Shown here: piece after piece, positions 1 through 64,000 of the stretch
Position numbering within the stretch: the first letter of the stretch is position 1
Layout: the number at the start of each line of letters is the position of its first letter
Assembly: GCF_902153245.2 (NCBI RefSeq)
Contig: NZ_CABFWF030000013.1
Location: 369,438-433,437, forward strand
Source: Pseudorhizobium endolithicum
GTDB lineage: Bacteria; Pseudomonadota; Alphaproteobacteria; Rhizobiales; Rhizobiaceae
DNA: 64,000 nt
Direction: 5' to 3'
Position numbers and translations under genes: made by a program
Notes under the pieces: model-generated
Told to the model about the DNA's origin: nothing
Seen by the model: the letters and a program-made list of their open reading frames with translations, nothing else
Database searches by the model: none

Positions 1-423
1 TTTCAGGGCGTCCATCCCGTCGCGACGAACATGGCGAATCGCGACCTTGGCCTTCTCCGCATAATCATGGGCGACCTTCACGAGCGACTTGCGGCGCTCC
101 TCGTTCAGTTCCGGGAGCGGGATGCGCAGGTTCTGGCCATCGACGATCGGGTTGAGCCCCAGATGGGATTCGCGAATGGCCCGGTCGACGGCGCCGACCA
201 TGGACTTGTCCCATATGGAAACGCCGAGCATGCGGGGCTCCGGCACGGTGATGTTGGCGACCTGGTTCAACGGCACCCGCGAGCCATAAGCTTCCACGGT
301 CACCGGATCCAGGATGTTGGCGGATGCGCGGCCGGTCCGCAGCGAGGCGACGTCGCCCTTGAAAGCGTTGATTGCACCTTCCATGCGGCGCTTGATGTCG
401 TTGAGATCGATGGCTCCAGTCAT
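1..423 (-). CDS. frr: Ribosome recycling factor, 3' end cut by window edge
   Basis: Ribosome recycling factor splits the post-termination 70S complex together with EF-G. The frame starts with ATG at 423 ([16 protein letters not shown]) and reads about 141 codons before leaving the window; the family is about 185 residues, so roughly the last 45 are missing. The family segment [20 protein letters not shown] near residues 28-47 and the phrase [20 protein letters not shown] are recognisable. It is the last gene of rpsB-tsf-pyrH-frr, a classic translation/UMP kinase operon, and lies 39 bp after pyrH. Identity is secure; only the C-terminus is unseen. Confidence 0.96.
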
Positions 424-462
424 CCGTCTACTCCCTTATTCTTCTTGGCTTGCGAGACTTCT

Positions 463-1185
463 TCAGTTGTCGGAGACGATGGTCTTGCGGCCACCGCCGG
501 TCAGTATCTGCGCGAAACCGCCCTTCTCGTGGATCGAGAACACGATGATCGGGATCGCATTTTCGCGTGCGAGCGCAACGGCCGCCACGTCCATGACGGC
601 CAGCCCCTTTTCCAGAACCTCGCCATGGGTGAGGCTTTCGAAGCGGGTCGCCGCGGGGTCCTTCTTCGGATCGGCCGAATAGATGCCGTCCACCTGGGTC
701 CCCTTGAAGATGGCCTCCGCGCCGATCTCCGCCGCGCGCAGCGCCGCGGCCGAATCGGTCGTGAAGAAGGGGTTCCCTGTACCACCCGCAAAGATCACCA
801 CGCGGCCCTGCTCCAGATGATGGAGCGTGCGCAGTTGCGTGAAGCTCTCGCAGATCTCCGGCATGGCGATGGCCGAGAGGACAACTGTATCAATGTCGAG
901 CTTGCGCAGCGATGTCGCAAGCGCCAGCGCGTTGATGACGGTGGCTAGCATGCCCATGTGATCGCCCGTCACGCGATCCCCGCCCTTGGAGGCGACCGCG
1001 ACGCCGCGAAAGATGTTGCCTCCGCCGACCACCACGCCCACTTCAACGCCCATCGCCCTCGCTTCTGCGATATCGGAAGCGATGCGATCGGCCACCGCAA
1101 CGTCGATGCCGAACCCCTGGCTGCCCATCAGGGCTTCACCGGAGGCCTTGAGAAGAACGCGCTTGTAGATAGGCTTTGGGGACAT
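463..1185 (-). CDS. pyrH: UMP kinase (uridylate kinase)
   Basis: Hexameric UMP kinase of the amino-acid-kinase fold; phosphorylates UMP to UDP for pyrimidine nucleotide synthesis in the cytosol. 240 residues, the normal length. N-terminal KRVLLKASGEALMG, the glycine-rich VVVGGGNIFRG loop, DHMGMLATVINALAL and VIFAGGTGNPFFTTD are textbook family motifs. I chose ATG at 1185 (MSPKPIYKR) rather than the in-frame GTG six bases upstream because AGGAG ends five bases before this ATG but overlaps the GTG. It sits between tsf and frr, as in most bacteria. Confidence 0.97.
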   Translation of the reverse strand: MSPKPIYKRVLLKASGEALMGSQGFGIDVAVADRIASDIAEARAMGVEVGVVVGGGNIFRGVAVASKGGDRVTGDHMGMLATVINALALATSLRKLDIDTVVLSAIAMPEICESFTQLRTLHHLEQGRVVIFAGGTGNPFFTTDSAAALRAAEIGAEAIFKGTQVDGIYSADPKKDPAATRFESLTHGEVLEKGLAVMDVAAVALARENAIPIIVFSIHEKGGFAQILTGGGRKTIVSDN

Positions 1186-1277
1186 GGGCACTCCTGGCGA
1201 TCAAATGGCATGCGGATACACGAAGGGCACCGCGTTGTCACGCGATGCCCTTCGCTTTCACCAATCGAATGAAGGTG

Positions 1278-2204
1278 TCAGCCCTTGGCGGCTGCAGCCA
1301 CTTCAGCTGCGAAATCCGACTCTTCCTTCTCGACGCCTTCGCCGAGGAGGAGGCGGACCATGCCGGTCACCTCGATCGGAGCGCCGACATCCTTCTCGGC
1401 TTCCTTGACCGCGGCGCCGACCGTCAGCTCCGGGTTGATGACGAAGGCCTGCGAGAGAAGCGCCACTTCCTCGAAGAACTTGCGCATGCGGCCCTCGACC
1501 ATCTTCTCGATGATGGCATCCGGCTTGCCGGAAGCGCGCGACTGCTCGATGAAGACGTTGCGCTCGCGCTCAGCTACGGCGGCGTCCACTTCCTCGGCGC
1601 GGATGGCGAGAGGTGCGGTGGCGGCGACATGCATCGCGACCTGACGGCCGATAGCGGCCAGCGCGTCCTTGTTGCCGGTCGACTTCAGCGCCACGAGAAC
1701 GCCGAGCTTGCCGAGGCCGTCCGCAGCGGCGTTGTGGATATAGGTGGCGACGATGCCGTCATCGACGGAAAGCATGGCGGAACGGCGGAGGTTCATGTTC
1801 TCGCCGATGGTCGCAACCGCGTCCTTGATGGTGTCGCTGACCGACTTGCCGGAGGCCGGATAGACCGCTGCGCCGATGGCCTCGACGGAACCGTCGGTGG
1901 AAAGCGCAACCTGGGCCACGCCGCGAACGAGATCCTGGAAGGCATCATTGCGGGCAACGAAGTCGGTCTCCGAATTGACTTCGACCACGACGGCCTTGGT
2001 GCCGGCGCTGGCAATACCGATCAGGCCTTCGGCGGCGGTACGGCCCGACTTCTTGTCGGCCTTGGCAATGCCCTTGGCGCGCAGCCAGTCGATCGCCGCT
2101 TCCATGTCACCATTGTTTTCGGCAAGTGCCTTCTTGCAGTCCATCATGCCTGCGCCGGTCTTCTCGCGCAGTTCCTTCACCATTGCGGCTGTGATTTCGG
2201 TCAT
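1278..2204 (-). CDS. tsf: Elongation factor Ts
   Basis: Guanine nucleotide exchange factor that recycles EF-Tu-GDP. 308 residues, the usual alphaproteobacterial size. The N-terminal domain has [19 protein letters not shown] (residues 9-27), and the core has the canonical [14 protein letters not shown]; the C-terminal [11 protein letters not shown] segment also matches. Separated from rpsB by 162 bp that include a GC-rich hairpin, and followed 92 bp later by pyrH. Confidence 0.98.
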
Positions 2205-2336
2205 TGTGTGCCTCTTGTTTCAAGATCGCCCAGGCCGGAAAATCGTCGGCAAAGGCAGCGTTGGGGACGAATGTACCCGGAAGTGTGACAGGGTCATGAA
2301 CCCTTGCCGGGGAGATGCGCCTCGACCCGGAGAAGA

Positions 2337-2358
2337 AAGGCGGCGCAAGCGCCGCCTT
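2337..2358 (-). terminator. rpsB-tsf intercistronic hairpin
   Basis: Reading the minus strand, AAGGCGGCGC, a two-base loop and GCGCCGCCTT form a perfect 10-bp stem just after the rpsB stop, followed by a pyrimidine run (TCTTCTCC) rather than a clean T tract. It could be a partial terminator that sets the rpsB to tsf ratio, or an RNA-stability hairpin. Confidence 0.55.
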
Positions 2359-2366
2359 CGCTGAGA

Positions 2367-3140
2367 TCAGGCCTGCGCCTCTGCCTCGCCCTCGAGGGCC
2401 GGCTCGATCGGGGCTTCGGCGGATGCGCCGAGGTCGCGGCCGGAAGCACCCTGCTGACGTGCGATACCGTCGATGGCAGCGCGTGCGATCAGGTCGCAGT
2501 AGAGAGCGATGGCGCGCGAAGCGTCGTCGTTACCCGGGATCGGGTAGTCGATCAGGTCCGGATCGCAGTTGGAGTCGATGATGGCGACGACCGGGATACC
2601 CAGACGCTTCGCTTCGTCGATCGCGATCTTTTCCTTGTTGGTGTCGATGATGAACATAAGGTCCGGCGTGCCGCCCATGTCACGGATACCGCCGAGTGCC
2701 TTTTCCAGCTTCTCGCGCTCGCGCTCGAGGTTCAGGCGCTCCTTCTTGGAGTAGCCGGAAGCTTCCGACGACAGGATCTCGTCGAGCTTGCGCAGGCGCT
2801 GGATCGAGTTCGAGATGGTCTTCCAGTTCGTCATCATGCCGCCGAGCCAGCGGGAGTTGACGTAGTACTGAGCCGAGCGCTTGGCGCTGTCGGCGATCAG
2901 TTCGGACGCCTGGCGCTTGGTGCCGACGAACAGAACGCGACCGCCACGGGCGACGGTGTCAGAAATGACCTGCAGGGCGCGCGACAGCATCGGCACGGTC
3001 TGCGCGAGGTCGATGATGTGGATGTTGTTGCGATCGCCGAAGATATACGGCTTCATCTTCGGGTTCCAGCGGTGGGTCTGGTGGCCGAAGTGAACACCAG
3101 CTTCCAGAAGCTGGCGCATGCTGAAATCAGGCAATGCCAT
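2367..3140 (-). CDS. rpsB: 30S ribosomal protein S2
   Basis: Small-subunit protein S2, needed for late 30S assembly and S1 binding. 257 residues from ATG at 3140, which is preceded by AAAAGGAGAAAAAGGC, a strong ribosome binding site; the frame is open further upstream but without family similarity. [21 protein letters not shown], the [14 protein letters not shown] segment and LFVGTKRQA are diagnostic. The C-terminal tail (about residues 230-257) is acidic and Ala/Glu-rich, as in related rhizobia. First gene of the operon with tsf, pyrH and frr. Confidence 0.98.
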
Positions 3141-3332
3141 GCCTTTTTCTCCTTTTCCGGTTGAACCTCCGCAAGGCGAACAGCACCCTCTTCGAGGGCG
3201 CCACCGGCGGAAAAGCCCGGATTTCTCCCGGACGATCCCATGCCCTACGTGTGGAATGGTGGTGCGCATACAGCCGATCCCGCCAAAAGGCAAGGCCAGG
3301 GCGGAAAATAACGTCGCGCGTGGCGCTTCCGG

Positions 3333-3866
3333 TTACTGGCCTTCCGTCGCCAGTTGCCCCATCTCCGCCAGCAGGGAATCCTGGCCGTCCGGCCCGATCC
3401 GGTGAATGTCGTCGATGACGTACCGGCCGTCTTCCGCCACCACGTCGAACAGAACCTCGTTCAGGCTGTCCCTGAGTTCCACCTGGTCCAGGCAGCGCCA
3501 CAGCTTGAATGTCACCTTCACCGGCGTCTTTCCGTCCTGTGCACCAGCAGGATGGATACTGACATCTTCCAGAGGGCAGCCGTCCTGCGAGGCGGTGACG
3601 ACATCATAGCCGAAGGGGTCCCCCGGACCGCCGTCTTCCGTCTCATAGGCGGGCCGTTTGGCCGCCTCGCGGTAGGCCGCCTGGAACCGGAGGCTGAACA
3701 GGCGTCGCAGCGGATCCTCGGCAAAGAGGTAGCTCCATTCGCCGTCCGTGCTCGCCCAGTTGCGGGTGGTAACGTCCATCACCTCGCGAACGGGGTCCGT
3801 TGCCCCGGCCGCCGGAGCGGCGGTGGCAAGGGCACAAAATGCCGCTGTGAGCAGGAGTATCCGCAT
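3333..3866 (-). CDS. Small secreted protein of unknown function
   Basis: 177 residues from ATG at 3866. The first 21 residues ([21 protein letters not shown]) look like a cleavable Sec signal peptide, so a periplasmic location is inferred. The mature part is soluble-looking, with [31 protein letters not shown] and [18 protein letters not shown]; its arrangement resembles DUF3828-type secreted proteins, but I cannot assign a family with confidence. Two cysteines (CPLED and RCLDQ) could pair. It is divergent from icd across 216 bp and downstream of, but not clearly in an operon with, rpsB. Confidence 0.75.
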
Positions 3867-4082
3867 GACGATGTTCGACTCTTGTTGAATGGCACGATCT
3901 TCCACCACCGCACCGATTCTCACAATGGCGGCGGACACACCCGCCGCCGGTCCGGTACGGCGAAAAAAGCGCTCCGACCAGCGTATGACTTTGCGTTCCG
4001 GTCCCTGGATGCTATAGCGCAGCGCACATTCGTGTCCAATCTGCCGGGGAACCGCTGCCGGCCAGCATTCGAAGAGGAATCC

Positions 4083-5297
4083 ATGCAAAAGATCAAGGTA
4101 GCCAATCCGGTCGTCGATCTCGACGGCGATGAGATGACCCGCATCATCTGGCAGTTCATCAAGGACAAGCTGATCCTGCCCTACCTCGATCTGCCGATCG
4201 AATATTACGACCTTTCCGTCCAGAACCGCGATGCCACGAACGACCAGGTGACGGTCGATGCGGCCAACGCCATCAAGAAGCATGGTGTCGGCATCAAGTG
4301 CGCGACCATCACGCCGGACGAAGCCCGCGTGGAGGAATTCGGCCTCAAGAAGATGTGGAAGAGCCCGAACGGGACGATCCGCAACATCCTCGGCGGCGTG
4401 ATCTTCCGCGAGCCCATCATCATGAAGAACGTGCCGCGCCTCGTGCCCGGCTGGACCCAGCCGATCATCGTCGGCCGCCATGCCTTCGGCGACCAGTACC
4501 GCGCCACCGACTTCAAGTTCCCCGGCAAGGGCAAGCTGACGATCAAGTTCGTCGGTGAGGACGGTCAGACGATCGAGCACGACGTGTTCGACGCACCGTC
4601 CGCAGGTGTTGCCATGGCGATGTACAACCTCGACGATTCGATCCGCGATTTCGCCCGCGCCTCCTTCAACTACGCCCTCCAGCGCGGCGTGCCCTGCTAT
4701 CTCTCCACGAAGAACACCATCCTCAAGGCCTATGACGGCCGCTTCAAGGACATCTTCCAGGAAATTTACGACGCGGAATTCAAGGCGCAGTACGAAGCCA
4801 AGAAGATCTGGTACGAGCACCGCCTGATCGACGACATGGTTGCAGCCGCCCTCAAGTGGTCCGGCGGCTATGTCTGGGCGTGCAAGAACTATGACGGCGA
4901 CGTGCAGTCGGACATCGTCGCACAGGGCTTCGGCTCGCTCGGACTGATGACCTCGGTGCTGATGACGCCGGACGGCCAGACGGTCGAGGCAGAAGCCGCC
5001 CACGGTACGGTGACCCGCCATTACCGCCAGCACCAGAAGGGCCAGGAGACGTCGACGAACTCGATCGCCTCGATCTTCGCCTGGACGCGTGGCCTCGCCC
5101 ACCGCGCCAAGCTCGACGACAATGGCGAACTTGCGCGGTTCGCCTCGACGCTGGAGCGCGTCTGCATCGAGACGGTGGAATCGGGCTTCATGACGAAGGA
5201 CCTCGCGCTCCTCATCGGTCCGGACCAGCCGTGGCTCTCGACCACCGCCTTCCTCGACAAGATCGACGACAACCTCAAAAAGGCCATGGCTGCCTGA
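4083..5297 (+). CDS. icd: NADP-dependent isocitrate dehydrogenase
   Basis: Oxidatively decarboxylates isocitrate to 2-oxoglutarate in the TCA cycle, making NADPH. 404 residues, matching the eukaryote-like homodimeric type used by rhizobia rather than the E. coli type. [23 protein letters not shown] opens the protein; the dehydrogenase signature [20 protein letters not shown] is intact near residues 270-290, and [12 protein letters not shown] follows. Start chosen at ATG 4083, preceded by GAAGAGGAATCC; open frame upstream is non-homologous. A clear rho-independent terminator follows at 5327, so it is monocistronic. Confidence 0.98.
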
Positions 5298-5326
5298 CAG
5301 CCTTGCAACCACGACACGATAAGGCG

Positions 5327-5352
5327 ACGGCGGGAGAAATCCCGCCGTTTTT
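5327..5352 (+). terminator. icd rho-independent terminator
   Basis: ACGGCGGGA, GAAA loop and TCCCGCCGT form a perfect 9-bp stem directly followed by TTTTT, 30 bp after the icd stop codon. Confidence 0.93.
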
Positions 5353-5515
5353 CGTTTCCTTTCGCAACCCTCTGCTCTCTCCCTTTTCGAGGCTCCCGGC
5401 TCGGGGGACGGCGGCCGCGATCGTGTGGCCCAGGCGCTGGAATACTGCCTGACGGTGCGAGTTGATTTCCAACGCGCGCTTCGCTAGAACATATGGCGAA
5501 CGGAGGAGAGCCATC

Positions 5516-6142
5516 ATGACGGACGAACTTGTTCTCTACACCAACCCGATGTCGCGCGGCCGGATCGCCCGATGGATGCTGGAGGAGGTCGGCGTCCTCT
5601 ATCGCCGGGAAATCCTCACCTTCTGCGGCACCATCAAGGAAGCCGACTACCTCCGGCTCAATCCCATGGGCAAGGTCCCGACGCTGCTCCACGGCGAAAA
5701 GGTCGTCACCGAATGCCCCGCGATCTGCGCCTATCTGGCTGACGCTTTCCCGCAGGCGGGGCTTGCGCCGCCACAACGTGAGCGGGCGGACTATTATCGC
5801 TGGCTCTTCTTCGCGGCCGGTCCGCTGGAGGCGGCTGTCAGCAATCGTGCCCTCGGCTTCCAGGTCCCTGAGGATCGTCGCGCCATGATCGGATACGGGA
5901 GCTATGCGGAGGTAATCGAGACGCTCGAAAATGCGCTCACCGACCGCAGCTACATCGCCGGCAGCAGCTTCACGGCGGCCGACGTCTATGTCGGCTCGCA
6001 CCTGATGTGGGGCATGCAGTTCGGTTCGATCGACAAGCGGCCCGCGTTCGAGACCTATGTGGCGCATCTCCACGACAGGCCGGCGCACCTGCGGGCGACC
6101 GAACTCGATGATGCCGACATGGGGGTACTACAGGGGGCCTGA
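5516..6142 (+). CDS. Glutathione S-transferase family protein
   Basis: 208 residues from ATG 5516, preceded by CGGAGGAGAG. N-terminal thioredoxin-like domain (residues 1-80): LVLYTNPMSRGRIARWMLEE carries the usual start of strand 1 and helix 1, and LNPMGKVPTLLHGEKVVTECPAICAYLAD contains the cis-proline and the glutamate/threonine of the glutathione site. An all-helical C-terminal domain follows with SFTAADVYVGSHL, the N-capping motif. The likely catalytic residue is a Ser/Tyr/Met near position 12; no cysteine is there, so this is not an omega-type enzyme. Substrate unknown. Convergent with the ABC-F gene 35 bp away. Confidence 0.9.
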   Translation: MTDELVLYTNPMSRGRIARWMLEEVGVLYRREILTFCGTIKEADYLRLNPMGKVPTLLHGEKVVTECPAICAYLADAFPQAGLAPPQRERADYYRWLFFAAGPLEAAVSNRALGFQVPEDRRAMIGYGSYAEVIETLENALTDRSYIAGSSFTAADVYVGSHLMWGMQFGSIDKRPAFETYVAHLHDRPAHLRATELDDADMGVLQGA

Positions 6143-6177
6143 CTGCCTCCCGACCGCAATCGGAGGGCGACGAGGCA

Positions 6178-7800
6178 TCAGGCCGCAAGACCCGGCGCCT
6201 CATAGCCCGTCCGTTCGACATATTCCCGGTAGCCGCCGTCATAGCGGTGCACGCCATCGGCCGAGATCTCCAGCACGCGGTTTGAAAGCTCGGATAGGAA
6301 ATGCCGGTCGTGGCTGACGAACAGCATGGTACCTTCGTACTCGGAGAGCGCCCTGATCAGCATCTCCTTGGTGTCGAGGTCGAGGTGGTTGGTCGGCTCG
6401 TCAAGAACCAGGAAATTTGGCGGGTCGAACAGCATCGCGGCCATGACGAGGCGCGCCTTCTCTCCGCCCGACAGGACACGGCACTTCTTTTCCACATCGT
6501 CCCCTGAGAATCCGAAGCAGCCGGCGAGCGTCCGCAGCGTTCCCTGCCCTGCCCGCGGAAATTCCGACTCCAGCCATTCGAATACCGTCTGCTCGCCATC
6601 CAGGACGTCCATGGCGTGCTGGGCGAAATAGCCCATCTTGACGCTGGCGCCGATCGTCACCGAGCCCTGGTCCGGTTCGGCGGAACCTGCGATCAGCTTC
6701 AACAGCGTCGACTTGCCGGCGCCGTTGACGCCCATGATGCACCAGCGCTCTCTGCGGCGGATCATGAAGTCGAGCCCGTCATAGATCGTGCGGCTGCCAT
6801 AGGCCTTGTGGACGCCCTTCAGGCTCGCGACGTCTTCCCCCGAACGAGGCGCCGGCTGGAACTCGAAGGCGACCGTCTGGCGCCGGCGGGGCGGCTCCAC
6901 GCGCTCGATCTTGTCGAGCTTCTTCACACGGCTCTGCACCTGGGCCGCATGGCTCGCCCGCGCCTTGAAACGCTCGATGAACTTGATCTCCTTGGCAAGC
7001 ATCGCCTGCTGGCGCTCGAACTGCGCCTGCTGCTGCTTCTCGTTCTGCGCCCGCTGCTGTTCGTAGAAACCGTAGTCGCCGGCATAGGTATTCAGCGAGC
7101 CGGCATCGATCTCGATGATCTTGTTGACGATGCGGTTCATGAACTCGCGGTCGTGCGAGGTCATCAGCAGCGCGCCGTCGTAGTTCTTCAGGAACTGCTC
7201 CAGCCAGATCAGGCTCTCGATATCCAAGTGGTTCGAGGGTTCGTCGAGCAGCATGACATCGGGGCGCATCAGGAGAATGCGAGCCAGCGCCACGCGCATC
7301 TTCCAGCCACCCGAAAGCTTGCCGACATCGCCGTCCATCATCTCCTGGCTGAAGGAGAGGCCTGCCAGCACTTCGCGCGCCCGGCTTTCGAGCCCGTAGC
7401 CGTCAAGCTCCTCGTAGCGTGCCTGCACTTCCCCGTAGCGCTCGATGATCTCGTGCATTTCGTCCATCCGGTCCGGATCGACCATCGCCGCCTCCAGTTC
7501 GCGAAGCTCGGCCGCCACCGTACTGACCGGCCCTGCACCGTTCATGACCTCGGTTACGGCACTGACGCCGGACATCTCGCCTACATCCTGGTCAAAGTAG
7601 CCGATCGTCACGTTCTTCTCGACGGAAACCTGACCCTCGTCCGGGCTTTCCTGGCCGGTGATCATGCGGAACAGCGTCGTCTTGCCGGCGCCGTTCGGCC
7701 CCACCAGGCCGATCTTCTCGCCGCGATTGAGGGCAGCCGAGGCCTCGATATAGAGGATTCGGTGACTATTCGACTTGCTGATGTTTTCGATGCGGATCAT
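6178..7800 (-). CDS. ABC-F family ribosome-associated ATPase
   Basis: 540-residue soluble tandem ATPase with no membrane segments. First nucleotide-binding domain: Walker A GPNGAGKTT at 34-42, signature LSGGWKMR at 162-169, Walker B VMLLDEPSNHLD at 182-193. A charged, Gln/Lys-rich linker occupies about 240-305 (the P-site tether). Second domain: Walker A GVNGAGKST at 357-365, signature LSGGEKAR and Walker B FLVLDEPTNHLD. DEPxNHLD in both halves is diagnostic of ABC-F proteins, which act on the ribosome, for example EttA, YbiT and Uup in E. coli. I cannot tell the subgroup with certainty. Confidence 0.93.
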   Translation of the reverse strand: MIRIENISKSNSHRILYIEASAALNRGEKIGLVGPNGAGKTTLFRMITGQESPDEGQVSVEKNVTIGYFDQDVGEMSGVSAVTEVMNGAGPVSTVAAELRELEAAMVDPDRMDEMHEIIERYGEVQARYEELDGYGLESRAREVLAGLSFSQEMMDGDVGKLSGGWKMRVALARILLMRPDVMLLDEPSNHLDIESLIWLEQFLKNYDGALLMTSHDREFMNRIVNKIIEIDAGSLNTYAGDYGFYEQQRAQNEKQQQAQFERQQAMLAKEIKFIERFKARASHAAQVQSRVKKLDKIERVEPPRRRQTVAFEFQPAPRSGEDVASLKGVHKAYGSRTIYDGLDFMIRRRERWCIMGVNGAGKSTLLKLIAGSAEPDQGSVTIGASVKMGYFAQHAMDVLDGEQTVFEWLESEFPRAGQGTLRTLAGCFGFSGDDVEKKCRVLSGGEKARLVMAAMLFDPPNFLVLDEPTNHLDLDTKEMLIRALSEYEGTMLFVSHDRHFLSELSNRVLEISADGVHRYDGGYREYVERTGYEAPGLAA

Positions 7801-7826
7801 GGCGGGACAAATTCGGGAGGGACAAC

Positions 7827-7856
7827 AAAAAAGCCGGATCGTTGCCGACCCGGCTT
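7827..7856 (-). terminator. Terminator of tig
   Basis: On the minus strand AAGCCGG and CCGGCTT pair around a 12-base loop and are followed by a T run (TTTTTTG), 22 bp after the trigger factor stop codon. Confidence 0.85.
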
Positions 7857-7878
7857 CTCGATTTACGCGAACCGAGGA

Positions 7879-9375
7879 TTATTCGGCGCTGTCGTCAGCG
7901 GCCTTCTTCTTCGGCGCAGCCTTCTTCTTCGGAGCCGGAGCCTCATCGGCACTCGCCTCTGCAGCGTCTTCCTTGGCGGCAGCCTTCTTCTTCGGCGCAG
8001 CCTTCTTCTTGGCAGGCTTGTCGGCGGCGTCGGAGCCTCCCTCGTCGTCGGCCAAGAGCTCTTCCTTGGAAACCTTCTTATCGGTCACGTCGATCTCGGA
8101 GAGCAGCTTGTCGACAACCTTCTCTTCGAAGATCGGCGCGCGCAACGATGCGGAGGCACCCGGCGTATTGCGGAAGTAGTCGAGGATTTCCTTCTGCTGG
8201 CCCGGGAACTGCTGCAACTGGGCAAAGAGCGCGCGCTGCATTTCTTCCTCGGTCACCTCGACGCCGCCCTTCTCGCCGATCTCGGAGAGAACGAGGCCGA
8301 GACGGACGCGACGCTCGGCAAGCTTGCGGTATTCCTCGCGTGCTTCCTCCTCGGTCGTGTCTTCGTCCTCGAAGGTCTTGCCGGACTGGGCAAGATCGGT
8401 GTTGATCTGGCGCCAGATGTTCTCGAACTCGGCGTCGACAAGGCCCTGCGGCGTGTCGAACTTGTACATCTCATCGAGCTGGTCGAGGATCTGACGCTTG
8501 ACCTTCTGGCGGGTGACGTTGCCATACTGGCTCTCGATCTGGCCGCGGACGATCTCCTTGAGCTTGTCCAGCGATTCAATGCCAAGCTTGGAGGCGAGCT
8601 CGTCATTCAGTTCCAGTTCGGCCGGAGCTGCCACTTCCTTGACGGTGACGTCGAAGGTGGCTTCCTTGCCCGCAAGGTTCGCTGCCGGATAATCGGCCGG
8701 GAAGGTCACGTTGATGGTCTTCTCGTCGCCCGCCTTGACGCCGACCAACTGATCTTCGAAGCCGGGGATGAAGCGGCCGGAACCGAGTACCAGCTCGGCA
8801 TCCTCGGCAGCGCCGCCGTCAAAGGCTTCGCCGTCGACCTTGCCCAGATAGTTCATGGTGACGCGGTCGCCGTTCGCGGCCTTGCCCTTCTTGGTTTCGT
8901 AGGTGCGGGCGCTTTCGGCGATCTTGAGGATCTGCTCGGTCACTTCCTCATCCGAAACATCGACGACCTCGCGCACGACCTTGATCCCGTCCGTCGACTT
9001 CAGCTCGATCGGCGGGATGACTTCGTAGGAGAGCGTGAACTCGAAATCGGCCTGGGCGCTGAGGATCTTCTCAGCCTCCGCCTCGTCTTCGGTCATCGTG
9101 ATGGATGGCTGGGTGGCGGACTTCTCGCCGCGCTCGGAAAGGATCTTCGTCGGGCGCTCGCGAACGATCTCGTTAACCAGTTCGGCCATGATCGACTTGC
9201 CGTACATCTTCTTCAGATGCGCGACCGGCACCTTGCCCGGACGGAAGCCGTTGATGCGGACCTTGTCCTTGGCATCGGCGAGGCGCTCGTTCATCTGCGC
9301 TTCCATGTCCTTGGCCGGAATGACGACCTTGATTTCGCGCTTCAGCCCTTCAGCGAGCGTTTCGGTAACCTGCAT
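7879..9375 (-). CDS. tig: Trigger factor, peptidyl-prolyl isomerase chaperone
   Basis: Ribosome-bound chaperone that meets nascent chains at the exit tunnel. 498 residues. N-terminal ribosome-docking domain with the signature GFRPGKVP at 43-50; an FKBP-type PPIase domain around 160-245 ([19 protein letters not shown] through [18 protein letters not shown]); then the helical C-terminal arms. The last about 50 residues are a low-complexity Lys/Ala/Pro tail with PKKKAA-type blocks ending DDSAE, absent from E. coli trigger factor. The start ATG at 9375 has AAGGT nine bases upstream. Confidence 0.97.
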
Positions 9376-9519
9376 TTTAAAACCTTCATATCGTGGCGGC
9401 GGTGCTCAGACAGCCGTTGGTTTTCGATGAGCACGACGCCGGAACCTGAGTGACCGGCCGCGACTTCTGGAACGCTGATCTCTAGCCGGTAACGGCTCCC
9501 GATCCGGCTCCTGCGGCTC

Positions 9520-9604
<85 letters not shown>

Positions 9605-10141
9605 GCTCCAGCCGCGCAAAATCCCCGCGAGGAGGCTTTCGGAGCGCGCGTCTCTATATCACCCGTTTCCCCCGGCGCAAAGGGAAAATGACAGCTGTAC
9701 GACGACGCCGGACGCAGTCGGGGGAACCGATCCCGACGCCCCGCCCTCCTGTCATTCATCCTTTATTAACCGTCGGCATATAAGCTTGTCCTAAATCGAA
9801 GACGCCTCCGCTCGACCCGCCCCTTTGGCGACCGTGGGAGGCGATCGGAAAATTCGGCGGCACGCATCCTCCTCCTCTCGCGTGCGGCCGGACGCTGGCA
9901 GCTCCTCCTCGAGGCCAGCTTTGCAAATAGCGCCTGCCGGTATCCTCCCCCGGCAGGCGCTATTTGCATCCACTGCCTGGCAGTCTCCAAGCAACCCCTG
10001 AGCGCCCCGCGCGATGCAATGCGTGACGTGCATAGGTGGCATCCATTCTTGACGCTGTCATCTCTTCGCACCGCAACATATATATCGCTCATGAGATTAA
10101 ACCGGCGCCGGGACGGGAGCCGGAAAGAACGAACAAAGGGC
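9605..10141. other. Gene-poor intergenic region
   Basis: 537 bp between tRNA-Leu and the first DUF1127 gene. I see no credible coding frame. It holds the tRNA promoter side, an AT-rich stretch around 9760-9795 (TTTATTAACC ... ATATAAGC), a perfect 19-bp inverted repeat (9922-9968), and the leader of the DUF1127 gene with AT-rich CATATATATCG near 10076-10087 as a possible -10 region. Confidence 0.6.
9922..9968. repeat. Perfect 19-bp inverted repeat, 9-nt loop
   Basis: Left arm 9922-9940 (TGCAAATAGCGCCTGCCGG) and right arm 9950-9968 are exact reverse complements around TATCCTCCC. No T tract follows on either strand, so it is not an ordinary terminator. It stands alone in a non-coding stretch and could be a palindromic repeat unit, an operator or a structured RNA element. 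Confidence 0.9.
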
Positions 10142-10294
10142 ATGAAGATGAACATCGCACGCAAACTCAACAACTGGCGCAAGTATCGCGAAACTGTGAA
10201 CGAACTCGACCGGATGAGCGACCGCGAGCTGCACGATCTCGGCATCGGCCGCAGCGACATCCGCCGCGTTGCGCGGACCGCCGTCGGCTTCTGA
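10142..10294 (+). CDS. DUF1127 Arg-rich microprotein
   Basis: 50 residues starting MKMNIARKLNNWRKYRE; an alternative start is ATG 10148. The core ELDRMSDRELHDLGIGRSDIRRVAR is the DUF1127 signature (YjiS-like), which in alphaproteobacteria occurs as tiny basic proteins; in Agrobacterium members are reported to influence phosphate uptake, motility and RNA turnover. Its own strong terminator follows at 10323, so it is transcribed separately from the second DUF1127 gene about 240 bp downstream. Confidence 0.88.
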   Translation: MKMNIARKLNNWRKYRETVNELDRMSDRELHDLGIGRSDIRRVARTAVGF

Positions 10295-10322
10295 CACGGA
10301 CGCAACGTCGTCTGACCTTGAG

Positions 10323-10348
10323 AACGCCCCGCACGGGGCGTTTTTTTT
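10323..10348 (+). terminator. Rho-independent terminator of first DUF1127 gene
   Basis: AACGCCCCG, CA and CGGGGCGTT form a 9-bp stem followed by eight T residues. Confidence 0.95.
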
Positions 10349-10535
10349 ATGGGCAGGCATAGATAAACAGGCACAGATGAAGCTGCCGCTTTTCTCGCCG
10401 TCGCCTTCTTCTTCATCAAGATCCTGCGCATTTGCATGGCAGTCGCCTATTTATTGCACTGCACATTGTTATTATTCGCGCGTATAAGTTTCTCATCGCC
10501 GGACGCAAGACCGGTTGAAACTTGAGGAAACCACG

Positions 10536-10679
10536 ATGAACCCGCTTCGCCTTGCCAAGAACTGGCTCAACTACCGTCGGACGGTCAACGAGCTTGGCAG
10601 CCTTTCCAACCAGGCTCTCAACGATATCGGCCTGACCCGTTACGACATCCGTCACGTCGCCGCCCGCTCCTTCCGCTAA
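10536..10679 (+). CDS. Second DUF1127 microprotein
   Basis: 47 residues: MNPLRLAKNWLNYRRTVNELG, then SLSNQALNDIGLTRYDIRHVAARSFR. Same DUF1127 core as the gene at 10142 (VNEL ... LxDIGLxRxDIRxVA), so the two are paralogues. ATG 10536 is preceded by GAGGAAACC. The leader contains AAGTTTC (10486-10492) and GAAACTT (10517-10523), which can pair just upstream of the ribosome binding site and might tune translation. Confidence 0.87.
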   Translation: MNPLRLAKNWLNYRRTVNELGSLSNQALNDIGLTRYDIRHVAARSFR

Positions 10680-10746
10680 GCTGCACTGACCCCACCGCTT
10701 CGGCGGTAGCCGCAGAGCCTGGACGGACAAACGCTTCGACTTCATG

Positions 10747-10920
10747 GGCACCCGCCAGGGTGCCTCAGACTGCTGACAAAGTCCTTTCGGATCTCACTTC
10801 CGCGACTTTGATTCTGATCCGTTCTTCTTTCGATTCAGAGACGTTCCGTGGATCTTGGTCTTTGCGGATGGGTGTCATGGGTTTGTCAGCAAACTGGGGC
10901 ACCCGCCAGGGTGCCTTTTT
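10747..10920 (+). ncRNA. Candidate small RNA or tandem terminator repeat
   Basis: The hairpin sequence GGCACCCGCCAGGGTGCC occurs twice, at 10747-10764 (no T tract) and 10898-10915 (followed by TTTTT). Just inside these copies, TGCTGACAAA (10770-10779) and TTTGTCAGCA (10882-10891) are inverted repeats that would close a loop of about 100 nt. No coding frame is credible inside. The layout fits a structured RNA ending in a rho-independent terminator, or a duplicated terminator of the DUF1127 gene. Identity not known to me. Confidence 0.4.
10898..10920 (+). terminator. Rho-independent terminator before trmFO
   Basis: GGCACCC, GCCA, GGGTGCC and TTTTT. It isolates trmFO from the DUF1127/repeat region upstream. 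Confidence 0.9.
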
Positions 10921-10946
10921 GATTCCGGTCAGGTCGCAGGCGTGAT

Positions 10947-12422
10947 ATGAGCCCGGCCATGAAAGACATAGCTTCCTCCCCCATCCACGTCGTCGGCGGC
11001 GGCCTCGCCGGCTCCGAAGCCGCCTGGCAGATCGCCCAGGCCGGCATACCCGTCATCCTCCACGAGATGCGCGGTGTTCGCGGCACCGATGCCCACAAGA
11101 CGGACGGCCTTGCCGAACTCGTCTGTTCCAACTCCTTCCGGTCGGACGACGCCACCTCCAACGCGGTCGGCGTCATCCATGCCGAGATGCGGCTTGCCGG
11201 CTCGCTCATCATGGCCTGCGCCGATCGCTACCAGGTGCCGGCCGGCGGCGCGTTGGCGGTGGATCGGGACGGCTTTTCGCAGGCCGTGACCAGTGCCATA
11301 GACGGCCATCCGCTCATCACGGTCCTGCGCGAGGAGATCCAGGGACTTCCGCCGAATGATTGGGATCTGGCGATCGTCGCTACCGGTCCCCTCACCTCGC
11401 CCTCGCTCGCCGCCGCGATCCAGGCCGAGACAGGCGAGGATTCGCTTGCCTTCTTCGATGCCATAGCGCCCATCGTCTACCGCGACTCCATCGACATGGA
11501 CATCTGCTGGTACCAGTCGCGCTACGACAAGGTCGGCCCCGGAGGTACGGGCAAGGACTACATCAACTGCCCGATGGACGAGGCGCAGTACAATGCCTTC
11601 ATCGATGCGCTCGTCGCGGGTGATACGGTGGGCTTCAAGGAATGGGAAGGCACGCCCTATTTCGACGGCTGCCTGCCGATCGAGGTCATGGCCGAACGGG
11701 GGCGCGAGACGCTCCGCCACGGGCCGATGAAGCCCATGGGGCTGACGAATGCCCATAATCCGACCGTGAAGCCGTATGCCGTCGTCCAACTGCGACAGGA
11801 CAATGCCCTCGGCACGCTCTACAACATGGTCGGCTTCCAGACGAAGCTGAAATACGGGACGCAGGCGGAGATCTTCCGGATGATTCCCGGTCTGGAAAAG
11901 GCCGAGTTTGCGCGGCTCGGCGGCTTGCACCGGAACACCTACATCAACTCGCCGATGCTCCTCGACGGAACGCTGACGCTGAAGAGCCGGCCCGGCCTGC
12001 GTTTCGCCGGCCAGATCACCGGCTGCGAAGGCTATGTGGAAAGCGCAGCCATCGGTCTGCTCGCAGGCCGTTTCGCGGCGGCGGAACGCAAAGGCATCGT
12101 ACTGGCGCCCCCGCCGGCAACAACCGCCCTGGGCTCCCTGCTCGGCCATATTACGGGTGGGCATCTCGTTTCCGACGACGAGCCCGGCAAGCGCTCGTTC
12201 CAGCCGATGAACATCAACTTTGGCCTGTTTCCCGAACTCGAACCGGGTGCGATCACGAAGCCGGAGGGAATCAAGCGCTTCCGCGGCAAGGACAAGGCGA
12301 TCATGAAGAAGCAGTTGATGGCCGCGCGGGCGCTCCGCGACTGCGCCGGCTGGCTTGAAGCTGCGCGCTCGGTCGGTCAACCGGCCTCGTCTGCGGCACT
12401 CCTGTCGGCCGATGCAATGTAG
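10947..12422 (+). CDS. trmFO: tRNA uridine-54 methyltransferase, folate/FAD-dependent
   Basis: Makes ribothymidine at position 54 of tRNAs using methylenetetrahydrofolate and FADH2. 491 residues. The N-terminal Rossmann motif [17 protein letters not shown] binds [15 protein letters not shown] carries a conserved active-site cysteine segment; [39 protein letters not shown] and [27 protein letters not shown] are characteristic. Start is ATG 10947 or the in-frame ATG 10959 (MKDIASS). The last 46 bp overlap the convergent gene on the other strand. Confidence 0.96.
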
Positions 12423-12832
12423 TTGCCGAGCAGCCAGAGCGAGACTTCGGCGGCTTCCGCTTCCGTCCTGAAGACGAACTCGCCGTTGTTGCCCGGCGAG
12501 TCGAGAAAGTCCGCGGAAAAGCCTCGCGGGTCCTCCAGACCCTGGACCCGCACCCTGCCCGGCCTTATCAGGTGGCAGGTGTAGTGTTTCGCATGGCTGC
12601 GCATGATTCCGGTCTTGCCGTCATGCAACCTCACGAAGATGGCGCTGCCATCTGCCGTGCCGTGGAGCTCCCGGATGGCCTCGTTCGGAAACGCGCGCCC
12701 GAATTCGATGAGCGCAAACCCGAAATCGTGCAAGCCCTCCCCATCCGGATCGCGCCGCGCCATTCGTGTCGCATAATAGGCGAACAGCACGATCAGCACG
12801 AAGATGATGGACCAGACGATGATGGAATCCAC
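12377..12832 (-). CDS. Small membrane-anchored protein of unknown function
   Basis: 151 residues. One N-terminal transmembrane helix ([22 protein letters not shown], residues 3-24) with a basic flank, then a soluble cytoplasmic domain with [42 protein letters not shown] and a C-terminal WLLGNYIAS. No family recognised. Its 3' end overlaps that of trmFO on the opposite strand by 46 bp. The PH-like strand pattern ([27 protein letters not shown]) suggests a beta-rich domain, an inference only. Confidence 0.75.
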
Positions 12833-12901
12833 GTCGAACTCCTCGCAGTTGCAGACCCCAGCACTCTAGACGCCGAGACTTGCGTGAGTATTGGCCGGGC
12901 G

Positions 12902-13753
12902 TCAGAACCGCTGGAGAAATTGCGCTTTCGCCATGCGCAACTGCCGGCGCCACTGCGGCGGCTGGATGTTCCGCTCGAATATCTGCGCGCCCGCCCGCAT
13001 CGCCTTGCGCAGAACCGGCTCGGCCAGGGCGACCGGCAGGAAGGCAGGGAACACTGCTTTCGACACCGCCCCTGCGCTTCTCGCCTTTGCGAGATGCTCC
13101 AGCCCCAAACCCGCGAAAGCTTCTATCGCAGCCGATATTCGGGCGGGATCCCGACCCGCCAGGAATGCATCGCGATCAAGACCGGTGGCATTCAATATCT
13201 CCAGGGGCACATAGAGCTGGCCGCGCTGACGGTGCAGGGGCATCAGGAGCAGGAGCCCGGCAATCGCCTGCGCAACGCCGGCGTGTCCGGCAGCCTCGGC
13301 GGAGCGCGCCGCGTCGTCAGCCGACAGCACAAGGCTCGCCAACTGGATGAGAGCAGAGGCCGTCTCGCCGGCATAGCCTTCCAGCTCGTTTCGGGTCGAC
13401 AACGGATCGTCGTACAGATCCCCGATCCGCGCATCGATCATCGCGACGAGGCTTTGCCTAGGCAAGCGGTAGCGGTCGACTTCCTCCAGAAGGGCCGCCG
13501 CCACCGGGTTGGCGCCCGCATCACCGTGGGCGCTACCCTCCAGCAGATCGCGCCACCACTGCAGGCGTATTTCTCCGGGCAGAGCCTCGCGGACCACATC
13601 GCGCACCCGAGCAAGCTCCGCATTGAAGGCATAGAGGGCCGCGAGCGGCCTCCTCTTGTCCTGCGGCGACAGCAGACAAGCGAGATATCGGTCGCGATCC
13701 GTATCCCGCAGCGTTGCGAGAAGTATATCCAGATCGGTAGCCAAGTCCGTCAC
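12902..13753 (-). CDS. Squalene/phytoene synthase-fold protein, NDUFAF6-like
   Basis: 283 residues of the squalene/phytoene synthase superfamily: RDRYLACLLSPQDKRRPLAALYAFNAELARVRD at the N-terminus, RLQWWRDLL, and IDARIGDLYDD in place of the second Asp-rich motif. The first catalytic DxxxD motif is replaced (AFNAELARVRD), so prenyl synthase activity is doubtful. This is the pattern of NDUFAF6/C8orf38, a mitochondrial respiratory complex I assembly factor with alphaproteobacterial relatives. It begins with GTG overlapping the TGA of the upstream NDUFAF3-like gene (GTGA), so translation is probably coupled. Confidence 0.8.
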   Translation of the reverse strand: MTDLATDLDILLATLRDTDRDRYLACLLSPQDKRRPLAALYAFNAELARVRDVVREALPGEIRLQWWRDLLEGSAHGDAGANPVAAALLEEVDRYRLPRQSLVAMIDARIGDLYDDPLSTRNELEGYAGETASALIQLASLVLSADDAARSAEAAGHAGVAQAIAGLLLLMPLHRQRGQLYVPLEILNATGLDRDAFLAGRDPARISAAIEAFAGLGLEHLAKARSAGAVSKAVFPAFLPVALAEPVLRKAMRAGAQIFERNIQPPQWRRQLRMAKAQFLQRF

Positions 13754-14136
13754 ACCGCGACAAGAGCCGCGGCCACCGCGCGCGATTCCGCCAGCATGAC
13801 ATTATAGGTTCGCACGGCGGCTCCCGTGCTCATCGGGTCGGAGGCGATGCCGCGCGCCTTGAGTGCCGCCTTCAGCGACTGCGGCAAGGGGCGCAATTCG
13901 CGACCGGTGCCGACAAGCAGCACCTCGATCTCGCCCGCCTCGTCGAGAACCTTCGACAGCGCCTCGGCGTCCAGTGCGTCGCCCTCGGTAAAGTCCCAGC
14001 CGTGAATGCCGGAAGGCAGGCACAGGAGCGAGCCGCGATGCGACATCTCCGCGAAGCGGAAGCCCCCATTGCCGTAGGCATCAATCGGCGCACGGCCCGG
14101 AAAATGGGCGTCGCGAATCTCAATTCCTTTTGGCAC
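13750..14136 (-). CDS. Mth938/DUF498-family protein, NDUFAF3-like
   Basis: 128 residues, DUF498 (Mth938) fold: DAYGNGGFRFAEMSHRGSLLCLPSGIHGWD, then VLLVGTGRELRPLPQSLKAALKARGIASDPMSTGAAVRTYNVMLAESRAVAAAL. The human homologue NDUFAF3 is a complex I assembly factor, and family members are reported next to protein-translocation genes in alphaproteobacteria. Start GTG 14136 has GGAGG nine bases upstream. It lies 71 bp after yajC and overlaps the NDUFAF6-like gene by 4 bp. Confidence 0.88.
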   Translation of the reverse strand: MPKGIEIRDAHFPGRAPIDAYGNGGFRFAEMSHRGSLLCLPSGIHGWDFTEGDALDAEALSKVLDEAGEIEVLLVGTGRELRPLPQSLKAALKARGIASDPMSTGAAVRTYNVMLAESRAVAAALVAV

Positions 14137-14207
14137 CGTTTCGTGCCTCCATAGAGTTCATCCGCCGTCGAGGCAGGCGGCGCGCACCGAGCGCGCCACC
14201 TCTCGGA

Positions 14208-14558
14208 TCAGGATGCGGCAGCGTCGGTCTTGACCGGTTCGCCCTTCACCCGCACTTCGGCGACATAGGCACGCAGCGCGCGGACCTTCACGCCTTCGGC
14301 GATTTCAACCTCGACCTCGTTGTCGTCCACGACCTTCGTGACCTTGCCGGCAATGCCGCCACCAAGAACGACGTTGTCGCCGCGGCGGATGTTGGAAAGC
14401 ATTTCCTGGCGCTTCTTCATCTGGGCGCGCTGGGGACGGATCAGGAAGAAGTACCAGACCACCATGAGCGGTGCGAAGAGGAAGAGCATTTCGAGACCGG
14501 ACCCCATCGCAGACGGAGCTGCACCCTCGGCCTGGGCAAATGCTTCAGTTATGAACAT
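14208..14558 (-). CDS. yajC: Preprotein translocase subunit YajC
   Basis: Auxiliary Sec translocon subunit that associates with SecDF. 116 residues from ATG 14558 (MFITEAFAQAEGAAP), which has GGAG seven bases upstream; frames open further upstream are unlikely. One transmembrane helix (LEMLFLFAPLMVVWYFFLIRPQRAQMKKR) with the diagnostic FFLIRPQxxxxK border, then a beta domain (IRRGDNVVLGGGIAGKVTKV). Unusually, secDF does not follow; the next gene is the NDUFAF3-like one. Confidence 0.95.
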   Translation of the reverse strand: MFITEAFAQAEGAAPSAMGSGLEMLFLFAPLMVVWYFFLIRPQRAQMKKRQEMLSNIRRGDNVVLGGGIAGKVTKVVDDNEVEVEIAEGVKVRALRAYVAEVRVKGEPVKTDAAAS

Positions 14559-14754
14559 CGAGTACTCCATGATTGGCAGGAGCCCAATGCCCCCCTTCTT
14601 GCAAGTGGCCGGAATATAATTGCGATCACCCCGAATGCAACAGAAACAGGTTCCAGCCCGTACCAAATCCACGACTGCCTGGCTTTTGAAGATGAAAGGG
14701 CCGTGCTAACGGCGGCAGGGTCACCCATAGACGCGCGCCACCAGGAGGAACCAC

Positions 14755-15627
14755 GTGACCGACGAACTCAACCAGCGCCTTCTCGCCGAGGTGAAGCGCC
14801 TGGCGGACGCCCTCGAGCGGCTTGCGGGGCCGCCGCCCTCCGAAAACGACTGGTCCTCCGCTGATTGCTTCGTCTGGATTCCGGCCAACCAGCGCCTTCA
14901 ACCTGTCCCCCGCCCGAACAGGGTTGCCTTGTCGCTGATCCGCGGCGTCGACCATGTGCGGGACATCCTGCACGAGAACACGCTGCGGTTCGCCGAGGGT
15001 TTTCCCGCCAACAACGTCCTGCTCTGGGGCGCGCGCGGCATGGGGAAATCTTCCCTGGTGAAGGCTGTCCACGAGGATGTCCGCGCGTCAACCGGCAGCT
15101 CGCTGAAACTGGTCGAGGTGCACCGCGAGGATATCGCGTCCCTGCCTGCCCTTCTCGATATCCTCAAGACGTGCGGTCATCGCGTCATCGTCTTCTGCGA
15201 CGACCTGTCCTTCGACCACGACGACACGGCCTACAAGTCCCTCAAGGCGGCGCTCGATGGCGGCATAGAGGGCCGGCCGGAGAATGTGCTCTTCTATGCC
15301 ACGTCCAACCGCCGCCATCTGCTGCCGCGCCACATGATGGAGAACGAGCAGTCGACAGCCATCAATCCCTCCGAGGCCGTGGAAGAGAAAGTATCGCTGT
15401 CGGATCGCTTCGGCCTGTGGCTCGGCTTCCACAAGTGCAGCCAGGACGACTACCTGGCCATGATCGACGGCTATGCCAGCCACTTCCGCCTTCCGCTTGA
15501 GCGCGAGACGCTGCACCACGAGGCACTCGAATGGGCGACGACACGCGGCGGCCGCTCGGGACGCGTGGCCTGGCAGTATATTCAGGACCTTGCAGGCCGG
15601 CTGCGGGTGCCGCTGCACGCCGGATAA
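14755..15627 (+). CDS. P-loop AAA-type ATPase of unknown role (DUF815/COG2607)
   Basis: 290 residues starting GTG 14755, with AGGAGGAA seven bases upstream. Walker A WGARGMGKSSLVKA near residues 92-105, Walker B VIVFCDDLSFD near 149-159, and a sensor-like FYATSNRRHLLP near 180-191 mark an AAA-type ATPase of the DUF815 family; YEALxW-type winged regions near the end may bind partners. The biochemical role is not established. Divergent from yajC across 196 bp, followed by a terminator. Confidence 0.9.
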   Translation: MTDELNQRLLAEVKRLADALERLAGPPPSENDWSSADCFVWIPANQRLQPVPRPNRVALSLIRGVDHVRDILHENTLRFAEGFPANNVLLWGARGMGKSSLVKAVHEDVRASTGSSLKLVEVHREDIASLPALLDILKTCGHRVIVFCDDLSFDHDDTAYKSLKAALDGGIEGRPENVLFYATSNRRHLLPRHMMENEQSTAINPSEAVEEKVSLSDRFGLWLGFHKCSQDDYLAMIDGYASHFRLPLERETLHHEALEWATTRGGRSGRVAWQYIQDLAGRLRVPLHAG

Positions 15628-15629
15628 CG

Positions 15630-15654
15630 AAAAGCCCGGACGGGCCGGGCTTTT
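15630..15654. terminator. Bidirectional terminator
   Basis: AAAAGCCCGG, five-base loop and CCGGGCTTTT between the convergent DUF815 ATPase and nlpD-like genes; T runs are available on both strands. Confidence 0.9.
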
Positions 15655-15678
15655 CCTCCTTCCCTGAGACGCACTACT

Positions 15679-17244
15679 CTATTCAAGGAAAGTGATCGGG
15701 TTGACCGGGGTGGCATCCTTGCGCACCTCGAAGTGGACCTGCGGGCGCTTGGCGTCGCCGCTCATGCCGGAGCTTGCAATGGTCTGGCCGCGCGTGACCT
15801 TCTGGCCGCGGGAGACGTTGAGGCTGCCCGCATGGCCGTAGACGGTGACCTTGCCGTCGTCGTGACGGACGAGGACGGTATTGCCGAGCTGCTTCAGGCC
15901 GTTGCCGGCATAGATCACCACGCCGTTCTCGGCGGCCTTGATCGGCGTGCCTTCCGGCACCGAGATGTTGATGCCGTCGTTGCGGCTGCCCTCGACGTTC
16001 TGGCCGAAGCCCGCAATGACCGCGCCGTTCACGGGCCAGCGGTACTTGCCGATACCGGTCGACTGGGGAGCTGCCGTGGTGACATCCGACTTAACCGCAG
16101 CCTCTGAGACCGACGCGGTCTCGACTGCCTTTTCGGCCGCGGGGGATTGACTCTGGGCGGGAGCCTTGGTGGGAGCTTGTGTCGCCTGCGTTGCGGCAGG
16201 TACTTCCTGCACCTTCGCAGGCTTCTCCGGCACCGAGGCCGTCTTCACCGGGTCCGTGGCGGCAGGCGCCGAGGCATCCAGGTTCAGCACCTGGCCGATC
16301 CGAATGCTCTCGTTGGTCAGGCCATTGGCAGCCTTGAGCTGATCGACCGTCATGCCGTTGGCGCGGGCGATCTTCGTCAAGGTATCGCCCGGCTTTACGG
16401 TGTAGGTGCCGCCTGCGCCGGATGGCGGAGTGAGCTTGCCCGCCTCGGAGGAGGCCTTGTCGCGGGTTGCGCCCGGCAGAACGGCAACCTTTTGCTCCTG
16501 CTGCTGTACGGGCGCCGGCGCCTTGTTCTGCAGGTCGATTTCGCCTGCCGCGACCTTCGCCGAGTTGCTCGCCGGACCGAAGGTCGGGATGATGACGGAC
16601 TGCCCAGCGACAAGGTTACCGCCGTTGGCGCGGAGGATCTCACGCTCCGGAACGCCGTAGCGCCGAGAGAGCGTGGCGGCGGACTCACCGGCCTTGAGCG
16701 TCACCCGCGGCGCGTTCACCGTCGACCAGCCGGAGGATGTCTTTACCGTACCAGTGGTGACGGGATCGGCGTCAGCGATGCCGGGCCGTGCCGGAGCCGG
16801 GCTCGCTTGTCCGCCGGAAGGGAAAGGCTGAGCCATGGCCTGCTGGCGGCTCGACAGATCGCCGCGAGAGGCCGTCGAACCTGCCGGAGGCGCGAGTTCC
16901 CCGCGCTGGACTGTGGCGGGAGCCGAAGCCGTGCGGGCAGCGGACGGAATGGAAACGTAGTCGCCACCTGCCGGCGGATAGGGTTGACCCATTGCAGCAC
17001 CCTGGCCGCCGTAGCCGGCGCCCGGAGCCGACGCGACCTCGCCGCGAGGCGTCGGGGCCTGGCCATAGGCGCCACTTCCCTGCCTTTGCGGGATCGACGC
17101 CGTCGTGATGGAATCGGTGCCGGAAAACAATCCGGAAAAGCGGGTCGCGTCGGAACTGCAGCCGCTGGCAGCACTGGCGAGCAAGACGGCACCTGCAATC
17201 CGGAGAAGCGATTGACGGGACTTGAGCGAACTCTTGATACGCAT
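15679..17244 (-). CDS. LysM-LytM lipoprotein, NlpD/DipM-like, degenerate LytM
   Basis: 521 residues. N-terminal signal with lipobox ASAASGC gives lipidated Cys29, so an outer-membrane lipoprotein is likely. A long Ser/Pro/Gly-rich linker is followed by two LysM domains (around 180-225 and 278-325, the latter TYTVKPGDTLTKIARANG), a Pro/Ala/Gln-rich spacer and a C-terminal LytM (M23) domain. The zinc ligands are lost: NDGINI replaces HxGxDI and RPQVHFEVR lacks the first His of HxH. This matches division factors that activate amidases rather than cut peptidoglycan. Downstream of surE-pcm, as nlpD is in E. coli. Confidence 0.88.
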   Translation of the reverse strand: MRIKSSLKSRQSLLRIAGAVLLASAASGCSSDATRFSGLFSGTDSITTASIPQRQGSGAYGQAPTPRGEVASAPGAGYGGQGAAMGQPYPPAGGDYVSIPSAARTASAPATVQRGELAPPAGSTASRGDLSSRQQAMAQPFPSGGQASPAPARPGIADADPVTTGTVKTSSGWSTVNAPRVTLKAGESAATLSRRYGVPEREILRANGGNLVAGQSVIIPTFGPASNSAKVAAGEIDLQNKAPAPVQQQEQKVAVLPGATRDKASSEAGKLTPPSGAGGTYTVKPGDTLTKIARANGMTVDQLKAANGLTNESIRIGQVLNLDASAPAATDPVKTASVPEKPAKVQEVPAATQATQAPTKAPAQSQSPAAEKAVETASVSEAAVKSDVTTAAPQSTGIGKYRWPVNGAVIAGFGQNVEGSRNDGINISVPEGTPIKAAENGVVIYAGNGLKQLGNTVLVRHDDGKVTVYGHAGSLNVSRGQKVTRGQTIASSGMSGDAKRPQVHFEVRKDATPVNPITFLE

Positions 17245-17379
17245 GACTCGACCTAACGTGACGCAACCATCGTTAGGTGTGATTAAAACCCGTTAGTCTT
17301 ACTGGCGGGTTAAAGCCGGGATATCGAATTTGATTTTTTGCTAATTTGGTAACCATGCTGCGCCGGGCGGTGCGCCAGG

Positions 17380-18021
17380 TCACAGTGCTGCCGCAATATG
17401 GGGCACGAGCGGCAGGTAGGGTACCGGGAAAAGATCCTCGCGGTCGAAGCGGCTTCCGGTCTTGGTCAGGCGCATCATCAGGCAGGTACCGTCCTCAAGC
17501 ATGAGCGGCGCGATCATCGAGCCGCCGGATACCAGTTGCTCGGCATAGAAGCGCGGCATGGACGTGAAAGCGCCCGTGACCAGTATCCGGTCGAAGGTCC
17601 CCTCCCCTGGCATGCCCTGAATGCCGTCCGCCTGCCGGACCACGACATTGCGCAGACCGAGTTTGTCAAGACGTCCCTGAGCTCCCGTGACGAGGGTCTT
17701 GTAGCGGTCCACGGTCAGCACCCGTTCCGCAAGCCGGCCGAGGACCGCTCCGGTGAACCCGCTGCCGGTACCGATCTCCAAGACACGCTGGCCGGGCTTC
17801 ACCTGCAGCCGATGGAGAAGCCGGACGGCAAGATCGGCGCCTTCCATGAAGGATCCGCATTCGATGGGTATCGTCCGGCTGGAATTGGCTTCCGTCCCCA
17901 TCATCGACGGCACGAATACGGAACGCGGCGTCTGCTCAACCGCCGTGAGAAGGTCGAGGTCGGAGATGCCTTCCGCCCGCAGACGCAGCACGAGCGCGGC
18001 AAAACCTTCCTTTTCCACCAT
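17380..18021 (-). CDS. pcm: Protein-L-isoaspartate O-methyltransferase
   Basis: Repairs isoaspartyl residues in aged proteins using S-adenosylmethionine. 213 residues from ATG 18021; a TTG nearer the surE stop (18033) is an alternative because the ATG lacks an obvious ribosome binding site. LEIGTGSGFTGAVLGRLAERVLTVDRY is the SAM-binding motif, with RSVFVPS and the family GSFMEGADLAVRLLHRL segment before it. Sits 8 bp after surE and upstream of the nlpD-like gene, the same gene order as in E. coli. Confidence 0.92.
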   Translation of the reverse strand: MVEKEGFAALVLRLRAEGISDLDLLTAVEQTPRSVFVPSMMGTEANSSRTIPIECGSFMEGADLAVRLLHRLQVKPGQRVLEIGTGSGFTGAVLGRLAERVLTVDRYKTLVTGAQGRLDKLGLRNVVVRQADGIQGMPGEGTFDRILVTGAFTSMPRFYAEQLVSGGSMIAPLMLEDGTCLMMRLTKTGSRFDREDLFPVPYLPLVPHIAAAL

Positions 18022-18029
18022 GCTGGACT

Positions 18030-18806
18030 TCAATCGGCCACTCCGAATCCCAGTGCCTGCGCGACCCGATCCTGTACCGAATGGTCCGTCAGGTCCAGCT
18101 TCAGGGGCGTGACCGAGATCCTGTTGTGCTTGAGCGCATGGATGTCGGTCCCCTCCCGGAAGCGCCCCAGCCGCTCGCCAAAGCGAAGCCAGTAGTAGGG
18201 CAGGCCCCGGCCGTCGCGGCGGGCGTCGATCGTCAAGCCGAAGTCGAGCTTTCCCTGCGAGGTGACCTGAACCCCCTGCACGTCCTTCGGCGGACATTTC
18301 GGGAAGTTCAGGTTCAGGAAGGTCCCGTCGGGCAGGTCGACATCGCTCAGCTTGCGGATGAGATCGGGAGCGTAGGCTTCCGCAGTTTCCCACGGGACGA
18401 TTCGCCCGCCCTCGGCGTCGTGATGATATGCCTGGCTCAGCGCAAAGGACCGCACCCCCTGCAACGTCCCCTCGATCGCCCCGGCGATCGTCCCCGAATA
18501 GGTAACGTCGTCCGCCATATTGGCCCCGGCATTGACGCCGGACAGCACGATGTCCGGCCTTTCCGGCATCACTTCGCGGATGCCCATGATGACACAATCG
18601 GTCGGCGTCCCGCGAAGAGCAAAATGCTTGTCCGCCACCTTGCGGAGGCGAAGCGGCTCGGAGAGCGTCAGCGAATGGGCAAGGCCGCTCTGGTCGGTCT
18701 CCGGTGCCACGATCCAGACATCGTCCGTGAGCTGACGGGCAATCCGCTCCAACGCGGCGAGGCCTTCTGCATGAATGCCGTCGTCGTTGGTGAGCAGGAT
18801 GCGCAT
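18030..18806 (-). CDS. surE: 5'/3'-nucleotidase SurE
   Basis: Metal-dependent nucleoside monophosphate phosphatase. 258 residues. [15 protein letters not shown] holds the metal-binding NDD at 7-9; [23 protein letters not shown] and [26 protein letters not shown] complete the active site. Its ATG shares one base with the serS stop (TGATG), so translation is coupled to serS. Confidence 0.97.
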
Positions 18807-20089
18807 CAGGCGACCCGCTCGATCTTCTTCAAGCCGCCCATGTAAGGGAGGAGCGCGTCCGGCACGGTGATGGAGCCATCCTCGTTAAGATAGTTCTCCA
18901 TCACGGCGATGAGGCAGCGGCCGACTGCCGTGCCCGAGCCGTTCAGCGTGTGTACGAACCGCAGGGCCTTGTCGTCCTTCACGCGATAGCGGGCATTCAT
19001 CCGGCGGGCCTGGAAATCGCCGCAAACCGAACACGAGGAAATCTCGCGATAGGTGTTCTGGCCCGGCAGCCAGACTTCGATGTCATAGGTCTTGCGTGCA
19101 CCGAAACCCATGTCGCCGGTGCAGAGCGTTACGGTCCGGAAATGCAGGCCGAGGCGCTTCAGGACGGTCTCGGCACATTCCGTCATCCGCTCGTGCTCGG
19201 CGATCGAGCTTTCGGCGTCGGTAATCGAGACGAGTTCGCACTTCCAGAACTGATGCTGGCGCAGCATTCCCCTGGTATCACGTCCGGCCGAACCGGCCTC
19301 CGAGCGGAACGACGGCGTCAGCGCCGTGAACCGCAGCGGCAGTTTCTCCTGTTCCAGGATCTCGCCCGACACGAGATTGGTGAGCGACACCTCGGCCGTC
19401 GGGATAAGCCAGCGGCCATCGGTCGTGCGAAACAGGTCCTCGGCAAACTTCGGCAGTTGCCCGGTGCCGTACATGGCCTCATCGCGCACCATCAGCGGCG
19501 ACGAAACTTCCGTATAACCGTGTTCCATGGTGTGCAGGTCGATCATGAACTGGCCTAGGGCGCGCTCAAGCCGTGCCAGCGGCCCAGTCAGGACCGTGAA
19601 ACGGGAGCCCGAGAGCTTCGCCGCCCGCTCGAAGTCCATGTAGCCGAGTTGTTCGCCGATCTCGAAGTGTTCGCGGGCCGCATGATTCCAGCCGGGCTTC
19701 TGCCCGACGACGTGCTTGACCACGTTGTCGTTCTCGTCCTTGCCGACAGGAACGTCGTCGAGCGGGATGTTGGGCACACGGGAAAGGGCGTCATCGAGGG
19801 CCGCGACGACCTCACGTTCCTCCTGCTCGGCCGCAGGCATGGTGTCCTTGATCTCGGCCACCTCAGCCTTCAGCCGCTCGGCAAGCTCCATGTTCTTCTG
19901 CGCCATTGCGGCGCCGATTTCCTTGGAGGCGGAATTGCGGCGCGACTGCATGTCCTGAAGCGTCTGAATGGCGGCGCGGCGCTTGTCGTCGAGCGCCACC
20001 AGGGTGGCGGCCATCGGTTCTGCGCCACGTTTTTCCAGCGCTTCGTCCAGCACCTGAGGATTGTCGCGGATCCACTTGATATCGAACAT
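18806..20089 (-). CDS. serS: Seryl-tRNA synthetase
   Basis: Charges tRNA-Ser with serine. 427 residues: the N-terminal coiled-coil tRNA-binding arm (about 30-110) precedes the class II catalytic core, with motif 2 [29 protein letters not shown] and motif 3 ending [17 protein letters not shown]. Starts [11 protein letters not shown] at 20089. It lies 54 bp after tatC and is coupled to surE. Confidence 0.98.
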
Positions 20090-20143
20090 CGTTCCTGGCC
20101 TTTCGAGCGGAACGCAGCACTCTCGCGGGCAAGGCAGAAGGGC

Positions 20144-20968
20144 CTAGGCCTTGTCCGTTTCGGCAAGGTCCGACGCGGCGGATTCGGCAACAGCCTCCTC
20201 GGCGCGCTTGCGCTCGACGAGTCGCGCAGCGTAGATGGAAATCTCGTAGAGAAGGATGGTCGGCAGCGCAAGACCGATCTGGGAAAGCGGATCGGGCGGC
20301 GTCAGGACTGCCGCGACGACGAAGGCGATCACGATCGCGAACTTCCGCTTCTCGCGCAGCCATTCGCTGGTCAGCAGTCCCACCCGCGCCAGAAGGGTCG
20401 TCACTACCGGCAACTGGAAGACGAGGCCGAAGGACAGGACCAGCGTCATGATGAGGCTGAGATATTCCGAGACCCGCGGCAGGAGCGAAATGGCCATTTC
20501 CCCCTCCGCCGGCGTCTGCTGCATGGCGAGGAAGAACCACATCACCATCGGCGTGAAGAAGAAGTAGACGAGCGCGGCCCCCATCAGGAACAGGATAGGC
20601 GATGCCACCAGGAACGGCAGGAAAGCAGCACGCTCGTTCTTGTAGAGGCCCGGCGCCACGAACTTGTAGAGCTGCGACGCGATCACGGGAAAGGCGATGA
20701 CCACGGCGCCGAACATCGCCACCTTCACCTGGGTGAAGAAGAACTCCTGCGGGGCGGTATAGATCAGTTCCGACTTCGCTACATCCATTCCCGCCCACAG
20801 GACCGCCCACTTGTACGGCACGACAAGCAGGTTGAAGAGGTCCTTGGCGAAGAAGAAGCAGAGAATGAACGCGACGAAGAACGCCCCGAGCGACCACATC
20901 AGCCGTGTGCGCAGCTCGATGAGATGCTCGATGAGCGGCTGCGGCTTATCTTCGATGTCACCGCTCAT
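20144..20968 (-). CDS. tatC: Sec-independent protein translocase TatC
   Basis: Polytopic receptor of the twin-arginine translocase. 274 residues with about six hydrophobic helices. The N-terminal cytoplasmic EHLIELRTRLMWSL motif binds Tat signals; FFTQVKVAMFGAVVIAFPVIASQLYKFVAPGLYKNERAAFLPF is the family core with the conserved periplasmic and cytoplasmic loops. A charged Ala/Glu-rich C-terminal tail extends past the last helix. Overlaps tatB by 4 bp (ATGA). A likely client, CpdB, is encoded at 51187. Confidence 0.97.
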   Translation of the reverse strand: MSGDIEDKPQPLIEHLIELRTRLMWSLGAFFVAFILCFFFAKDLFNLLVVPYKWAVLWAGMDVAKSELIYTAPQEFFFTQVKVAMFGAVVIAFPVIASQLYKFVAPGLYKNERAAFLPFLVASPILFLMGAALVYFFFTPMVMWFFLAMQQTPAEGEMAISLLPRVSEYLSLIMTLVLSFGLVFQLPVVTTLLARVGLLTSEWLREKRKFAIVIAFVVAAVLTPPDPLSQIGLALPTILLYEISIYAARLVERKRAEEAVAESAASDLAETDKA

Positions 20969-21633
20969 GCGTCATCCTTCGGCGTGTCAGTTTTCCTGGG
21001 AGAGCGTGTCCTGGCGGAGGGCTTGGAGGCCGAGGTGACGGCGGGCGCTTCCGCCGCGCTTCGGCGCTTCCGCTTTCCCGCATCCTGCGGCTGGACATCC
21101 GCACCGGCTGCCTTTGAACTCGCCTTCTTGCGCGAGCTCTTGACCGGTGCGGGCTTGGCACCCTCCCCCGTCACCGGGGCTGCCGGGCCAGCAACGGCCG
21201 GCGGCGTCGAGGGCAGCGTCATGGTGGGCGCCGGTACCGTGACCGGAGCGGGCTGTTCAGCGGGGACCACGCCCTCGACTGCCTTTTGCGCCTCTACATC
21301 CTGCTTGTCACCGGCGGAGGTCGTTTCGACACGCGTCGATTTCTCCAGGTCGGTGCGGATATCCTGCCCCATCTGGCGCAAGGGATTGATCGCATCGCGC
21401 AACGCGTTGGAGGGATTGAGCTTCTGCGCATCCGCAATAGTCTTGCGGACCTCGTCCATTTCCGTCTCGCGGAGAGCTTCATCGAATTGCGTGCGAAAAT
21501 CGCCGGCCATTCTGCGCAACGTGCCGGTCATCCGTCCGAAGGCGCGCAACATTGGCGGCAGATCCTTCGGACCGACGACCACGATCAGAATGATCCCGAT
21601 AACGAGAAGCTCGGTCCAGCCGATATCAAGCAT
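20965..21633 (-). CDS. tatB: Twin-arginine translocase subunit TatB
   Basis: 222 residues. The N-terminus MLDIGWTELLVIGIILIVVVGPKDLPPMLRAFGR is the TatB transmembrane helix and Gly-Pro hinge, with the TatB-typical Glu8 in the membrane. An amphipathic helix follows, then a long low-complexity Pro/Ala/Val and Lys/Ser-rich tail (about 120-222), as in other rhizobial TatB proteins. With TatC it forms the substrate receptor. 32 bp after tatA. Confidence 0.96.
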   Translation of the reverse strand: MLDIGWTELLVIGIILIVVVGPKDLPPMLRAFGRMTGTLRRMAGDFRTQFDEALRETEMDEVRKTIADAQKLNPSNALRDAINPLRQMGQDIRTDLEKSTRVETTSAGDKQDVEAQKAVEGVVPAEQPAPVTVPAPTMTLPSTPPAVAGPAAPVTGEGAKPAPVKSSRKKASSKAAGADVQPQDAGKRKRRSAAEAPAVTSASKPSARTRSPRKTDTPKDDA

Positions 21634-21665
21634 TCAACAAGGCTCCCCGAACCCGGTCCGTAAGA

Positions 21666-21872
21666 TCAGGTCCGAGTGCTTTCCTTGGTGTCTTCGGACT
21701 TATGCTCGACGGTCTTCGTCGTCTCAGGCGTATCGTCCTCGCTGATGCCCTTCTTGAAGCTCTTGATGCCCTTGGCGACATCGCCCATCAGTTCCGGAAT
21801 CTTGCCGCGGCCGAAAAGCACCAGCACGATGATCAGGACGATCAGCCAATGCCAAACACTGAAGGAACCCAT
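21666..21872 (-). CDS. tatA: Twin-arginine translocase pore subunit TatA
   Basis: 68 residues. [42 protein letters not shown] is the canonical TatA sequence: a short transmembrane helix, the FGRGK hinge and an amphipathic helix with FKKG; the tail is acidic and disordered. Polymerises to move folded proteins. First gene of tatABC. Confidence 0.97.
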
Positions 21873-21904
21873 AACTGCAACTCCTAATTTTGCGTTGTCC
21901 CGAT

Positions 21905-23014
21905 TTATGCTGTTTGGGTCGCTTTTTCAAACACCAAAATATCCTGCGGCGCGACGCTTATGGTCACATCGATCAGTCCCGGCGGAAGCAGATCGGCGCG
22001 AATACGAGCCCTGACCGGTTCCTCCCGGCCGAATATGGCCAGATTCAGCAGTTCCACGACGCCGAGGAACCGGCGCGACTGGATTCTCGCCTCGATCGCC
22101 CCCCCCTGCGGCATAACGCGCACATCAGAGAGGCGCACGGCCACAGCGGCGTGTGTGCCATCCGCAAGATGTCCGGCGGGCGCCTTCCCCAGCGGCGTTT
22201 CCACCATTCCGCCCGCCACGACCGCCGAAAACTCGTTGATCTCCGAGAAGAAGGCGGCAGCAAAGAGATCGCGGGGCTCGCGATAGAGTTCGCCGACACT
22301 GCCGACCTGGACCAAACGACCATCGCGCAGAAGCGCAATCCGGTCGGCCATCCGCATCGCCTCCTCCGCATCATGCGTCACGACTATGGCGGTGGCGCGG
22401 CTTTCGCGAAGAACATCCAGCGTGTCCGCGCGGATACTGTCCTTCAGACGCGAATCGAGGCCCGAGAACGGCTCATCCATCAGGAGCACGCCGGGCCTGG
22501 GAGCAAGCGCCCGCGCCAGCGCCACCCGCTGCTGCTCACCTCCGGAAAGCGCATGCGGGTATTTTGCTGCATAATGGCCAAGTCCGACCCGCTCCAGCGC
22601 ACTCCGTGCAGCGACAACGGCATCGCGTGTCGGCAGCGCCGTCAGTCCGAAGCGGACATTGTCCAGCACGGTCATATGCGGGAAAAGCGCAAAATCCTGG
22701 AACATCAGGCCGATGCCCCGCTTTTCCGGCGGCAGGAAGACGGCGGGACCGGATGCCTCGCGGCCATCGATCACCACCCGCCCCCGGCTTTGCACCTCGA
22801 TGCCGGCGGCGATCCGAAGCAGTGTCGTCTTTCCGGAGCCGGAGGGGCCGAGCAGGCAGAGAACCTCCCCCGGCTCTGCCGTCAGCGAAATGCCGCGGAT
22901 GGTTTCCTTGCCATGATAACTATGGTGGATATCCTCGAAGCTCAGTTGCGACGCGAACGAGACCGCGGTCGTTCGCCTCGTCTTCTTGTCCCGATCGTCC
23001 GCTTCCAAAGTCAT
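21905..23014 (-). CDS. Orphan ABC importer ATPase, FbpC/PotA-like
   Basis: About 369 residues from ATG 23014 ([11 protein letters not shown]); an upstream ATG at 23083 overlaps scpB and is less likely. One nucleotide-binding domain: Walker [15 protein letters not shown], the Q-loop, signature [20 protein letters not shown], Walker [13 protein letters not shown] and H-loop [15 protein letters not shown]-terminal TOBE-like domain (about 260-369) is typical of iron(III), polyamine or sulfate importers. [19 protein letters not shown] fits the FbpC type. No permease or binding protein gene is within this window. It separates scpB from tatA. Confidence 0.85.
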
Positions 23015-23063
23015 CCGGCGCTCGCAAGCCTCAACCCGCGACCGGGCCTGAAGAAAGATGACT

Positions 23064-23780
23064 TCATTCCTCTTCTTCGCCACCGGGTGTCAAGAGACCC
23101 AGTTCCTCAAGGTCGAGTTGCGTGATGGGATCCTCGTCCTCGGCAAGGTCATCCGACAGGCCGGGCAGCGGCACCTGGAAGTTCGGCGGGATGCGGCCGG
23201 ACAGGAGGCCGGCGCCCTTCAACTCCTCCAGACCCGGCAGGTCGCGCAGTTCCTCCAAGCCGAAGTGATCGAGGAACGCCGGCGTCGTGCCGAGCGTGAC
23301 GGGGCGGCCGGGTGAGCGCCGGCGCCCGCGGAACCGGACCCAGCCGGCTTCCATCAGCACGTCGAGCGTTCCCCTGGATGTCTGGACCCCGCGTATCTCC
23401 TCGATTTCCGCCCGCGTCACCGGCTGGTGATAGGCGATGATGGCAAGCACCTCCAGTGCGGCCCGCGAAAGCTTCCTGGTTTCGCCGTCGTCCTTGCGGA
23501 TTACGAAAGAAAGGTCGGCTGCGGTGCGGAATGCCCACCTCTCACCGCTGCGCACGAGGTTGACCCCGCGCAGGGCATAGTGATCCGCCAGGCGTGCCAT
23601 GACCGCCGGTATGTCGGCGCCGACCGGCAGGCGTTCGGCGAGAAATCCTTCGGACACCGGTTCTGCGGAGGCGAAAACCAGGGCCTCGGCGATGCGCTCG
23701 ACTTCCGCGAGCGAGTAAGGTTCCGGCCCATCCGCCGTCCCCGCCTCGCCTGGATGGCCGTCTCCGTCAGAAGCTGTCAA
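23064..23780 (-). CDS. scpB: Segregation and condensation protein B
   Basis: Kleisin-associated winged-helix protein of the SMC-ScpAB condensin. About 238 residues. AEALVFASAEPVSEGFLAERLP, LSRAALEVLAIIAYHQPVTRAEIEEIRGV and GRPVTLGTTPAFLDHFGLEELRDLPGLEEL are signature segments. I place the start at TTG 23780 because AGGAGG lies seven bases upstream, inside the 3' end of scpA, and no ATG is positioned to give a full-length protein; this gives a 14-bp overlap with scpA. The C-terminal acidic tail ends in Glu-rich residues. Confidence 0.92.
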   Translation of the reverse strand: MTASDGDGHPGEAGTADGPEPYSLAEVERIAEALVFASAEPVSEGFLAERLPVGADIPAVMARLADHYALRGVNLVRSGERWAFRTAADLSFVIRKDDGETRKLSRAALEVLAIIAYHQPVTRAEIEEIRGVQTSRGTLDVLMEAGWVRFRGRRRSPGRPVTLGTTPAFLDHFGLEELRDLPGLEELKGAGLLSGRIPPNFQVPLPGLSDDLAEDEDPITQLDLEELGLLTPGGEEEE

Positions 23781-24600
23781 CCGCCGCCTCCTGAACCGAT
23801 GCCGGTTTGCTACCGCTTCGCAGATAGATCGGGGCGAAGGCCTCTTCCTGCCTGATCTCGAGCTTGCCCTCGCGCACCATTTCCAGCGAAGCAGCAAAGG
23901 CGCTGGCCGTGGCCGTCACGCGGTCGGCCGGCGGCAGATATTCGAGGAGGTAGTGCTGCAGGGCTGTCCATCCGGTGATCTCGCCCAGCATCCGCGTCAG
24001 CAGTTCCCGGGCGTCGGACAAGGCCCATACCTTCCGCTTCTCGATGGTGACCTGCGTCACGGCATTGCGCTGGCGGAGGTTCGCATAGGCAGAAAGAAGA
24101 TCGTACAGGCTGGCGTCATAGGCCGAGCGGATCTGGTGCGGTATGTGCTCGGGCGCGCCGCGGACGAAGATGTCCCGCCCCACGAGATTGCGGTTGATGA
24201 GCCGGGTCGCCGCCTCGCGCATCGCCTCCAGGCGTTTGAGCCGGAACGCCAGGGTGGCGGCCATTTCTTCACCACTGGGACCGTCGTCGCCCTTCACCTG
24301 CTGCGGGATCAGCAGTTTGGACTTCAGGTAGGCAAGCCATGCAGCCATCACGAGATAGTCGGCCGCCAGTTCTATCCGTACCCGCCGGGCGCTCTCCACG
24401 AACGCCAGATACTGTTCGGCCAGTGCAAGGACGGAAATCTTCGCCAGGTCGACCTTCTGCGACCGCGCCAGGTGCAGAAGCAGGTCGAGAGGTCCTTCGA
24501 ACCCGCCGACGTCGATCATCAGCGCCGGCTCGTCGGCAGCCCTCTCGGGCGTATCCTGCCAGAGCTTGTCCATGGGAATGGCGCCCGGCGCGACGTTCAT
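23767..24600 (-). CDS. scpA: Segregation and condensation protein A
   Basis: Kleisin subunit of the bacterial SMC complex, acting in chromosome compaction and segregation. 277 residues from ATG 24600 (MNVAPGAIPMDKLW), preceded by GGGAGGG. GFEGPLDLLLHLARSQKVDLAKISVLALAEQYLAF is the diagnostic N-terminal SMC-binding region; DYLVMAAWLAYLKSKLLIP follows; the C-terminal winged helix comprises VTATASAFAASLEMVREGKLEIRQEEAFAPIYL. Lies 28 bp after nagZ and overlaps scpB. Confidence 0.95.
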   Translation of the reverse strand: MNVAPGAIPMDKLWQDTPERAADEPALMIDVGGFEGPLDLLLHLARSQKVDLAKISVLALAEQYLAFVESARRVRIELAADYLVMAAWLAYLKSKLLIPQQVKGDDGPSGEEMAATLAFRLKRLEAMREAATRLINRNLVGRDIFVRGAPEHIPHQIRSAYDASLYDLLSAYANLRQRNAVTQVTIEKRKVWALSDARELLTRMLGEITGWTALQHYLLEYLPPADRVTATASAFAASLEMVREGKLEIRQEEAFAPIYLRSGSKPASVQEAAVDSF

Positions 24601-24628
24601 AGCGACCCTCCCAATCCTGGCTGCGGCG

Positions 24629-25645
24629 TCAGGCGGTGGCGAAAAGCCCCTGGAATTCCTGGCGCAATGCGGTTTCATCTGCTTCGTCACCGGGACCGAA
24701 GGCGGCCTCGACCGCCTGCGCACGCTGCAGCGACTTTCCGGCCAGCGGCTGCGCCTCCGCGACGACGGCCCTCATTTCGTCCATCACGCCGTTGCAATGC
24801 AAGATGATATCGCAGCCACCCCCAGCTATTCGGCGCGCACGCTCACCAATGGTGCCCTTGAGCGCGTTCATGGACGTGTCGTCCGACATCAGCAGGCCGT
24901 CGAAACCGATGCAGCCGCGAATAATGTCCTCTATGACCTTGGGCGAAGTGGTCGCGGGCTGATCCGGATCGAGGGCGGTGAAGACGATATGGGCGCTCAT
25001 CGCCATCAGTTCGTCCTTCATGGCCCGGAAAGGCAAGAAATCATGGGCTTCCAGTTCGGCGCGCCCGGCATGAACGATCGGCAGTTCATGGTGAGAATCC
25101 GCCATGCCCCGTCCATGGCCGGGAATATGCTTCATGACCGGCAGCATGCCTCCCGCCTTCAGGCCAGCCGCGGCCGCCTGCCCCATCTCGGCGACCACCT
25201 GCGGCTCGAAGCCGTAGGCGCGGTCTCCTATGACGTTGCTGGCGCCTTCGACCGGCACGTCAAGCACCGGCAGGCAATCGACATTGATCCCGAGCCTCGT
25301 CAGGTCGAAGGCATGCAGGCGGGACATCAGCCATGCCGCCCGCAGTCCAGTCTGCCTGTCCTGCCGATGGAGAGCGCCGAGCGCTTCGGCGCTCGGATAC
25401 TTCTCCGCGAGCGGAGGGCGAATGCGCTGGACGCGCCCTCCCTCCTGGTCGATCAGCACCGGCGCATGCGGGCGCCCGACCGCCTCGCGCATGGACGCCA
25501 CCAGATCCACAACCTGCGAGGCCTCCTGGACATTGCGGGCGAACAGGATGAAGCCCCAGGGGCGTTCGTCCCGGTAGAGGGAGATCTCATCGGCGGTGAG
25601 TACCGTCCCGGCGGCTCCCAGAATCATTGCTTTCGATTCGCTCAT
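24629..25645 (-). CDS. nagZ: Beta-N-acetylhexosaminidase (glycoside hydrolase 3)
   Basis: Cytosolic enzyme that removes N-acetylglucosamine from muropeptides in peptidoglycan recycling. 338 residues. IDQEGGRVQRIRPP near 65-78, the motif KHIPGHGRG at 172-180 and SHHELP at 184-189 (the catalytic His/Asp loop region), and LLMSDDTSMNAL with the nucleophilic Asp. Part of the run between the SPOR protein and scpA; a terminator lies between the SPOR gene and nagZ, so nagZ may have its own promoter or depend on read-through. Confidence 0.95.
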   Translation of the reverse strand: MSESKAMILGAAGTVLTADEISLYRDERPWGFILFARNVQEASQVVDLVASMREAVGRPHAPVLIDQEGGRVQRIRPPLAEKYPSAEALGALHRQDRQTGLRAAWLMSRLHAFDLTRLGINVDCLPVLDVPVEGASNVIGDRAYGFEPQVVAEMGQAAAAGLKAGGMLPVMKHIPGHGRGMADSHHELPIVHAGRAELEAHDFLPFRAMKDELMAMSAHIVFTALDPDQPATTSPKVIEDIIRGCIGFDGLLMSDDTSMNALKGTIGERARRIAGGGCDIILHCNGVMDEMRAVVAEAQPLAGKSLQRAQAVEAAFGPGDEADETALRQEFQGLFATA

Positions 25646-25690
25646 CGCATGATCATAGAGTTCCCGCGCAGCAATGCGAATAGTTCAACG

Positions 25691-25714
25691 AAAACGGGGC
25701 CCGAAGGCCCCGTT
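25691..25714 (-). terminator. Terminator after SPOR gene
   Basis: On the minus strand AACGGGGCC, TTCG loop and GGCCCCGTT form a 9-bp stem followed by TTTTCGTT, 23 bp after the SPOR gene stop. Isolates it from nagZ. Confidence 0.88.
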
Positions 25715-25736
25715 GATGGGATGAATTGACCGGCCC

Positions 25737-28709
25737 TTACTGCGCCACAAGGCAACTGCCACCTGCGGCGCGGTACTTCTCGCACAGCGCCACGGCATCG
25801 GCCTTGCTGCCGGCCGGGATGCGGACACGGTAGAAGGTTCCCTTTCCGGCGATCTCGGCGCGCTTGATGTCCACGCCACGACCGCCAATGACCGATCCGA
25901 ACTTCGCAGACAGGTTGTTGTAGGATTTTTGCGCATCCGCCTCGCTCGGCAGCGACGCGATCTGGATGACGTAACCACCCGGTGCGAGCTCGGCCACCTG
26001 CTCGGCCGGAACTGAGGCGGCCGGCGGATTTTCCTGCGTGTTCTGCAGGTTGCCCTGGTCACTGACCGCCGCCACGATATTGACCGGCTGCTGGGCCGGG
26101 CGCGCCGTCGGGACCGGTGCCGTGTTCGCCTGTCCGGAACGAGCCTGGTCCCCGACCTCCGTCGCCGCAGGTGTGGCCGCCGCCGCATCGGTGGAAACCG
26201 GCACCAGGCCGGCCGTGTCATCCGGATCACCGGCCTGATTGGCAGCCGGCTGCGCGTCCGGTACGGAGGCGGTCTCGACGCTCTTGACCGATGCAGCAGG
26301 GACCTTGTCCGTCGTGACGGGAGCGGCAACAGCGGCTGCCGGCGCTGGCTCTGCCGGGATTTCCTGCTCGACCAGCGTGCCGTCGGGGCGGACGATCATC
26401 GTCTTGACCCGACGCGGCATGACCGCGACCGGCTGCTCTTGGCCTTCCGGCGCCATTGCCGCGACCTGTTCGTCTTCCGGAAGCAGCCGTTCCTCCGGAG
26501 CCTGCTCCGGCAAGGCGGCATCCGCAAGCTCACTACCCTCAAGCGGCAGGGAATCCGTCATCAGAGTCTTCTGGACGACATCGACCGGTTCCTCGCTGGC
26601 GGAAATGAGGGCTTCCTGCCTGGGCGTTTCAACCGTGGCACCGGCGACTCGATCATAGACCGCCTTGTCCTGGTTCGGAACGGTCTTGCCACCCGGGTTC
26701 TCGGGCACGACCTTGATCGGATCCGGGTCGGCAGCGATCACGACCGGCTCTCCGCCGGCAACGGAACCGCCTTCTCCGCCGAAGAGCGCGTAGGCAATCG
26801 ACCCGCCGGCGATCACGACGCCGGCGACCGCCAGTGGGACCGCCATGGAGGAGAGCGATCGGCGGCTCTCCTGGGAGGATCGGCCGGATGAACGATCGAA
26901 CGCTTCGGCCGCCGCCGGTTGTGGCGGCAGCGGAGCCGTCAGACTGCGACGGAAATCCTCCTCAAGCGCGCGCTCAAAATCATCGAGATCCGGATAGGTG
27001 GCCGTTGGAGCGGGCTGGACGACCTGCTCGCCGCCCGCATCGGAAGAGGACGCCTGTTCAGTGCCCACCATATCGGCATGGACGCTACCCTGCAGCAGGG
27101 ACGCAAGTTCCGAATCGAGGTCGATATCGTAGTCGTTCCGGTGAGCAGGTACCGGTTCCTGCTCCTCGAGCTGAAGTTCCGGCACATCGAGCTCTGCAAC
27201 CGGCTCCGGATGCTCCTCGCTTTCCGCGATCAGCGAGGGATCGAACGGAAGATCTGCGACCTCGTCCATTTGAGGCTGCGCCTGCTCGACAAGGGAAGCC
27301 TGAGGGACAACGGGCACGGGCTGCGGGGCGACGGGCGGCAATTGTGACGGCGCCGGGGCAACACGTGCGACAGGCGACCAGGACGCCGTATGACGAACCG
27401 GTTCCGCCGCCTTCGGGGCCGCCACCGGCGCAGCCACCGGGGGCTCCGAAAAGACGTTGAGCTCGTCGTCGGACATGATGTCGGAAAGATCGAACTCCAG
27501 ATCCTCCAGCGCCAGCTCGAATTCGTTGTCGATCATCGCCTCGATCGCGAGGTCGCCTTCGGCAGGGATCACCCGAGGCTGGACTTGTTCCGTGGCGGCG
27601 ACCGCAGCGACGGAAACGGGGGCGCTTGCAGGAGACGCATTGACGGCGCCTCGCTGCTCATCCTGCCAGCGCGACCCCACCGTCATCGGCGCGTTCTGCG
27701 GAGCCGCTGGAATCGGGTAACGGGAGACATCCTGGATCAGGGCGTCCAGGACCGACAGGTCTTTTGAAACCGCCGCCTGATCCGCCCCCAGGGCCGCAGC
27801 AAGAGGCTCGGAAGCATCGGACGGCAGAGTACCCTGCGGCGCCGGGTCTTCGGACTGCGTCAGCGCTTCCGGACCATTCGTTCCATGGATGGACGACGGA
27901 GCATGATCCACAGCCGGGCTTTCGGGGAAAGAGGTCGCCCCAGGCATCGGTGTCGAAGCAGCCGCATCCCCGCGAGAGACATGGAAATTCGCCAGCGGCA
28001 TTCGGAAAGCGGGGGTATATGTTCCGCGTTTGCGGCTATCTGCCGCCATAACGCCCCCGGTGTCCGGCGCACTGGCCGGAACGGGCTCTCCGACCGCCAT
28101 TTCGAGTTCGTCAGCCAGATCCAGTTCAGGCCCGGCATCGGATTCCGGGTGGAGGTCAGACAGGTGTATTTGCGGCTCGGATTCCTGCGGGGCGAAAATG
28201 CCCTCCTCGACGGGAAATTCCTCCGAGAGGTTCACGTCCTGCGCTTCAACGATTTCCGGCCCCGCCAGAACCGGCGCGGGCTCCATGAACCCATCGTCTT
28301 TTTCGCCGGCCTGCGGCTCAACTGCGAAGTCTTCTTCCACGGCGGACCAGTCGAGCTCCAGAACATCGTCCCGCGAGATCGTCTCGTCAGCCACCGGCTC
28401 GGAGGGTGTCCGCTCTTCTGCGACAGGTCGGTCGAACTGCAGGGACGACTCCTCGACTGCCGGAGCGACCGAAGCCAGAAGCGGCTGATGCGGCCGGGGC
28501 GCCTCATACCGTTCGAACTCGCGAAGCAGTTCATCCTCAAGGTTGAAGGCAGGCTCGCGACGCTCCGCCACCGGGGACTTGGGCGCCGGGGGCTTGGGCA
28601 CCAGGCGCTCGTCGTATCCGACTATGCGAGCCAGTTCCGCCAACGGATCGTCATCGGCAAAGAAGTCCGGACCGTCATTCCGGCTACGCGCAAGGTTGTT
28701 GTCTGCCAT
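25737..28709 (-). CDS. Large SPOR-domain membrane protein
   Basis: 990 residues from ATG 28709 (MADNNLARSRND), which has GAGG four bases upstream. About 620 residues of acidic, Pro/Glu/Ala-rich, low-complexity cytoplasmic sequence precede a single transmembrane helix (SMAVPLAVAGVVIAGGSIAYALF). The periplasmic part is again Pro/Ala-rich and ends in a C-terminal SPOR domain (PGGYVIQIASLPSEADAQ ... GTFYRVRIP), which binds denuded glycan strands at division sites. The architecture resembles FtsN-like or other septal SPOR proteins, but the long cytoplasmic region is unusual. Between argS and nagZ. Confidence 0.9.
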   Translation of the reverse strand: MADNNLARSRNDGPDFFADDDPLAELARIVGYDERLVPKPPAPKSPVAERREPAFNLEDELLREFERYEAPRPHQPLLASVAPAVEESSLQFDRPVAEERTPSEPVADETISRDDVLELDWSAVEEDFAVEPQAGEKDDGFMEPAPVLAGPEIVEAQDVNLSEEFPVEEGIFAPQESEPQIHLSDLHPESDAGPELDLADELEMAVGEPVPASAPDTGGVMAADSRKRGTYTPAFRMPLANFHVSRGDAAASTPMPGATSFPESPAVDHAPSSIHGTNGPEALTQSEDPAPQGTLPSDASEPLAAALGADQAAVSKDLSVLDALIQDVSRYPIPAAPQNAPMTVGSRWQDEQRGAVNASPASAPVSVAAVAATEQVQPRVIPAEGDLAIEAMIDNEFELALEDLEFDLSDIMSDDELNVFSEPPVAAPVAAPKAAEPVRHTASWSPVARVAPAPSQLPPVAPQPVPVVPQASLVEQAQPQMDEVADLPFDPSLIAESEEHPEPVAELDVPELQLEEQEPVPAHRNDYDIDLDSELASLLQGSVHADMVGTEQASSSDAGGEQVVQPAPTATYPDLDDFERALEEDFRRSLTAPLPPQPAAAEAFDRSSGRSSQESRRSLSSMAVPLAVAGVVIAGGSIAYALFGGEGGSVAGGEPVVIAADPDPIKVVPENPGGKTVPNQDKAVYDRVAGATVETPRQEALISASEEPVDVVQKTLMTDSLPLEGSELADAALPEQAPEERLLPEDEQVAAMAPEGQEQPVAVMPRRVKTMIVRPDGTLVEQEIPAEPAPAAAVAAPVTTDKVPAASVKSVETASVPDAQPAANQAGDPDDTAGLVPVSTDAAAATPAATEVGDQARSGQANTAPVPTARPAQQPVNIVAAVSDQGNLQNTQENPPAASVPAEQVAELAPGGYVIQIASLPSEADAQKSYNNLSAKFGSVIGGRGVDIKRAEIAGKGTFYRVRIPAGSKADAVALCEKYRAAGGSCLVAQ

Positions 28710-28775
28710 TACCTCGTCCACCCACCTACACTTACAAGGGCACTGCCAGTGCTTTGTGGGGAAATGGTGGCGATA

Positions 28776-30533
28776 CTATCGCATTTCTTCCGGCGCGGCA
28801 GTGCCCGTAATGGCCAAGCCCGACTTCAAAACAGAGGCGACAGCACGCACCAGCCCAAGTCTGGCAATACTCAATTCTCGGTTCTTATCGTTAACAAAAC
28901 GTAAGTCAGGCTGCTCCTTGCCCTTGTTCCAATGGGCATGGAAGAAACTTGCCAGATCGTAAAGGTAGAACGCAAGTCTATGGGGCTCCTGCGACTGTGC
29001 CGCAGCCTCAATTATCCGTGGATATTCGGCAATCTTCGCAACCAGCTGGATTTCCTGATCATCCGTGATGCGGCCGGCGGCCGCCGCGAGATCGAGCGAT
29101 TCGACATCCAGATCGGGAAAAGCCTCGCTGGCCTGCCGAAAGACAGACATGCACCGTGCATGGGCATATTGCACGTAAAAGACGGGATTATCCTTCGACT
29201 GCTCAGTCACCTTGGCGAAATCGAAATCCAGCGGCTCGGAATTCTTCCGGTAGAGCATCATGAACCGAACGGAATCGCGCCCCACCTCATCGACCACGTC
29301 CCGCAAGGTCACGAAATCGCCGGAGCGCTTCGACATCTTCACCGGCTCGCCGTTCCGGTAGAGCTTGACGAGCTGGCACAGCAGCACCGTCAGCTTCGAC
29401 CTGCCCCCTGAAATCGCCCGAGCAAGGGCCTCCAGCCGCTTCACGTAGCCGCCGTGATCGGCGCCGAGGACATAGATCATCTCGTCATAGCCGCGGTCGA
29501 ACTTGTCCTTGAAATAGGCAACGTCGGCCGCGAAGTAAGTATAGCTTCCATCCGACTTGATCAGCGGCCGGTCTATATCGTCGCCCACTTCGGTGGAGCG
29601 GAAGAGCGTCTGCTCGCGATCCTCCCAATCCTCCGGCAGCTGGCCCTTCGGAGGCGGAAGCGTGCCCCGGTACACGTGGCCCTTGAAGGTGAGGTCGTTG
29701 ATGGCGGTACGGATACGTTGCGCGCCGCCGGCGTGCAGTTGCCGCTCTGAAAAGAAGACGTCGTGATGGACGTTGAGGGCCTGCAGGTCGTCACGGATCA
29801 TGGCCATCATCGCGTCGATGGCCCGTTCCTTCACGATCTCCATCCAGTCCTCTTCCGGCATGTTGTGCAGCCGGGGACCGAACTCCTCCGCCAAGGCCTT
29901 TCCGACGGGGATCAGGTAATCGCCCGGATAGAGGCCGGAGGGGATCTCTCCGACATCCTCGCCCAGGGCCTGCCGGTAGCGGATGAACACCGACCTGGCG
30001 AGGACGTCGATCTGACTGCCGGCATCGTTGATGTAGTATTCCTTGGTGACCTCATAGCCGGCGAAGGCGAGAAGATTGGCCAGCGCATCGCCGACCACCG
30101 CGCCGCGGCAATGGCCGACATGCATGGGACCGGTGGGGTTGGCGGAGACGTATTCCACATTGGTCTTGCGGCCGGCGCCGATCGTCGAGCGACCGTAGTC
30201 CGTTCCCGCCTCGATCATCGCGGCCAGCAAACGCTGCCAATACCCCTTCGAAAGCCGCAGGTTGATAAAGCCAGGCCCGGCGACCGATACCTCGTCCACG
30301 TCCGGGTCCTGCTTCAGGGCCGCGCAGACCAACTCGGCCAAGGCCCTGGGATTGGTTCCCAACGGCTTCGCCAAAACCATCGCCGCGTTGGTTGCCACAT
30401 CCCCATGGCTGGCGTCGCGCGGCGGTTCGACCGTGATACGGCCGAAATCAACCTCTGCGCGCTTTTCCTTGATCAGGTCGATGGTCTCGAGGGCATCCTT
30501 GATCCGGGTTTCGAAGTCGGCGAAGAGGTTCAT
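28776..30533 (-). CDS. argS: Arginyl-tRNA synthetase
   Basis: Class I synthetase charging tRNA-Arg. 585 residues. The N-terminal Add-1 domain ([15 protein letters not shown]) is followed by the HIGH-like motif in [43 protein letters not shown] carries the KMSK loop; the C-terminal DALR anticodon-binding domain starts near [12 protein letters not shown]. Located 58 bp after dgt and 66 bp before the SPOR gene. Confidence 0.98.
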
Positions 30534-30591
30534 GTGTCATATCTCCGCGGTTCGCGGATTCCTTGATAAGCCGTTGCTACTGGCGCGCTGC

Positions 30592-31845
30592 CTAACGCAA
30601 ATCGGGAGTCCGGTCAAACAACTCCCCATGGGCGCGGATGGCATAGGAGTCGGTCATGCCGGCAAGATAGTCACCCACATGGCGGGCCCGCCCTGGTTGC
30701 GAAAGACCCGCGATATGCTGCACCCAGTAATGGCTGCGCATGAGCGAAGGGTTTTCCATGTAGGCGCCGAAAAGATCGGTGACGATCTGGGCCGCACCGG
30801 CCCGAATCCTCATGATTTCCGGATGCCTGTAGATATGGGAAAACAGAAGCTTCTTGATCAGCCGGTCCGTCTCGGTCATGGCCGGGGAAAAGGTGGCGAT
30901 GACGCGGCCGCATGTCCGAACGTCGGCACAGGACCGGGGCCGGATCTCGCTGAGGTTCTGCTGCGCAAATCCGATGACGTCCTCCACCATCCTGGTGATC
31001 TGCCGGCGGGTGATCTCGTGCGTGAAGCGGCTGGGCTCCAGGTGGGGGTAACGGTCCCTCACCTCCTTCATCAGCGAAGCGAGGAAGGGCACCTCCTCCA
31101 GCATATCGAAGGTCAGGTAGCCCGCGCGCAGACCGTCATCGATATCGTGCGTGTTATAGGCAATATCGTCGGCGATCGCTGCCACCTGCGCCTCCAGGCT
31201 CGCAAACGTGGAGAGTTCCAGGTCATGGAGTGCGCAATAGTCGCGAATCGGCTGCGGCAGTGGACCGCGCGTCCCCTCGCCTTCCGGCGTCAGCAGCGGG
31301 CCGTTGTGCTTCACCAGCCCCTCCAGCGTCTCCCAGGTGAGGTTTAGACCGTCGAAATCCGCGTAGCGGCGTTCGAGCTTCGTCACGATCCGGAGCGACT
31401 GGGCATTGTGGTCGAACCCGCCATAGGGCCTCAGCACCTCGTCCAGGGCGTCTTCGCCGGTATGGCCGAAGGGCGTGTGGCCGAAATCATGCACCAACGC
31501 CACCCCCTCGGCGAGATCCTCGTCGACTTTCAGTGCCCGTGCCAGCGCGCGAGCGATCTGCGCCACTTCTATGGTGTGGGTAAGGCGGGTGCGGAAGTGG
31601 TCGCCGTCTGGGCTGATGAAGACCTGGGTCTTGTGCTTCAGACGCCTGAATGCAGTCGCATGGACGATGCGGTCGCGGTCACGCTGGAATTCGGATCGGG
31701 TGAGGCTGCCGTCTTCCGGAAGAAGCCGGCCGCGCGAAGCCCACGGGTCAGCGGCATAAACCGCCTTCTCTCCGGAGCCGTACCCGAGGCTTTTTCTGTC
31801 CACTGCCACCATGTTCTTGTCCGGTCTCGTCTCTTTCGCCGCCAT
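30592..31845 (-). CDS. dgt: dGTP triphosphohydrolase-like protein
   Basis: HD-domain enzyme that releases triphosphate from deoxynucleotides, controlling dNTP pools. About 417 residues. Metal-binding HD motif: [16 protein letters not shown] then [17 protein letters not shown], and [19 protein letters not shown] supplies the distal Asp. [15 protein letters not shown]-type N-terminal segment ([15 protein letters not shown]) is conserved. The start is uncertain: ATG 31845 ([10 protein letters not shown]) and ATG 31812 ([10 protein letters not shown]) are both possible and neither has a strong ribosome binding site. Divergent from erpA. Confidence 0.92.
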
Positions 31846-31940
31846 TGACGTGCCATTTAAGGCTTCATACCTATAGTGCAATGCGGCGCATAGCCGAGCC
31901 CATGAACCTTTCCCGAGCCTTGACCTCGGCAGGAGCAGAG

Positions 31941-32273
31941 ATGACCATTCCCAATGTCACCCTTTCGGATGCGGCAGCCACGCGCATATCGCAGATCGTG
32001 GCCGGTGAAGCGGGCAAGCAGGCACTTCGGGTTTCAGTGGAAGGCGGCGGCTGCTCCGGCTTCTCCTACAAGTTCGACCTTGCCGACGCGCCGGAGGCCG
32101 ACGACGTCGTGATCGCCAAGGGCGACGCGAAGGTCCTCATCGACAGCCTTTCGCTCGTCTACATGGAGGGCTCCGAGATCGACTTCGTCGACAACCTGCT
32201 CGGGCAGTCCTTTCAGATCAAGAATCCGAACGCCGTCGCAAGTTGCGGCTGCGGCACGAGTTTTTCCATCTGA
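31941..32273 (+). CDS. erpA: Iron-sulfur cluster insertion protein ErpA
   Basis: A-type carrier that delivers iron-sulfur clusters to apoproteins. 110 residues from ATG 31941, preceded by AGGAGCAG. The three ligand cysteines are present: C38 in [11 protein letters not shown], and C102 and C104 in SCGCGTSF. The sequence VEGGGCSGF and [10 protein letters not shown] are diagnostic of the HesB/IscA/ErpA family. Followed by xthA 78 bp downstream. Confidence 0.95.
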
Positions 32274-32348
32274 GAAAAGAAGGCCGACTGCAGTCTTTCA
32301 AAGTCCGCCCGGTTCGTTAAAAGGAAGCGAGCACGAGGAGCGGACATA

Positions 32349-33146
<798 letters not shown>

Positions 33147-33153
33147 AAGCGGT

Positions 33154-33948
33154 TTACTCCGCGCCCCGGGCCAGTTCCTGTGACAGGGCGACTGCGACGC
33201 GCCGGTCTTCCTCGTTTGCCACCGAGAATGCCTGCTCCTGCAATTGCTGCATCCAGCCGCAATCCTTGGGGCTGCACCGATCGAGTGCTGCGGTGAGGAA
33301 GGCCAGTCCGCGAACGGTATGCCCCTCCTGGAACAGGACGTCGCCGAACACTGCCATGGCGCCGGGGTGTCCGCTCTTGCGGGCCTGGTTCAGCCATTTC
33401 TTCGCCTGATGGATATTGGCGCCTCCGCCTTCGCCGGCCAGCATCATGCGCGCCAGCTCGAACTGCGCCTCGGCAACGCCGAAGGCTGATGCCGCCTGGA
33501 AGTAGAGCTGCCGAGCCTGCAACAGATCCCGCTTCACCGGGGTGCCCGGTATCCCGTCGCGGTAATAACCCGCAAGCGACATCAGCGCGTTGATGAAGAA
33601 GCCGGTATCTTCCGAACCGGGCTCGACCCCTGCGGCTGCGATCTCGTTGTAGATCTTGAAGGCTTCGAAATCGTCCTTGGCGACGCCATCGCCATAGGCA
33701 TACATGTTGGCGAGCGCCCAGCGCGAACCGGTGTGGCCCTTTTCAGCGGCGTAGCGATAGGCCTCGACCGCATCCTCCTTCTGGCCGTTCTTGTAGGCAT
33801 TGAAGCCGAACTTGAAGAGATCGAACGGCCCGGATTCCTTCGTCACGCCCGACTTGATGTCGAAGGCGGCAGACGACCCGGCCATGATGGAGGCAAAGGA
33901 AAGCCCCAGAAGCAATACACGCATGGAACCCTTAGACGACAAGGACAT
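33154..33948 (-). CDS. exoR: ExoR-type periplasmic Sel1-repeat regulator
   Basis: 264 residues. An N-terminal signal peptide (VLLLGLSFASIMAGSSAAF) is followed by Sel1-like repeats: AVEAYRYAAEKGHTGSRWALANMYAYGDGVAKDDFEAFKIYNEIA, QARQLYFQAASAFGVAEAQFELARMMLAGEGG, and QAKKWLNQARKSGHPGAMAVFGDVLFQEG. This matches rhizobial ExoR, which holds the ExoS-ChvI two-component system off and so controls succinoglycan, motility and invasion. The ExoS and ChvI genes are not in this window. Start could also be ATG 33924. Close relatives with Sel1 repeats cannot be fully excluded. Confidence 0.85.
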   Translation of the reverse strand: MSLSSKGSMRVLLLGLSFASIMAGSSAAFDIKSGVTKESGPFDLFKFGFNAYKNGQKEDAVEAYRYAAEKGHTGSRWALANMYAYGDGVAKDDFEAFKIYNEIAAAGVEPGSEDTGFFINALMSLAGYYRDGIPGTPVKRDLLQARQLYFQAASAFGVAEAQFELARMMLAGEGGGANIHQAKKWLNQARKSGHPGAMAVFGDVLFQEGHTVRGLAFLTAALDRCSPKDCGWMQQLQEQAFSVANEEDRRVAVALSQELARGAE

Positions 33949-34381
33949 CGCTCAAACTCTTCCGGCCAAGTAGTGGGCGGCAGTGCCGGTCCGCCTCCGT
34001 CTGATCGCGCCCGCACGGACGCCGTTTCCGGCCAGTCCCCTTACAAGGACCGGCTTTACCGGAAGAGATCCACCGTAGATGCCTTTTTCGGCAAGACTAG
34101 GACGCGGCGGCGTCACAATAGAGGCTGTTGCCTTGGATCCGCCGCGACAGCCCCCCGACCGCGCGCGCCCATGATCTGCGATGAATAACCCGCCCATGAT
34201 ACTCCAACTCACGCGCCCCGCCCCCGCGGTCCGCCGCTTTCGACCCTATCGCTGCTCCCCGTTTGTGGCGGGAAATGGACATATTCGCCGCTCCCGCCAC
34301 GCTCACAGACTCTCTCAAACAGATGTTGCCAAATCGTCACAATCTTCTCGGCCTTCCGGATGGATGTACCGGCCTCGGCAT
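33949..34381. other. Intergenic region upstream of exoR
   Basis: About 430 bp without a credible gene, between exoR and the terminator of the FadL-type gene. It should carry the exoR promoter. The one visible structure is an inverted repeat at 34265-34300. Confidence 0.6.
34265..34300. repeat. 9-bp inverted repeat upstream of exoR
   Basis: GTGGCGGGA (34265-34273) and TCCCGCCAC (34292-34300) are exact reverse complements around 18 bases. About 320 bp upstream of the exoR start and not followed by a T tract; a possible operator, weakly supported. Confidence 0.4.
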
Positions 34382-34410
34382 AAAAAAAGCCCGGCGCAAA
34401 CCGGGCTTTT
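34382..34410 (-). terminator. Terminator of FadL-type gene
   Basis: AAAAGCCCGG, six-base loop and CCGGGCTTTT; on the minus strand the stem runs into seven T residues. 19 bp after the stop of the 34429 gene. Also T-rich on the plus strand. Confidence 0.93.
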
Positions 34411-34428
34411 CTTGGATAGATCCCGCAA

Positions 34429-35613
34429 TCAGAAGGCGATGCGGTAGGAGCCGGAGACGGCATAGGCCCAATCGCCATCGGCCGTCGCATTGTAGACGGC
34501 CTCGTCGGCAGTCGACTGCTCGCCTTCCGTCAGATAGCTGACGGCACCGCCGAGGCGGAGCTCGCCGGGGCCGGCCTTGATCGAAACACCGGCGGCAACG
34601 GTCCAGGTGTCACTGTAGATGTCCGCGCCGGTATCGACGCCACGGTCCCAGGTCAGGTTGACGGTGCCGGATACCGTTTCGGTGAAGGCATGGCCTACGC
34701 CGGCCTGGATGGTCCAGCCATCGCGCCAGTTGTAGACGTCCTGTTGAGGGATGTATCCCGGCCCGACACCAGGAGCTAAAGCAACAGGAGTGAATATAGA
34801 GTAGTTCAGGTTATCCATCACGCTCCAGTCGGTCCATTTTACTGAGCCGTAGACCAACCAGCCGGGCGCAACACCGCTCTGTACGCTGAGCTTGAGCGAC
34901 TGCGGAAGAGTGCCGCTGCCGTAGGCATCTCGAACACCCAAAGGTTGAAGCGCAGGAACACTGCCAGCGCCCCAATCGAAGGTTCCCTCGTCTGCATCAT
35001 GTTCGATCTTGGAGCGGTACATAAGTTGCACCCGCATCGCATACTCCGGAATATCGTATGCGACGCCCAGTCGGTACCCGACGGCTGAGTCGTCTTCCAG
35101 CTTCAGATCACCGCGAAAGGCATCAGCCTCATACTCGAAGTCCTGAAGGAAGACGCCACCGAGGAAATGCAGTCGACCTTTTCCGACTTGAGCCCTGATG
35201 TCGCAGGTCGCACCATATTCGTTGGTGATAAATTCTTTGCGGCTCGCACCGGTCCCGCCTCCCGCACGGCTTGCCGCCTGCGCCTGCGATCCATACTCTG
35301 CATCCGCCCCGAAAGGCTGGGTGTAGGTAAACGCGCAACCGAAATTCTCGGACGCATCAAACTTCGCTGCAAAGCTCGGGATCCAGTAATCCTGTGAAAA
35401 CCGGCTATCGGTCGCGTCGGCACCATTGATCGTCGAATACTGCCGGTGCGGCGAGACGTAGGTCACTCCCGCACGTCCTGCGATGTTTCCCTCTTCGAAC
35501 AGGATATCGGTATCGGCTTCACCGCGATTCCAGCCACCGGCCAGCGCCGACGTCTGAAGCAGGCAGCCCGCCGCGAGTGCCAAAAGAGTCTTGGAAACCA
35601 GTTTTTTTGTCAT
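34429..35613 (-). CDS. fadL: OmpP1/FadL-family outer membrane protein
   Basis: 394 residues from ATG 35613, preceded by GGGAGGTGGGAGAAG. Signal peptide LVSKTLLALAAGCLLQTSALAG, then GGWNRGEADTDILFEEGN typical of rhizobial FadL-type porins. Alternating beta strands follow to a C-terminal aromatic residue (YAVSGSYRIAF), as expected for a barrel. FadL proteins take up long-chain fatty acids; in Sinorhizobium one also admits long-chain acyl-homoserine lactones. Base use is more AT-rich than its neighbours, with rare TTA leucine codons around 34775-34785 and relaxed third positions to about 35300, which may reflect transfer or low expression. Confidence 0.85.
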   Translation of the reverse strand: MTKKLVSKTLLALAAGCLLQTSALAGGWNRGEADTDILFEEGNIAGRAGVTYVSPHRQYSTINGADATDSRFSQDYWIPSFAAKFDASENFGCAFTYTQPFGADAEYGSQAQAASRAGGGTGASRKEFITNEYGATCDIRAQVGKGRLHFLGGVFLQDFEYEADAFRGDLKLEDDSAVGYRLGVAYDIPEYAMRVQLMYRSKIEHDADEGTFDWGAGSVPALQPLGVRDAYGSGTLPQSLKLSVQSGVAPGWLVYGSVKWTDWSVMDNLNYSIFTPVALAPGVGPGYIPQQDVYNWRDGWTIQAGVGHAFTETVSGTVNLTWDRGVDTGADIYSDTWTVAAGVSIKAGPGELRLGGAVSYLTEGEQSTADEAVYNATADGDWAYAVSGSYRIAF

Positions 35614-35904
35614 CTTCTCCCACCTCCCGGTATGCAATTTGTGAGACTGTAGATGCTTCAAGGGAAATGACAACTTTCCGTGAGCACCGGCACCCACCGC
35701 CATACAGCTGCCGGTTTTACGTGAAGTTTTCGGGAACACCGAATTTTATGGCGCGAAACAAAAAATCTTTCGGAAAATCTGCCTTCCGACGGCACGATTT
35801 GGAATTTTGTTCCCCCTTGCGAACATACTGTTTCATCTTTGCAACATCCGCGCCACTCGGTTGACGTGTACGGCAGAAGGACCGCAGGTTTCGGCCTGAA
35901 ACGG
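35614..35904. promoter_or_regulatory. AT-rich leader region of FadL-type gene
   Basis: 290 bp of clearly AT-richer sequence upstream of the porin gene, including TTTTATGGCGCGAAACAAAA around 35743-35763 and AAAAATCTTTCGG. No credible gene. It should hold the porin promoter and operator sites; I cannot identify a specific regulator site. Confidence 0.5.
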
Positions 35905-35934
35905 AAAAAGCCCGCAGCGGATCTCGCTGCGGGC
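35905..35934 (-). terminator. valS terminator
   Basis: Minus strand GCCCGCAGCG, loop AGATC, CGCTGCGGGC (10-bp perfect stem) followed by TTTTT, 22 bp after the valS stop. Confidence 0.94.
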
Positions 35935-35956
35935 TCTACAATCAGGAGGAGACGGA

Positions 35957-38872
35957 TCAGCCGGCTTCGGCGATTCTCTGCGCTGCCGTACGAAGGGCGC
36001 TCAATTGCACCTCGAGCTCGGCATAACGCTCGCGCTCGGCGGCCACCACTTCCGGGTCGGCGTTCTGCACGAACTTCTCGTTCGCCAGTTTCCTTGCTAC
36101 GCGGTCCATGTCCGCCTCGGTCTTGCCGATCGCCTTCTCGATACGCGCCTTCTCCGCTGCAAGGTCGATCAGGCTCCCGAGCGGCAGGCAGGCGATGGCC
36201 TCGCCCACGACCACCTGCGCCGCACCCTTCGGTGCCGTGGAGGCGGTCTCGATGCTCTCCACGCGGGCCAGCCTGCGGATCGCCGCATCGTGCCGCTTCA
36301 GCCGCGCCTGGGTGGCGTCATTGGCGGCGACGACGATCAGCGGCGCCACTGCAGCGGGCGGCACATTCATCTCGGCGCGGGCCGAGCGAAGACCGGAAAC
36401 GAGGTCGACCAGCCAGTTGATCTCGGCGGCGGCCGCCTCGTCGGCGAATTCCGGCGCCGGCCAGTCGGCGTGGCAGAGCAGGGTGTCGCGGCTCGCCGTA
36501 TGCGCCCAAAGCTCTTCCGTCATGAAGGGCATGAACGGGTGCAGGAGCTTATAGGTCTCCTCCAGGACATAGGCGGCGCAGGCCTGCGCTTCCGCCTTGG
36601 CCTTCTCATCCTCGCCCATGAAGACCGGCTTCAGCAGTTCCAGGTACCAGTCGCAGAACTGATTCCAGACGAAGCGGTAGAGCGAACCTGCCGCATCGTT
36701 GAAGCGCTGGCTCTCGATCGCCTCCGTCACGTCGCGGATCGCCCCGGCAAGCTCCGTCAGGATCCAGCGATTGATGGTGAGCGTTGATGTCTCCGGGATG
36801 AAATGCGGGTCACGCTCAACGCCGTTCATCTCGGCGAAGCGGGTCGCATTCCACAGCTTCGTGCCGAAGTTGCGGTAGCCGGCGATACGGGCCGGATCCA
36901 GCTTCACGTCCCTGCCCTGCGCCGCCATGATGGCGAGCGTGAAGCGCAGGGCGTCTGCCCCGTATTCGTCGATCAGTTCCAACGGATCGATGACATTGCC
37001 CTTGGACTTCGACATCTTCTGGCCGTTCTTGTCGCGAACGAGGGCATGCACATAGACCGTGTGGAAGGGAGCAACCGGATTGCCGTCCTCGTCCTTCATG
37101 AAATGGAGGCCCATCATCATCATCCGGGCGACCCAGAAGAAGATGATATCGAAGCCGGTCACCAGCACGCTGGTCGGATAATACTTCTCCAGTTCCTTCG
37201 TCTGCTCCGGCCAGCCGAGCGTGGAGAACGGCCACAGCGCCGAGGAGAACCAGGTGTCGAGCACGTCCTCGTCGCGGGTCAGGATCTCTCCCGGACGGAA
37301 ATTCTCCAGGAGGTCCTCGACATAGGCCTTCATCGGCCCTTCATGGGCGATGTAGTGCTGGATCGCCGCGTGCAGCGCCTCTTCCTCCGTCTTCTCGACG
37401 AAGACCTGGCCATCCGGCCCGTACCAGGCAGGAATCTGGTGGCCCCACCAGAGCTGGCGCGAAATGCACCAGGGCTGGATGTTCTCCATCCACTCGAAAT
37501 AGGTCTTTTCCCAGTTCTTCGGGACGAAGTTCGTGCGGCCTTCGCGGACGGCGGCGATCGCCGGCTTCGCGAGCGTCTCGGCATCGACGAACCACTGGTC
37601 GGTCAGCATCGGCTCGATGACCACGTTGGAGCGGTCGCCGAAGGGCTGCATGATCTTCTTGTTCTCGACATAGGGCACGTCATTGCCCTCCGCGTCCTTG
37701 GCCGTGACCGCCAGGCCCTCTGCATTGATCGCATCGACGATCCGCTTGCGGGCCTCGTAGCGGTCGAGGCCGCGATACTCGTCCGGCACAAGGTTGATGT
37801 CGTCGACCTCAGACTCGGAGGGCAGTTCGCCCGACCTGGCGATCTCCAGCGCGCGAGCGGCATAGACGGCATAAGGCTCGCCGTCGTCGCGCAGACGGGC
37901 TTGGGTATCCATCAGGCGGTAAAGCGGAATGTTGTTGCGGCGAGCGACCTGGTAGTCGTTGAAGTCGTGCGCGCCGGTGATCTTTACCGCCCCGGAACCG
38001 AAGGTCGGGTCCGGATATTCGTCGGTGATGATCGGGATCAGGCGGCGATGGTCCTTCGGCCCCACCGGAATCTCGCAGAGCTTGCCGACGATCGGCCGAT
38101 ACCGTTCGTCGGAGGGATGAACGGCGACCGCGCCGTCGCCCAGCATGGTTTCCGGACGGGTGGTCGCGATGGAGATGTAGTTGCGCTCCTCCTGGAGGAG
38201 GATATTGCCGTCCGCATCCTTCTCCACATAGGTATAGGTCTCGCCGCCGGCGAGCGGATACTTGAAGTGCCACATGTGGCCGTCGGCTTCGCGGTTCTCC
38301 ACCTCGATGTCGGAAATCGCCGTCTCGAACTTCGGGTCCCAGTTGACCAGCCGCTTGCCGCGATAGATGAGCCCTTCCTTGTAAAGAGTTACAAAAACTT
38401 CAAGAACGGCCTGCGACAGCCCCTCGTCCATGGTGAAGCGCTCGCGCGACCAATCGCAGGAGGCGCCGAGCCGCTTCAACTGGTTGAAGATCAGCCCGCC
38501 GGATTCCGCCTTCCACTCCCAGACCTTGTCGATGAAGGCCTCGCGGCCCATCTCGCGACGGCCGGGCAGTTGCCGTTCGGCAAGCTGGCGCTCGACCACC
38601 ATCTGCGTCGCGATCCCCGCATGGTCCATGCCCGGCTGCCACAGCACATCCTTGCCGCGCATGCGCTCGAAGCGCACCATGATGTCCTGCAGCGTGTTGT
38701 TGAGCGCATGGCCCATATGCAGCGAGCCGGTCACGTTCGGCGGCGGGATGACGATGGTGAAGGTCTCGGCACCGGGCTTGGCATTGGCGCCGGCGCGGAA
38801 GGCGTCGGCCTCGTCCCAGGCAGCAGCGATCTTCGGTTCTACGGCGGCGGAATCATAGGTTTTATCGAGCAT
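35957..38872 (-). CDS. valS: Valyl-tRNA synthetase
   Basis: Class I synthetase charging tRNA-Val. 971 residues in frame from ATG 38872 (MLDKTYDSAAVEPKI). HIGH motif in PPPNVTGSLHMGHALNNT; the CP1 editing domain spans roughly 200-400; the KMSKS loop is in NGQKMSKSKGNVIDPLELID; the anticodon-binding domain and a C-terminal coiled-coil arm (AAEKARIEKAIGKTEADMDRVARKLANEKF) are typical of ValS. Terminator sequences on both flanks make it monocistronic. Confidence 0.98.
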   Translation of the reverse strand: MLDKTYDSAAVEPKIAAAWDEADAFRAGANAKPGAETFTIVIPPPNVTGSLHMGHALNNTLQDIMVRFERMRGKDVLWQPGMDHAGIATQMVVERQLAERQLPGRREMGREAFIDKVWEWKAESGGLIFNQLKRLGASCDWSRERFTMDEGLSQAVLEVFVTLYKEGLIYRGKRLVNWDPKFETAISDIEVENREADGHMWHFKYPLAGGETYTYVEKDADGNILLQEERNYISIATTRPETMLGDGAVAVHPSDERYRPIVGKLCEIPVGPKDHRRLIPIITDEYPDPTFGSGAVKITGAHDFNDYQVARRNNIPLYRLMDTQARLRDDGEPYAVYAARALEIARSGELPSESEVDDINLVPDEYRGLDRYEARKRIVDAINAEGLAVTAKDAEGNDVPYVENKKIMQPFGDRSNVVIEPMLTDQWFVDAETLAKPAIAAVREGRTNFVPKNWEKTYFEWMENIQPWCISRQLWWGHQIPAWYGPDGQVFVEKTEEEALHAAIQHYIAHEGPMKAYVEDLLENFRPGEILTRDEDVLDTWFSSALWPFSTLGWPEQTKELEKYYPTSVLVTGFDIIFFWVARMMMMGLHFMKDEDGNPVAPFHTVYVHALVRDKNGQKMSKSKGNVIDPLELIDEYGADALRFTLAIMAAQGRDVKLDPARIAGYRNFGTKLWNATRFAEMNGVERDPHFIPETSTLTINRWILTELAGAIRDVTEAIESQRFNDAAGSLYRFVWNQFCDWYLELLKPVFMGEDEKAKAEAQACAAYVLEETYKLLHPFMPFMTEELWAHTASRDTLLCHADWPAPEFADEAAAAEINWLVDLVSGLRSARAEMNVPPAAVAPLIVVAANDATQARLKRHDAAIRRLARVESIETASTAPKGAAQVVVGEAIACLPLGSLIDLAAEKARIEKAIGKTEADMDRVARKLANEKFVQNADPEVVAAERERYAELEVQLSALRTAAQRIAEAG

Positions 38873-38936
38873 TTTCCGACCAGATTTCGAGTTCTTGTGT
38901 GGTCTGGGTGTAAATAGGACCGGCAGTAGCGAGTCA

Positions 38937-38968
38937 ATAAAAAAGCCGCCCCGTCGCCGGAGCGGCCC
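38937..38968 (-). terminator. popZ terminator
   Basis: Minus strand GCCGCTCC, loop GGCGAC, GGGGCGGC (8 bp with one G-U) followed by TTTTTTATT, 21 bp after the popZ stop and upstream of valS. Confidence 0.88.
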
Positions 38969-38988
38969 TGCCGGAGGCGCTTGCTGCC

Positions 38989-39750
38989 TCAGCGGCGTGG
39001 GCCGCGTGCCACCCGCTCGATTTCCTCGCGCACGAGACGTTCCACCAGCGTCGGGAGGTTATCGTCCAGCCAGGCCTGCAGCATGGGACGCAGCATCTCC
39101 TGCGCCATGTCCTCCACCGAACGCTTCTCGATGCCGTCGAAGACAGCCGCCAGTTCGCCGAACGAGCGGGCAACCTGCTCTCCCGCCTCGTCGGAAAGAA
39201 GCGCCTCGACCCTGGCCGGCAGGCCGGCTGGCTCGGGCCGCGGCGCGACGTCTGCGCTTTGGGCTGATACGGCTACGCTCAGGGGTTCCGGCAAGGAGGC
39301 CTCGACGACGGACCGTGGCGCCTCGGCACCCATCTCGCGTCCCCCGTCCAGAACCGGCGCGGACTCGATGCTCCGCTCCTTGTTCGGCACCGAGGCCGCA
39401 ACCGGCGGCAGGGAGCCTGCCGGCACAATACCGATGGAGCTGTTCTCCTGCCTTGCGGATGCCGCCCTCACCCGTGCCGCGACGTCGGCGAGCGACATGG
39501 ACCGTTCCGACTCACGATCGGCGGCCGTGGTTTGCTGCACCTGAAGCCGGAGCGGCTGCCCCGGATCATTGGCCGCCAGTTCCGTCACGATATCGAGGTC
39601 CCCCTCGTCCAGTTCGTCGTCGGCATAGACGGGCGGAAGGCCGGTTCCCACGGCGCTTGCCGGCTGGGGCTCGTTGCTCTCGATGATCCTGCGAATGGAA
39701 GCCAGTATCTCTTCCATCGAGGGTTCACGCGCTACATTCGGCTGAGCCAT
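38989..39750 (-). CDS. popZ: Polar organizing protein PopZ (DUF2497)
   Basis: Polar scaffold that self-assembles and captures client proteins at the cell pole. 253 residues from ATG 39750 (MAQPNVAREPSMEEILASIRRIIESNE), with GGGGAAGAAG upstream. SMEEILASIRRII near the N-terminus is the conserved client-binding helix; an acidic Pro/Ala-rich linker follows; the C-terminus PMLQAWLDDNLPTLVERLVREEIERVAR is the conserved oligomerisation region. In Agrobacterium this protein marks the growing pole. Upstream of valS, as in relatives. Confidence 0.93.
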   Translation of the reverse strand: MAQPNVAREPSMEEILASIRRIIESNEPQPASAVGTGLPPVYADDELDEGDLDIVTELAANDPGQPLRLQVQQTTAADRESERSMSLADVAARVRAASARQENSSIGIVPAGSLPPVAASVPNKERSIESAPVLDGGREMGAEAPRSVVEASLPEPLSVAVSAQSADVAPRPEPAGLPARVEALLSDEAGEQVARSFGELAAVFDGIEKRSVEDMAQEMLRPMLQAWLDDNLPTLVERLVREEIERVARGPRR

Positions 39751-39925
39751 CTTCTTCCCCGCAACTGCCTGGAGCATCCCGGCCGTCCAACGCGACCTGA
39801 TTCGTCCTCAGTGTACGAAACCGGGCAAGGGAAACAATCGCAGGAGTCCCAAAGGCTTGCGGGATACACAGAATTGTTTTGCAGGTGAGTCCGGACGGCC
39901 ACACGCATGCGGCCACCGGCCGGGA

Positions 39926-40579
39926 TCAGAAAACGAAGCTGCGCTCGCGACGGAAGCCGGGCAGCGGCTTTACGGACGCGTTGAAGTGGCTGCCTTCGGA
40001 AACTGTGCCGCGCTCCTTCACGAGAAGCCTGGCCTGCGCGGCATTGCCGTAGCCCACCACGGCGACCAGCCGGCCCCCGTCGCGCAGCTGTTCCAGCAGT
40101 TCCGCCGGGACCTCCTCCACCGCTCCGTTGACGAAGATCAGGTCGTAGGGAGCCTCCGCCGGATACCCCTTCTCCATCTCACCGTGGACGACGGCGACAT
40201 TGTCGTAACCCAGACGCGACAGTACATCGCTTGCACGCGCGCACAGATCCTCATCGGCGTCAAGCGAGACGACCGATCCCGCAAGCTGCGAAAGAAGCGC
40301 CGAGACATAGCCGGTGCCACAGCCGACCTCCAGCACCAGATCGTCCTTGCCGATGTGAGCAAGCTGCAGCAGCTTGGCGAGTGGCGAGGCTTCCATTAGA
40401 TAGCGGCCGGGCGCGATCTCGATATCGTCGTCGATATAGGCGATCGGCTTCAGGTTCGCCGGAACGAATTCCTCGCGCGGAACCGACAGGAAAGCCTGCA
40501 GCACGGAGTGGGAGGTCACGTCCGTGGTGCGGATCTGGTTGTCCACCATCTTTGTCCGTGCCGATTCGAAGTCCATCAT
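39926..40579 (-). CDS. Second protein-L-isoaspartate methyltransferase-like protein
   Basis: 217 residues. The SAM-binding motif LVLEVGCGTGYVSALLSQLAGSVVSLDAD and the PCM-type VPREEFVP segment place it in the isoaspartate methyltransferase family, but it is distinct from pcm at 17380 and lacks that protein's active-site loop. N-terminus DFESARTKMVDNQIRTTDVTSHSVLQAFLSVPR is characteristic of the alphaproteobacterial PCM-like protein usually found beside tolC/bepC. Here popZ follows 175 bp downstream instead. Confidence 0.88.
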   Translation of the reverse strand: MMDFESARTKMVDNQIRTTDVTSHSVLQAFLSVPREEFVPANLKPIAYIDDDIEIAPGRYLMEASPLAKLLQLAHIGKDDLVLEVGCGTGYVSALLSQLAGSVVSLDADEDLCARASDVLSRLGYDNVAVVHGEMEKGYPAEAPYDLIFVNGAVEEVPAELLEQLRDGGRLVAVVGYGNAAQARLLVKERGTVSEGSHFNASVKPLPGFRRERSFVF

Positions 40580-40810
40580 CCCGGTTGTCCCAACTTGACC
40601 TTGCTCGCGCCGTCTTTACTGGGGTGGAGCGCCGCTTTCAAGTCGCGCGCCGGCTTCCTCGTCAAAAAGCATCCCGAGGCGACATCCCGCCGCGTCTCGA
40701 CCTTGTTCCAAACCGCCTCCGGAAAACGATCGAGACCCCCTCCTTTTCCCTTGCGCCGCATTTCGATTCGTTCTAAACGCCCCGTCACCACACGCTTTTT
40801 AGCACCGGAT

Positions 40811-40884
40811 GGCCTCGTGGCGGAGTGGTGACGCAGAGGACTGCAAATCCTTGTACCCCGGTTCAATTCCGGGCGAGGCCTCCA
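40811..40884 (+). tRNA. tRNA-Cys, anticodon GCA
   Basis: 74 nt including encoded CCA. Acceptor stem GGCCTCG/CGAGGCC is perfect; the anticodon arm AGGACTGCAAATCCT gives GCA; the T arm is CCCGGTTCAATTCCGGG. Confidence 0.97.
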
Positions 40885-40945
40885 TCCGATGACCGCCCTC
40901 TTCGATCCATCGATCTCCGGCGCCGGCTGACCAGCCAGGGCCGTG

Positions 40946-41251
40946 TCATGTCTCTGAGGAGACGAGAGGCGCATAAGCAGGCCAATAGCGGTCGGAGCGG
41001 AAGTCGGCCGGGATAACGCCCAGCGCCGAAAGGGTATCAGCGACGAAATTGATCTGCATGGCGAGGTACCGGATCTCTCGCGGAACCGGCACGCCCGTCA
41101 TCCTTTCCCGGTTCGACAGGCGCTCGTAGTCCAGCGCACGCAAACGGCGGTCCGCCTCCCGCCTCACCTCGTCGGCCCTTGCCGGCAGGATCGCGACAAG
41201 ATCCACCGCCTCGGCATCCCGCCGCCCGCCTTCTATCACCCTGAGATTCAT
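40946..41251 (-). CDS. Small conserved-looking protein, unknown
   Basis: 101 residues from ATG 41251 (MNLRVIEGGRRDAEAVDLVAILPARADEVRREADRRLRAL), with a purine-rich GGGGACGG upstream. Charged helical N-terminal half; the second half has VPVPREIRYLAMQINFVADTLSALGVIPADFRSDRYWP. No signal peptide or membrane helix and no family recognised. GC-rich codon use typical of a real gene. Confidence 0.7.
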   Translation of the reverse strand: MNLRVIEGGRRDAEAVDLVAILPARADEVRREADRRLRALDYERLSNRERMTGVPVPREIRYLAMQINFVADTLSALGVIPADFRSDRYWPAYAPLVSSET

Positions 41252-41421
41252 TGCCGTCCCCGTCTGTCCACGCAGCCAGCTTCCGTGATTCGAGCTGTTC
41301 CCCTCAAGAACGAGATCTCGCCCTTGATTATTGGCCTGAGGGCCAGGATCGGCTACACTGGGAACGTCGCGAGGCGGGGGGAGACTGCCATGTGACGCCG
41401 AATGGCGCAGGAGGAACCGCC

Positions 41422-41526
41422 ATGCACTACCTGGACTTCATGACCAGCCTCAATCCGTTCGTGCTTGCACTGCTTGTTCTTGTGCTGCTCTGCGGCGCCT
41501 ATGACCGCTGGTCTCAGCCACACTAG
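41422..41526 (+). CDS. 34-residue membrane microprotein
   Basis: MHYLDFMTSLNPFVLALLVLVLLCGAYDRWSQPH from ATG 41422, with the strong site AGGAGGAACC ten bases upstream. A single hydrophobic helix (about residues 12-25) is flanked by a short amphipathic start and a charged end. Too short for family assignment; supported mainly by the ribosome binding site and membrane-helix pattern. Confidence 0.5.
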   Translation: MHYLDFMTSLNPFVLALLVLVLLCGAYDRWSQPH

Positions 41527-41618
41527 CGCCGTGACAAAGAACACGTGATCCGGCCGCGGCTTTGCTCGTGGCGGGAATACTGCTATCCATCCGTTCTCCC
41601 ACAACCCGGAGCCGGACA

Positions 41619-42260
41619 TTGCAGGATCACGCACAGTTTGAAGACAGCACCGCCTCGCTGAGCGCGACGCTCAGGGACGTCATCTCGCGCATCGGCGGCT
41701 CGTCGGTGACATTGCGGGATCTCATGTCCGCGGTCGGAGAACATGGGCTGCTTTTGCTCTGTGCGGTTGCGGCGCTGCCCTTTCTGATCCCTGTTTCGAT
41801 TCCCGGCGTCAGCACCGTCTTCGGTTTCGCGATCATCCTCATCAGCCTAGCGATCACCTTCAATCGCATGCCCTGGCTGCCGAGGAAGATACTCGATCGG
41901 AAGCTCGATTCGCAGAAACTGGTGCCGGCCCTGGAAAAGGGTGTCTCTATCGTTTCCCGCCTCGACAACTACCTGAGGCCGCGGATGAGCTCTGTGGTCG
42001 AAGGTGGGGCCGTCAACAGGCTGAACGGCCTGGCCATCGCCTTCAGCGGCGTCTTGCTCATGTTCCCGCTCGGCCTCATCCCCTTCTCCAACACGCTTCC
42101 GGGGATCGCCGTCCTGCTGATCGCCACGGGGATGATGCAGCGTGACGGACTTGTCGTGCTGGCCGGATACGCCTTCATCGCGATCACCGTCATCTATTTT
42201 TCCGTGCTGGGCTTCATGGCGTTCAGCGCCGGACAGGGTGTGGCCGCACTCCTGGGCTAA
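41619..42260 (+). CDS. ExoD-family membrane protein
   Basis: 213 residues if started at TTG 41619 (residues LQDHAQFEDSTAS); CGGAG lies about ten bases upstream, and other non-ATG starts to 41562 cannot be ruled out. VTLRDLMSAVGEHGLLLLCAVAALPFLIPVSIPGVSTVFGFAIILISLAI, LPRKILDRKL and a repeat of hydrophobic segments are the ExoD signature. In Sinorhizobium ExoD affects exopolysaccharide production and alkali tolerance, mechanism unclear. Ends with a 4-bp overlap with the convergent gene. Confidence 0.88.
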   Translation: MQDHAQFEDSTASLSATLRDVISRIGGSSVTLRDLMSAVGEHGLLLLCAVAALPFLIPVSIPGVSTVFGFAIILISLAITFNRMPWLPRKILDRKLDSQKLVPALEKGVSIVSRLDNYLRPRMSSVVEGGAVNRLNGLAIAFSGVLLMFPLGLIPFSNTLPGIAVLLIATGMMQRDGLVVLAGYAFIAITVIYFSVLGFMAFSAGQGVAALLG

Positions 42261-42544
42261 CGCTCCTGGCGCCGACGTTCCCACCATACCGCCAGCCGGC
42301 GCCGCTTGCGGCGAACGGAGGGAAGGTCGTGCGACAGCACGATCAGGCCGAGCGGCACCATCCAGAAGCCGAGAACGGGCAGGAAGCCCAGCGTTCCGCC
42401 GACGATCAGGACACCGCCCACCGCCATCCGGCCGGCTCGCGAGCGCGGCATCGGCAGATGCCAACCGCCCAAGGCCAGCTTGCCGCTGGCCGGGTCAATT
42501 CCAAAGCGCTTCGTTTTACGCGTGTGCGGCACGATCCTGTCCAC
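42257..42544 (-). CDS. Small membrane protein, PGPGW-like
   Basis: About 95 residues starting with GTG 42544 (residues VDRIVPHTRKTKRFGIDPASG) with AGAGG upstream; longer starts at 42607 or 42631 are possible. MPRSRAGRMAVGGVLIVGGTLGFLPVLGFWMVPLGLIVLSHDLP contains two hydrophobic stretches and resembles the small PGPGW-type transmembrane proteins; the end is Arg-rich (VRRKRRRLAVWWERRRQER). Function unknown. Convergent with exoD. Confidence 0.72.
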   Translation of the reverse strand: MDRIVPHTRKTKRFGIDPASGKLALGGWHLPMPRSRAGRMAVGGVLIVGGTLGFLPVLGFWMVPLGLIVLSHDLPSVRRKRRRLAVWWERRRQER

Positions 42545-42681
42545 AGGTAACCTCTGTTCGAGCGGTTCAGATGGTGCGGACAGGGCCCGGAAACAAGCGA
42601 TCCGCATATTTTTCAAAAAAGCGCTTGGCAAACCGGGAAAGCATTTGTATTACCCCGCTCGACGCCGCGCCAAGCGCGTGT

Positions 42682-42756
42682 TCCCTGGTAGCTCAGCGGT
42701 AGAGCACTCGACTGTTAATCGATAGGTCGCCGGTTCGAATCCGGCCCGGGGAGCCA
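42682..42756 (+). tRNA. tRNA-Asn, anticodon GUU
   Basis: 75 nt with encoded CCA. Acceptor TCCCTGG pairs with CCGGGGA (one G-U); the anticodon arm TCGACTGTTAATCGA gives GUU; the T arm GCCGGTTCGAATCCGGC is standard. Confidence 0.97.
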
Positions 42757-42896
42757 CTTCCTTCAAATCCTCCGACATTCGGTCGCGCCATGCGTCCGCC
42801 GACCGACTCGCGCCTTGCTGCGAGCATGACGTCGCGGAACGAAAATCAAAGCATCACGTTCACTGCCCCATGGCTCTACAAGAAAAGGAGATCGCC

Positions 42897-43289
42897 ATGA
42901 GGAAGCTCGTTATGATTGCCGCCGCCGCAGGTCTTTTTGCAGGCGGTGCGATTGCCCAGGAGAGCACGGTTAATGGCGCCGTCGGCGGTGCAGTCACCGG
43001 TGCTATCGTCGGCGGTCCGATAGGCGCAGCCGTCGGTGGCGTCGTCGGGGCGGCCGCCGGCACGGCAATCGACCCGCCGCCGGAGCGTGTCGTCACTTAT
43101 GTCCGCGAACAGCCGGTTCCGGCCCAGCCGATCGTGGTGGAACGCGAAGTGGTGGTGGGCCAGCCCCTGCCACAGACGGTGGTCCTGACGCCCGTTCCGG
43201 AAGCGCCGGAATATGCCTATACCTACGTTAACGAACGCCGCGTCATCGTCGATCCCCAGACCTACACGGTCGTCCAGGTCGTCGACTGA
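42897..43289 (+). CDS. Secreted glycine-zipper/DUF1236 protein
   Basis: 130 residues from ATG 42897, preceded by AAAAGGAGATCGCC. Signal peptide MRKLVMIAAAAGLFAGGAIAQ, then a glycine-zipper stretch (VNGAVGGAVTGAIVGGPIGAAVGGVVGAAAGTAI, about 23-56), and a Pro/Val-rich C-terminal part ending in the DUF1236 motif YVNERRVIVDPQTYTVVQVVD. Such proteins are common small envelope proteins in Rhizobiales; function unknown. A terminator follows at 43315. Confidence 0.85.
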   Translation: MRKLVMIAAAAGLFAGGAIAQESTVNGAVGGAVTGAIVGGPIGAAVGGVVGAAAGTAIDPPPERVVTYVREQPVPAQPIVVEREVVVGQPLPQTVVLTPVPEAPEYAYTYVNERRVIVDPQTYTVVQVVD

Positions 43290-43314
43290 CGGCCGATACC
43301 CATGAAGCGACCAG

Positions 43315-43338
43315 GCCCCGGCAGCGCCCGGGGCTTTG
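43315..43338 (+). terminator. Terminator after DUF1236 gene
   Basis: GCCCCGG, CAGCGC loop and CCGGGGC followed by TTTGTT. Confidence 0.85.
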
Positions 43339-43397
43339 TTCGTTTGCCCAGCCTGGCTGCACTCGTCGCATCCGCGGAAGACGAAGGATACCCGCTC

Positions 43398-43664
43398 ATG
43401 TCAATCTACTATCGCTACAGCGACGCCAACGCCCTTGAGGGCACCATCGTGGTCAGCCTCTATCGTTCCGGAGACGAAATTCGCGCCTTCATAGAGGAGG
43501 TCGCGGAGCCACAGACCGGGGAGACGATCTTCCCGGCCGAAGAGATGGAGCCGGAGGCCGCCTTCCGGATCGCCGAGAACAAGAACCGCGACCCCAGCAG
43601 ACCTGTGCTCGTTGAACTCAAGGAGGGGATCACGTGGAATGACGCATGGGGCGAATTACGGTAA
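43398..43664 (+). CDS. Small soluble protein, unknown
   Basis: 88 residues from ATG 43398 (MSIYYRYSDANALEGTIVVSLYRSGDEIRAFIEEV). Starting here places it after the preceding terminator, and GAAGGA lies about ten bases upstream; the frame is open further 5' without support. Acidic, no signal peptide or membrane helix. Unassigned family. Confidence 0.65.
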   Translation: MSIYYRYSDANALEGTIVVSLYRSGDEIRAFIEEVAEPQTGETIFPAEEMEPEAAFRIAENKNRDPSRPVLVELKEGITWNDAWGELR

Positions 43665-43755
43665 TCGAGTTGCTCCTTTGGAACAACCCTGCCGGTCTCC
43701 CGTTAGGCGGGTGTAACGGAGAACCCGCTGGGAAACCGGCTCTAGGAGGAAAAGA

Positions 43756-44028
43756 ATGATTACCAAACTTCTGACAGTATCCGCCTTTACTCTTGCACTT
43801 GCAACGGGCGCCATGGCGCAGACGAGCGGGAGCGACACCGGTGATTCCGGCAGCGATACCGGCAGTGCGGCCGACTCGGCCACAACCGGTTCCACGACTG
43901 GCTCCGCCGCGAACAACACGAATTCGGGCGATGGTACGAGGGACGACGACCGTTGCACCGAGACGAGCGCCGAAGCCACGAGTTCCACGCCGAGCGGCAC
44001 TATGCCGGATGCTGCTTGCGAAGATTAA
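43756..44028 (+). CDS. Low-complexity Ser/Thr/Asp-rich secreted protein
   Basis: 90 residues from ATG 43756, preceded by AGGAGG. Signal peptide MITKLLTVSAFTLALATGAMAQ, then a repetitive region of short TSGSDTGDSGSDTGSAADS-like units, and a C-terminus with two cysteines (DRCTETS and AACED). Related in style to the gene at 62443: both are small, secreted, Ser/Thr/Gly-rich with a C-terminal Cys. Function unknown; possibly a surface or periplasmic filler protein. Confidence 0.72.
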   Translation: MITKLLTVSAFTLALATGAMAQTSGSDTGDSGSDTGSAADSATTGSTTGSAANNTNSGDGTRDDDRCTETSAEATSSTPSGTMPDAACED

Positions 44029-44051
44029 GCCCGTCCCGGCTATCGCACTTC

Positions 44052-44080
44052 AAGGGCTGGCTCCCGGGTCGGCCCTTTTT
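44052..44080 (+). terminator. Terminator of 43756 gene
   Basis: AAGGGC/GCCCTT stem (extended by a G-U pair) with a short loop followed by TTTTT. Confidence 0.82.
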
Positions 44081-44224
44081 CATTTACCAGCGGTTCCTCT
44101 TCCGTTCCGAGCGATCAAATTTTTCGGCCACTCCCCCGTCCGTAGAAGAGCGTTTCTTGCCTTGCACATCTTGTCCGTCAACAAGAGCGGTTTTACATCT
44201 AGGCGAACCCATAAGGCTTTCTTC

Positions 44225-45262
44225 ATGACTCCCCACCCATCCGTCCTCGACGTCATCGGCAACACGCCGCTCATTCGCCTCAAGGGGCCGTCAGAGACCA
44301 CCAGCTGCGAGATCCTGGGCAAGGCGGAATTCCTCAACCCAGGCCAGTCGGTGAAGGATCGCGCCGCCCTCTACATCATCCGCGATGCCGAGAAGAAAGG
44401 CCTCCTGAAGCCCGGCGGCGTCATCGTCGAGGGAACGGCCGGCAATACCGGCATCGGATTGGCGCTCGTTGCCAATGCACTGGGATACCGCACGGTCATC
44501 GTCATCCCGGAGACCCAGAGCCAGGAGAAGAAGGACGCGCTGCGCCTGCTCGGGGCGGAACTCGTCGAGGTGCCGGCCGTGCCATATCGCAACCCGAACA
44601 ACTATGTGAAGGTTTCCGGACGACTGGCCGAAGAACTGGCGAAGACGGAGCCTGCAGGCGCCATATGGGCCAACCAGTTCGACAATGTCGCCAACCGGGA
44701 AGCCCACGTCGAGACGACGGCCGCGGAAATCCTTCAACAGACGGACGGAAAAGTGGACGGCTTCATCTGCGCGGTCGGTTCCGGCGGCACGCTTGCCGGC
44801 GTTGCGAAGGGGCTGCGTGCGGGCAAGCCCGGCGTCAAGATCGGCCTTGCCGACCCCGAAGGCGCAGCACTCTATGAATACTATGCCCACGGCGAACTCA
44901 AAGCCGAGGGCTCCTCGATCACCGAAGGGATCGGCCAGGGTCGGATCACTGCCAACCTTGAGGGCTTCAAGCCGGATTTCGCCTACCGCATTGCGGACGC
45001 TGAAGCGCTTCCGCTGATCTTCGACCTCGTCGAACAGGAAGGGCTGTGCCTGGGGGGCTCGTCCGGCATCAACGTCGCCGGCGCAGTGCGCATGGCGCGG
45101 GACCTTGGTCCAGGTCATACGATCGTCACCGTCCTCTGCGACTACGGCAACCGCTACCAGTCGAAGCTCTTCAATCCGGATTTCCTGCGCTCCAAGGGCC
45201 TTCCCGTGCCGCAATGGCTGACCCGCAAGAGCGACATCACCATCCCCTTCGCAGCGGTCTAA
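44225..45262 (+). CDS. PLP-dependent cysteine synthase-like protein
   Basis: Fold-type II PLP enzyme, 345 residues from ATG 44225 (MTPHPSVLDVIGNTPLIRLK). The PLP lysine lies in NPGQSVKDRAALYIIRDAEKKG and a phosphate-binding GSGGTLAG is present. The substrate loop reads GTAGNTGIG instead of the CysK TSGNTG, and PETQSQEKKDALRLLGAELVEVPAVPYRNPNNY follows. This substitution resembles the yeast YGR012W-type cysteine synthase subfamily more than bacterial CysK. Reaction likely O-acetylserine sulfhydrylation, but substrate is uncertain. In a run with alaX and sseA. Confidence 0.85.
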   Translation: MTPHPSVLDVIGNTPLIRLKGPSETTSCEILGKAEFLNPGQSVKDRAALYIIRDAEKKGLLKPGGVIVEGTAGNTGIGLALVANALGYRTVIVIPETQSQEKKDALRLLGAELVEVPAVPYRNPNNYVKVSGRLAEELAKTEPAGAIWANQFDNVANREAHVETTAAEILQQTDGKVDGFICAVGSGGTLAGVAKGLRAGKPGVKIGLADPEGAALYEYYAHGELKAEGSSITEGIGQGRITANLEGFKPDFAYRIADAEALPLIFDLVEQEGLCLGGSSGINVAGAVRMARDLGPGHTIVTVLCDYGNRYQSKLFNPDFLRSKGLPVPQWLTRKSDITIPFAAV

Positions 45263-45268
45263 GCTCCC

Positions 45269-46006
45269 ATGCCCGTCCAAGCCCTGTTTCGCGACGACTT
45301 CTACAGGAAGACGGCCGAGGCCGTTGTCACCGCCATACACGACGATGGGGGCATCGAGCTCGATCGAACCTGCTTCTACGCGACATCCGGCGGACAACCG
45401 GGCGACACCGGCCTTTTCGAGCGGGCTGACGGCAGCCGGATCCGGATCGCAGGGACGCGGAACGGCGCCAGCAAGGATATCATCATCCATCTTCCGCGGG
45501 AGGGCGAACCGTCGCTTCTGGTCGGGGAAAACGTGCGCCTTCATCTGGACTGGGAGCGCCGACACCGCCTGATGCGGATGCATACCGCCTGCCACCTGCT
45601 CTCGGTCGTCTGTCCCTACCCTATCACCGGCGCGGCCGTTGGCGAGGAGGAGTCGCGGGTCGACTTCGACATGACCGATATCATCGACAAGGACGAGGTG
45701 ACGGCGCGCCTCATGGAACTCGTGGCACAGGATCATCCGGTCTACGTCCAGTGGATCACGGACGAGGAACTCGCGGCCAATCCGGGTATCGTCAAATCCA
45801 AGAACGTCCGGCCGCCTGTCGGCCTCGGGCGCGTCAGTCTCGTCTGCATCGGCGAGAACTCGAGCGTTGACAGCCAGCCCTGCGGGGGGACACATGTGGC
45901 GCGAACCGGCGAGGTGGGCCAGATCCACATCGCCAAGATCGAAAAGAAGGGCAAGGAGAACCGGCGCTTCCGCATCCGGTTCGGTGAGGCCGTGGCCGGC
46001 GGCTGA
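45269..46006 (+). CDS. alaX: Alanyl-tRNA editing protein AlaX
   Basis: Free-standing trans-editing domain that hydrolyses mischarged Ser-tRNA(Ala) or Gly-tRNA(Ala). 245 residues. Zinc ligands: H105 and H109 in RMHTACHLLS, C205 and H209 in QPCGGTHVARTGEVGQI, the signature of AlaRS-type editing domains. It begins 6 bp after the cysteine synthase stop and is 20 bp before sseA, so the genes are likely co-transcribed. Confidence 0.93.
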   Translation: MPVQALFRDDFYRKTAEAVVTAIHDDGGIELDRTCFYATSGGQPGDTGLFERADGSRIRIAGTRNGASKDIIIHLPREGEPSLLVGENVRLHLDWERRHRLMRMHTACHLLSVVCPYPITGAAVGEEESRVDFDMTDIIDKDEVTARLMELVAQDHPVYVQWITDEELAANPGIVKSKNVRPPVGLGRVSLVCIGENSSVDSQPCGGTHVARTGEVGQIHIAKIEKKGKENRRFRIRFGEAVAGG

Positions 46007-46026
46007 TGCCTGCAGGGAGGACCGTC

Positions 46027-46893
46027 ATGACAGAGACCAGCCGCTTCGTCGTTTCATCCGGGTGGCTCGCGGGGGAGATGGGAAGCCCAGACCTCCGCAT
46101 CGTCGATGCCTCCTTTTACCTGCCGGCACAGAAGCGTAACGCGGATGCCGAGTATGCCGCCGGCCACATCCCCGGCGCCGTGCGCTTCGATCATGACGCC
46201 GTGGCCGATCACTCGACCGACCTGCCGCACGTCGTTCCCTCGCCCCAGGTCTTTGCGGAAGCCGTCGGCAAGCTCGGCATCAGCGAGAACGACCGGATCG
46301 TCATTTACGATGGTCCAGGCATCTTCTCGGCGCCGCGGGCCTGGTGGCTTTTTCGCATCATGGGCGCCCGCAATGTCTTCATCCTCGATGGCGGCCTCGA
46401 CGGCTGGAAGGCGGAGGGCCGTGCGCTGGAAGCAACCGTCCCCTCACCCCGACCTGCTGTCTTCACGCCGCGGTTCCGGCCCGAGAAGGTCGTCGATCTT
46501 CAGACCATGCGTCGTATCGTTGCAGACGGTTCCGCCCAGATCGCCGACGCACGGAGCGCAGGTCGTTTCGCTGGCACGGAGCCGGAGCCGAGGGCAGGCC
46601 TGCGGTCGGGGCACATGCCAGGCGCGCGCAATCTGCCCTCCGGATTTTTCTCCTCCAACGGCAAGCTGAAGTCCTTGCCGGAATTGCACGACATCCTGAG
46701 AGATGCCGGGCTCGACCTTGACCGTCCGGTCGTTACGAGCTGCGGCTCCGGGATCACGGCGGCGATCATCACGCTGGCGCTGGAATCGCTCGGACAGGAG
46801 GACAACCGCCTCTACGACGGATCGTGGACGGAATGGGGAGGCCAGGCCGATACGCCCGTGGTTTCCGGACCTCCGGATCCAGGGGCGGCATAG
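46027..46893 (+). CDS. sseA: 3-mercaptopyruvate sulfurtransferase (tandem rhodanese)
   Basis: Transfers sulfur from 3-mercaptopyruvate to thiol acceptors. 288 residues from ATG 46027, preceded by AGGGAGG. Two rhodanese domains; the first (about 1-140) includes GHIPGAVRFDHDAVADHSTDLPHVVPSP and is catalytically empty, the second carries the active-site Cys239 in CGSGITAA, the loop type of mercaptopyruvate enzymes rather than thiosulfate rhodanese. Follows alaX; fits a cysteine-related run. Confidence 0.93.
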   Translation: MTETSRFVVSSGWLAGEMGSPDLRIVDASFYLPAQKRNADAEYAAGHIPGAVRFDHDAVADHSTDLPHVVPSPQVFAEAVGKLGISENDRIVIYDGPGIFSAPRAWWLFRIMGARNVFILDGGLDGWKAEGRALEATVPSPRPAVFTPRFRPEKVVDLQTMRRIVADGSAQIADARSAGRFAGTEPEPRAGLRSGHMPGARNLPSGFFSSNGKLKSLPELHDILRDAGLDLDRPVVTSCGSGITAAIITLALESLGQEDNRLYDGSWTEWGGQADTPVVSGPPDPGAA

Positions 46894-46896
46894 GCT

Positions 46897-47454
46897 ATGG
46901 GCAAGAAGGCGGGGCCGCTCACGGCCCATGTCACCAAGCTCGCGATGACAGCGCCGCCGAGGGCGAGCCTGCCGGTGCCTGTCAACCTGCAGACGGCAAT
47001 CATCCGCGCGCCGCAGATTCCGCTTCACTACTACCGGTATCTCTACCGGCAGGTCGGCAAGCGGTGGCACTGGTACCAGCGGCTGCGGCTGTCTGACGAT
47101 GATCTCGCGGCCATCATCCATGATCCCCAGGTTTCCGTTACGGTGCTGTACGTCAACGGCGCCCCCGCCGGCTTCTTCGAGCTTCGCAAGCAGAGCGAAG
47201 AGATCACCGAGCTTTCCTATTTCGGCCTCTTCGAACATGCGATCGGGCTCGGGATCGGCAAGTGGTTCCTGGCCCAGGCGCTCTACGCCGCCTGGCAGGA
47301 CACTCCGCAGAAGGTCACGGTGACAACCAACACGCTCGATCATCCCCGCGCCCTGCAGCTCTACCAGATGATGGGCTTCACGCCTGTCGCCACCTATGAG
47401 GCGATCGTGCATCCGATGAGCGACGCGGAGCTCCTGAAGGTGCTGGACGCCTGA
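46897..47454 (+). CDS. GNAT-family N-acetyltransferase
   Basis: 185 residues; the ATG lies three bases after the sseA stop. GNAT motif A is present as YFGLFEHAIGLGIGKWFLAQALYAAW (acetyl-CoA binding) followed by VTVTTNTLDHPRALQLYQMMGFTPVATYE, the typical last helix and strand. Substrate unknown. N-terminal extension of about 30 residues before the fold. Part of the cysteine synthase-alaX-sseA run. Confidence 0.88.
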   Translation: MGKKAGPLTAHVTKLAMTAPPRASLPVPVNLQTAIIRAPQIPLHYYRYLYRQVGKRWHWYQRLRLSDDDLAAIIHDPQVSVTVLYVNGAPAGFFELRKQSEEITELSYFGLFEHAIGLGIGKWFLAQALYAAWQDTPQKVTVTTNTLDHPRALQLYQMMGFTPVATYEAIVHPMSDAELLKVLDA

Positions 47455-47523
47455 GGCAAGAAACGGGTGGCGGACGCCCTGCCTCTCCGGCATGCCGGAG
47501 GTGGACACACAGGGGAGTTCACC

Positions 47524-48003
47524 ATGACAGTTTCATTCCATGCCATTCCCACGGAGGATGCCGAGCATCTGCGAAATGGCGGCAGCGACGCCTATGGACG
47601 CCTTCCGGAAACGCTGATTGCCGACGGCCCCGGCTATCCGTGCCGCCATTGCCTGACGGCCATTGCGACGGGAGACGAACTCCTGGTGCTCGCCTATCGC
47701 CCCTTTCCGCAGCTTCAACCCTATGCGGAGACCGGGCCGATCTTCCTCCACAAGAAGCCTTGCCGGCGGTATATCGCGTCCGAGGTACTTCCGCCGGCGC
47801 TCTGCAGCTCCGACTATATCGTCCGGGGTTATGGCAAGGATGACCGGATCGTCTACGGCACGGGTGCGGTGACGCCTGCGGACAGAATCGTTGCTCGTGC
47901 CGCCGAGCTCCTCTCTCGCGACGACATCGCCTATGTTCATGTTCGTTCCGCCCGCAACAACTGCTACCAGTGCAGGATCGACCGATCGTCCAGCGTCGGC
48001 TGA
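47524..48003 (+). CDS. DUF1203 protein
   Basis: 159 residues from ATG 47524 (MTVSFHAIPTEDAEHLRNGG), with GGGGAG upstream. PCRHCLTAIATGDELLVLAYRPF, GPIFLHKKPCRRY and the C-terminal VHVRSARNNCYQCRIDRS are the family motifs, including several Cys and His that could bind metal. Function unknown. The stop codon lies inside the left arm of a 23-bp inverted repeat. Confidence 0.85.
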   Translation: MTVSFHAIPTEDAEHLRNGGSDAYGRLPETLIADGPGYPCRHCLTAIATGDELLVLAYRPFPQLQPYAETGPIFLHKKPCRRYIASEVLPPALCSSDYIVRGYGKDDRIVYGTGAVTPADRIVARAAELLSRDDIAYVHVRSARNNCYQCRIDRSSSVG

Positions 48004-48077
48004 ACGATCCTGGCCGATAGAAGCGCGCACAAGCGCGGGACCGAGAGCACGGCAATCGGCCAGGATCGTTCAGCCGA
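47996..48077. repeat. Perfect 23-bp inverted repeat spanning a stop codon
   Basis: Left arm 47996-48018 begins TCGGCTGAACGATCC and right arm 48055-48077 is its exact reverse complement, separated by 36 bases. The TGA of the DUF1203 gene (48001-48003) lies in the left arm. Between convergent genes, so it may terminate both transcripts, though no T tract follows either arm. Confidence 0.93.
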
Positions 48078-48103
48078 TACACGTTAGGCCCTCCCGCTCC
48101 TGA

Positions 48104-48763
48104 TCAACCCTGATTGGGCTTCCTGTCCAGGTCCTCGGCCACCTGCAGGAGCAGTTTGACGATCTCGCCGGCACGCCGCTCGTCATCCTCCAGCGCGCGC
48201 GCAATCACCTCGCGCAGGTTCAACAGGGCGGCGTCGACGCTGCGCGGCAAGCCCGGACCTCGGTCGCTGCTTCGGTCGCGCTGCTCCTGCCGCTGGCGCA
48301 CCTTGTCGGCGAAATGCGACAGCCGCTCCAGTATGGTGCCGGCGATGCTGCGGTTCTCGTCCAGATGCGCGCGCCCCTCCTCGGTGATCGCATAGCGCTT
48401 CTTGTTACCCTGCTGTTCGGCCGAGACATAACCCGCCTCCTCCAGATAGGTCAGCGTCGGATAGATGACGCCGGGGCTCGGTGCATAGAAGCCGTAGGTC
48501 AGTTCCTCGATGTGCTTGATGATCTCATAGCCATGCCGAGGCTCCTTCTCCACCAAGGCGAGGACCACCAGCCGCAGGTCGCCCTGCATCAGGAACCGCC
48601 CGATCCGGCCGTCGCCCGCGTCGCCGAAGCCGCGCCCGTGTCCGCGGTCACCCCCATGCCGTCCGCCTCCCCGGCGGAACGGTCCGCCGGGCGCAGCAAA
48701 CAGCCCCTCCAGTCCCCTCCGGCCACCATGGCCCCGATGCGCTTCACATCCATGCTTGAACAT
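48104..48763 (-). CDS. PadR-family regulator with His/Gly-rich tail, YqjI-like
   Basis: 219 residues from ATG 48763 with AAGGGA upstream. N-terminal metal-binding-looking tail (HGCEAHRGHGGRRG ... GGRHGGDRGHGRG), then the PadR winged helix: GDLRLVVLALVEKEPRHGYEIIKHIEELTYGFYAPSPGVIYPTLTYLEEAGYVSAEQQGNKKRYAITEEGRAHLDENR. The layout matches E. coli YqjI, a nickel/iron-responsive repressor of the ferric reductase gene yqjH. No yqjH homologue is in this window. A repeated AT-rich palindrome lies upstream. Confidence 0.87.
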   Translation of the reverse strand: MFKHGCEAHRGHGGRRGLEGLFAAPGGPFRRGGGRHGGDRGHGRGFGDAGDGRIGRFLMQGDLRLVVLALVEKEPRHGYEIIKHIEELTYGFYAPSPGVIYPTLTYLEEAGYVSAEQQGNKKRYAITEEGRAHLDENRSIAGTILERLSHFADKVRQRQEQRDRSSDRGPGLPRSVDAALLNLREVIARALEDDERRAGEIVKLLLQVAEDLDRKPNQG

Positions 48764-48785
48764 CACGTTATTCCCTTGCGTGAGT

Positions 48786-48810
48786 TTCGATATATCTAAG
48801 ATATTATCTT
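48786..48810. promoter_or_regulatory. Candidate PadR autoregulatory operator
   Basis: TTCGATATATCT then AAGATATTATCTT, 23 bp upstream of the padR ATG. It contains the palindrome GATATATC and AAGAT/ATCTT arms around three bases. A second copy of TTCGATATATCT occurs at 48917-48928, beside the ald stop. Confidence 0.55.
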
Positions 48811-48834
48811 GCGGAGCGCCTTTCAAGCTTGCGG

Positions 48835-48868
48835 AATAAAAAAGCGCCCGCTTGAAGTGCCGACGCTT
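48835..48868 (-). terminator. ald terminator
   Basis: Minus strand AAGCGTC pairs with GGCGCTT (one G-U) around a 14-base loop, followed by TTTTTATT. Confidence 0.72.
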
Positions 48869-48927
48869 AGAGTTCTTTTGCCCTCAGAGGACCAGGCGAT
48901 CCTGTTTCCGGGTATCTTCGATATATC

Positions 48928-50046
48928 TTACGCGACGTTGAGCAGGCTGTCCGGCGCGGATAGCTCATAGCCCAGCGCTTCGGCAACCGCGGCATTCGTG
49001 ATACGGCCCCTGTGGACGTTGAGACCGTTTCGCAGATGCTTGTCTTCCGCGATCGCCCGCAGCCCCTTGTCGGCAAGGGCCAGTCCGTGATGCAGCGTGG
49101 CATTGTTGAGCGCACGAGCGGAGGTGACCGGCACGGCACCGGGCATGTTAGCCACGCAATAATGGATGATGCCGTCCACTTCGTAGGTAGGCTCGGAATG
49201 GGTGGTGGCGTGGGAGGTCTCGAAGCAACCGCCCTGGTCGATGGCGACATCCACCATCACAGCCCCTTTCTTCATGCCGGACAGCATCTCGCGAGTGACG
49301 AGTTTGGGAGCCGCCGCGCCGGGGATGAGTACCGCTCCGATGACGAGATCGGCCGCGAATACCTCTTCCTCCACGGCATCGATGGTCGAATAGCGGGTAT
49401 GGACCCGTCCGTTGAAGATGTCGTCCAACTGGCGCAGGCGCGGCAGCGACCGATCGATGATCGTGACATCGGCGCCGAGACCGACCGCCATCCGGGCGGC
49501 ATGGAGACCCACCACGCCACCACCGATCACCGCGACCTTGGCGGGCAGCACGCCGGGCACGCCGCCGAGCAGGATACCGAGGCCGCCATTCGCCTTCTGC
49601 AGAGCCGTCGCGCCCGCCTGGATGGCGAGGCGCCCGGCGACTTCCGACATCGGGGCCAGGAGCGGCAGCCCGCCACGGTCGTCGGTGACGGTCTCATAGG
49701 CGATCGCGGTCACCCCCGAAACCAACAATCCCTTGGTCTGCTCCGGATCCGGCGCCAGGTGGAGATAGGTGTAAAGGATCTGGCCGTCGCGCAACTGCGC
49801 CCATTCGGCCGGCTGCGGTTCCTTGACCTTCACGACCATGTCGCATTTTTCGAAGATGTCCCTGGCGGAGCCGACGATCCTGGCTCCTGCGGCGGCATAG
49901 GCGTCATCGCCGGCGCCGATACCTTCGCCCGCTTTCGTCTGGATGAGGACCTCATGGCCGTGGGCCACATATTCCCGCACCGCGCCGGGGGTGAGGCCCA
50001 CACGGTATTCATGGTTTTTGATTTCCTTCGGGCATCCGACACGCAT
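48928..50046 (-). CDS. ald: Alanine dehydrogenase
   Basis: NAD-dependent reversible oxidative deamination of L-alanine to pyruvate and ammonia. 372 residues. MRVGCPKEIKNHEYRVGLTP, VKVKEPQPAEW, YLHLAPD, the Rossmann VAVIGGGVVGLHAARMAVGLGADVTI and the conserved DVAIDQGGCFETSHATTHSEPTY are diagnostic. In rhizobia ald is usually induced by alanine under control of a divergent Lrp-type AldR, as here. Confidence 0.98.
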   Translation of the reverse strand: MRVGCPKEIKNHEYRVGLTPGAVREYVAHGHEVLIQTKAGEGIGAGDDAYAAAGARIVGSARDIFEKCDMVVKVKEPQPAEWAQLRDGQILYTYLHLAPDPEQTKGLLVSGVTAIAYETVTDDRGGLPLLAPMSEVAGRLAIQAGATALQKANGGLGILLGGVPGVLPAKVAVIGGGVVGLHAARMAVGLGADVTIIDRSLPRLRQLDDIFNGRVHTRYSTIDAVEEEVFAADLVIGAVLIPGAAAPKLVTREMLSGMKKGAVMVDVAIDQGGCFETSHATTHSEPTYEVDGIIHYCVANMPGAVPVTSARALNNATLHHGLALADKGLRAIAEDKHLRNGLNVHRGRITNAAVAEALGYELSAPDSLLNVA

Positions 50047-50200
50047 TCAGCGTTCCTCTCTCTTCTTTGGCTCGCGGCCTTTTCCGATCAAAGAACGAAA
50101 TCAGAGAATGGCGTGAATGTCCTTGCAAAGGCAGGCTTCAGATGCTTCCGTTCACGCAGGAAATTGCACCTCGGCCACGTAATTCGGGAGAATCTTGCGC

Positions 50201-50662
50201 ATGTCTCAGCCGGACACGATTGATCTTGCAATCATGCGGATTCTCCAGCAGGAGGGCCGTATCTCCAACGCGGTCCTTGCCGATCGTGTCGGCCTGTCGC
50301 AATCGGCCTGTTCCCGCCGCCTGACGGCGCTCGAAAAGAGCGGCGTCATCAGTGGCTATCATGCACGGCTGTCGAACAAGGCCCTGGACTACAAGATGAT
50401 GGTTATCGTCCACATCTCGCTATCCGGGCAGTTTGCCAAGACGCTGACGGAATTCGAGGCGGCCGTAAAGCGCTGCCCCAACGTGCTGGTCTGCTACCTG
50501 ATGTCGGGCGAATACGACTACATCCTGCGGGTCGCCGCCAAGGATCTCGAAGACTACGAGCGCATCCACCGCGATTGGCTCTCGGCACTGCCCCACGTCG
50601 TCAAGATCAACTCCAGCTTTGCGCTTCGGGAAGTCATCGATCGGCCGAATGTCGGACTATGA
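50201..50662 (+). CDS. Lrp/AsnC-family regulator, probably AldR
   Basis: 153 residues from ATG 50201 (MSQPDTIDLAIMRILQQEG); a TTG six bases upstream is possible because GGGAG is better spaced for it. Winged-helix N-terminus (LADRVGLSQSACSRRLTALEKSGVISGYHARL) and a RAM/AsnC effector domain (VLVCYLMSGEYDYILRV). Divergent from ald across about 150 bp, matching known rhizobial aldR-ald pairs, so it most likely controls ald in response to alanine. Confidence 0.9.
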   Translation: MSQPDTIDLAIMRILQQEGRISNAVLADRVGLSQSACSRRLTALEKSGVISGYHARLSNKALDYKMMVIVHISLSGQFAKTLTEFEAAVKRCPNVLVCYLMSGEYDYILRVAAKDLEDYERIHRDWLSALPHVVKINSSFALREVIDRPNVGL

Positions 50663-50748
50663 ACTCTTCAAATTCGAGCGAATGAAGCAAAAGGACTTCA
50701 ACATCTCTCTGCTAATACATGGACGCTGTATATCGGGGGAGATGATCC

Positions 50749-51087
50749 ATGGCACAGAATAACCTCGGCATGACAAACCGCGCTGCGGCACGCACGAAGA
50801 CTCGCATCTATGGAACCGTCAAGTATTTCAACCAGTCCGCGAAAGGCCGGGTCGTGGATCTTTCGGCGACGGGAATTGCGCTGGAACTGCAGGAAGCCTT
50901 CGGCGCTGCCGACGGCAGCAGAGTCAAGATCGAGAGCGAGGAGCTCGGCTTCATGGAAGGTACGGTCCGGTGGTGCCGGGGCAGCCGGATCGGCATCCAG
51001 CTTCACCTGAACACCAATGCGCTGGCACAGGTGTCCTCCTATTTCCGCTTTTTCCACAAGGATGTAAGGCCCGTTCTGGCACGATAA
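50749..51087 (+). CDS. Single PilZ-domain protein
   Basis: 112 residues. The c-di-GMP binding motif is present: RTKTR at residues 15-19 and DLSATGIALEL (DxSxxG) near 37-47. Such proteins are receptors for c-di-GMP in motility or exopolysaccharide control. Monocistronic, with GGGGGAGATGATCC upstream. The window also encodes one c-di-GMP synthesis/degradation protein (55698). Confidence 0.88.
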   Translation: MAQNNLGMTNRAAARTKTRIYGTVKYFNQSAKGRVVDLSATGIALELQEAFGAADGSRVKIESEELGFMEGTVRWCRGSRIGIQLHLNTNALAQVSSYFRFFHKDVRPVLAR

Positions 51088-51186
51088 GCTGCCGCCCGTG
51101 GCGGCACCTCCCCCGTCATTTTGCCGATGTACTTCCGTGCGATTGCGCATAATCTCGCTTCGGCAAAATGATCCAGGGAGCCCATC

Positions 51187-53172
51187 ATGCCGCACACCCC
51201 TCTCCTTCCGATGACCCGCCGTTCGCTGCTCGGCGGCGTCGCCGCCACGTCGGCACTCGTCATGCTGCATCCGTTCGCGGCCCGCGCCCAGGCAAACCAG
51301 GCGCATCTGAGGATCATGGAGACGACGGACATCCACGTCCATGTCCTGCCTTATGATTATTACGGCGACAAACCCAACGACACGATGGGCCTTGCCCGCA
51401 CGGCTTCCATCATCGATGCGATCCGTGCCGAGGCCGGCAATTCCATGCTGATCGACAATGGCGACTTCCTGCAGGGCAATCCGATGGGCGACTACATCGC
51501 CTACGAGCGCGGCATGAAGGAAGGCGACCGGCATCCGATCATCCAGGCGATGAACGTGCTGGGCTATGATGCCGGGACGCTCGGCAACCACGAGTTCAAC
51601 TACGGCCTCGATTTCATGTTCAAGGTCCTGGGCAGCGCCGGCTTCCCATACGTTTGTGCGAATCTCACCAAGGGCATGCTGGCATCGGATCCCAAACAGG
51701 ATGAACTCTTCTTCAAGCCCTATGTGATCCTCGAGAAGCAGATCCGCGACGGCTCCGGCGCGACCAGCCCCGTCAAGGTGGGCATTATCGGCTTCGTGCC
51801 GCCACAGATCATGGTCTGGGATGCCAAGCACCTGGAAGGCAAGGCGCAGACGCGCGACATCGTCGACGCCGCGAAGGCCTGGGTTCCGGTCATGAAGGAG
51901 GAAGGGGCGGACATCGTCGTCGCGCTTTCCCATTCCGGAATCGACGGATCGGGCATGAGCGAGCGGATGGAGAACGCCTCGCTCTACCTTGCCGGCGTCG
52001 AAGGAATCGATGCCGTCTTCACCGGCCACCAGCATCTCGTCTTCCCCGGCCCCAAGGATTTCGAAGGCATTGCCGGCGCGGACGCGGCGAAGGGCACGCT
52101 GATGGGCAAGCCCGCCGTCATGGCTGGGTTCTGGGGCTCGCATATGGGCCTGATCGACCTGCTGCTCGAAAAGGACGGCAACATCTGGAAGATCGTCGAC
52201 TTCACCACCGAAGCCCGCCCGATCTATCACCGCGACGAGAACCGGAAAGTGATCGCCGACGTTGAGGACAAGCCGGAGGTTACGGCGGCGGTGAAGGAGG
52301 AGCACGAGGCGACGCTCGCCTATGTCCGACGTCCGGTGGGCAAGACGTCGGCGCCGCTCTACTCCTACTTCGCGCTCGTCGCCGACGATCCCTCGGTGCA
52401 GATCGTCTCCAATGCCCAGACCTGGTACATCAAGGAAATGCTGAAGGACGGCCCGTACAAGGACTATCCCGTCCTCTCCGCCGCTGCACCCTTCAAGGCC
52501 GGCGGCCGTGGCGGCGCCGAATACTATACGGACGTGCCGGCGGGCGACATCGCCATCAAGAACGTCGCCGACCTCTACCTCTATCCAAACACCGTGCAGG
52601 CCGTGCTGATCACAGGCGAGCAGGTCCGGAACTGGCTGGAAATGTCGGCCGGCATGTTCAATCAGGTGGAGCCGGGCGCGAAGGATGTGCCGCTCCTCAA
52701 TGCCGGCTTCCCATCCTACAACTACGACGTCATCGATGGCGTCACCTACCAGATCGACCTGTCGCAGCCGGCGCGCTTCGACAAGGACGGCCAGCTGGTC
52801 AACCCCGATGCGCATCGCATCGTCGACCTCCAGTTCGAGGGCAAGCCGATCGATCCGGCGCAGAAGTTCGTCGTAGCCACCAACAACTACCGCGCCGGCG
52901 GTGGCGGCAAGTTCCCGGACATCGCCGGCGACAAGGTGATCTTCGTCGCTCCCGATACCAATCGCGACGTGATCGTCCGCTACATCGTCGAGCAAGGCAC
53001 GATCAATCCCTCGGCCGACGCCAACTGGTCGTTCAAGCCGATGGCCGGGACCACCGCGATCTTCGAGAGCGGGCCGAAGGGCCGCACCTATGTCGCCGAC
53101 ATCAAGGGAGCGAAGATCGAGGACGCCGGCGACGGCGCCGAGGGTTTCGCCAGATTCAGGCTCGTCCTCTGA
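51187..53172 (+). CDS. cpdB: Tat-exported 2',3'-cyclic-nucleotide phosphodiesterase/3'-nucleotidase
   Basis: 661 residues. A twin-arginine signal (MTRRSLLGGVAATSALVM, then PFAARAQA) predicts Tat export to the periplasm; TatABC is encoded in this window. Metallophosphatase domain: METTDIHVHVLPYDYYGDK, IDNGDFLQGNPMGDY, LGNHEFNYGLDF and GHQHLVFPGP. A C-terminal 5'-nucleotidase domain (about 380-640) includes NVADLYLYPNTVQAVLITGEQVRNWLE. Hydrolyses cyclic and 3' nucleotides for phosphate scavenging. Confidence 0.95.
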   Translation: MPHTPLLPMTRRSLLGGVAATSALVMLHPFAARAQANQAHLRIMETTDIHVHVLPYDYYGDKPNDTMGLARTASIIDAIRAEAGNSMLIDNGDFLQGNPMGDYIAYERGMKEGDRHPIIQAMNVLGYDAGTLGNHEFNYGLDFMFKVLGSAGFPYVCANLTKGMLASDPKQDELFFKPYVILEKQIRDGSGATSPVKVGIIGFVPPQIMVWDAKHLEGKAQTRDIVDAAKAWVPVMKEEGADIVVALSHSGIDGSGMSERMENASLYLAGVEGIDAVFTGHQHLVFPGPKDFEGIAGADAAKGTLMGKPAVMAGFWGSHMGLIDLLLEKDGNIWKIVDFTTEARPIYHRDENRKVIADVEDKPEVTAAVKEEHEATLAYVRRPVGKTSAPLYSYFALVADDPSVQIVSNAQTWYIKEMLKDGPYKDYPVLSAAAPFKAGGRGGAEYYTDVPAGDIAIKNVADLYLYPNTVQAVLITGEQVRNWLEMSAGMFNQVEPGAKDVPLLNAGFPSYNYDVIDGVTYQIDLSQPARFDKDGQLVNPDAHRIVDLQFEGKPIDPAQKFVVATNNYRAGGGGKFPDIAGDKVIFVAPDTNRDVIVRYIVEQGTINPSADANWSFKPMAGTTAIFESGPKGRTYVADIKGAKIEDAGDGAEGFARFRLVL

Positions 53173-53202
53173 CGTCACCGGCCAGCGACAGGAAGGCTGC
53201 CC

Positions 53203-53763
53203 TCAGACCGCCTTCTGCCGGTCTTCCTTGAGGAGCCGCAGCAACAGCCCAAGTTCCGGCGGCGGCTCCCGCTCCACCCTGTGATAGTCGCTGCCGTCGC
53301 GGTTGCGCCTCATCAAAGAAAGGTCGACCAGGTCGCGGCGCAGCAGCGCGGGATCCTGAAACAGGTGAAGCGTGTTGAGAAACACACCCATTTCGCGTTC
53401 GGAAAAGTGCTGCCCCGCCGGAATTTTCGACCACAGGAACCAGAGGCACAATTCCTGCTGGGAACGCTTGCCGGGCCAGCGAAGGATGCGGCCCTCGGCA
53501 TCGAATACACGAAGGGTCCTTTTCACCCGTGCCTCGTCCGCCGCAGGAGGGGCGTCGTCCTCCAGACGCCATTCCTGAAGCGTCTCCGCGGTCTTGAGGG
53601 TGGAGCGAAAGTGCTGGAAGTTGCGATATCCGCCGGCGCGGCTCAGGAGATTGAGCATCTCCACGTGGCTCGGCTTGTGGTCAAGCCTGCCGATCTGCTC
53701 ACGCAGCGCGCGCGCAAAGGCCGAAATATCGGCGACTTCCATCGGAAAGATGGTTCTGGTCAT
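53203..53763 (-). CDS. DUF2087 protein
   Basis: 186 residues. An N-terminal helical region (ADISAFARALREQIGRLDHKPSHVEMLNLLSRAGGYRNFQHFRS) precedes the DUF2087 domain: RWPGKRSQQELCLWFLWSKIPAGQHFSEREMGVFLNTLHLFQDPALLRRDLVDLSLMRRNRDGSDYHRVE. This domain is found in small cytoplasmic proteins, sometimes fused to regulators; function unknown. Confidence 0.85.
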   Translation of the reverse strand: MTRTIFPMEVADISAFARALREQIGRLDHKPSHVEMLNLLSRAGGYRNFQHFRSTLKTAETLQEWRLEDDAPPAADEARVKRTLRVFDAEGRILRWPGKRSQQELCLWFLWSKIPAGQHFSEREMGVFLNTLHLFQDPALLRRDLVDLSLMRRNRDGSDYHRVEREPPPELGLLLRLLKEDRQKAV

Positions 53764-53963
53764 CTCTTATCCTCGATGCGCCGTTCCGCTTGGGGATGTC
53801 ACTGGTCGCCGTCTTGTCGACTTCGGCACGGGATAAGTGCTGATGATCTTGAACGATGCAGGTTTAGCTTCCCTTCAAGGGACGGCGACGCCTCGGTGAA
53901 CTGCTGACCGTGCCCCATGTTTAATGTCGGTGGCGCCATCCGTCAATCAGCTGGGCATGCTGC

Positions 53964-54917
53964 TCACTCTGCTGCCGGTAGCTTTCCCATCGCCACCAGG
54001 TTCGGCACCTCATCCCGCCCCGGGCAGTTCGACAGCCGCCCCTGGAAGGCCTGGATCAGCCAGGCGGCCGCTGGGCCCGGCGGGTTGGAAACCCGACGCA
54101 GCGCGTAGATCGGATATTCTCCTTGTTCATAGGCATCGATCTGCAGCGCCACCAGTCGGCCGGCATGAAGGTCTTCCCGTACCAGCGACGCCGGCAGGCC
54201 ACCCCATCCAAGTCCGCCTCGAATGAGCTGATGCTTGGTGGCGATGTCGCTCACCCGCCAGGTCTTGTAGGACAGGACGTTGAAATCGCGGCCCTTGGTG
54301 AGACCCGATGCATCGGTCACCACGAGCTGCGTTTCCTCCCGTACGTCGTTCAGCGTCAGCGGCCGGCCGAGTTGACCGAGCGGATGGTCGGCCGCCGCCA
54401 CCGGAACCATGAAGGAGTGTCCGATCTTCTCCGCGATGATCGTGTCGTCCGGCTTGAGCAGCGCTCCGCCGAGGCCGATCCCCGCGCGGCCGGCGGAGAC
54501 CATGTCCATGACCATACCGAGCTCTCCGACATTGAGGCTCAGCGCCACCATCGGGAAACGCCGGCCGAACTCGCGCAACACGCCCACCATTGCATCGGAT
54601 GGCACCATGACGCTGATGGCGATGGACAGCTCCGGTTCAAGCCCCTGCTTCATGCTCTTTGCCCGCGCCCGCATCACCTGCAGGTCGGCGACGATCCGCC
54701 GGGCGTCAGGCAGCATGGCGCGGCCCGCTTCCGTCAGCCGCGGCTGGCGGCCGCTGCGCTCGAAGAGTGACACTTCGAGCTGCGCCTCCAGGTTGCCGAT
54801 CGTGTAGCTGATCACCGATTGCGCCCGATTGAGCCTGCGTGCCGCAGCCGAAAAGCTTCCCGTTTCGGCGACGGCGAGAAAGACCTGCAATTGGTCAAGC
54901 GTGGGGTTGGCTTCCAT
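53964..54917 (-). CDS. LysR-family transcriptional regulator
   Basis: 317 residues. The N-terminal helix-turn-helix is LDQLQVFLAVAETGSFSAAARRLNRAQSVISYTIGNLEAQLEVSLFER; the rest is the periplasmic-binding-protein-like effector domain. Divergent from an azoreductase gene with a 144-bp gap that should hold the operator, so it probably controls that gene in response to a quinone or aromatic compound. Confidence 0.92.
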   Translation of the reverse strand: MEANPTLDQLQVFLAVAETGSFSAAARRLNRAQSVISYTIGNLEAQLEVSLFERSGRQPRLTEAGRAMLPDARRIVADLQVMRARAKSMKQGLEPELSIAISVMVPSDAMVGVLREFGRRFPMVALSLNVGELGMVMDMVSAGRAGIGLGGALLKPDDTIIAEKIGHSFMVPVAAADHPLGQLGRPLTLNDVREETQLVVTDASGLTKGRDFNVLSYKTWRVSDIATKHQLIRGGLGWGGLPASLVREDLHAGRLVALQIDAYEQGEYPIYALRRVSNPPGPAAAWLIQAFQGRLSNCPGRDEVPNLVAMGKLPAAE

Positions 54918-55061
54918 TCCACGTATCCAATTGGTCGATAGATGGCTTCGATATTATTCCGGTTCAATCGATGGATGTCCATACCTATCTCTGAGCGGAC
55001 AGCGAGATCCACCTCGCCGATGACCTCCCAAGCCGAAGCCAAGATACCAAGGAAGAGTGCC

Positions 55062-55673
55062 ATGTCGTCCATCCTCCTCGTCACCTCGAGCCCCCGCGGC
55101 GAAACCTCCCGCTCCACCAAGGTTGCGCGCGAATTGGCGGATGCCCTTGCCGCCGGCGGCAAGGCGGTCGTCCGTCGCGACCTCGGCGCCAATCCCCTGC
55201 CGCACATCGATGCGGTCTTTACCTCCGCCATCCGCAAGCCCGTCGAAAGCCGTTCGGAAGCCGAAGCCGCTGCCGCCGTCCTGTCGGATGTGCTCGTCGA
55301 TGAACTGCTGGCCGCCGACACCGTCGTGATCGCCACCGGCCTCATCAACTTCAACATCTATTCCACGTTGAAGAGCTGGATCGATCATGTCGCCCGCTCC
55401 GGCAAGACCTTCCGCTACACGCAGAACGGTCCGGAAGGACTTGCCACGGGCAAGAAGGTCTATCTCGTGGTCGCCTCCGACGGCATCTACTCGCAGGGTC
55501 CGGCGACTGCGATGAACCATGCCATCCCCTACCTCAGGACGATACTGGCCTTCCTGGGCATGACGGATGTCGAAGTCGTGCAGGTAGAAGGTCTCGCTTT
55601 CGGCGAGGAAGCCGTCGACAAAGCGATGGCGGATGTCCAGGAACGCATCAGCGAACTCGCCCGCGCCGCCTGA
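55062..55673 (+). CDS. azoR: FMN-dependent NADH:quinone oxidoreductase/azoreductase
   Basis: 203 residues from ATG 55062 with AAGGAAG upstream. Flavodoxin-like fold: ILLVTSSPRGETSRSTKVARELADALAAGG, VIATGLINFNIYSTLKSWIDHVARSGKTFRYT and VYLVVASDG match AzoR. Reduces quinones and azo dyes with NADH. Divergent from the LysR gene. Confidence 0.92.
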   Translation: MSSILLVTSSPRGETSRSTKVARELADALAAGGKAVVRRDLGANPLPHIDAVFTSAIRKPVESRSEAEAAAAVLSDVLVDELLAADTVVIATGLINFNIYSTLKSWIDHVARSGKTFRYTQNGPEGLATGKKVYLVVASDGIYSQGPATAMNHAIPYLRTILAFLGMTDVEVVQVEGLAFGEEAVDKAMADVQERISELARAA

Positions 55674-55688
55674 CGCTTGCGGATCGGA

Positions 55689-55709
55689 GCGGCCGGCTCA
55701 GCCGGCCGC
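55689..55709. repeat. 9-bp GC hairpin with stop codon in its loop
   Basis: GCGGCCGGC (55689-55697), TCA, GCCGGCCGC (55701-55709): a perfect stem whose three-base loop is exactly the reverse of the TGA stop codon of the Amt-GGDEF-EAL gene. Between convergent genes; no T tract. Confidence 0.9.
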
Positions 55710-58700
55710 CTCGGCCACGTCGCGAACACCATCCGAGGCGCGTCTGTCCGAGGCCGAGGCTGACCCGGCAGCCGACGGATAACGTGGCATATTGACCAGT
55801 TGTACGGCGAGTGCGGCGGAAACCTCCCGCTGCAAATCTGCCACCGGCTTCGGCCTTCCGAGCAGGTATCCCTGAAGCTCGTCACATCCGGCCTGCGCCA
55901 GGAAGAGCGCCTCCTCGATCGTTTCGACCCCTTCCGCGACGATCTTCATACCGAGGCCGGTACCGAGACTGATGATCGTGCGGACGATGACGGGAGCATT
56001 CTCCGCCTGTCCGAGGTTGTTGACGAAGCTCCGGTCGATCTTGATCGTATCGAAGGGATAGCGGTTCAGGTAGCTGAGGGAGGAGTAGCCGGTACCGAAA
56101 TCGTCGAGCGCAATGCTGAAACCCAGGCCTTTCAGCTCATTCAGGACCAACACCGCACGCTGATCGTCGTCGATCAGGACACTTTCCGTGATCTCAAGCT
56201 CGATCCGCCCCGGCTGCACGCCGGTGCGCGCCAGCAAGGCCCTCAGCTTCGGAAGGAACTCGGGATGCCGGAACTGAAGGGGGCTCACATTGACGCTGAT
56301 GTGCCCGTCGATGCGGTCTAGCAGACGGCAGGCCTGTTCCAACACCCATTCCCCAAGGGGGATGATTTGTCCCGATGCCTCGGCTACAGGTATGAAATCG
56401 GCGGGGCTTACCATGCCTCGCTCCGGATGATGCCAGCGCAACAGAGCTTCATATCCGCTGATCGCCGCCGTAGCGGCATCCACCCTCGGCTGCAGAAACA
56501 GTTCGAACTGGCCCTGCTCCAGCGCATCCGACAAATCGGCCTCCAGCTGGCGCCGCCGTTCCAGCATGTCGTTCATTCCGGACCGGAAGATGACGCTGCA
56601 GTTGCGGCCCGAGGACTTGGCGTGGTGGAGCGCGACATCTCCGCAACGCATCAGGACGTCCACGTCCTGCGCATGTTCGGGGCACAGGGCGCCACCGATG
56701 CTGACGGTAACCGTCAGCATGTCGTTCATCATGATATCGACCGGCTGACGCATGGTGCCGATCACCGAGCGCGCGAAGAGTTCCAGTTCCGCCTCGCTGC
56801 GGATCGTCGGCAGGACGATGGCAAACTCGTCGCCGGCGAGCCGCGCTACCAGCCCGTCGTCGCCTGCGGCCGCCGACAACCGCCGCGCGACTTCGGCGAT
56901 CACCACGTCGCCGGCATTGTGCCCGTAGATGTCGTTGATGCTCTTGAACCGGTCGATGTCCACGAGCAGAAGCGCGAACGCCTCCCCCTGGCCGGCCAGT
57001 TCCACCAGCCGCGACAACTGTTCCGCAAAGAGCGAGCGGTTCGGCAGGCCGGTCTGCGGGTCGTGGAGGGCGAGATGACGGATCCGCTGCTCGGCATGTC
57101 TGCGCTCGCGCAGATCGACCAGACAGGTGATCCGCGCTTTCCTGCCCCGATAGATGATGTCGCGACCCCGCGCCTCCACGGGTATTTCTTCGCCGCTGGC
57201 AAGCCTGACGATGATCTCGTGGCTGCTGTTGTCGTTCATCTCGACCATTTCCCGGACGCGCGCATTCTCGCCGTCGTGGAGGAAGTCGAAGATGGAGCGG
57301 CCGATCAGCTGATCGAGAGGAAGGCCGATCAGCGTCGCAAGCTGTTCATTTCCGTCGATGAGCACGCCGTCGCGGTGGACGAGGATCGCTTCGAAGGTTG
57401 CGTTTGCCAGTGCCGCGACCCTTTCCGCCTCCTCGTGATCCCGCTTCAGATGCAGCAGTTCGGCCCGGCTGCGCTCCTCCGCCTCCATATTGTCCATCAG
57501 CCGGTTGAAGAGGCCGGTCAGTTGCTCCGCCTCATCTCCCGGGACCACCGGCAGCCGCTGATCGAGATTTGCGGTACCGTCCACCAGCCGGGCCAGCGCG
57601 CCTTCGACATGCCCCACACCCAGTCGCGTGCCGTGCTCCGTGATGTTCAGGCCGTCCTCCTCACCCTGGCCGGAAATCCGGATGGTCATCGTCCTGCCCA
57701 GGATCCAGAAGAAGGCGTAGCCCAGACCGAACGACCAATAGAAATTGATGCCGATCCCGACCAGTTGGACATGAAGCTGCGCCAGCCGTCCCCCGGCCGG
57801 CAGTTCGCCGAGTGGCGCGAGAAGCGCGACGAGAAGGGTTCCGGCCACTCCGGCGAACGCATGGACGCCGACCGCACCCACCGCGTCGTCGAGCCGGAAC
57901 CTGTGCGCCAGCATCGAATTGCCGTAGATCGCCACCGCACCACCGATCGCTCCGACAAGCAGTGCGCTCCGCGGATCGAAGAGATGGCAGCCGGCAGTCA
58001 CGGCGACAAGCCCGCCGAGCATGCCGCAATTCGACTTCTCGGGCAGGATCACGCCGTCCTGGTAATAGCCGATGACATAGCCGACACAGGTTCCCATGCC
58101 GCCCGCAAGGATCGTGTTGAGGAGGATGGCCGGTACCGCCTCGCTCGCCGCAAGCGTGGAGCCGCCGTTGAAGCCGATCCAGCCGATGAACAGCAAGAGG
58201 GCGCCGGTTGTGGAAAGCACCGGACTGTGGCCGGCGATCCGCACAGGCGTACCATTGGCATTGAACCGTCCCAGGCGCGGCCCGATGACCAGGCATGCCG
58301 CAAGCGCCATCCAGCCGCCTGTGGAATGAACGACTGTAGAGCCGGCAAAATCGACGAAACCCATCTCCGCCAGGTATGCGGAGGAGTTGTGAAACAGGGC
58401 AGATCCCCAGGCCCAGTGGACGAAGACGGGATAGATGAAGCCGGACAAGACCAGCGAGCCGAAGACATAGGCCGAAAGCTTCATGCGTTCCGCGACGGCG
58501 CCGGAGACGACCGTGGCGGCCGTACCGCAGAACATCACCTGGAACACGAAGAAGGCCGCCTGGTCTGCCGTCAATCCGTGCAGGAAGTAGAGGTCGCCGT
58601 CGTAGCCGAAGGGTAGACCTCCCGACCGGCCGAAGGCGAACATGAACCCGACGGCGGCGAAGGCGATCACCCCGAACACGAAGTCAAGCAGGTTCTTCTG

Positions 58701-58919
58701 GGCGACATTGATGGAATTCTTGGACCGCACCATGCCGGCTTCGAGCAGCAGAAACCCGACCTGCATCAGCATCACCAACCCTGCCGCAAAGAGTATCCAG
58801 ACGACATCCAGGGAATGCAGGGAGAGGCTCCCATCGTCCGCCGACGCAGGATCGGCACAGACAGCGAACAGAAGAAACGAGCACGTCAATCGATAAAGAA
58901 AATGTCTACCTGGCGTCAT
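55698..58919 (-). CDS. Ammonium transporter-PAS-GGDEF-EAL fusion
   Basis: 1073 residues from ATG 58919. A signal-like start is followed by an Amt/MEP transporter domain (about 35-415) with about 11 helices. Key residues appear kept: pore His198 (STVVHS) and His353 (GVHAF), Asp190 and Trp171, Phe126 and Phe250 gates, Ser254. A linker and PAS domain (about 500-600) lead to GGDEF (HDPQTGLPNR; the motif reads AGDEF at 695-699; no RxxD inhibitory site) and a full EAL domain (EAL at 824-826; DDFGTGYSS; KIDRSFV). Predicted ammonium-sensing control of c-di-GMP; whether it transports is unknown. Confidence 0.95.
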   Translation of the reverse strand: MTPGRHFLYRLTCSFLLFAVCADPASADDGSLSLHSLDVVWILFAAGLVMLMQVGFLLLEAGMVRSKNSINVAQKNLLDFVFGVIAFAAVGFMFAFGRSGGLPFGYDGDLYFLHGLTADQAAFFVFQVMFCGTAATVVSGAVAERMKLSAYVFGSLVLSGFIYPVFVHWAWGSALFHNSSAYLAEMGFVDFAGSTVVHSTGGWMALAACLVIGPRLGRFNANGTPVRIAGHSPVLSTTGALLLFIGWIGFNGGSTLAASEAVPAILLNTILAGGMGTCVGYVIGYYQDGVILPEKSNCGMLGGLVAVTAGCHLFDPRSALLVGAIGGAVAIYGNSMLAHRFRLDDAVGAVGVHAFAGVAGTLLVALLAPLGELPAGGRLAQLHVQLVGIGINFYWSFGLGYAFFWILGRTMTIRISGQGEEDGLNITEHGTRLGVGHVEGALARLVDGTANLDQRLPVVPGDEAEQLTGLFNRLMDNMEAEERSRAELLHLKRDHEEAERVAALANATFEAILVHRDGVLIDGNEQLATLIGLPLDQLIGRSIFDFLHDGENARVREMVEMNDNSSHEIIVRLASGEEIPVEARGRDIIYRGRKARITCLVDLRERRHAEQRIRHLALHDPQTGLPNRSLFAEQLSRLVELAGQGEAFALLLVDIDRFKSINDIYGHNAGDVVIAEVARRLSAAAGDDGLVARLAGDEFAIVLPTIRSEAELELFARSVIGTMRQPVDIMMNDMLTVTVSIGGALCPEHAQDVDVLMRCGDVALHHAKSSGRNCSVIFRSGMNDMLERRRQLEADLSDALEQGQFELFLQPRVDAATAAISGYEALLRWHHPERGMVSPADFIPVAEASGQIIPLGEWVLEQACRLLDRIDGHISVNVSPLQFRHPEFLPKLRALLARTGVQPGRIELEITESVLIDDDQRAVLVLNELKGLGFSIALDDFGTGYSSLSYLNRYPFDTIKIDRSFVNNLGQAENAPVIVRTIISLGTGLGMKIVAEGVETIEEALFLAQAGCDELQGYLLGRPKPVADLQREVSAALAVQLVNMPRYPSAAGSASASDRRASDGVRDVAEAAG

Positions 58920-59049
58920 CAAGCAGAACCAAAAATAAGAATTGCAGTAAGATACAGCTCTATCTACCGCTGATGCTTTAATTTTTGGTTTGGCAATAAC
59001 CCCAAAATCGGGGGGAGAAATCCTGGATGCCGAATGCCCCTGAATGGGC

Positions 59050-59370
59050 TCAGGCGTTGCGGGACTTCTCACCGTCAGAAAACAGCGACGGGCCGTTCTG
59101 GTCGATGATCTGCCGGGCCTTGCGGAAGGTGCAATCCACCGCCTCCTCCATGGAGGTGAAGACGTCGGCCCGGATGAAGTTCCGGACGAACACCTCCCCG
59201 CCCACATCCTTTTCTATGCGTCCGGCCAGCCGAAACTGGCTTCCCTCGCGGATCGGGGAAGCGTGGATCACGCAGTCCCCATGCACCTGCGGTTCCGCGG
59301 TGACTGCCGGGGCGTCCGCCTTGGCGGAGCCGGAAAAGAGCGAAAGAATGCCGGAAAGAAACGAAGCCAT
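59050..59370 (-). CDS. HlyU-family protein
   Basis: 106 residues from ATG 59370. RLAGRIEKDVGGEVFVRNFIRADVFTSMEEAVDCTFRKARQIIDQNGPSLF is the HlyU-family core. HlyU was named as a Vibrio hemolysin activator, but rhizobial members are uncharacterised and lack a clear helix-turn-helix, so the name may mislead. Also notable is the N-terminal hydrophobic stretch MASFLSGILSLFSGSAKADAP. Separate from its neighbours. Confidence 0.8.
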   Translation of the reverse strand: MASFLSGILSLFSGSAKADAPAVTAEPQVHGDCVIHASPIREGSQFRLAGRIEKDVGGEVFVRNFIRADVFTSMEEAVDCTFRKARQIIDQNGPSLFSDGEKSRNA

Positions 59371-59454
59371 GGCCGATGCCTAGCACAAACGACCGGCGCC
59401 CGGAAGCCACTGCGGACCGGGAAGGCGGACCCGGCGACGAGGGTCCGGCCGCTC

Positions 59455-60705
59455 TCAGATGATGAGGTTTGCCAGGATCTCGTTCTCGGTGATGTCCTGG
59501 TAGCCGAGATCCGCCGCCTCGAAACGCTGAAGAAGCCCCTTGAAATTCTCCGGGTCCTTCGTCTCGATGCCGATCAGGATGGAGCCGAAATTGCGGGCGG
59601 ACTTCTTGAGGTATTCGAACCGGGCGATATCGTCCTCCGGCCCGAGCAGATTGAGGAAATCCCTCAGCGCGCCGGGACGCTGGGCCAGACGGAGGATGAA
59701 GTATTTCTTCAGGCCGGCATGGCGCATGGCCCGTTCCTTGACATCCGGCAGACGCTCGAAATCGAAGTTGCCGCCGGTGACGACGGCGACCACCGTCTTG
59801 CCTTTCAGCCCGTCGGCGCCGAGCATTTCCAGGGCGGTCAGCGAGAGGGCACCCGCAGGCTCCAGCACCAGCCCCTCGATGTTCAGCATCTCGGTGATCG
59901 TCACGCAGATGGCGTTCTCCGGCGCCAGCAGGACCTGGTCCGGGCGGAAGCGCTTCAGCGCCTCGAAGTTCAGGTCTCCGATACGCGCGACCGCGGCGCC
60001 GTCCACGAAATTGTCGACCTTCGGCAACCGCACCGGCCGGCCCTCCTCAAGGCTGCGTCTGAGGCTGGGGGCGCCCTGCGGCTCGACCAGGACGAATCCT
60101 TCGTCAGGGACCGGATCGCCCAGATAGCCGGTGACGCCCGCGGCAAGCCCGCCTCCACCGACCGGCACGATCACCATGTCGGGCCGGACGCCCTCCGGAA
60201 GCTGCTCCATGATCTCGGCCGCAACGGTCGCCTGCCCCTCTATGATGTCGGGGTGATCGAAAGGCGGCACCATCACCCCGCCGGTTTCCTCGACATAGGC
60301 GTGGGCGGCGGAATAGCACTGGTCGAAGATGTCGCCGATCAGCCGGATGGTGATGAACTCGCCGCCGAACATGCGGGTCTTGTCGATCTTCTGCTGCGGC
60401 GTCGTCACAGGCATGAAGATGATCCCCGGCACCTGGAAATGACGGCAGACGAAGGCAAATCCCTGGGCGTGGTTGCCCGCGGAGGCGCAGACGAAGGTCC
60501 TTCCCCTCGCACCCCCTGCCATGGCCTTGCGGAAGAAGTTGAAGGCACCCCTGATCTTGTAGGATCTGACGGGGGACAGGTCCTCCCGCTTCAGCCAGAT
60601 ATCGGCGCCATAACGGCGGCTGAGATGTTCGTTCAGTTGCAGCGGAGTTTCCGGGAAGATTTCCCGCAATGCCGTTTTCGCCTCTTCCACAGCCTCTTTC
60701 GTCAC
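59455..60705 (-). CDS. ilvA: Threonine ammonia-lyase (threonine deaminase)
   Basis: PLP enzyme converting threonine to 2-oxobutyrate, entry to isoleucine synthesis. 416 residues. PLP lysine in SPVRSYKIRGAFNFF; AGNHAQGFA; glycine loop VPVGGGGLAAGV; and TGGNFD. The C-terminal ACT-like domain (LRLAQRPGALRDFLNLLGPEDDIARFEYLKKSARNFGSILIGIE) is single and about 85 residues, the short form common in alphaproteobacteria. Confidence 0.96.
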   Translation of the reverse strand: MTKEAVEEAKTALREIFPETPLQLNEHLSRRYGADIWLKREDLSPVRSYKIRGAFNFFRKAMAGGARGRTFVCASAGNHAQGFAFVCRHFQVPGIIFMPVTTPQQKIDKTRMFGGEFITIRLIGDIFDQCYSAAHAYVEETGGVMVPPFDHPDIIEGQATVAAEIMEQLPEGVRPDMVIVPVGGGGLAAGVTGYLGDPVPDEGFVLVEPQGAPSLRRSLEEGRPVRLPKVDNFVDGAAVARIGDLNFEALKRFRPDQVLLAPENAICVTITEMLNIEGLVLEPAGALSLTALEMLGADGLKGKTVVAVVTGGNFDFERLPDVKERAMRHAGLKKYFILRLAQRPGALRDFLNLLGPEDDIARFEYLKKSARNFGSILIGIETKDPENFKGLLQRFEAADLGYQDITENEILANLII

Positions 60706-60808
60706 GACCGCTCCGTAGATTGAATTTCGCCTGGGGTCCCGCTATGCCATAGCCAGCCGGGAGAGACAAAACCATCTTTCGGAAGCGCCGTGAAACCGGG
60801 ACAAGAAA

Positions 60809-62263
60809 TTGAACGCCAGTCTCCTCCGCCCGGCCATCTACATCGCGGCTCTGTGCGGCCTCTATCTGGCAACCGCCATGTTCCTGCCGGCGATGGTCGA
60901 TCTCTACTACGGCCACAAGGACTGGCAGGTCTTCGCGTTGTCCGGCTTCATGGTCGGCGGCCTGTCCCTGATGACGGCGCTCGCCACCCGCGGCCCGCCG
61001 CCGGCGTTCAACAAGCGCCTGGGTTTCCTGCTCGTCAACCTCCTCTGGGGCGTTTTCTCGCTCGTCGGCGCCATTCCGCTGTTCCTCGCCGAGCACGAAC
61101 TGAGCTTCGCGCAGGCCCTGTTCGAGTCGGTCTCGGGAATCACCACGACCGGATCGACCGTGATCGCCGGTCTCGATACCCTGCCGCGCGGGCTGCTTCT
61201 GTGGCGCTCGCTGCTCTGCTGGCTCGGCGGCATCGGGATCGTCGCGCTGGGCATCTTCATCCTTCCGTTCCTGAAGGTCGGCGGCATGTCGGTCTTCAAG
61301 CTCGAATCGTCAGATACCAACGACAAGCCCTTCGCCCGCCTTGCCAGCTTTACGCGGGCCTTCCTGGCCATCTATGTGCTGCTGACGCTCGTCTGCATGA
61401 TCGCTTACGACCTCGCGGGAATGAGCCACTTCGATGCGCTCAATCACGCCATGTCGACCGTGGCGACGGCGGGCTTTTCCACCCGGGACGCCTCGTTCGC
61501 CTATTTCGACAGCGAAGCGATCCTCGTCATCGGCACCATTTTCCTGACGATCGGCAGCCTGCCCTTTTCCGTCCTCATCATCCTGGCGGTGCGGCGGCGC
61601 CTGAACACGCTGCGCGAGCCACAGATTCTCGTGTTTCTCGGCTATCTCTGCGCATTCTCGATCATGCTGGCCGTCTATCACCACCTGCGCAACGACGTTG
61701 GCCTGGGGACCGCCCTCATCCATTCCTTCTTCAACATCGCGTCCATCCTGTCGACGGGCGGGTTCGCCAGCGACGACTACACGCTCTGGGGGCCCTTCGC
61801 GGTGGTGCTTGCCTTCTTCGCCACAGCCATCGGCGGATGCTCGGGATCGACGGCCGGCGGCATCAAGACCTACCGTTTCGTAATCATCTTCAACATCATC
61901 CGCAGCGGGCTGAAGCGCCTGATCTATCCCAACGCGATTTACCCCGTCCGCTACGGCAACATCACGGTGGACGCGGACGCCCAGCGCGGCGTCTTTCTCT
62001 TCGTCAGCCTCTTCCTGACGCTGTGGGTGCTCGGCAGCATGACCATGGCGGCCATGGGCTACGACTTCCTCACCGCCGTATCGGCGGCCCTCACCTGCCT
62101 CGCCAATGTGGGGCCGGGCGTGGGGCCGGTCATCGGCCCCGTGGGGAACTTCTCGACGATCAGCGACCCGGCCCTCTACCTGCTGTCGCTCCTGATGCTG
62201 CTCGGGCGCCTCGAAATTCTTACCGTCCTTGTCCTTCTGACCCCGGTGTTCTGGCGACAGTAG
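60809..62263 (+). CDS. trkH: Trk potassium uptake transmembrane protein
   Basis: Potassium-translocating subunit, partner of the cytoplasmic TrkA. 484 residues, about ten hydrophobic segments. Selectivity-filter segments in the four repeats: SGITTTGSTV, STVATAGFSTRD, ASILSTGGFASDD and CLANVGPGVGPV. Start is TTG 60809 (MNASLLRPAIYIAALCGLYL); no ATG gives an intact first helix. trkA is not in this window. Confidence 0.93.
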   Translation: MNASLLRPAIYIAALCGLYLATAMFLPAMVDLYYGHKDWQVFALSGFMVGGLSLMTALATRGPPPAFNKRLGFLLVNLLWGVFSLVGAIPLFLAEHELSFAQALFESVSGITTTGSTVIAGLDTLPRGLLLWRSLLCWLGGIGIVALGIFILPFLKVGGMSVFKLESSDTNDKPFARLASFTRAFLAIYVLLTLVCMIAYDLAGMSHFDALNHAMSTVATAGFSTRDASFAYFDSEAILVIGTIFLTIGSLPFSVLIILAVRRRLNTLREPQILVFLGYLCAFSIMLAVYHHLRNDVGLGTALIHSFFNIASILSTGGFASDDYTLWGPFAVVLAFFATAIGGCSGSTAGGIKTYRFVIIFNIIRSGLKRLIYPNAIYPVRYGNITVDADAQRGVFLFVSLFLTLWVLGSMTMAAMGYDFLTAVSAALTCLANVGPGVGPVIGPVGNFSTISDPALYLLSLLMLLGRLEILTVLVLLTPVFWRQ

Positions 62264-62335
62264 GCCACCGTCCGGACTTTCAGCCGCGGCGCCCCTTCCC
62301 TTTCAGCCGCCGCAGCTTTAAGGAAGCCACTCGTT

Positions 62336-62420
62336 GCGGACGTGGCGAAACTGGTAGACGCAAGGGACTTAAAATCCCTCGACCTCGGTCATACGGGTTC
62401 GACCCCCGTCGTCCGCACCA
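62336..62420 (+). tRNA. tRNA-Leu, anticodon UAA
   Basis: 85 nt with encoded CCA. Acceptor GCGGACG/CGTCCGC is perfect; the anticodon arm GGGACTTAAAATCCC gives UAA; a class II variable arm (CGACCTCGGTCAT) is present. No att-like duplication follows. Confidence 0.97.
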
Positions 62421-62442
62421 GCACCTGAAGAATGCGACCCCC

Positions 62443-62763
62443 TCAGCAGTTGTCGAGTTCACCGGTCGCGCCGGCGGAGCCGGAGGCGCCGATGCCGGCA
62501 ACGCCCGAACTGCCTGCCGTCCCGGTTCCCTGCATTGAGGTGTCGGCGCCGCAGTTGTCCACACTGCCGCTGGCGCCAGCGCCGGCGCTGGCGCCGGTAC
62601 TGTTCGTCGTCTGGTCGTCCACTCCCGGCAAGCCGGTCACTGCGCCCGAGGCATCCGTGGTACCGGCAGCGCCGCCCTGGAAGCTTCCGCTGGCTCCATT
62701 CTGCGCGGAAGCCGCCGTCGCCAGACCGAGCGAAAGGACAAGGGCACCCAGCATTCTCTTCAT
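62443..62763 (-). CDS. Low-complexity Gly/Ser/Ala-rich secreted protein
   Basis: 106 residues from ATG 62763 (MKRMLGALVLSLGLATAASAQ), preceded by AGGAGGAG. The mature part is GASGSF, TTDASGAVTGLPGVDD, GASAGAGASGSVDNC and a second near-copy ending GELDNC, giving two DNC motifs. Related in style to the gene at 43756. Function unknown. Confidence 0.72.
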   Translation of the reverse strand: MKRMLGALVLSLGLATAASAQNGASGSFQGGAAGTTDASGAVTGLPGVDDQTTNSTGASAGAGASGSVDNCGADTSMQGTGTAGSSGVAGIGASGSAGATGELDNC

Positions 62764-63280
62764 CGCACATCTCCTCCTGAGACTCGCTTCGCCTGCAACC
62801 GTGCAGGTGGGGAAATGTTCCTCGGGTGGTTGAAGCCCGCGGGAGGAGATTTCTTGCCAGGCGTACCGAAAATGTTCCAACTGCACTCGCACGCCGATGG
62901 GACGCATGCGATGGACGGGGCGCCCGATTGAGAAAGCCGGGCTTTTCCCCTTATTGCCCTGCCCCGCGGCGGGGCTTTTTTTTGGAACCATCGCCGATTT
63001 GCTCCGCTCCGGGACGGAGCCTCAGGGCGATTATCAACCGATCAACCACGCTTCCCGAAACGCGTCGACAGACGCTCCCGACGCGCCATCTAGCAAGGGC
63101 CGCGTCCCCATCATCGCGGCCGGGAGCCTCGGACGCCCCCAGCCCCCCAACCGAGGCTCCCGTCAGCTTGCAGCAAGCCTCGCAGGATAATCCGTTTCCT
63201 GCCGGTCCGCCCGGCATTCGGAGGAAGCCGGCTGCCCCGCCCGGCTTGCCGGCTTCCTTCTCATCATCCTGCGGAAACGG
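62764..63280. other. Gene-poor region upstream of 62443 gene
   Basis: About 520 bp with no credible gene. It holds the promoter side of the secreted-protein gene, two plus-strand terminator-like hairpins at 62934-62983 with no plus-strand gene upstream of them, and GC-rich sequence from 62990 to 63260 in which I see nothing further. Confidence 0.55.
62961..62983 (+). terminator. Orphan plus-strand terminator
   Basis: GCCCCG, CGG, CGGGGC followed by eight T residues, preceded at 62934-62946 by a smaller AAAGCC/GGGCTTTT structure. No plus-strand gene lies between it and tRNA-Leu 540 bp away, so an unannotated transcript is likely. Confidence 0.85.
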
Positions 63281-63307
63281 AAAAGGCGCAGTCTCGCAAC
63301 TGCGCCT
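63281..63307 (-). terminator. wrbA terminator
   Basis: Minus strand AGGCGCAGT, six-base loop and ACTGCGCCT followed by TTTTCC, 24 bp after the wrbA stop. Confidence 0.88.
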
Positions 63308-63331
63308 CGGTCTGCTAGAAGCGGCTCCCCG

Positions 63332-63931
63332 TCAGCCCGCAAGTTTGGCGGCGAGCTTAGCGACAAAGCTGCCCTGATAGCGGGCGCCGTCCAGTTCGAC
63401 TGCGGAGGGCTGGCGCGAGCCGTCGCCATCCGTGATCGTGCTGGCGCCGTAGGGCGAGCCGCCCTTGACTTCCTCCACGCCTGACTGCCCCTGGAAGGCG
63501 TAGGGGAGACCGGCTACCGCCATGCCGTGATGCAGGAAGGTCGGAATGAAGCTCAGGATCGTCGATTCCTGCCCGCCATGCTGCGTGGCGGTGGACGTGA
63601 AGGCGGATCCCAGCTTGCCGACCAGCTTGCCCTCGGCCCAGAGGCCACCGGTCTGGTCCCAGAAGTTGCGCATCTGCGAGGCGACGGTCCCAAAACGCGT
63701 GCCGGCCCCCACGATGATGGCATCGTATTCGGCCAGTTCCGCAACGGTCGCGACCGGGGCTTCCTGGTCGAGCTTGTAGTGCGACGCCTTGGCAACCTCT
63801 TCCGGCACCAGTTCCGGAACGCGTTTGATCACGACCTCGGCACCGACAGAGCGCGCTCCTTCCGCAACAGCCTTGGCCATCGTCTCGATGTGTCCGTAAG
63901 CGGAATAGTAAAGAACCAGTACCTTTGCCAT
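63332..63931 (-). CDS. wrbA: NAD(P)H:quinone oxidoreductase WrbA
   Basis: Flavodoxin-like FMN enzyme that reduces quinones, protecting against oxidative stress. 199 residues. FMN-binding [19 protein letters not shown] at the N-terminus, [48 protein letters not shown], and [17 protein letters not shown] with [10 protein letters not shown] are family hallmarks. Its own terminator follows. Confidence 0.96.
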
Positions 63932-64000
63932 GCTGTCGTCTCCATCGTTGTCGGTTAAACGGGTTGCATGACTGATCTAGACCTCCGGCGGCCTAACTGC

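Follow-up and report, generated by a model that had tools for sequence, protein, structure and literature searches.

Probable replacement of the yajC-linked SecDF1 of Pseudorhizobium endolithicum by a SecDF2 preceded by a likely ApdP-type open reading frame

The yajC locus and the SecDF gene of the genome

When secDF is missing from its place beside yajC, has the gene been moved, has it been lost, or has another gene taken over its role? This question is raised by a window (the whole 64,000-nucleotide stretch of DNA that was analysed) from Pseudorhizobium endolithicum, in which genes for relatives of the mitochondrial complex I assembly factors NDUFAF3 and NDUFAF6 follow yajC directly. A reading made from the sequence alone had concluded that this lineage has moved or lost the expected SecDF, and had linked the cluster to membrane insertion of complex I subunits. 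Below, SecDF1 denotes the clade of yajC-linked copies and SecDF2 the clade of unlinked copies. The features of the locus are as follows, in window coordinates.

10947..12422, plus strand: trmFO, converging on the cluster (NF003739, 673.2 bits; cut-off 262)
12902..13753, minus strand: gene for the NDUFAF6-like protein (SQS_PSY family, 283 aa; PF00494, E 1.2e-52)
13750..14136, minus strand: gene for the NDUFAF3-like protein (DUF498, 128 aa; PF04430, E 1.4e-30)
14137..14207, minus strand: 71-bp junction, the site of the linked secDF1 in relatives, with no SecDF remnant seen
14208..14570, minus strand: yajC (PF02699, E 4.4e-25; TIGR00739, 77.8 bits; cut-off 44.2)

The GTGA overlap of the NDUFAF6-like and NDUFAF3-like genes and their 71-bp distance from yajC, both noticed in the sequence-only reading, are exact. 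The open frame of yajC spans 14208-14672, but judged by eye translation more likely begins at one of two internal ATG codons, 14570 or 14558; 14570 is taken as the probable start. A gene for a DUF815 AAA-type ATPase (14755-15627) diverges from yajC. The Pfam matches of the SQS_PSY, DUF498 and YajC proteins all lie far above their cut-offs, and a profile search of the whole genome returns a single YajC match. The SQS_PSY protein falls below every NCBIfam cut-off for squalene and phytoene synthases (the best, HpnD, gives 94.1 against 278.6 bits); a string scan, in which active-site columns were left unaligned, finds DxxxD strings in it.

With three SecDF1 proteins and the SecDF of this genome as queries, tblastn returned no match in the interval between yajC and the DUF498 gene, in agreement with the earlier claim that no trace of secDF exists there. 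The gene order from which the window departs, as given in the sequence-only reading, is real: in 10 of the 47 other genomes of the genus, the YajC and DUF498 domain matches stand about 2.7 kb apart with a SecDF match within, and in one more (G008) the genes lie on two contigs. An assembly gap was considered as the cause of the missing gene and rejected, as the sequence runs without a break and the short spacing recurs in 36 of the 47 other genus genomes.

Where, then, is SecDF encoded? The genome is 99.99% complete, and a PF02355 search finds a single gene of SecDF length, C14:92521-95058, on a different contig from the window. Two weaker PF02355 matches fall in open frames, 1060 and 1124 aa long, that appear to encode RND transporters. 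A yajC-linked SecDF1 query matches the C14 gene at 51% identity, and across the whole genome it gives only two further matches, of 22-25% over about 160 residues. Thus, no SecDF1 was found in this genome. The C14 protein exceeds the cut-offs of PF02355, PF22599, PF21760 and PF07549, which cover the SecD/SecF C-terminal domains, P1 domains and GG motif. Its residues D424, D731 and R765 align with D340, D637 and R671 of Thermus thermophilus SecDF, which have a role in proton transport, and the residues aligned to these three are conserved in all 131 SecDF rows of our alignment. The NCBIfam model NF011315, with a cut-off of 1249 bits, is passed by the SecDF1 that was tested (1468.6) and failed by the C14 copy (925.1), which is also in the wrong position for a canonical SecDF1 and lies outside the linked clade. 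Searching the rest of the genome, as the sequence-only reading had proposed, therefore yielded a SecDF of another kind. The reading that we favour, at a probability of roughly 0.78, is that an ApdP-gated spare SecDF2 replaced the lost linked SecDF1 and is now the sole SecDF of this genome.

Two SecDF clades and the loss of SecDF1

A 131-row tree separates two clades: one unites all 65 unlinked copies, including that of the window genome (SH-like support 100, stem 0.56), and the other the family's 54 yajC-linked copies without exception (support 99). These supports come from FastTree without bootstrap and carry long-branch warnings, and the deep root is poor, as the outgroup does not fall on one side of a branch; one copy cut by a contig end (L188, of G008) was excluded. 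A fused SecDF of similar length and the same main domains is what a relocated operon secDF1, changed by drift, would look like. Yet the linked clade does not include the C14 gene, and both forms enter the tree from 35 genomes, so that relocation strikes us as very improbable. Of the two fates named in the sequence-only reading, loss is borne out, with the linked SecDF1 gone and probably replaced, whereas the sole SecDF is a separate paralogue and not a moved gene.

The SecDF2 clade also includes three named Pleomorphomonadaceae genomes beside those of Rhizobiaceae. Their loci (L068, L073 and L103) each show an upstream open reading frame (ORF) ending in RAPP, and their SecDF2 copies, like those of two other genomes (G057 and G073; loci L206 and L208), group with that of Agrobacterium vitis inside Rhizobiaceae SecDF2. 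The placement of these sequences makes it likely that apdP and secDF2 were transferred as a unit, and SecDF2 has probably moved between families. Because of such movement, the SecDF2 tree is not a species tree.

The absence of SecDF1 from the yajC locus is repeated widely. Within the genus, the linked gene is absent in 37 of 48 genomes, the window included, and the short spacing amounts to 142-221 bp between YajC and DUF498 domain matches. The sequence-only reading had allowed that secDF might normally lie elsewhere in close relatives; this is half true, as 36 of the 47 other genus genomes have only an unlinked secDF. Eleven genus genomes have SecDF1, eight together with SecDF2 and three (G018, G021 and G026) without it. 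Single-copy genomes of either kind are therefore found inside this one genus, with 36 SecDF2-only members besides the window genome and three SecDF1-only members.

A sample of 121 genomes from the family gives, among the matches listed, 30 with both forms, 13 that have SecDF2 but whose yajC locus lacks any SecDF, 76 with the SecDF1 type only and two without a SecDF of useful length. These states were read by hand from the searches, from which a strongly diverged extra copy elsewhere could escape; one genome (G167) owes its two-copy score to SecDF2 fragments that lie on separate contigs, two in number, and loci were fetched to establish linkage for 20 of the 76. One genome scored as SecDF1-type only (G164) has two SecDF copies, on contigs C84 and C190, one of them beside yajC; both share about 50% identity with SecDF2 of the window genome, and the extra copy is perhaps a further duplicate. 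Among 30 named genomes chosen for holding SecDF2, a set that may overlap with the G-numbered one, the linked gene is absent in 10 (for example Pseudorhizobium pelagicum, Neorhizobium galegae, N. lilium and Metarhizobium album) and both forms are present in 20 (for example Rhizobium johnstonii 3841, R. phaseoli, Agrobacterium vitis, Ciceribacter and Pleomorphomonas). The SecDF2-only state requires six changes on a tree of YajC plus DUF498, at least four of them forced by starred branches, on a weak tree (91 rows, 243 columns, 16 of 88 branches starred) that omits G008 and G156, where a gene is missing from the stretch, and G123, which has no DUF498.

Several relatives hold what may be stages of SecDF1 decay. 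G105, a two-copy genome of 3.6 Mb in a group of small genomes, retains a SecDF1 of a short kind. In G189 (L282; 1.5 Mb), the space separating yajC from DUF498 holds a SecDF1 pseudogene of 1568 bp, each frame of which is interrupted by 25-32 stops, with SecDF1-matching pieces still in order. The corresponding interval of G169 is 624 bp and has a weak SecDF match (E 8.6e-5; E-values for these remnants were computed for one short stretch each), and tblastn finds no SecDF match in the gaps of G084, G150, G154, G171 and G085. Ordered in this way, the loci would represent a stepwise series. Judged by family and genome size, the small genomes of this group may be Bartonella-like, and G123 may be Liberibacter-like. 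In six SecDF1 rows from two-copy genomes (L125, L126, L127, L128, L245 and L246), 78-92 residues are missing from the first periplasmic region, at about positions 65-160 as numbered in SecDF of the window genome, where alignment with T. thermophilus SecDF also fails.

Constraint on the two copies and the complex I question

It could be argued that SecDF is dispensable in these lineages, that decay of SecDF1 was neutral and that SecDF2 serves some other function. It would fit this explanation, and speaks against a simple replacement, that SecDF2 is under no stronger constraint where it is the only copy (median dN/dS of 0.153 versus 0.157 in two-copy relatives). However, a SecDF of useful length is absent only from G143 and G188 among the family matches listed, and neither can be judged, as G188 is 68% complete and yajC of G143 lies at a contig end. 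Moreover, the three motor residues are present in every SecDF row, and no pair that was run exceeds a dN/dS of 0.33. We regard dispensability as improbable and continue to favour replacement by SecDF2. The suggestion that SecDF1 is junk in two-copy genomes is likewise not supported: its motor residues are intact in 36 of 36 rows, and dN/dS ranges from 0.02 to 0.33 across 13 pairs, in rough pairwise estimates for which several dS values exceed 1.

Which of the two copies appears to be the main one depends on the lineage. In one large two-copy clade, the rate of change in SecDF1 is about 3- to 5-fold that of SecDF2 in the same genome pairs (dN, SecDF1/SecDF2: 0.334/0.063, 0.393/0.095, 0.113/0.025, 0.271/0.096 and 0.322/0.113). 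In the genus of the window, two of three pairs show slower change in SecDF1 (0.057/0.174 and 0.062/0.114) and the third shows equal rates; the median dN/dS of SecDF1 in its two-copy members is 0.086, lower than that of SecDF2. SecDF1 therefore looks like the main copy in these members, a point against the favoured reading, and the reversal of the contrast between clades indicates that the apparent main copy differs by lineage. Four further pairs comprise three with about equal rates and one (G186/G182) in which SecDF1 is twofold faster.

The remaining genes of the cluster bear on a different proposal, namely that yajC, NDUFAF3 and NDUFAF6 form a module for membrane insertion of complex I and that SecDF loss reflects changed complex I biogenesis. 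Human NDUFAF3 and NDUFAF6 are taken here to belong to the DUF498 and SQS_PSY families, and such a bacterial gene neighbourhood was reportedly noted by Saada in 2009. A sample of 143 genomes from the class contains 130 with the complex I 49-kDa family, a family that also catches hydrogenase-type relatives; 78 of these have DUF498, and none of the 13 others does (Fisher p 1.7e-5, a value that ignores relatedness). This co-occurrence does not bear on SecDF. In addition, DUF498, and mostly the SQS_PSY gene, still sit beside yajC after SecDF1 loss. Both observations would suit the proposal, but the 13 genomes that lack the 49-kDa family are all small (0.8-1.8 Mb), and the family is present without DUF498 in 52 genomes of the class sample, as well as in three near-complete genomes of the same order (G050, G077 and G123). 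In the last of these (L280; 1.5 Mb), yajC and the NDUFAF6-like gene are adjacent, there is no DUF498 match, and the complex I 49-kDa subunit is present.

More directly, the 49-kDa family is found in 31 of 32 genomes spanning the SecDF states, including all 14 that have SecDF2 only, and the one miss is a genome that is 67% complete. Complex I presence thus offers no contrast between SecDF states and was rejected as an explanation of SecDF1 loss, which tracks the second SecDF without a visible change in complex I. A role for DUF498, or for the NDUFAF3-NDUFAF6 pair, in complex I is compatible with these data, but a module whose changed biogenesis accounts for SecDF loss seems unlikely. The persistence of the adjacency between yajC and the NDUFAF3/6 genes after SecDF1 loss implies that this linkage is independent of SecDF.

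The ORF upstream of secDF2

Replacement by SecDF2 acquires a regulatory aspect from the ORF that precedes the gene on contig C14, outside the window.

L005:6022-6438, directly upstream of secDF2: RAPP-ending ORF, ApdP-type (by motif and place)

The ORF ends in HPRAPPLLA, 83 bp before secDF2, has a hydrophobic N-terminal run visible by eye (WWPGLTLALLLAAFLGLVAG) and matches no family in Pfam or NCBIfam. From its motif and position, it is likely an arrest peptide of the ApdP type. RAPP is not known as the arrest sequence of VemP, the Vibrio peptide considered below. Among named SecDF2 loci, 71 of 79 have R[AG]PP within the last 16 residues of the upstream ORF, compared with 2 of 3336 other ORFs from the same loci. 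Seven of the remaining eight end in HGPP, and L055, the SecDF2 locus of a Neorhizobium MAG, has no clear motif. A looser pattern is found at 73 of 81 loci, its eight misses again being seven HGPP endings and L055; L092 was excluded from the 79, and four of eight G-numbered loci (L212, L213, L215 and L216) yielded no gene start under the pattern used and were left unjudged. Plain tblastn recovers the ORF at only 10 of 80 loci, and its conservation is one of C-terminal motif and place.

Other candidate partners of secDF2 were rejected. Within 6 kb, genes for IclR and two TRAP transporter genes of this locus recur at none of the 80 named loci, and the ADH, putA and Lrp genes at two, although putA and Lrp are situated, in part or in full, close to where the 6-kb flank ends. 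The SDR gene recurs at 13 of 80, at about 30% identity, and the downstream VTT-domain gene at 18 of 80. Between apdP and secDF2, no hairpin that would mask the Shine-Dalgarno sequence was found in six species (fold z-scores from -0.17 to 1.43), which counts against the favoured reading. The published account of ApdP reports no predicted hairpin either (PMC7897499).

Among the genomes tested, the peptide is retained wherever both SecDF copies are. A RAPP-like ORF is present in 49 of 49 two-copy genomes tested (29 G-numbered and 20 named), a set that excludes the eight two-copy members of the window's genus; the search of the 29 used open frames from 40 residues, and the ORFs of G105 and G158 end 300 and 245 bp before the gene. 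Among genomes for which both states were determined, none lacks the peptide while keeping SecDF1 and SecDF2. SecDF2-only genomes are of two kinds. The RAPP ORF is present in the window genome, 10 named genomes, G009, G121 and G184, and no motif was found, even with a wider pattern, in G123, G128, G084, G150, G154, G085, G171 and G169. Seven of these eight are small (1.1-2.0 Mb), and six of the seven cluster in the YajC plus DUF498 tree, so that they represent few independent events, namely that group, G123 and G128. G189, in which the SecDF1 pseudogene persists, has an upstream ORF ending in QAPP.

Replacement by SecDF2 could have proceeded as follows. A lineage would gain a second SecDF, SecDF1 would become redundant and be lost several times, and ApdP would be lost afterwards in some lineages. 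SecDF2, which we infer to perform the job of SecDF1, would then be the cell's sole SecDF and the motor, driven by protons, that provides the pulling force for the Sec translocon. By analogy with the characterized peptide, the RAPP peptide of the window genome may stall the ribosome and regulate secDF2: slow export would leave ribosomes stalled on RAPP and raise secDF2 translation, and active export would pull on the nascent peptide and release the stall. In two-copy relatives, SecDF2 would serve as a conditional spare; in the window's lineage, where the sensor peptide appears to have been kept after SecDF1 loss, the same circuit would govern the only SecDF. It is conceivable, at somewhat less than even odds, that SecDF1 loss in this way made an emergency circuit into a homeostat, with the arrest peptide setting the level of the sole SecDF, and that elsewhere the peptide was lost later. 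SecM, which regulates SecA in E. coli, offers a parallel for an arrest-peptide homeostat.

These genomes represent cases in nature where the primary gene has disappeared and a putatively controlled SecDF would have to carry the load. Their relatives show the other states (SecDF1 only, both forms, SecDF2 with the sensor and SecDF2 without it), and this range makes it testable whether the sensor is still needed without a backup relation. If the homeostat interpretation is true, the family holds stages of a backup becoming the main gene, with its sensor kept or discarded. The loci also show that yajC and SecDF can be encoded apart, and that absence of SecDF from the locus leaves the neighbourhood of yajC and the NDUFAF3/6 genes intact. 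In the open-access literature (subscription papers and supplements aside), we found no report of primary SecDF loss that leaves an ApdP-controlled copy alone.

Comparison with known systems places the arrangement most closely beside ApdP, whose pairing with SecDF2 is already known. In published reports, ApdP precedes an alphaproteobacterial SecDF that is 'presumably the secondary' one, and the Sinorhizobium medicae member arrests translation (PMC7897499; also PMC10987492, PMC12992588). As in that description, the fused SecDF2 of the window genome is preceded by an ORF with RAPP near its C-terminus, and a hydrophobic stretch visible by eye near the N-terminus of this ORF may correspond to that of ApdP (PMC7897499, PMC10987492). 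The window genome differs in that the SecDF2 there is presumably secondary and here is the only SecDF, and in that arrest was shown for the S. medicae peptide, whereas the peptide of the window genome is known from its sequence. The mitochondrial NDUFAF3/NDUFAF6 system shares its protein families with the window, where the two genes are adjacent, and the bacterial counterparts are known here from family matches. Two SecDF forms, the second under arrest-peptide control, also occur in the VemP-SecDF2 system of Vibrio; there, however, both forms are kept, one sodium-dependent and one proton-dependent (PMC7897499). Streptomyces coelicolor likewise has two SecDF homologues of different ancestry and partly redundant function, but there both forms are kept, one split and one fused (PMC4139356).
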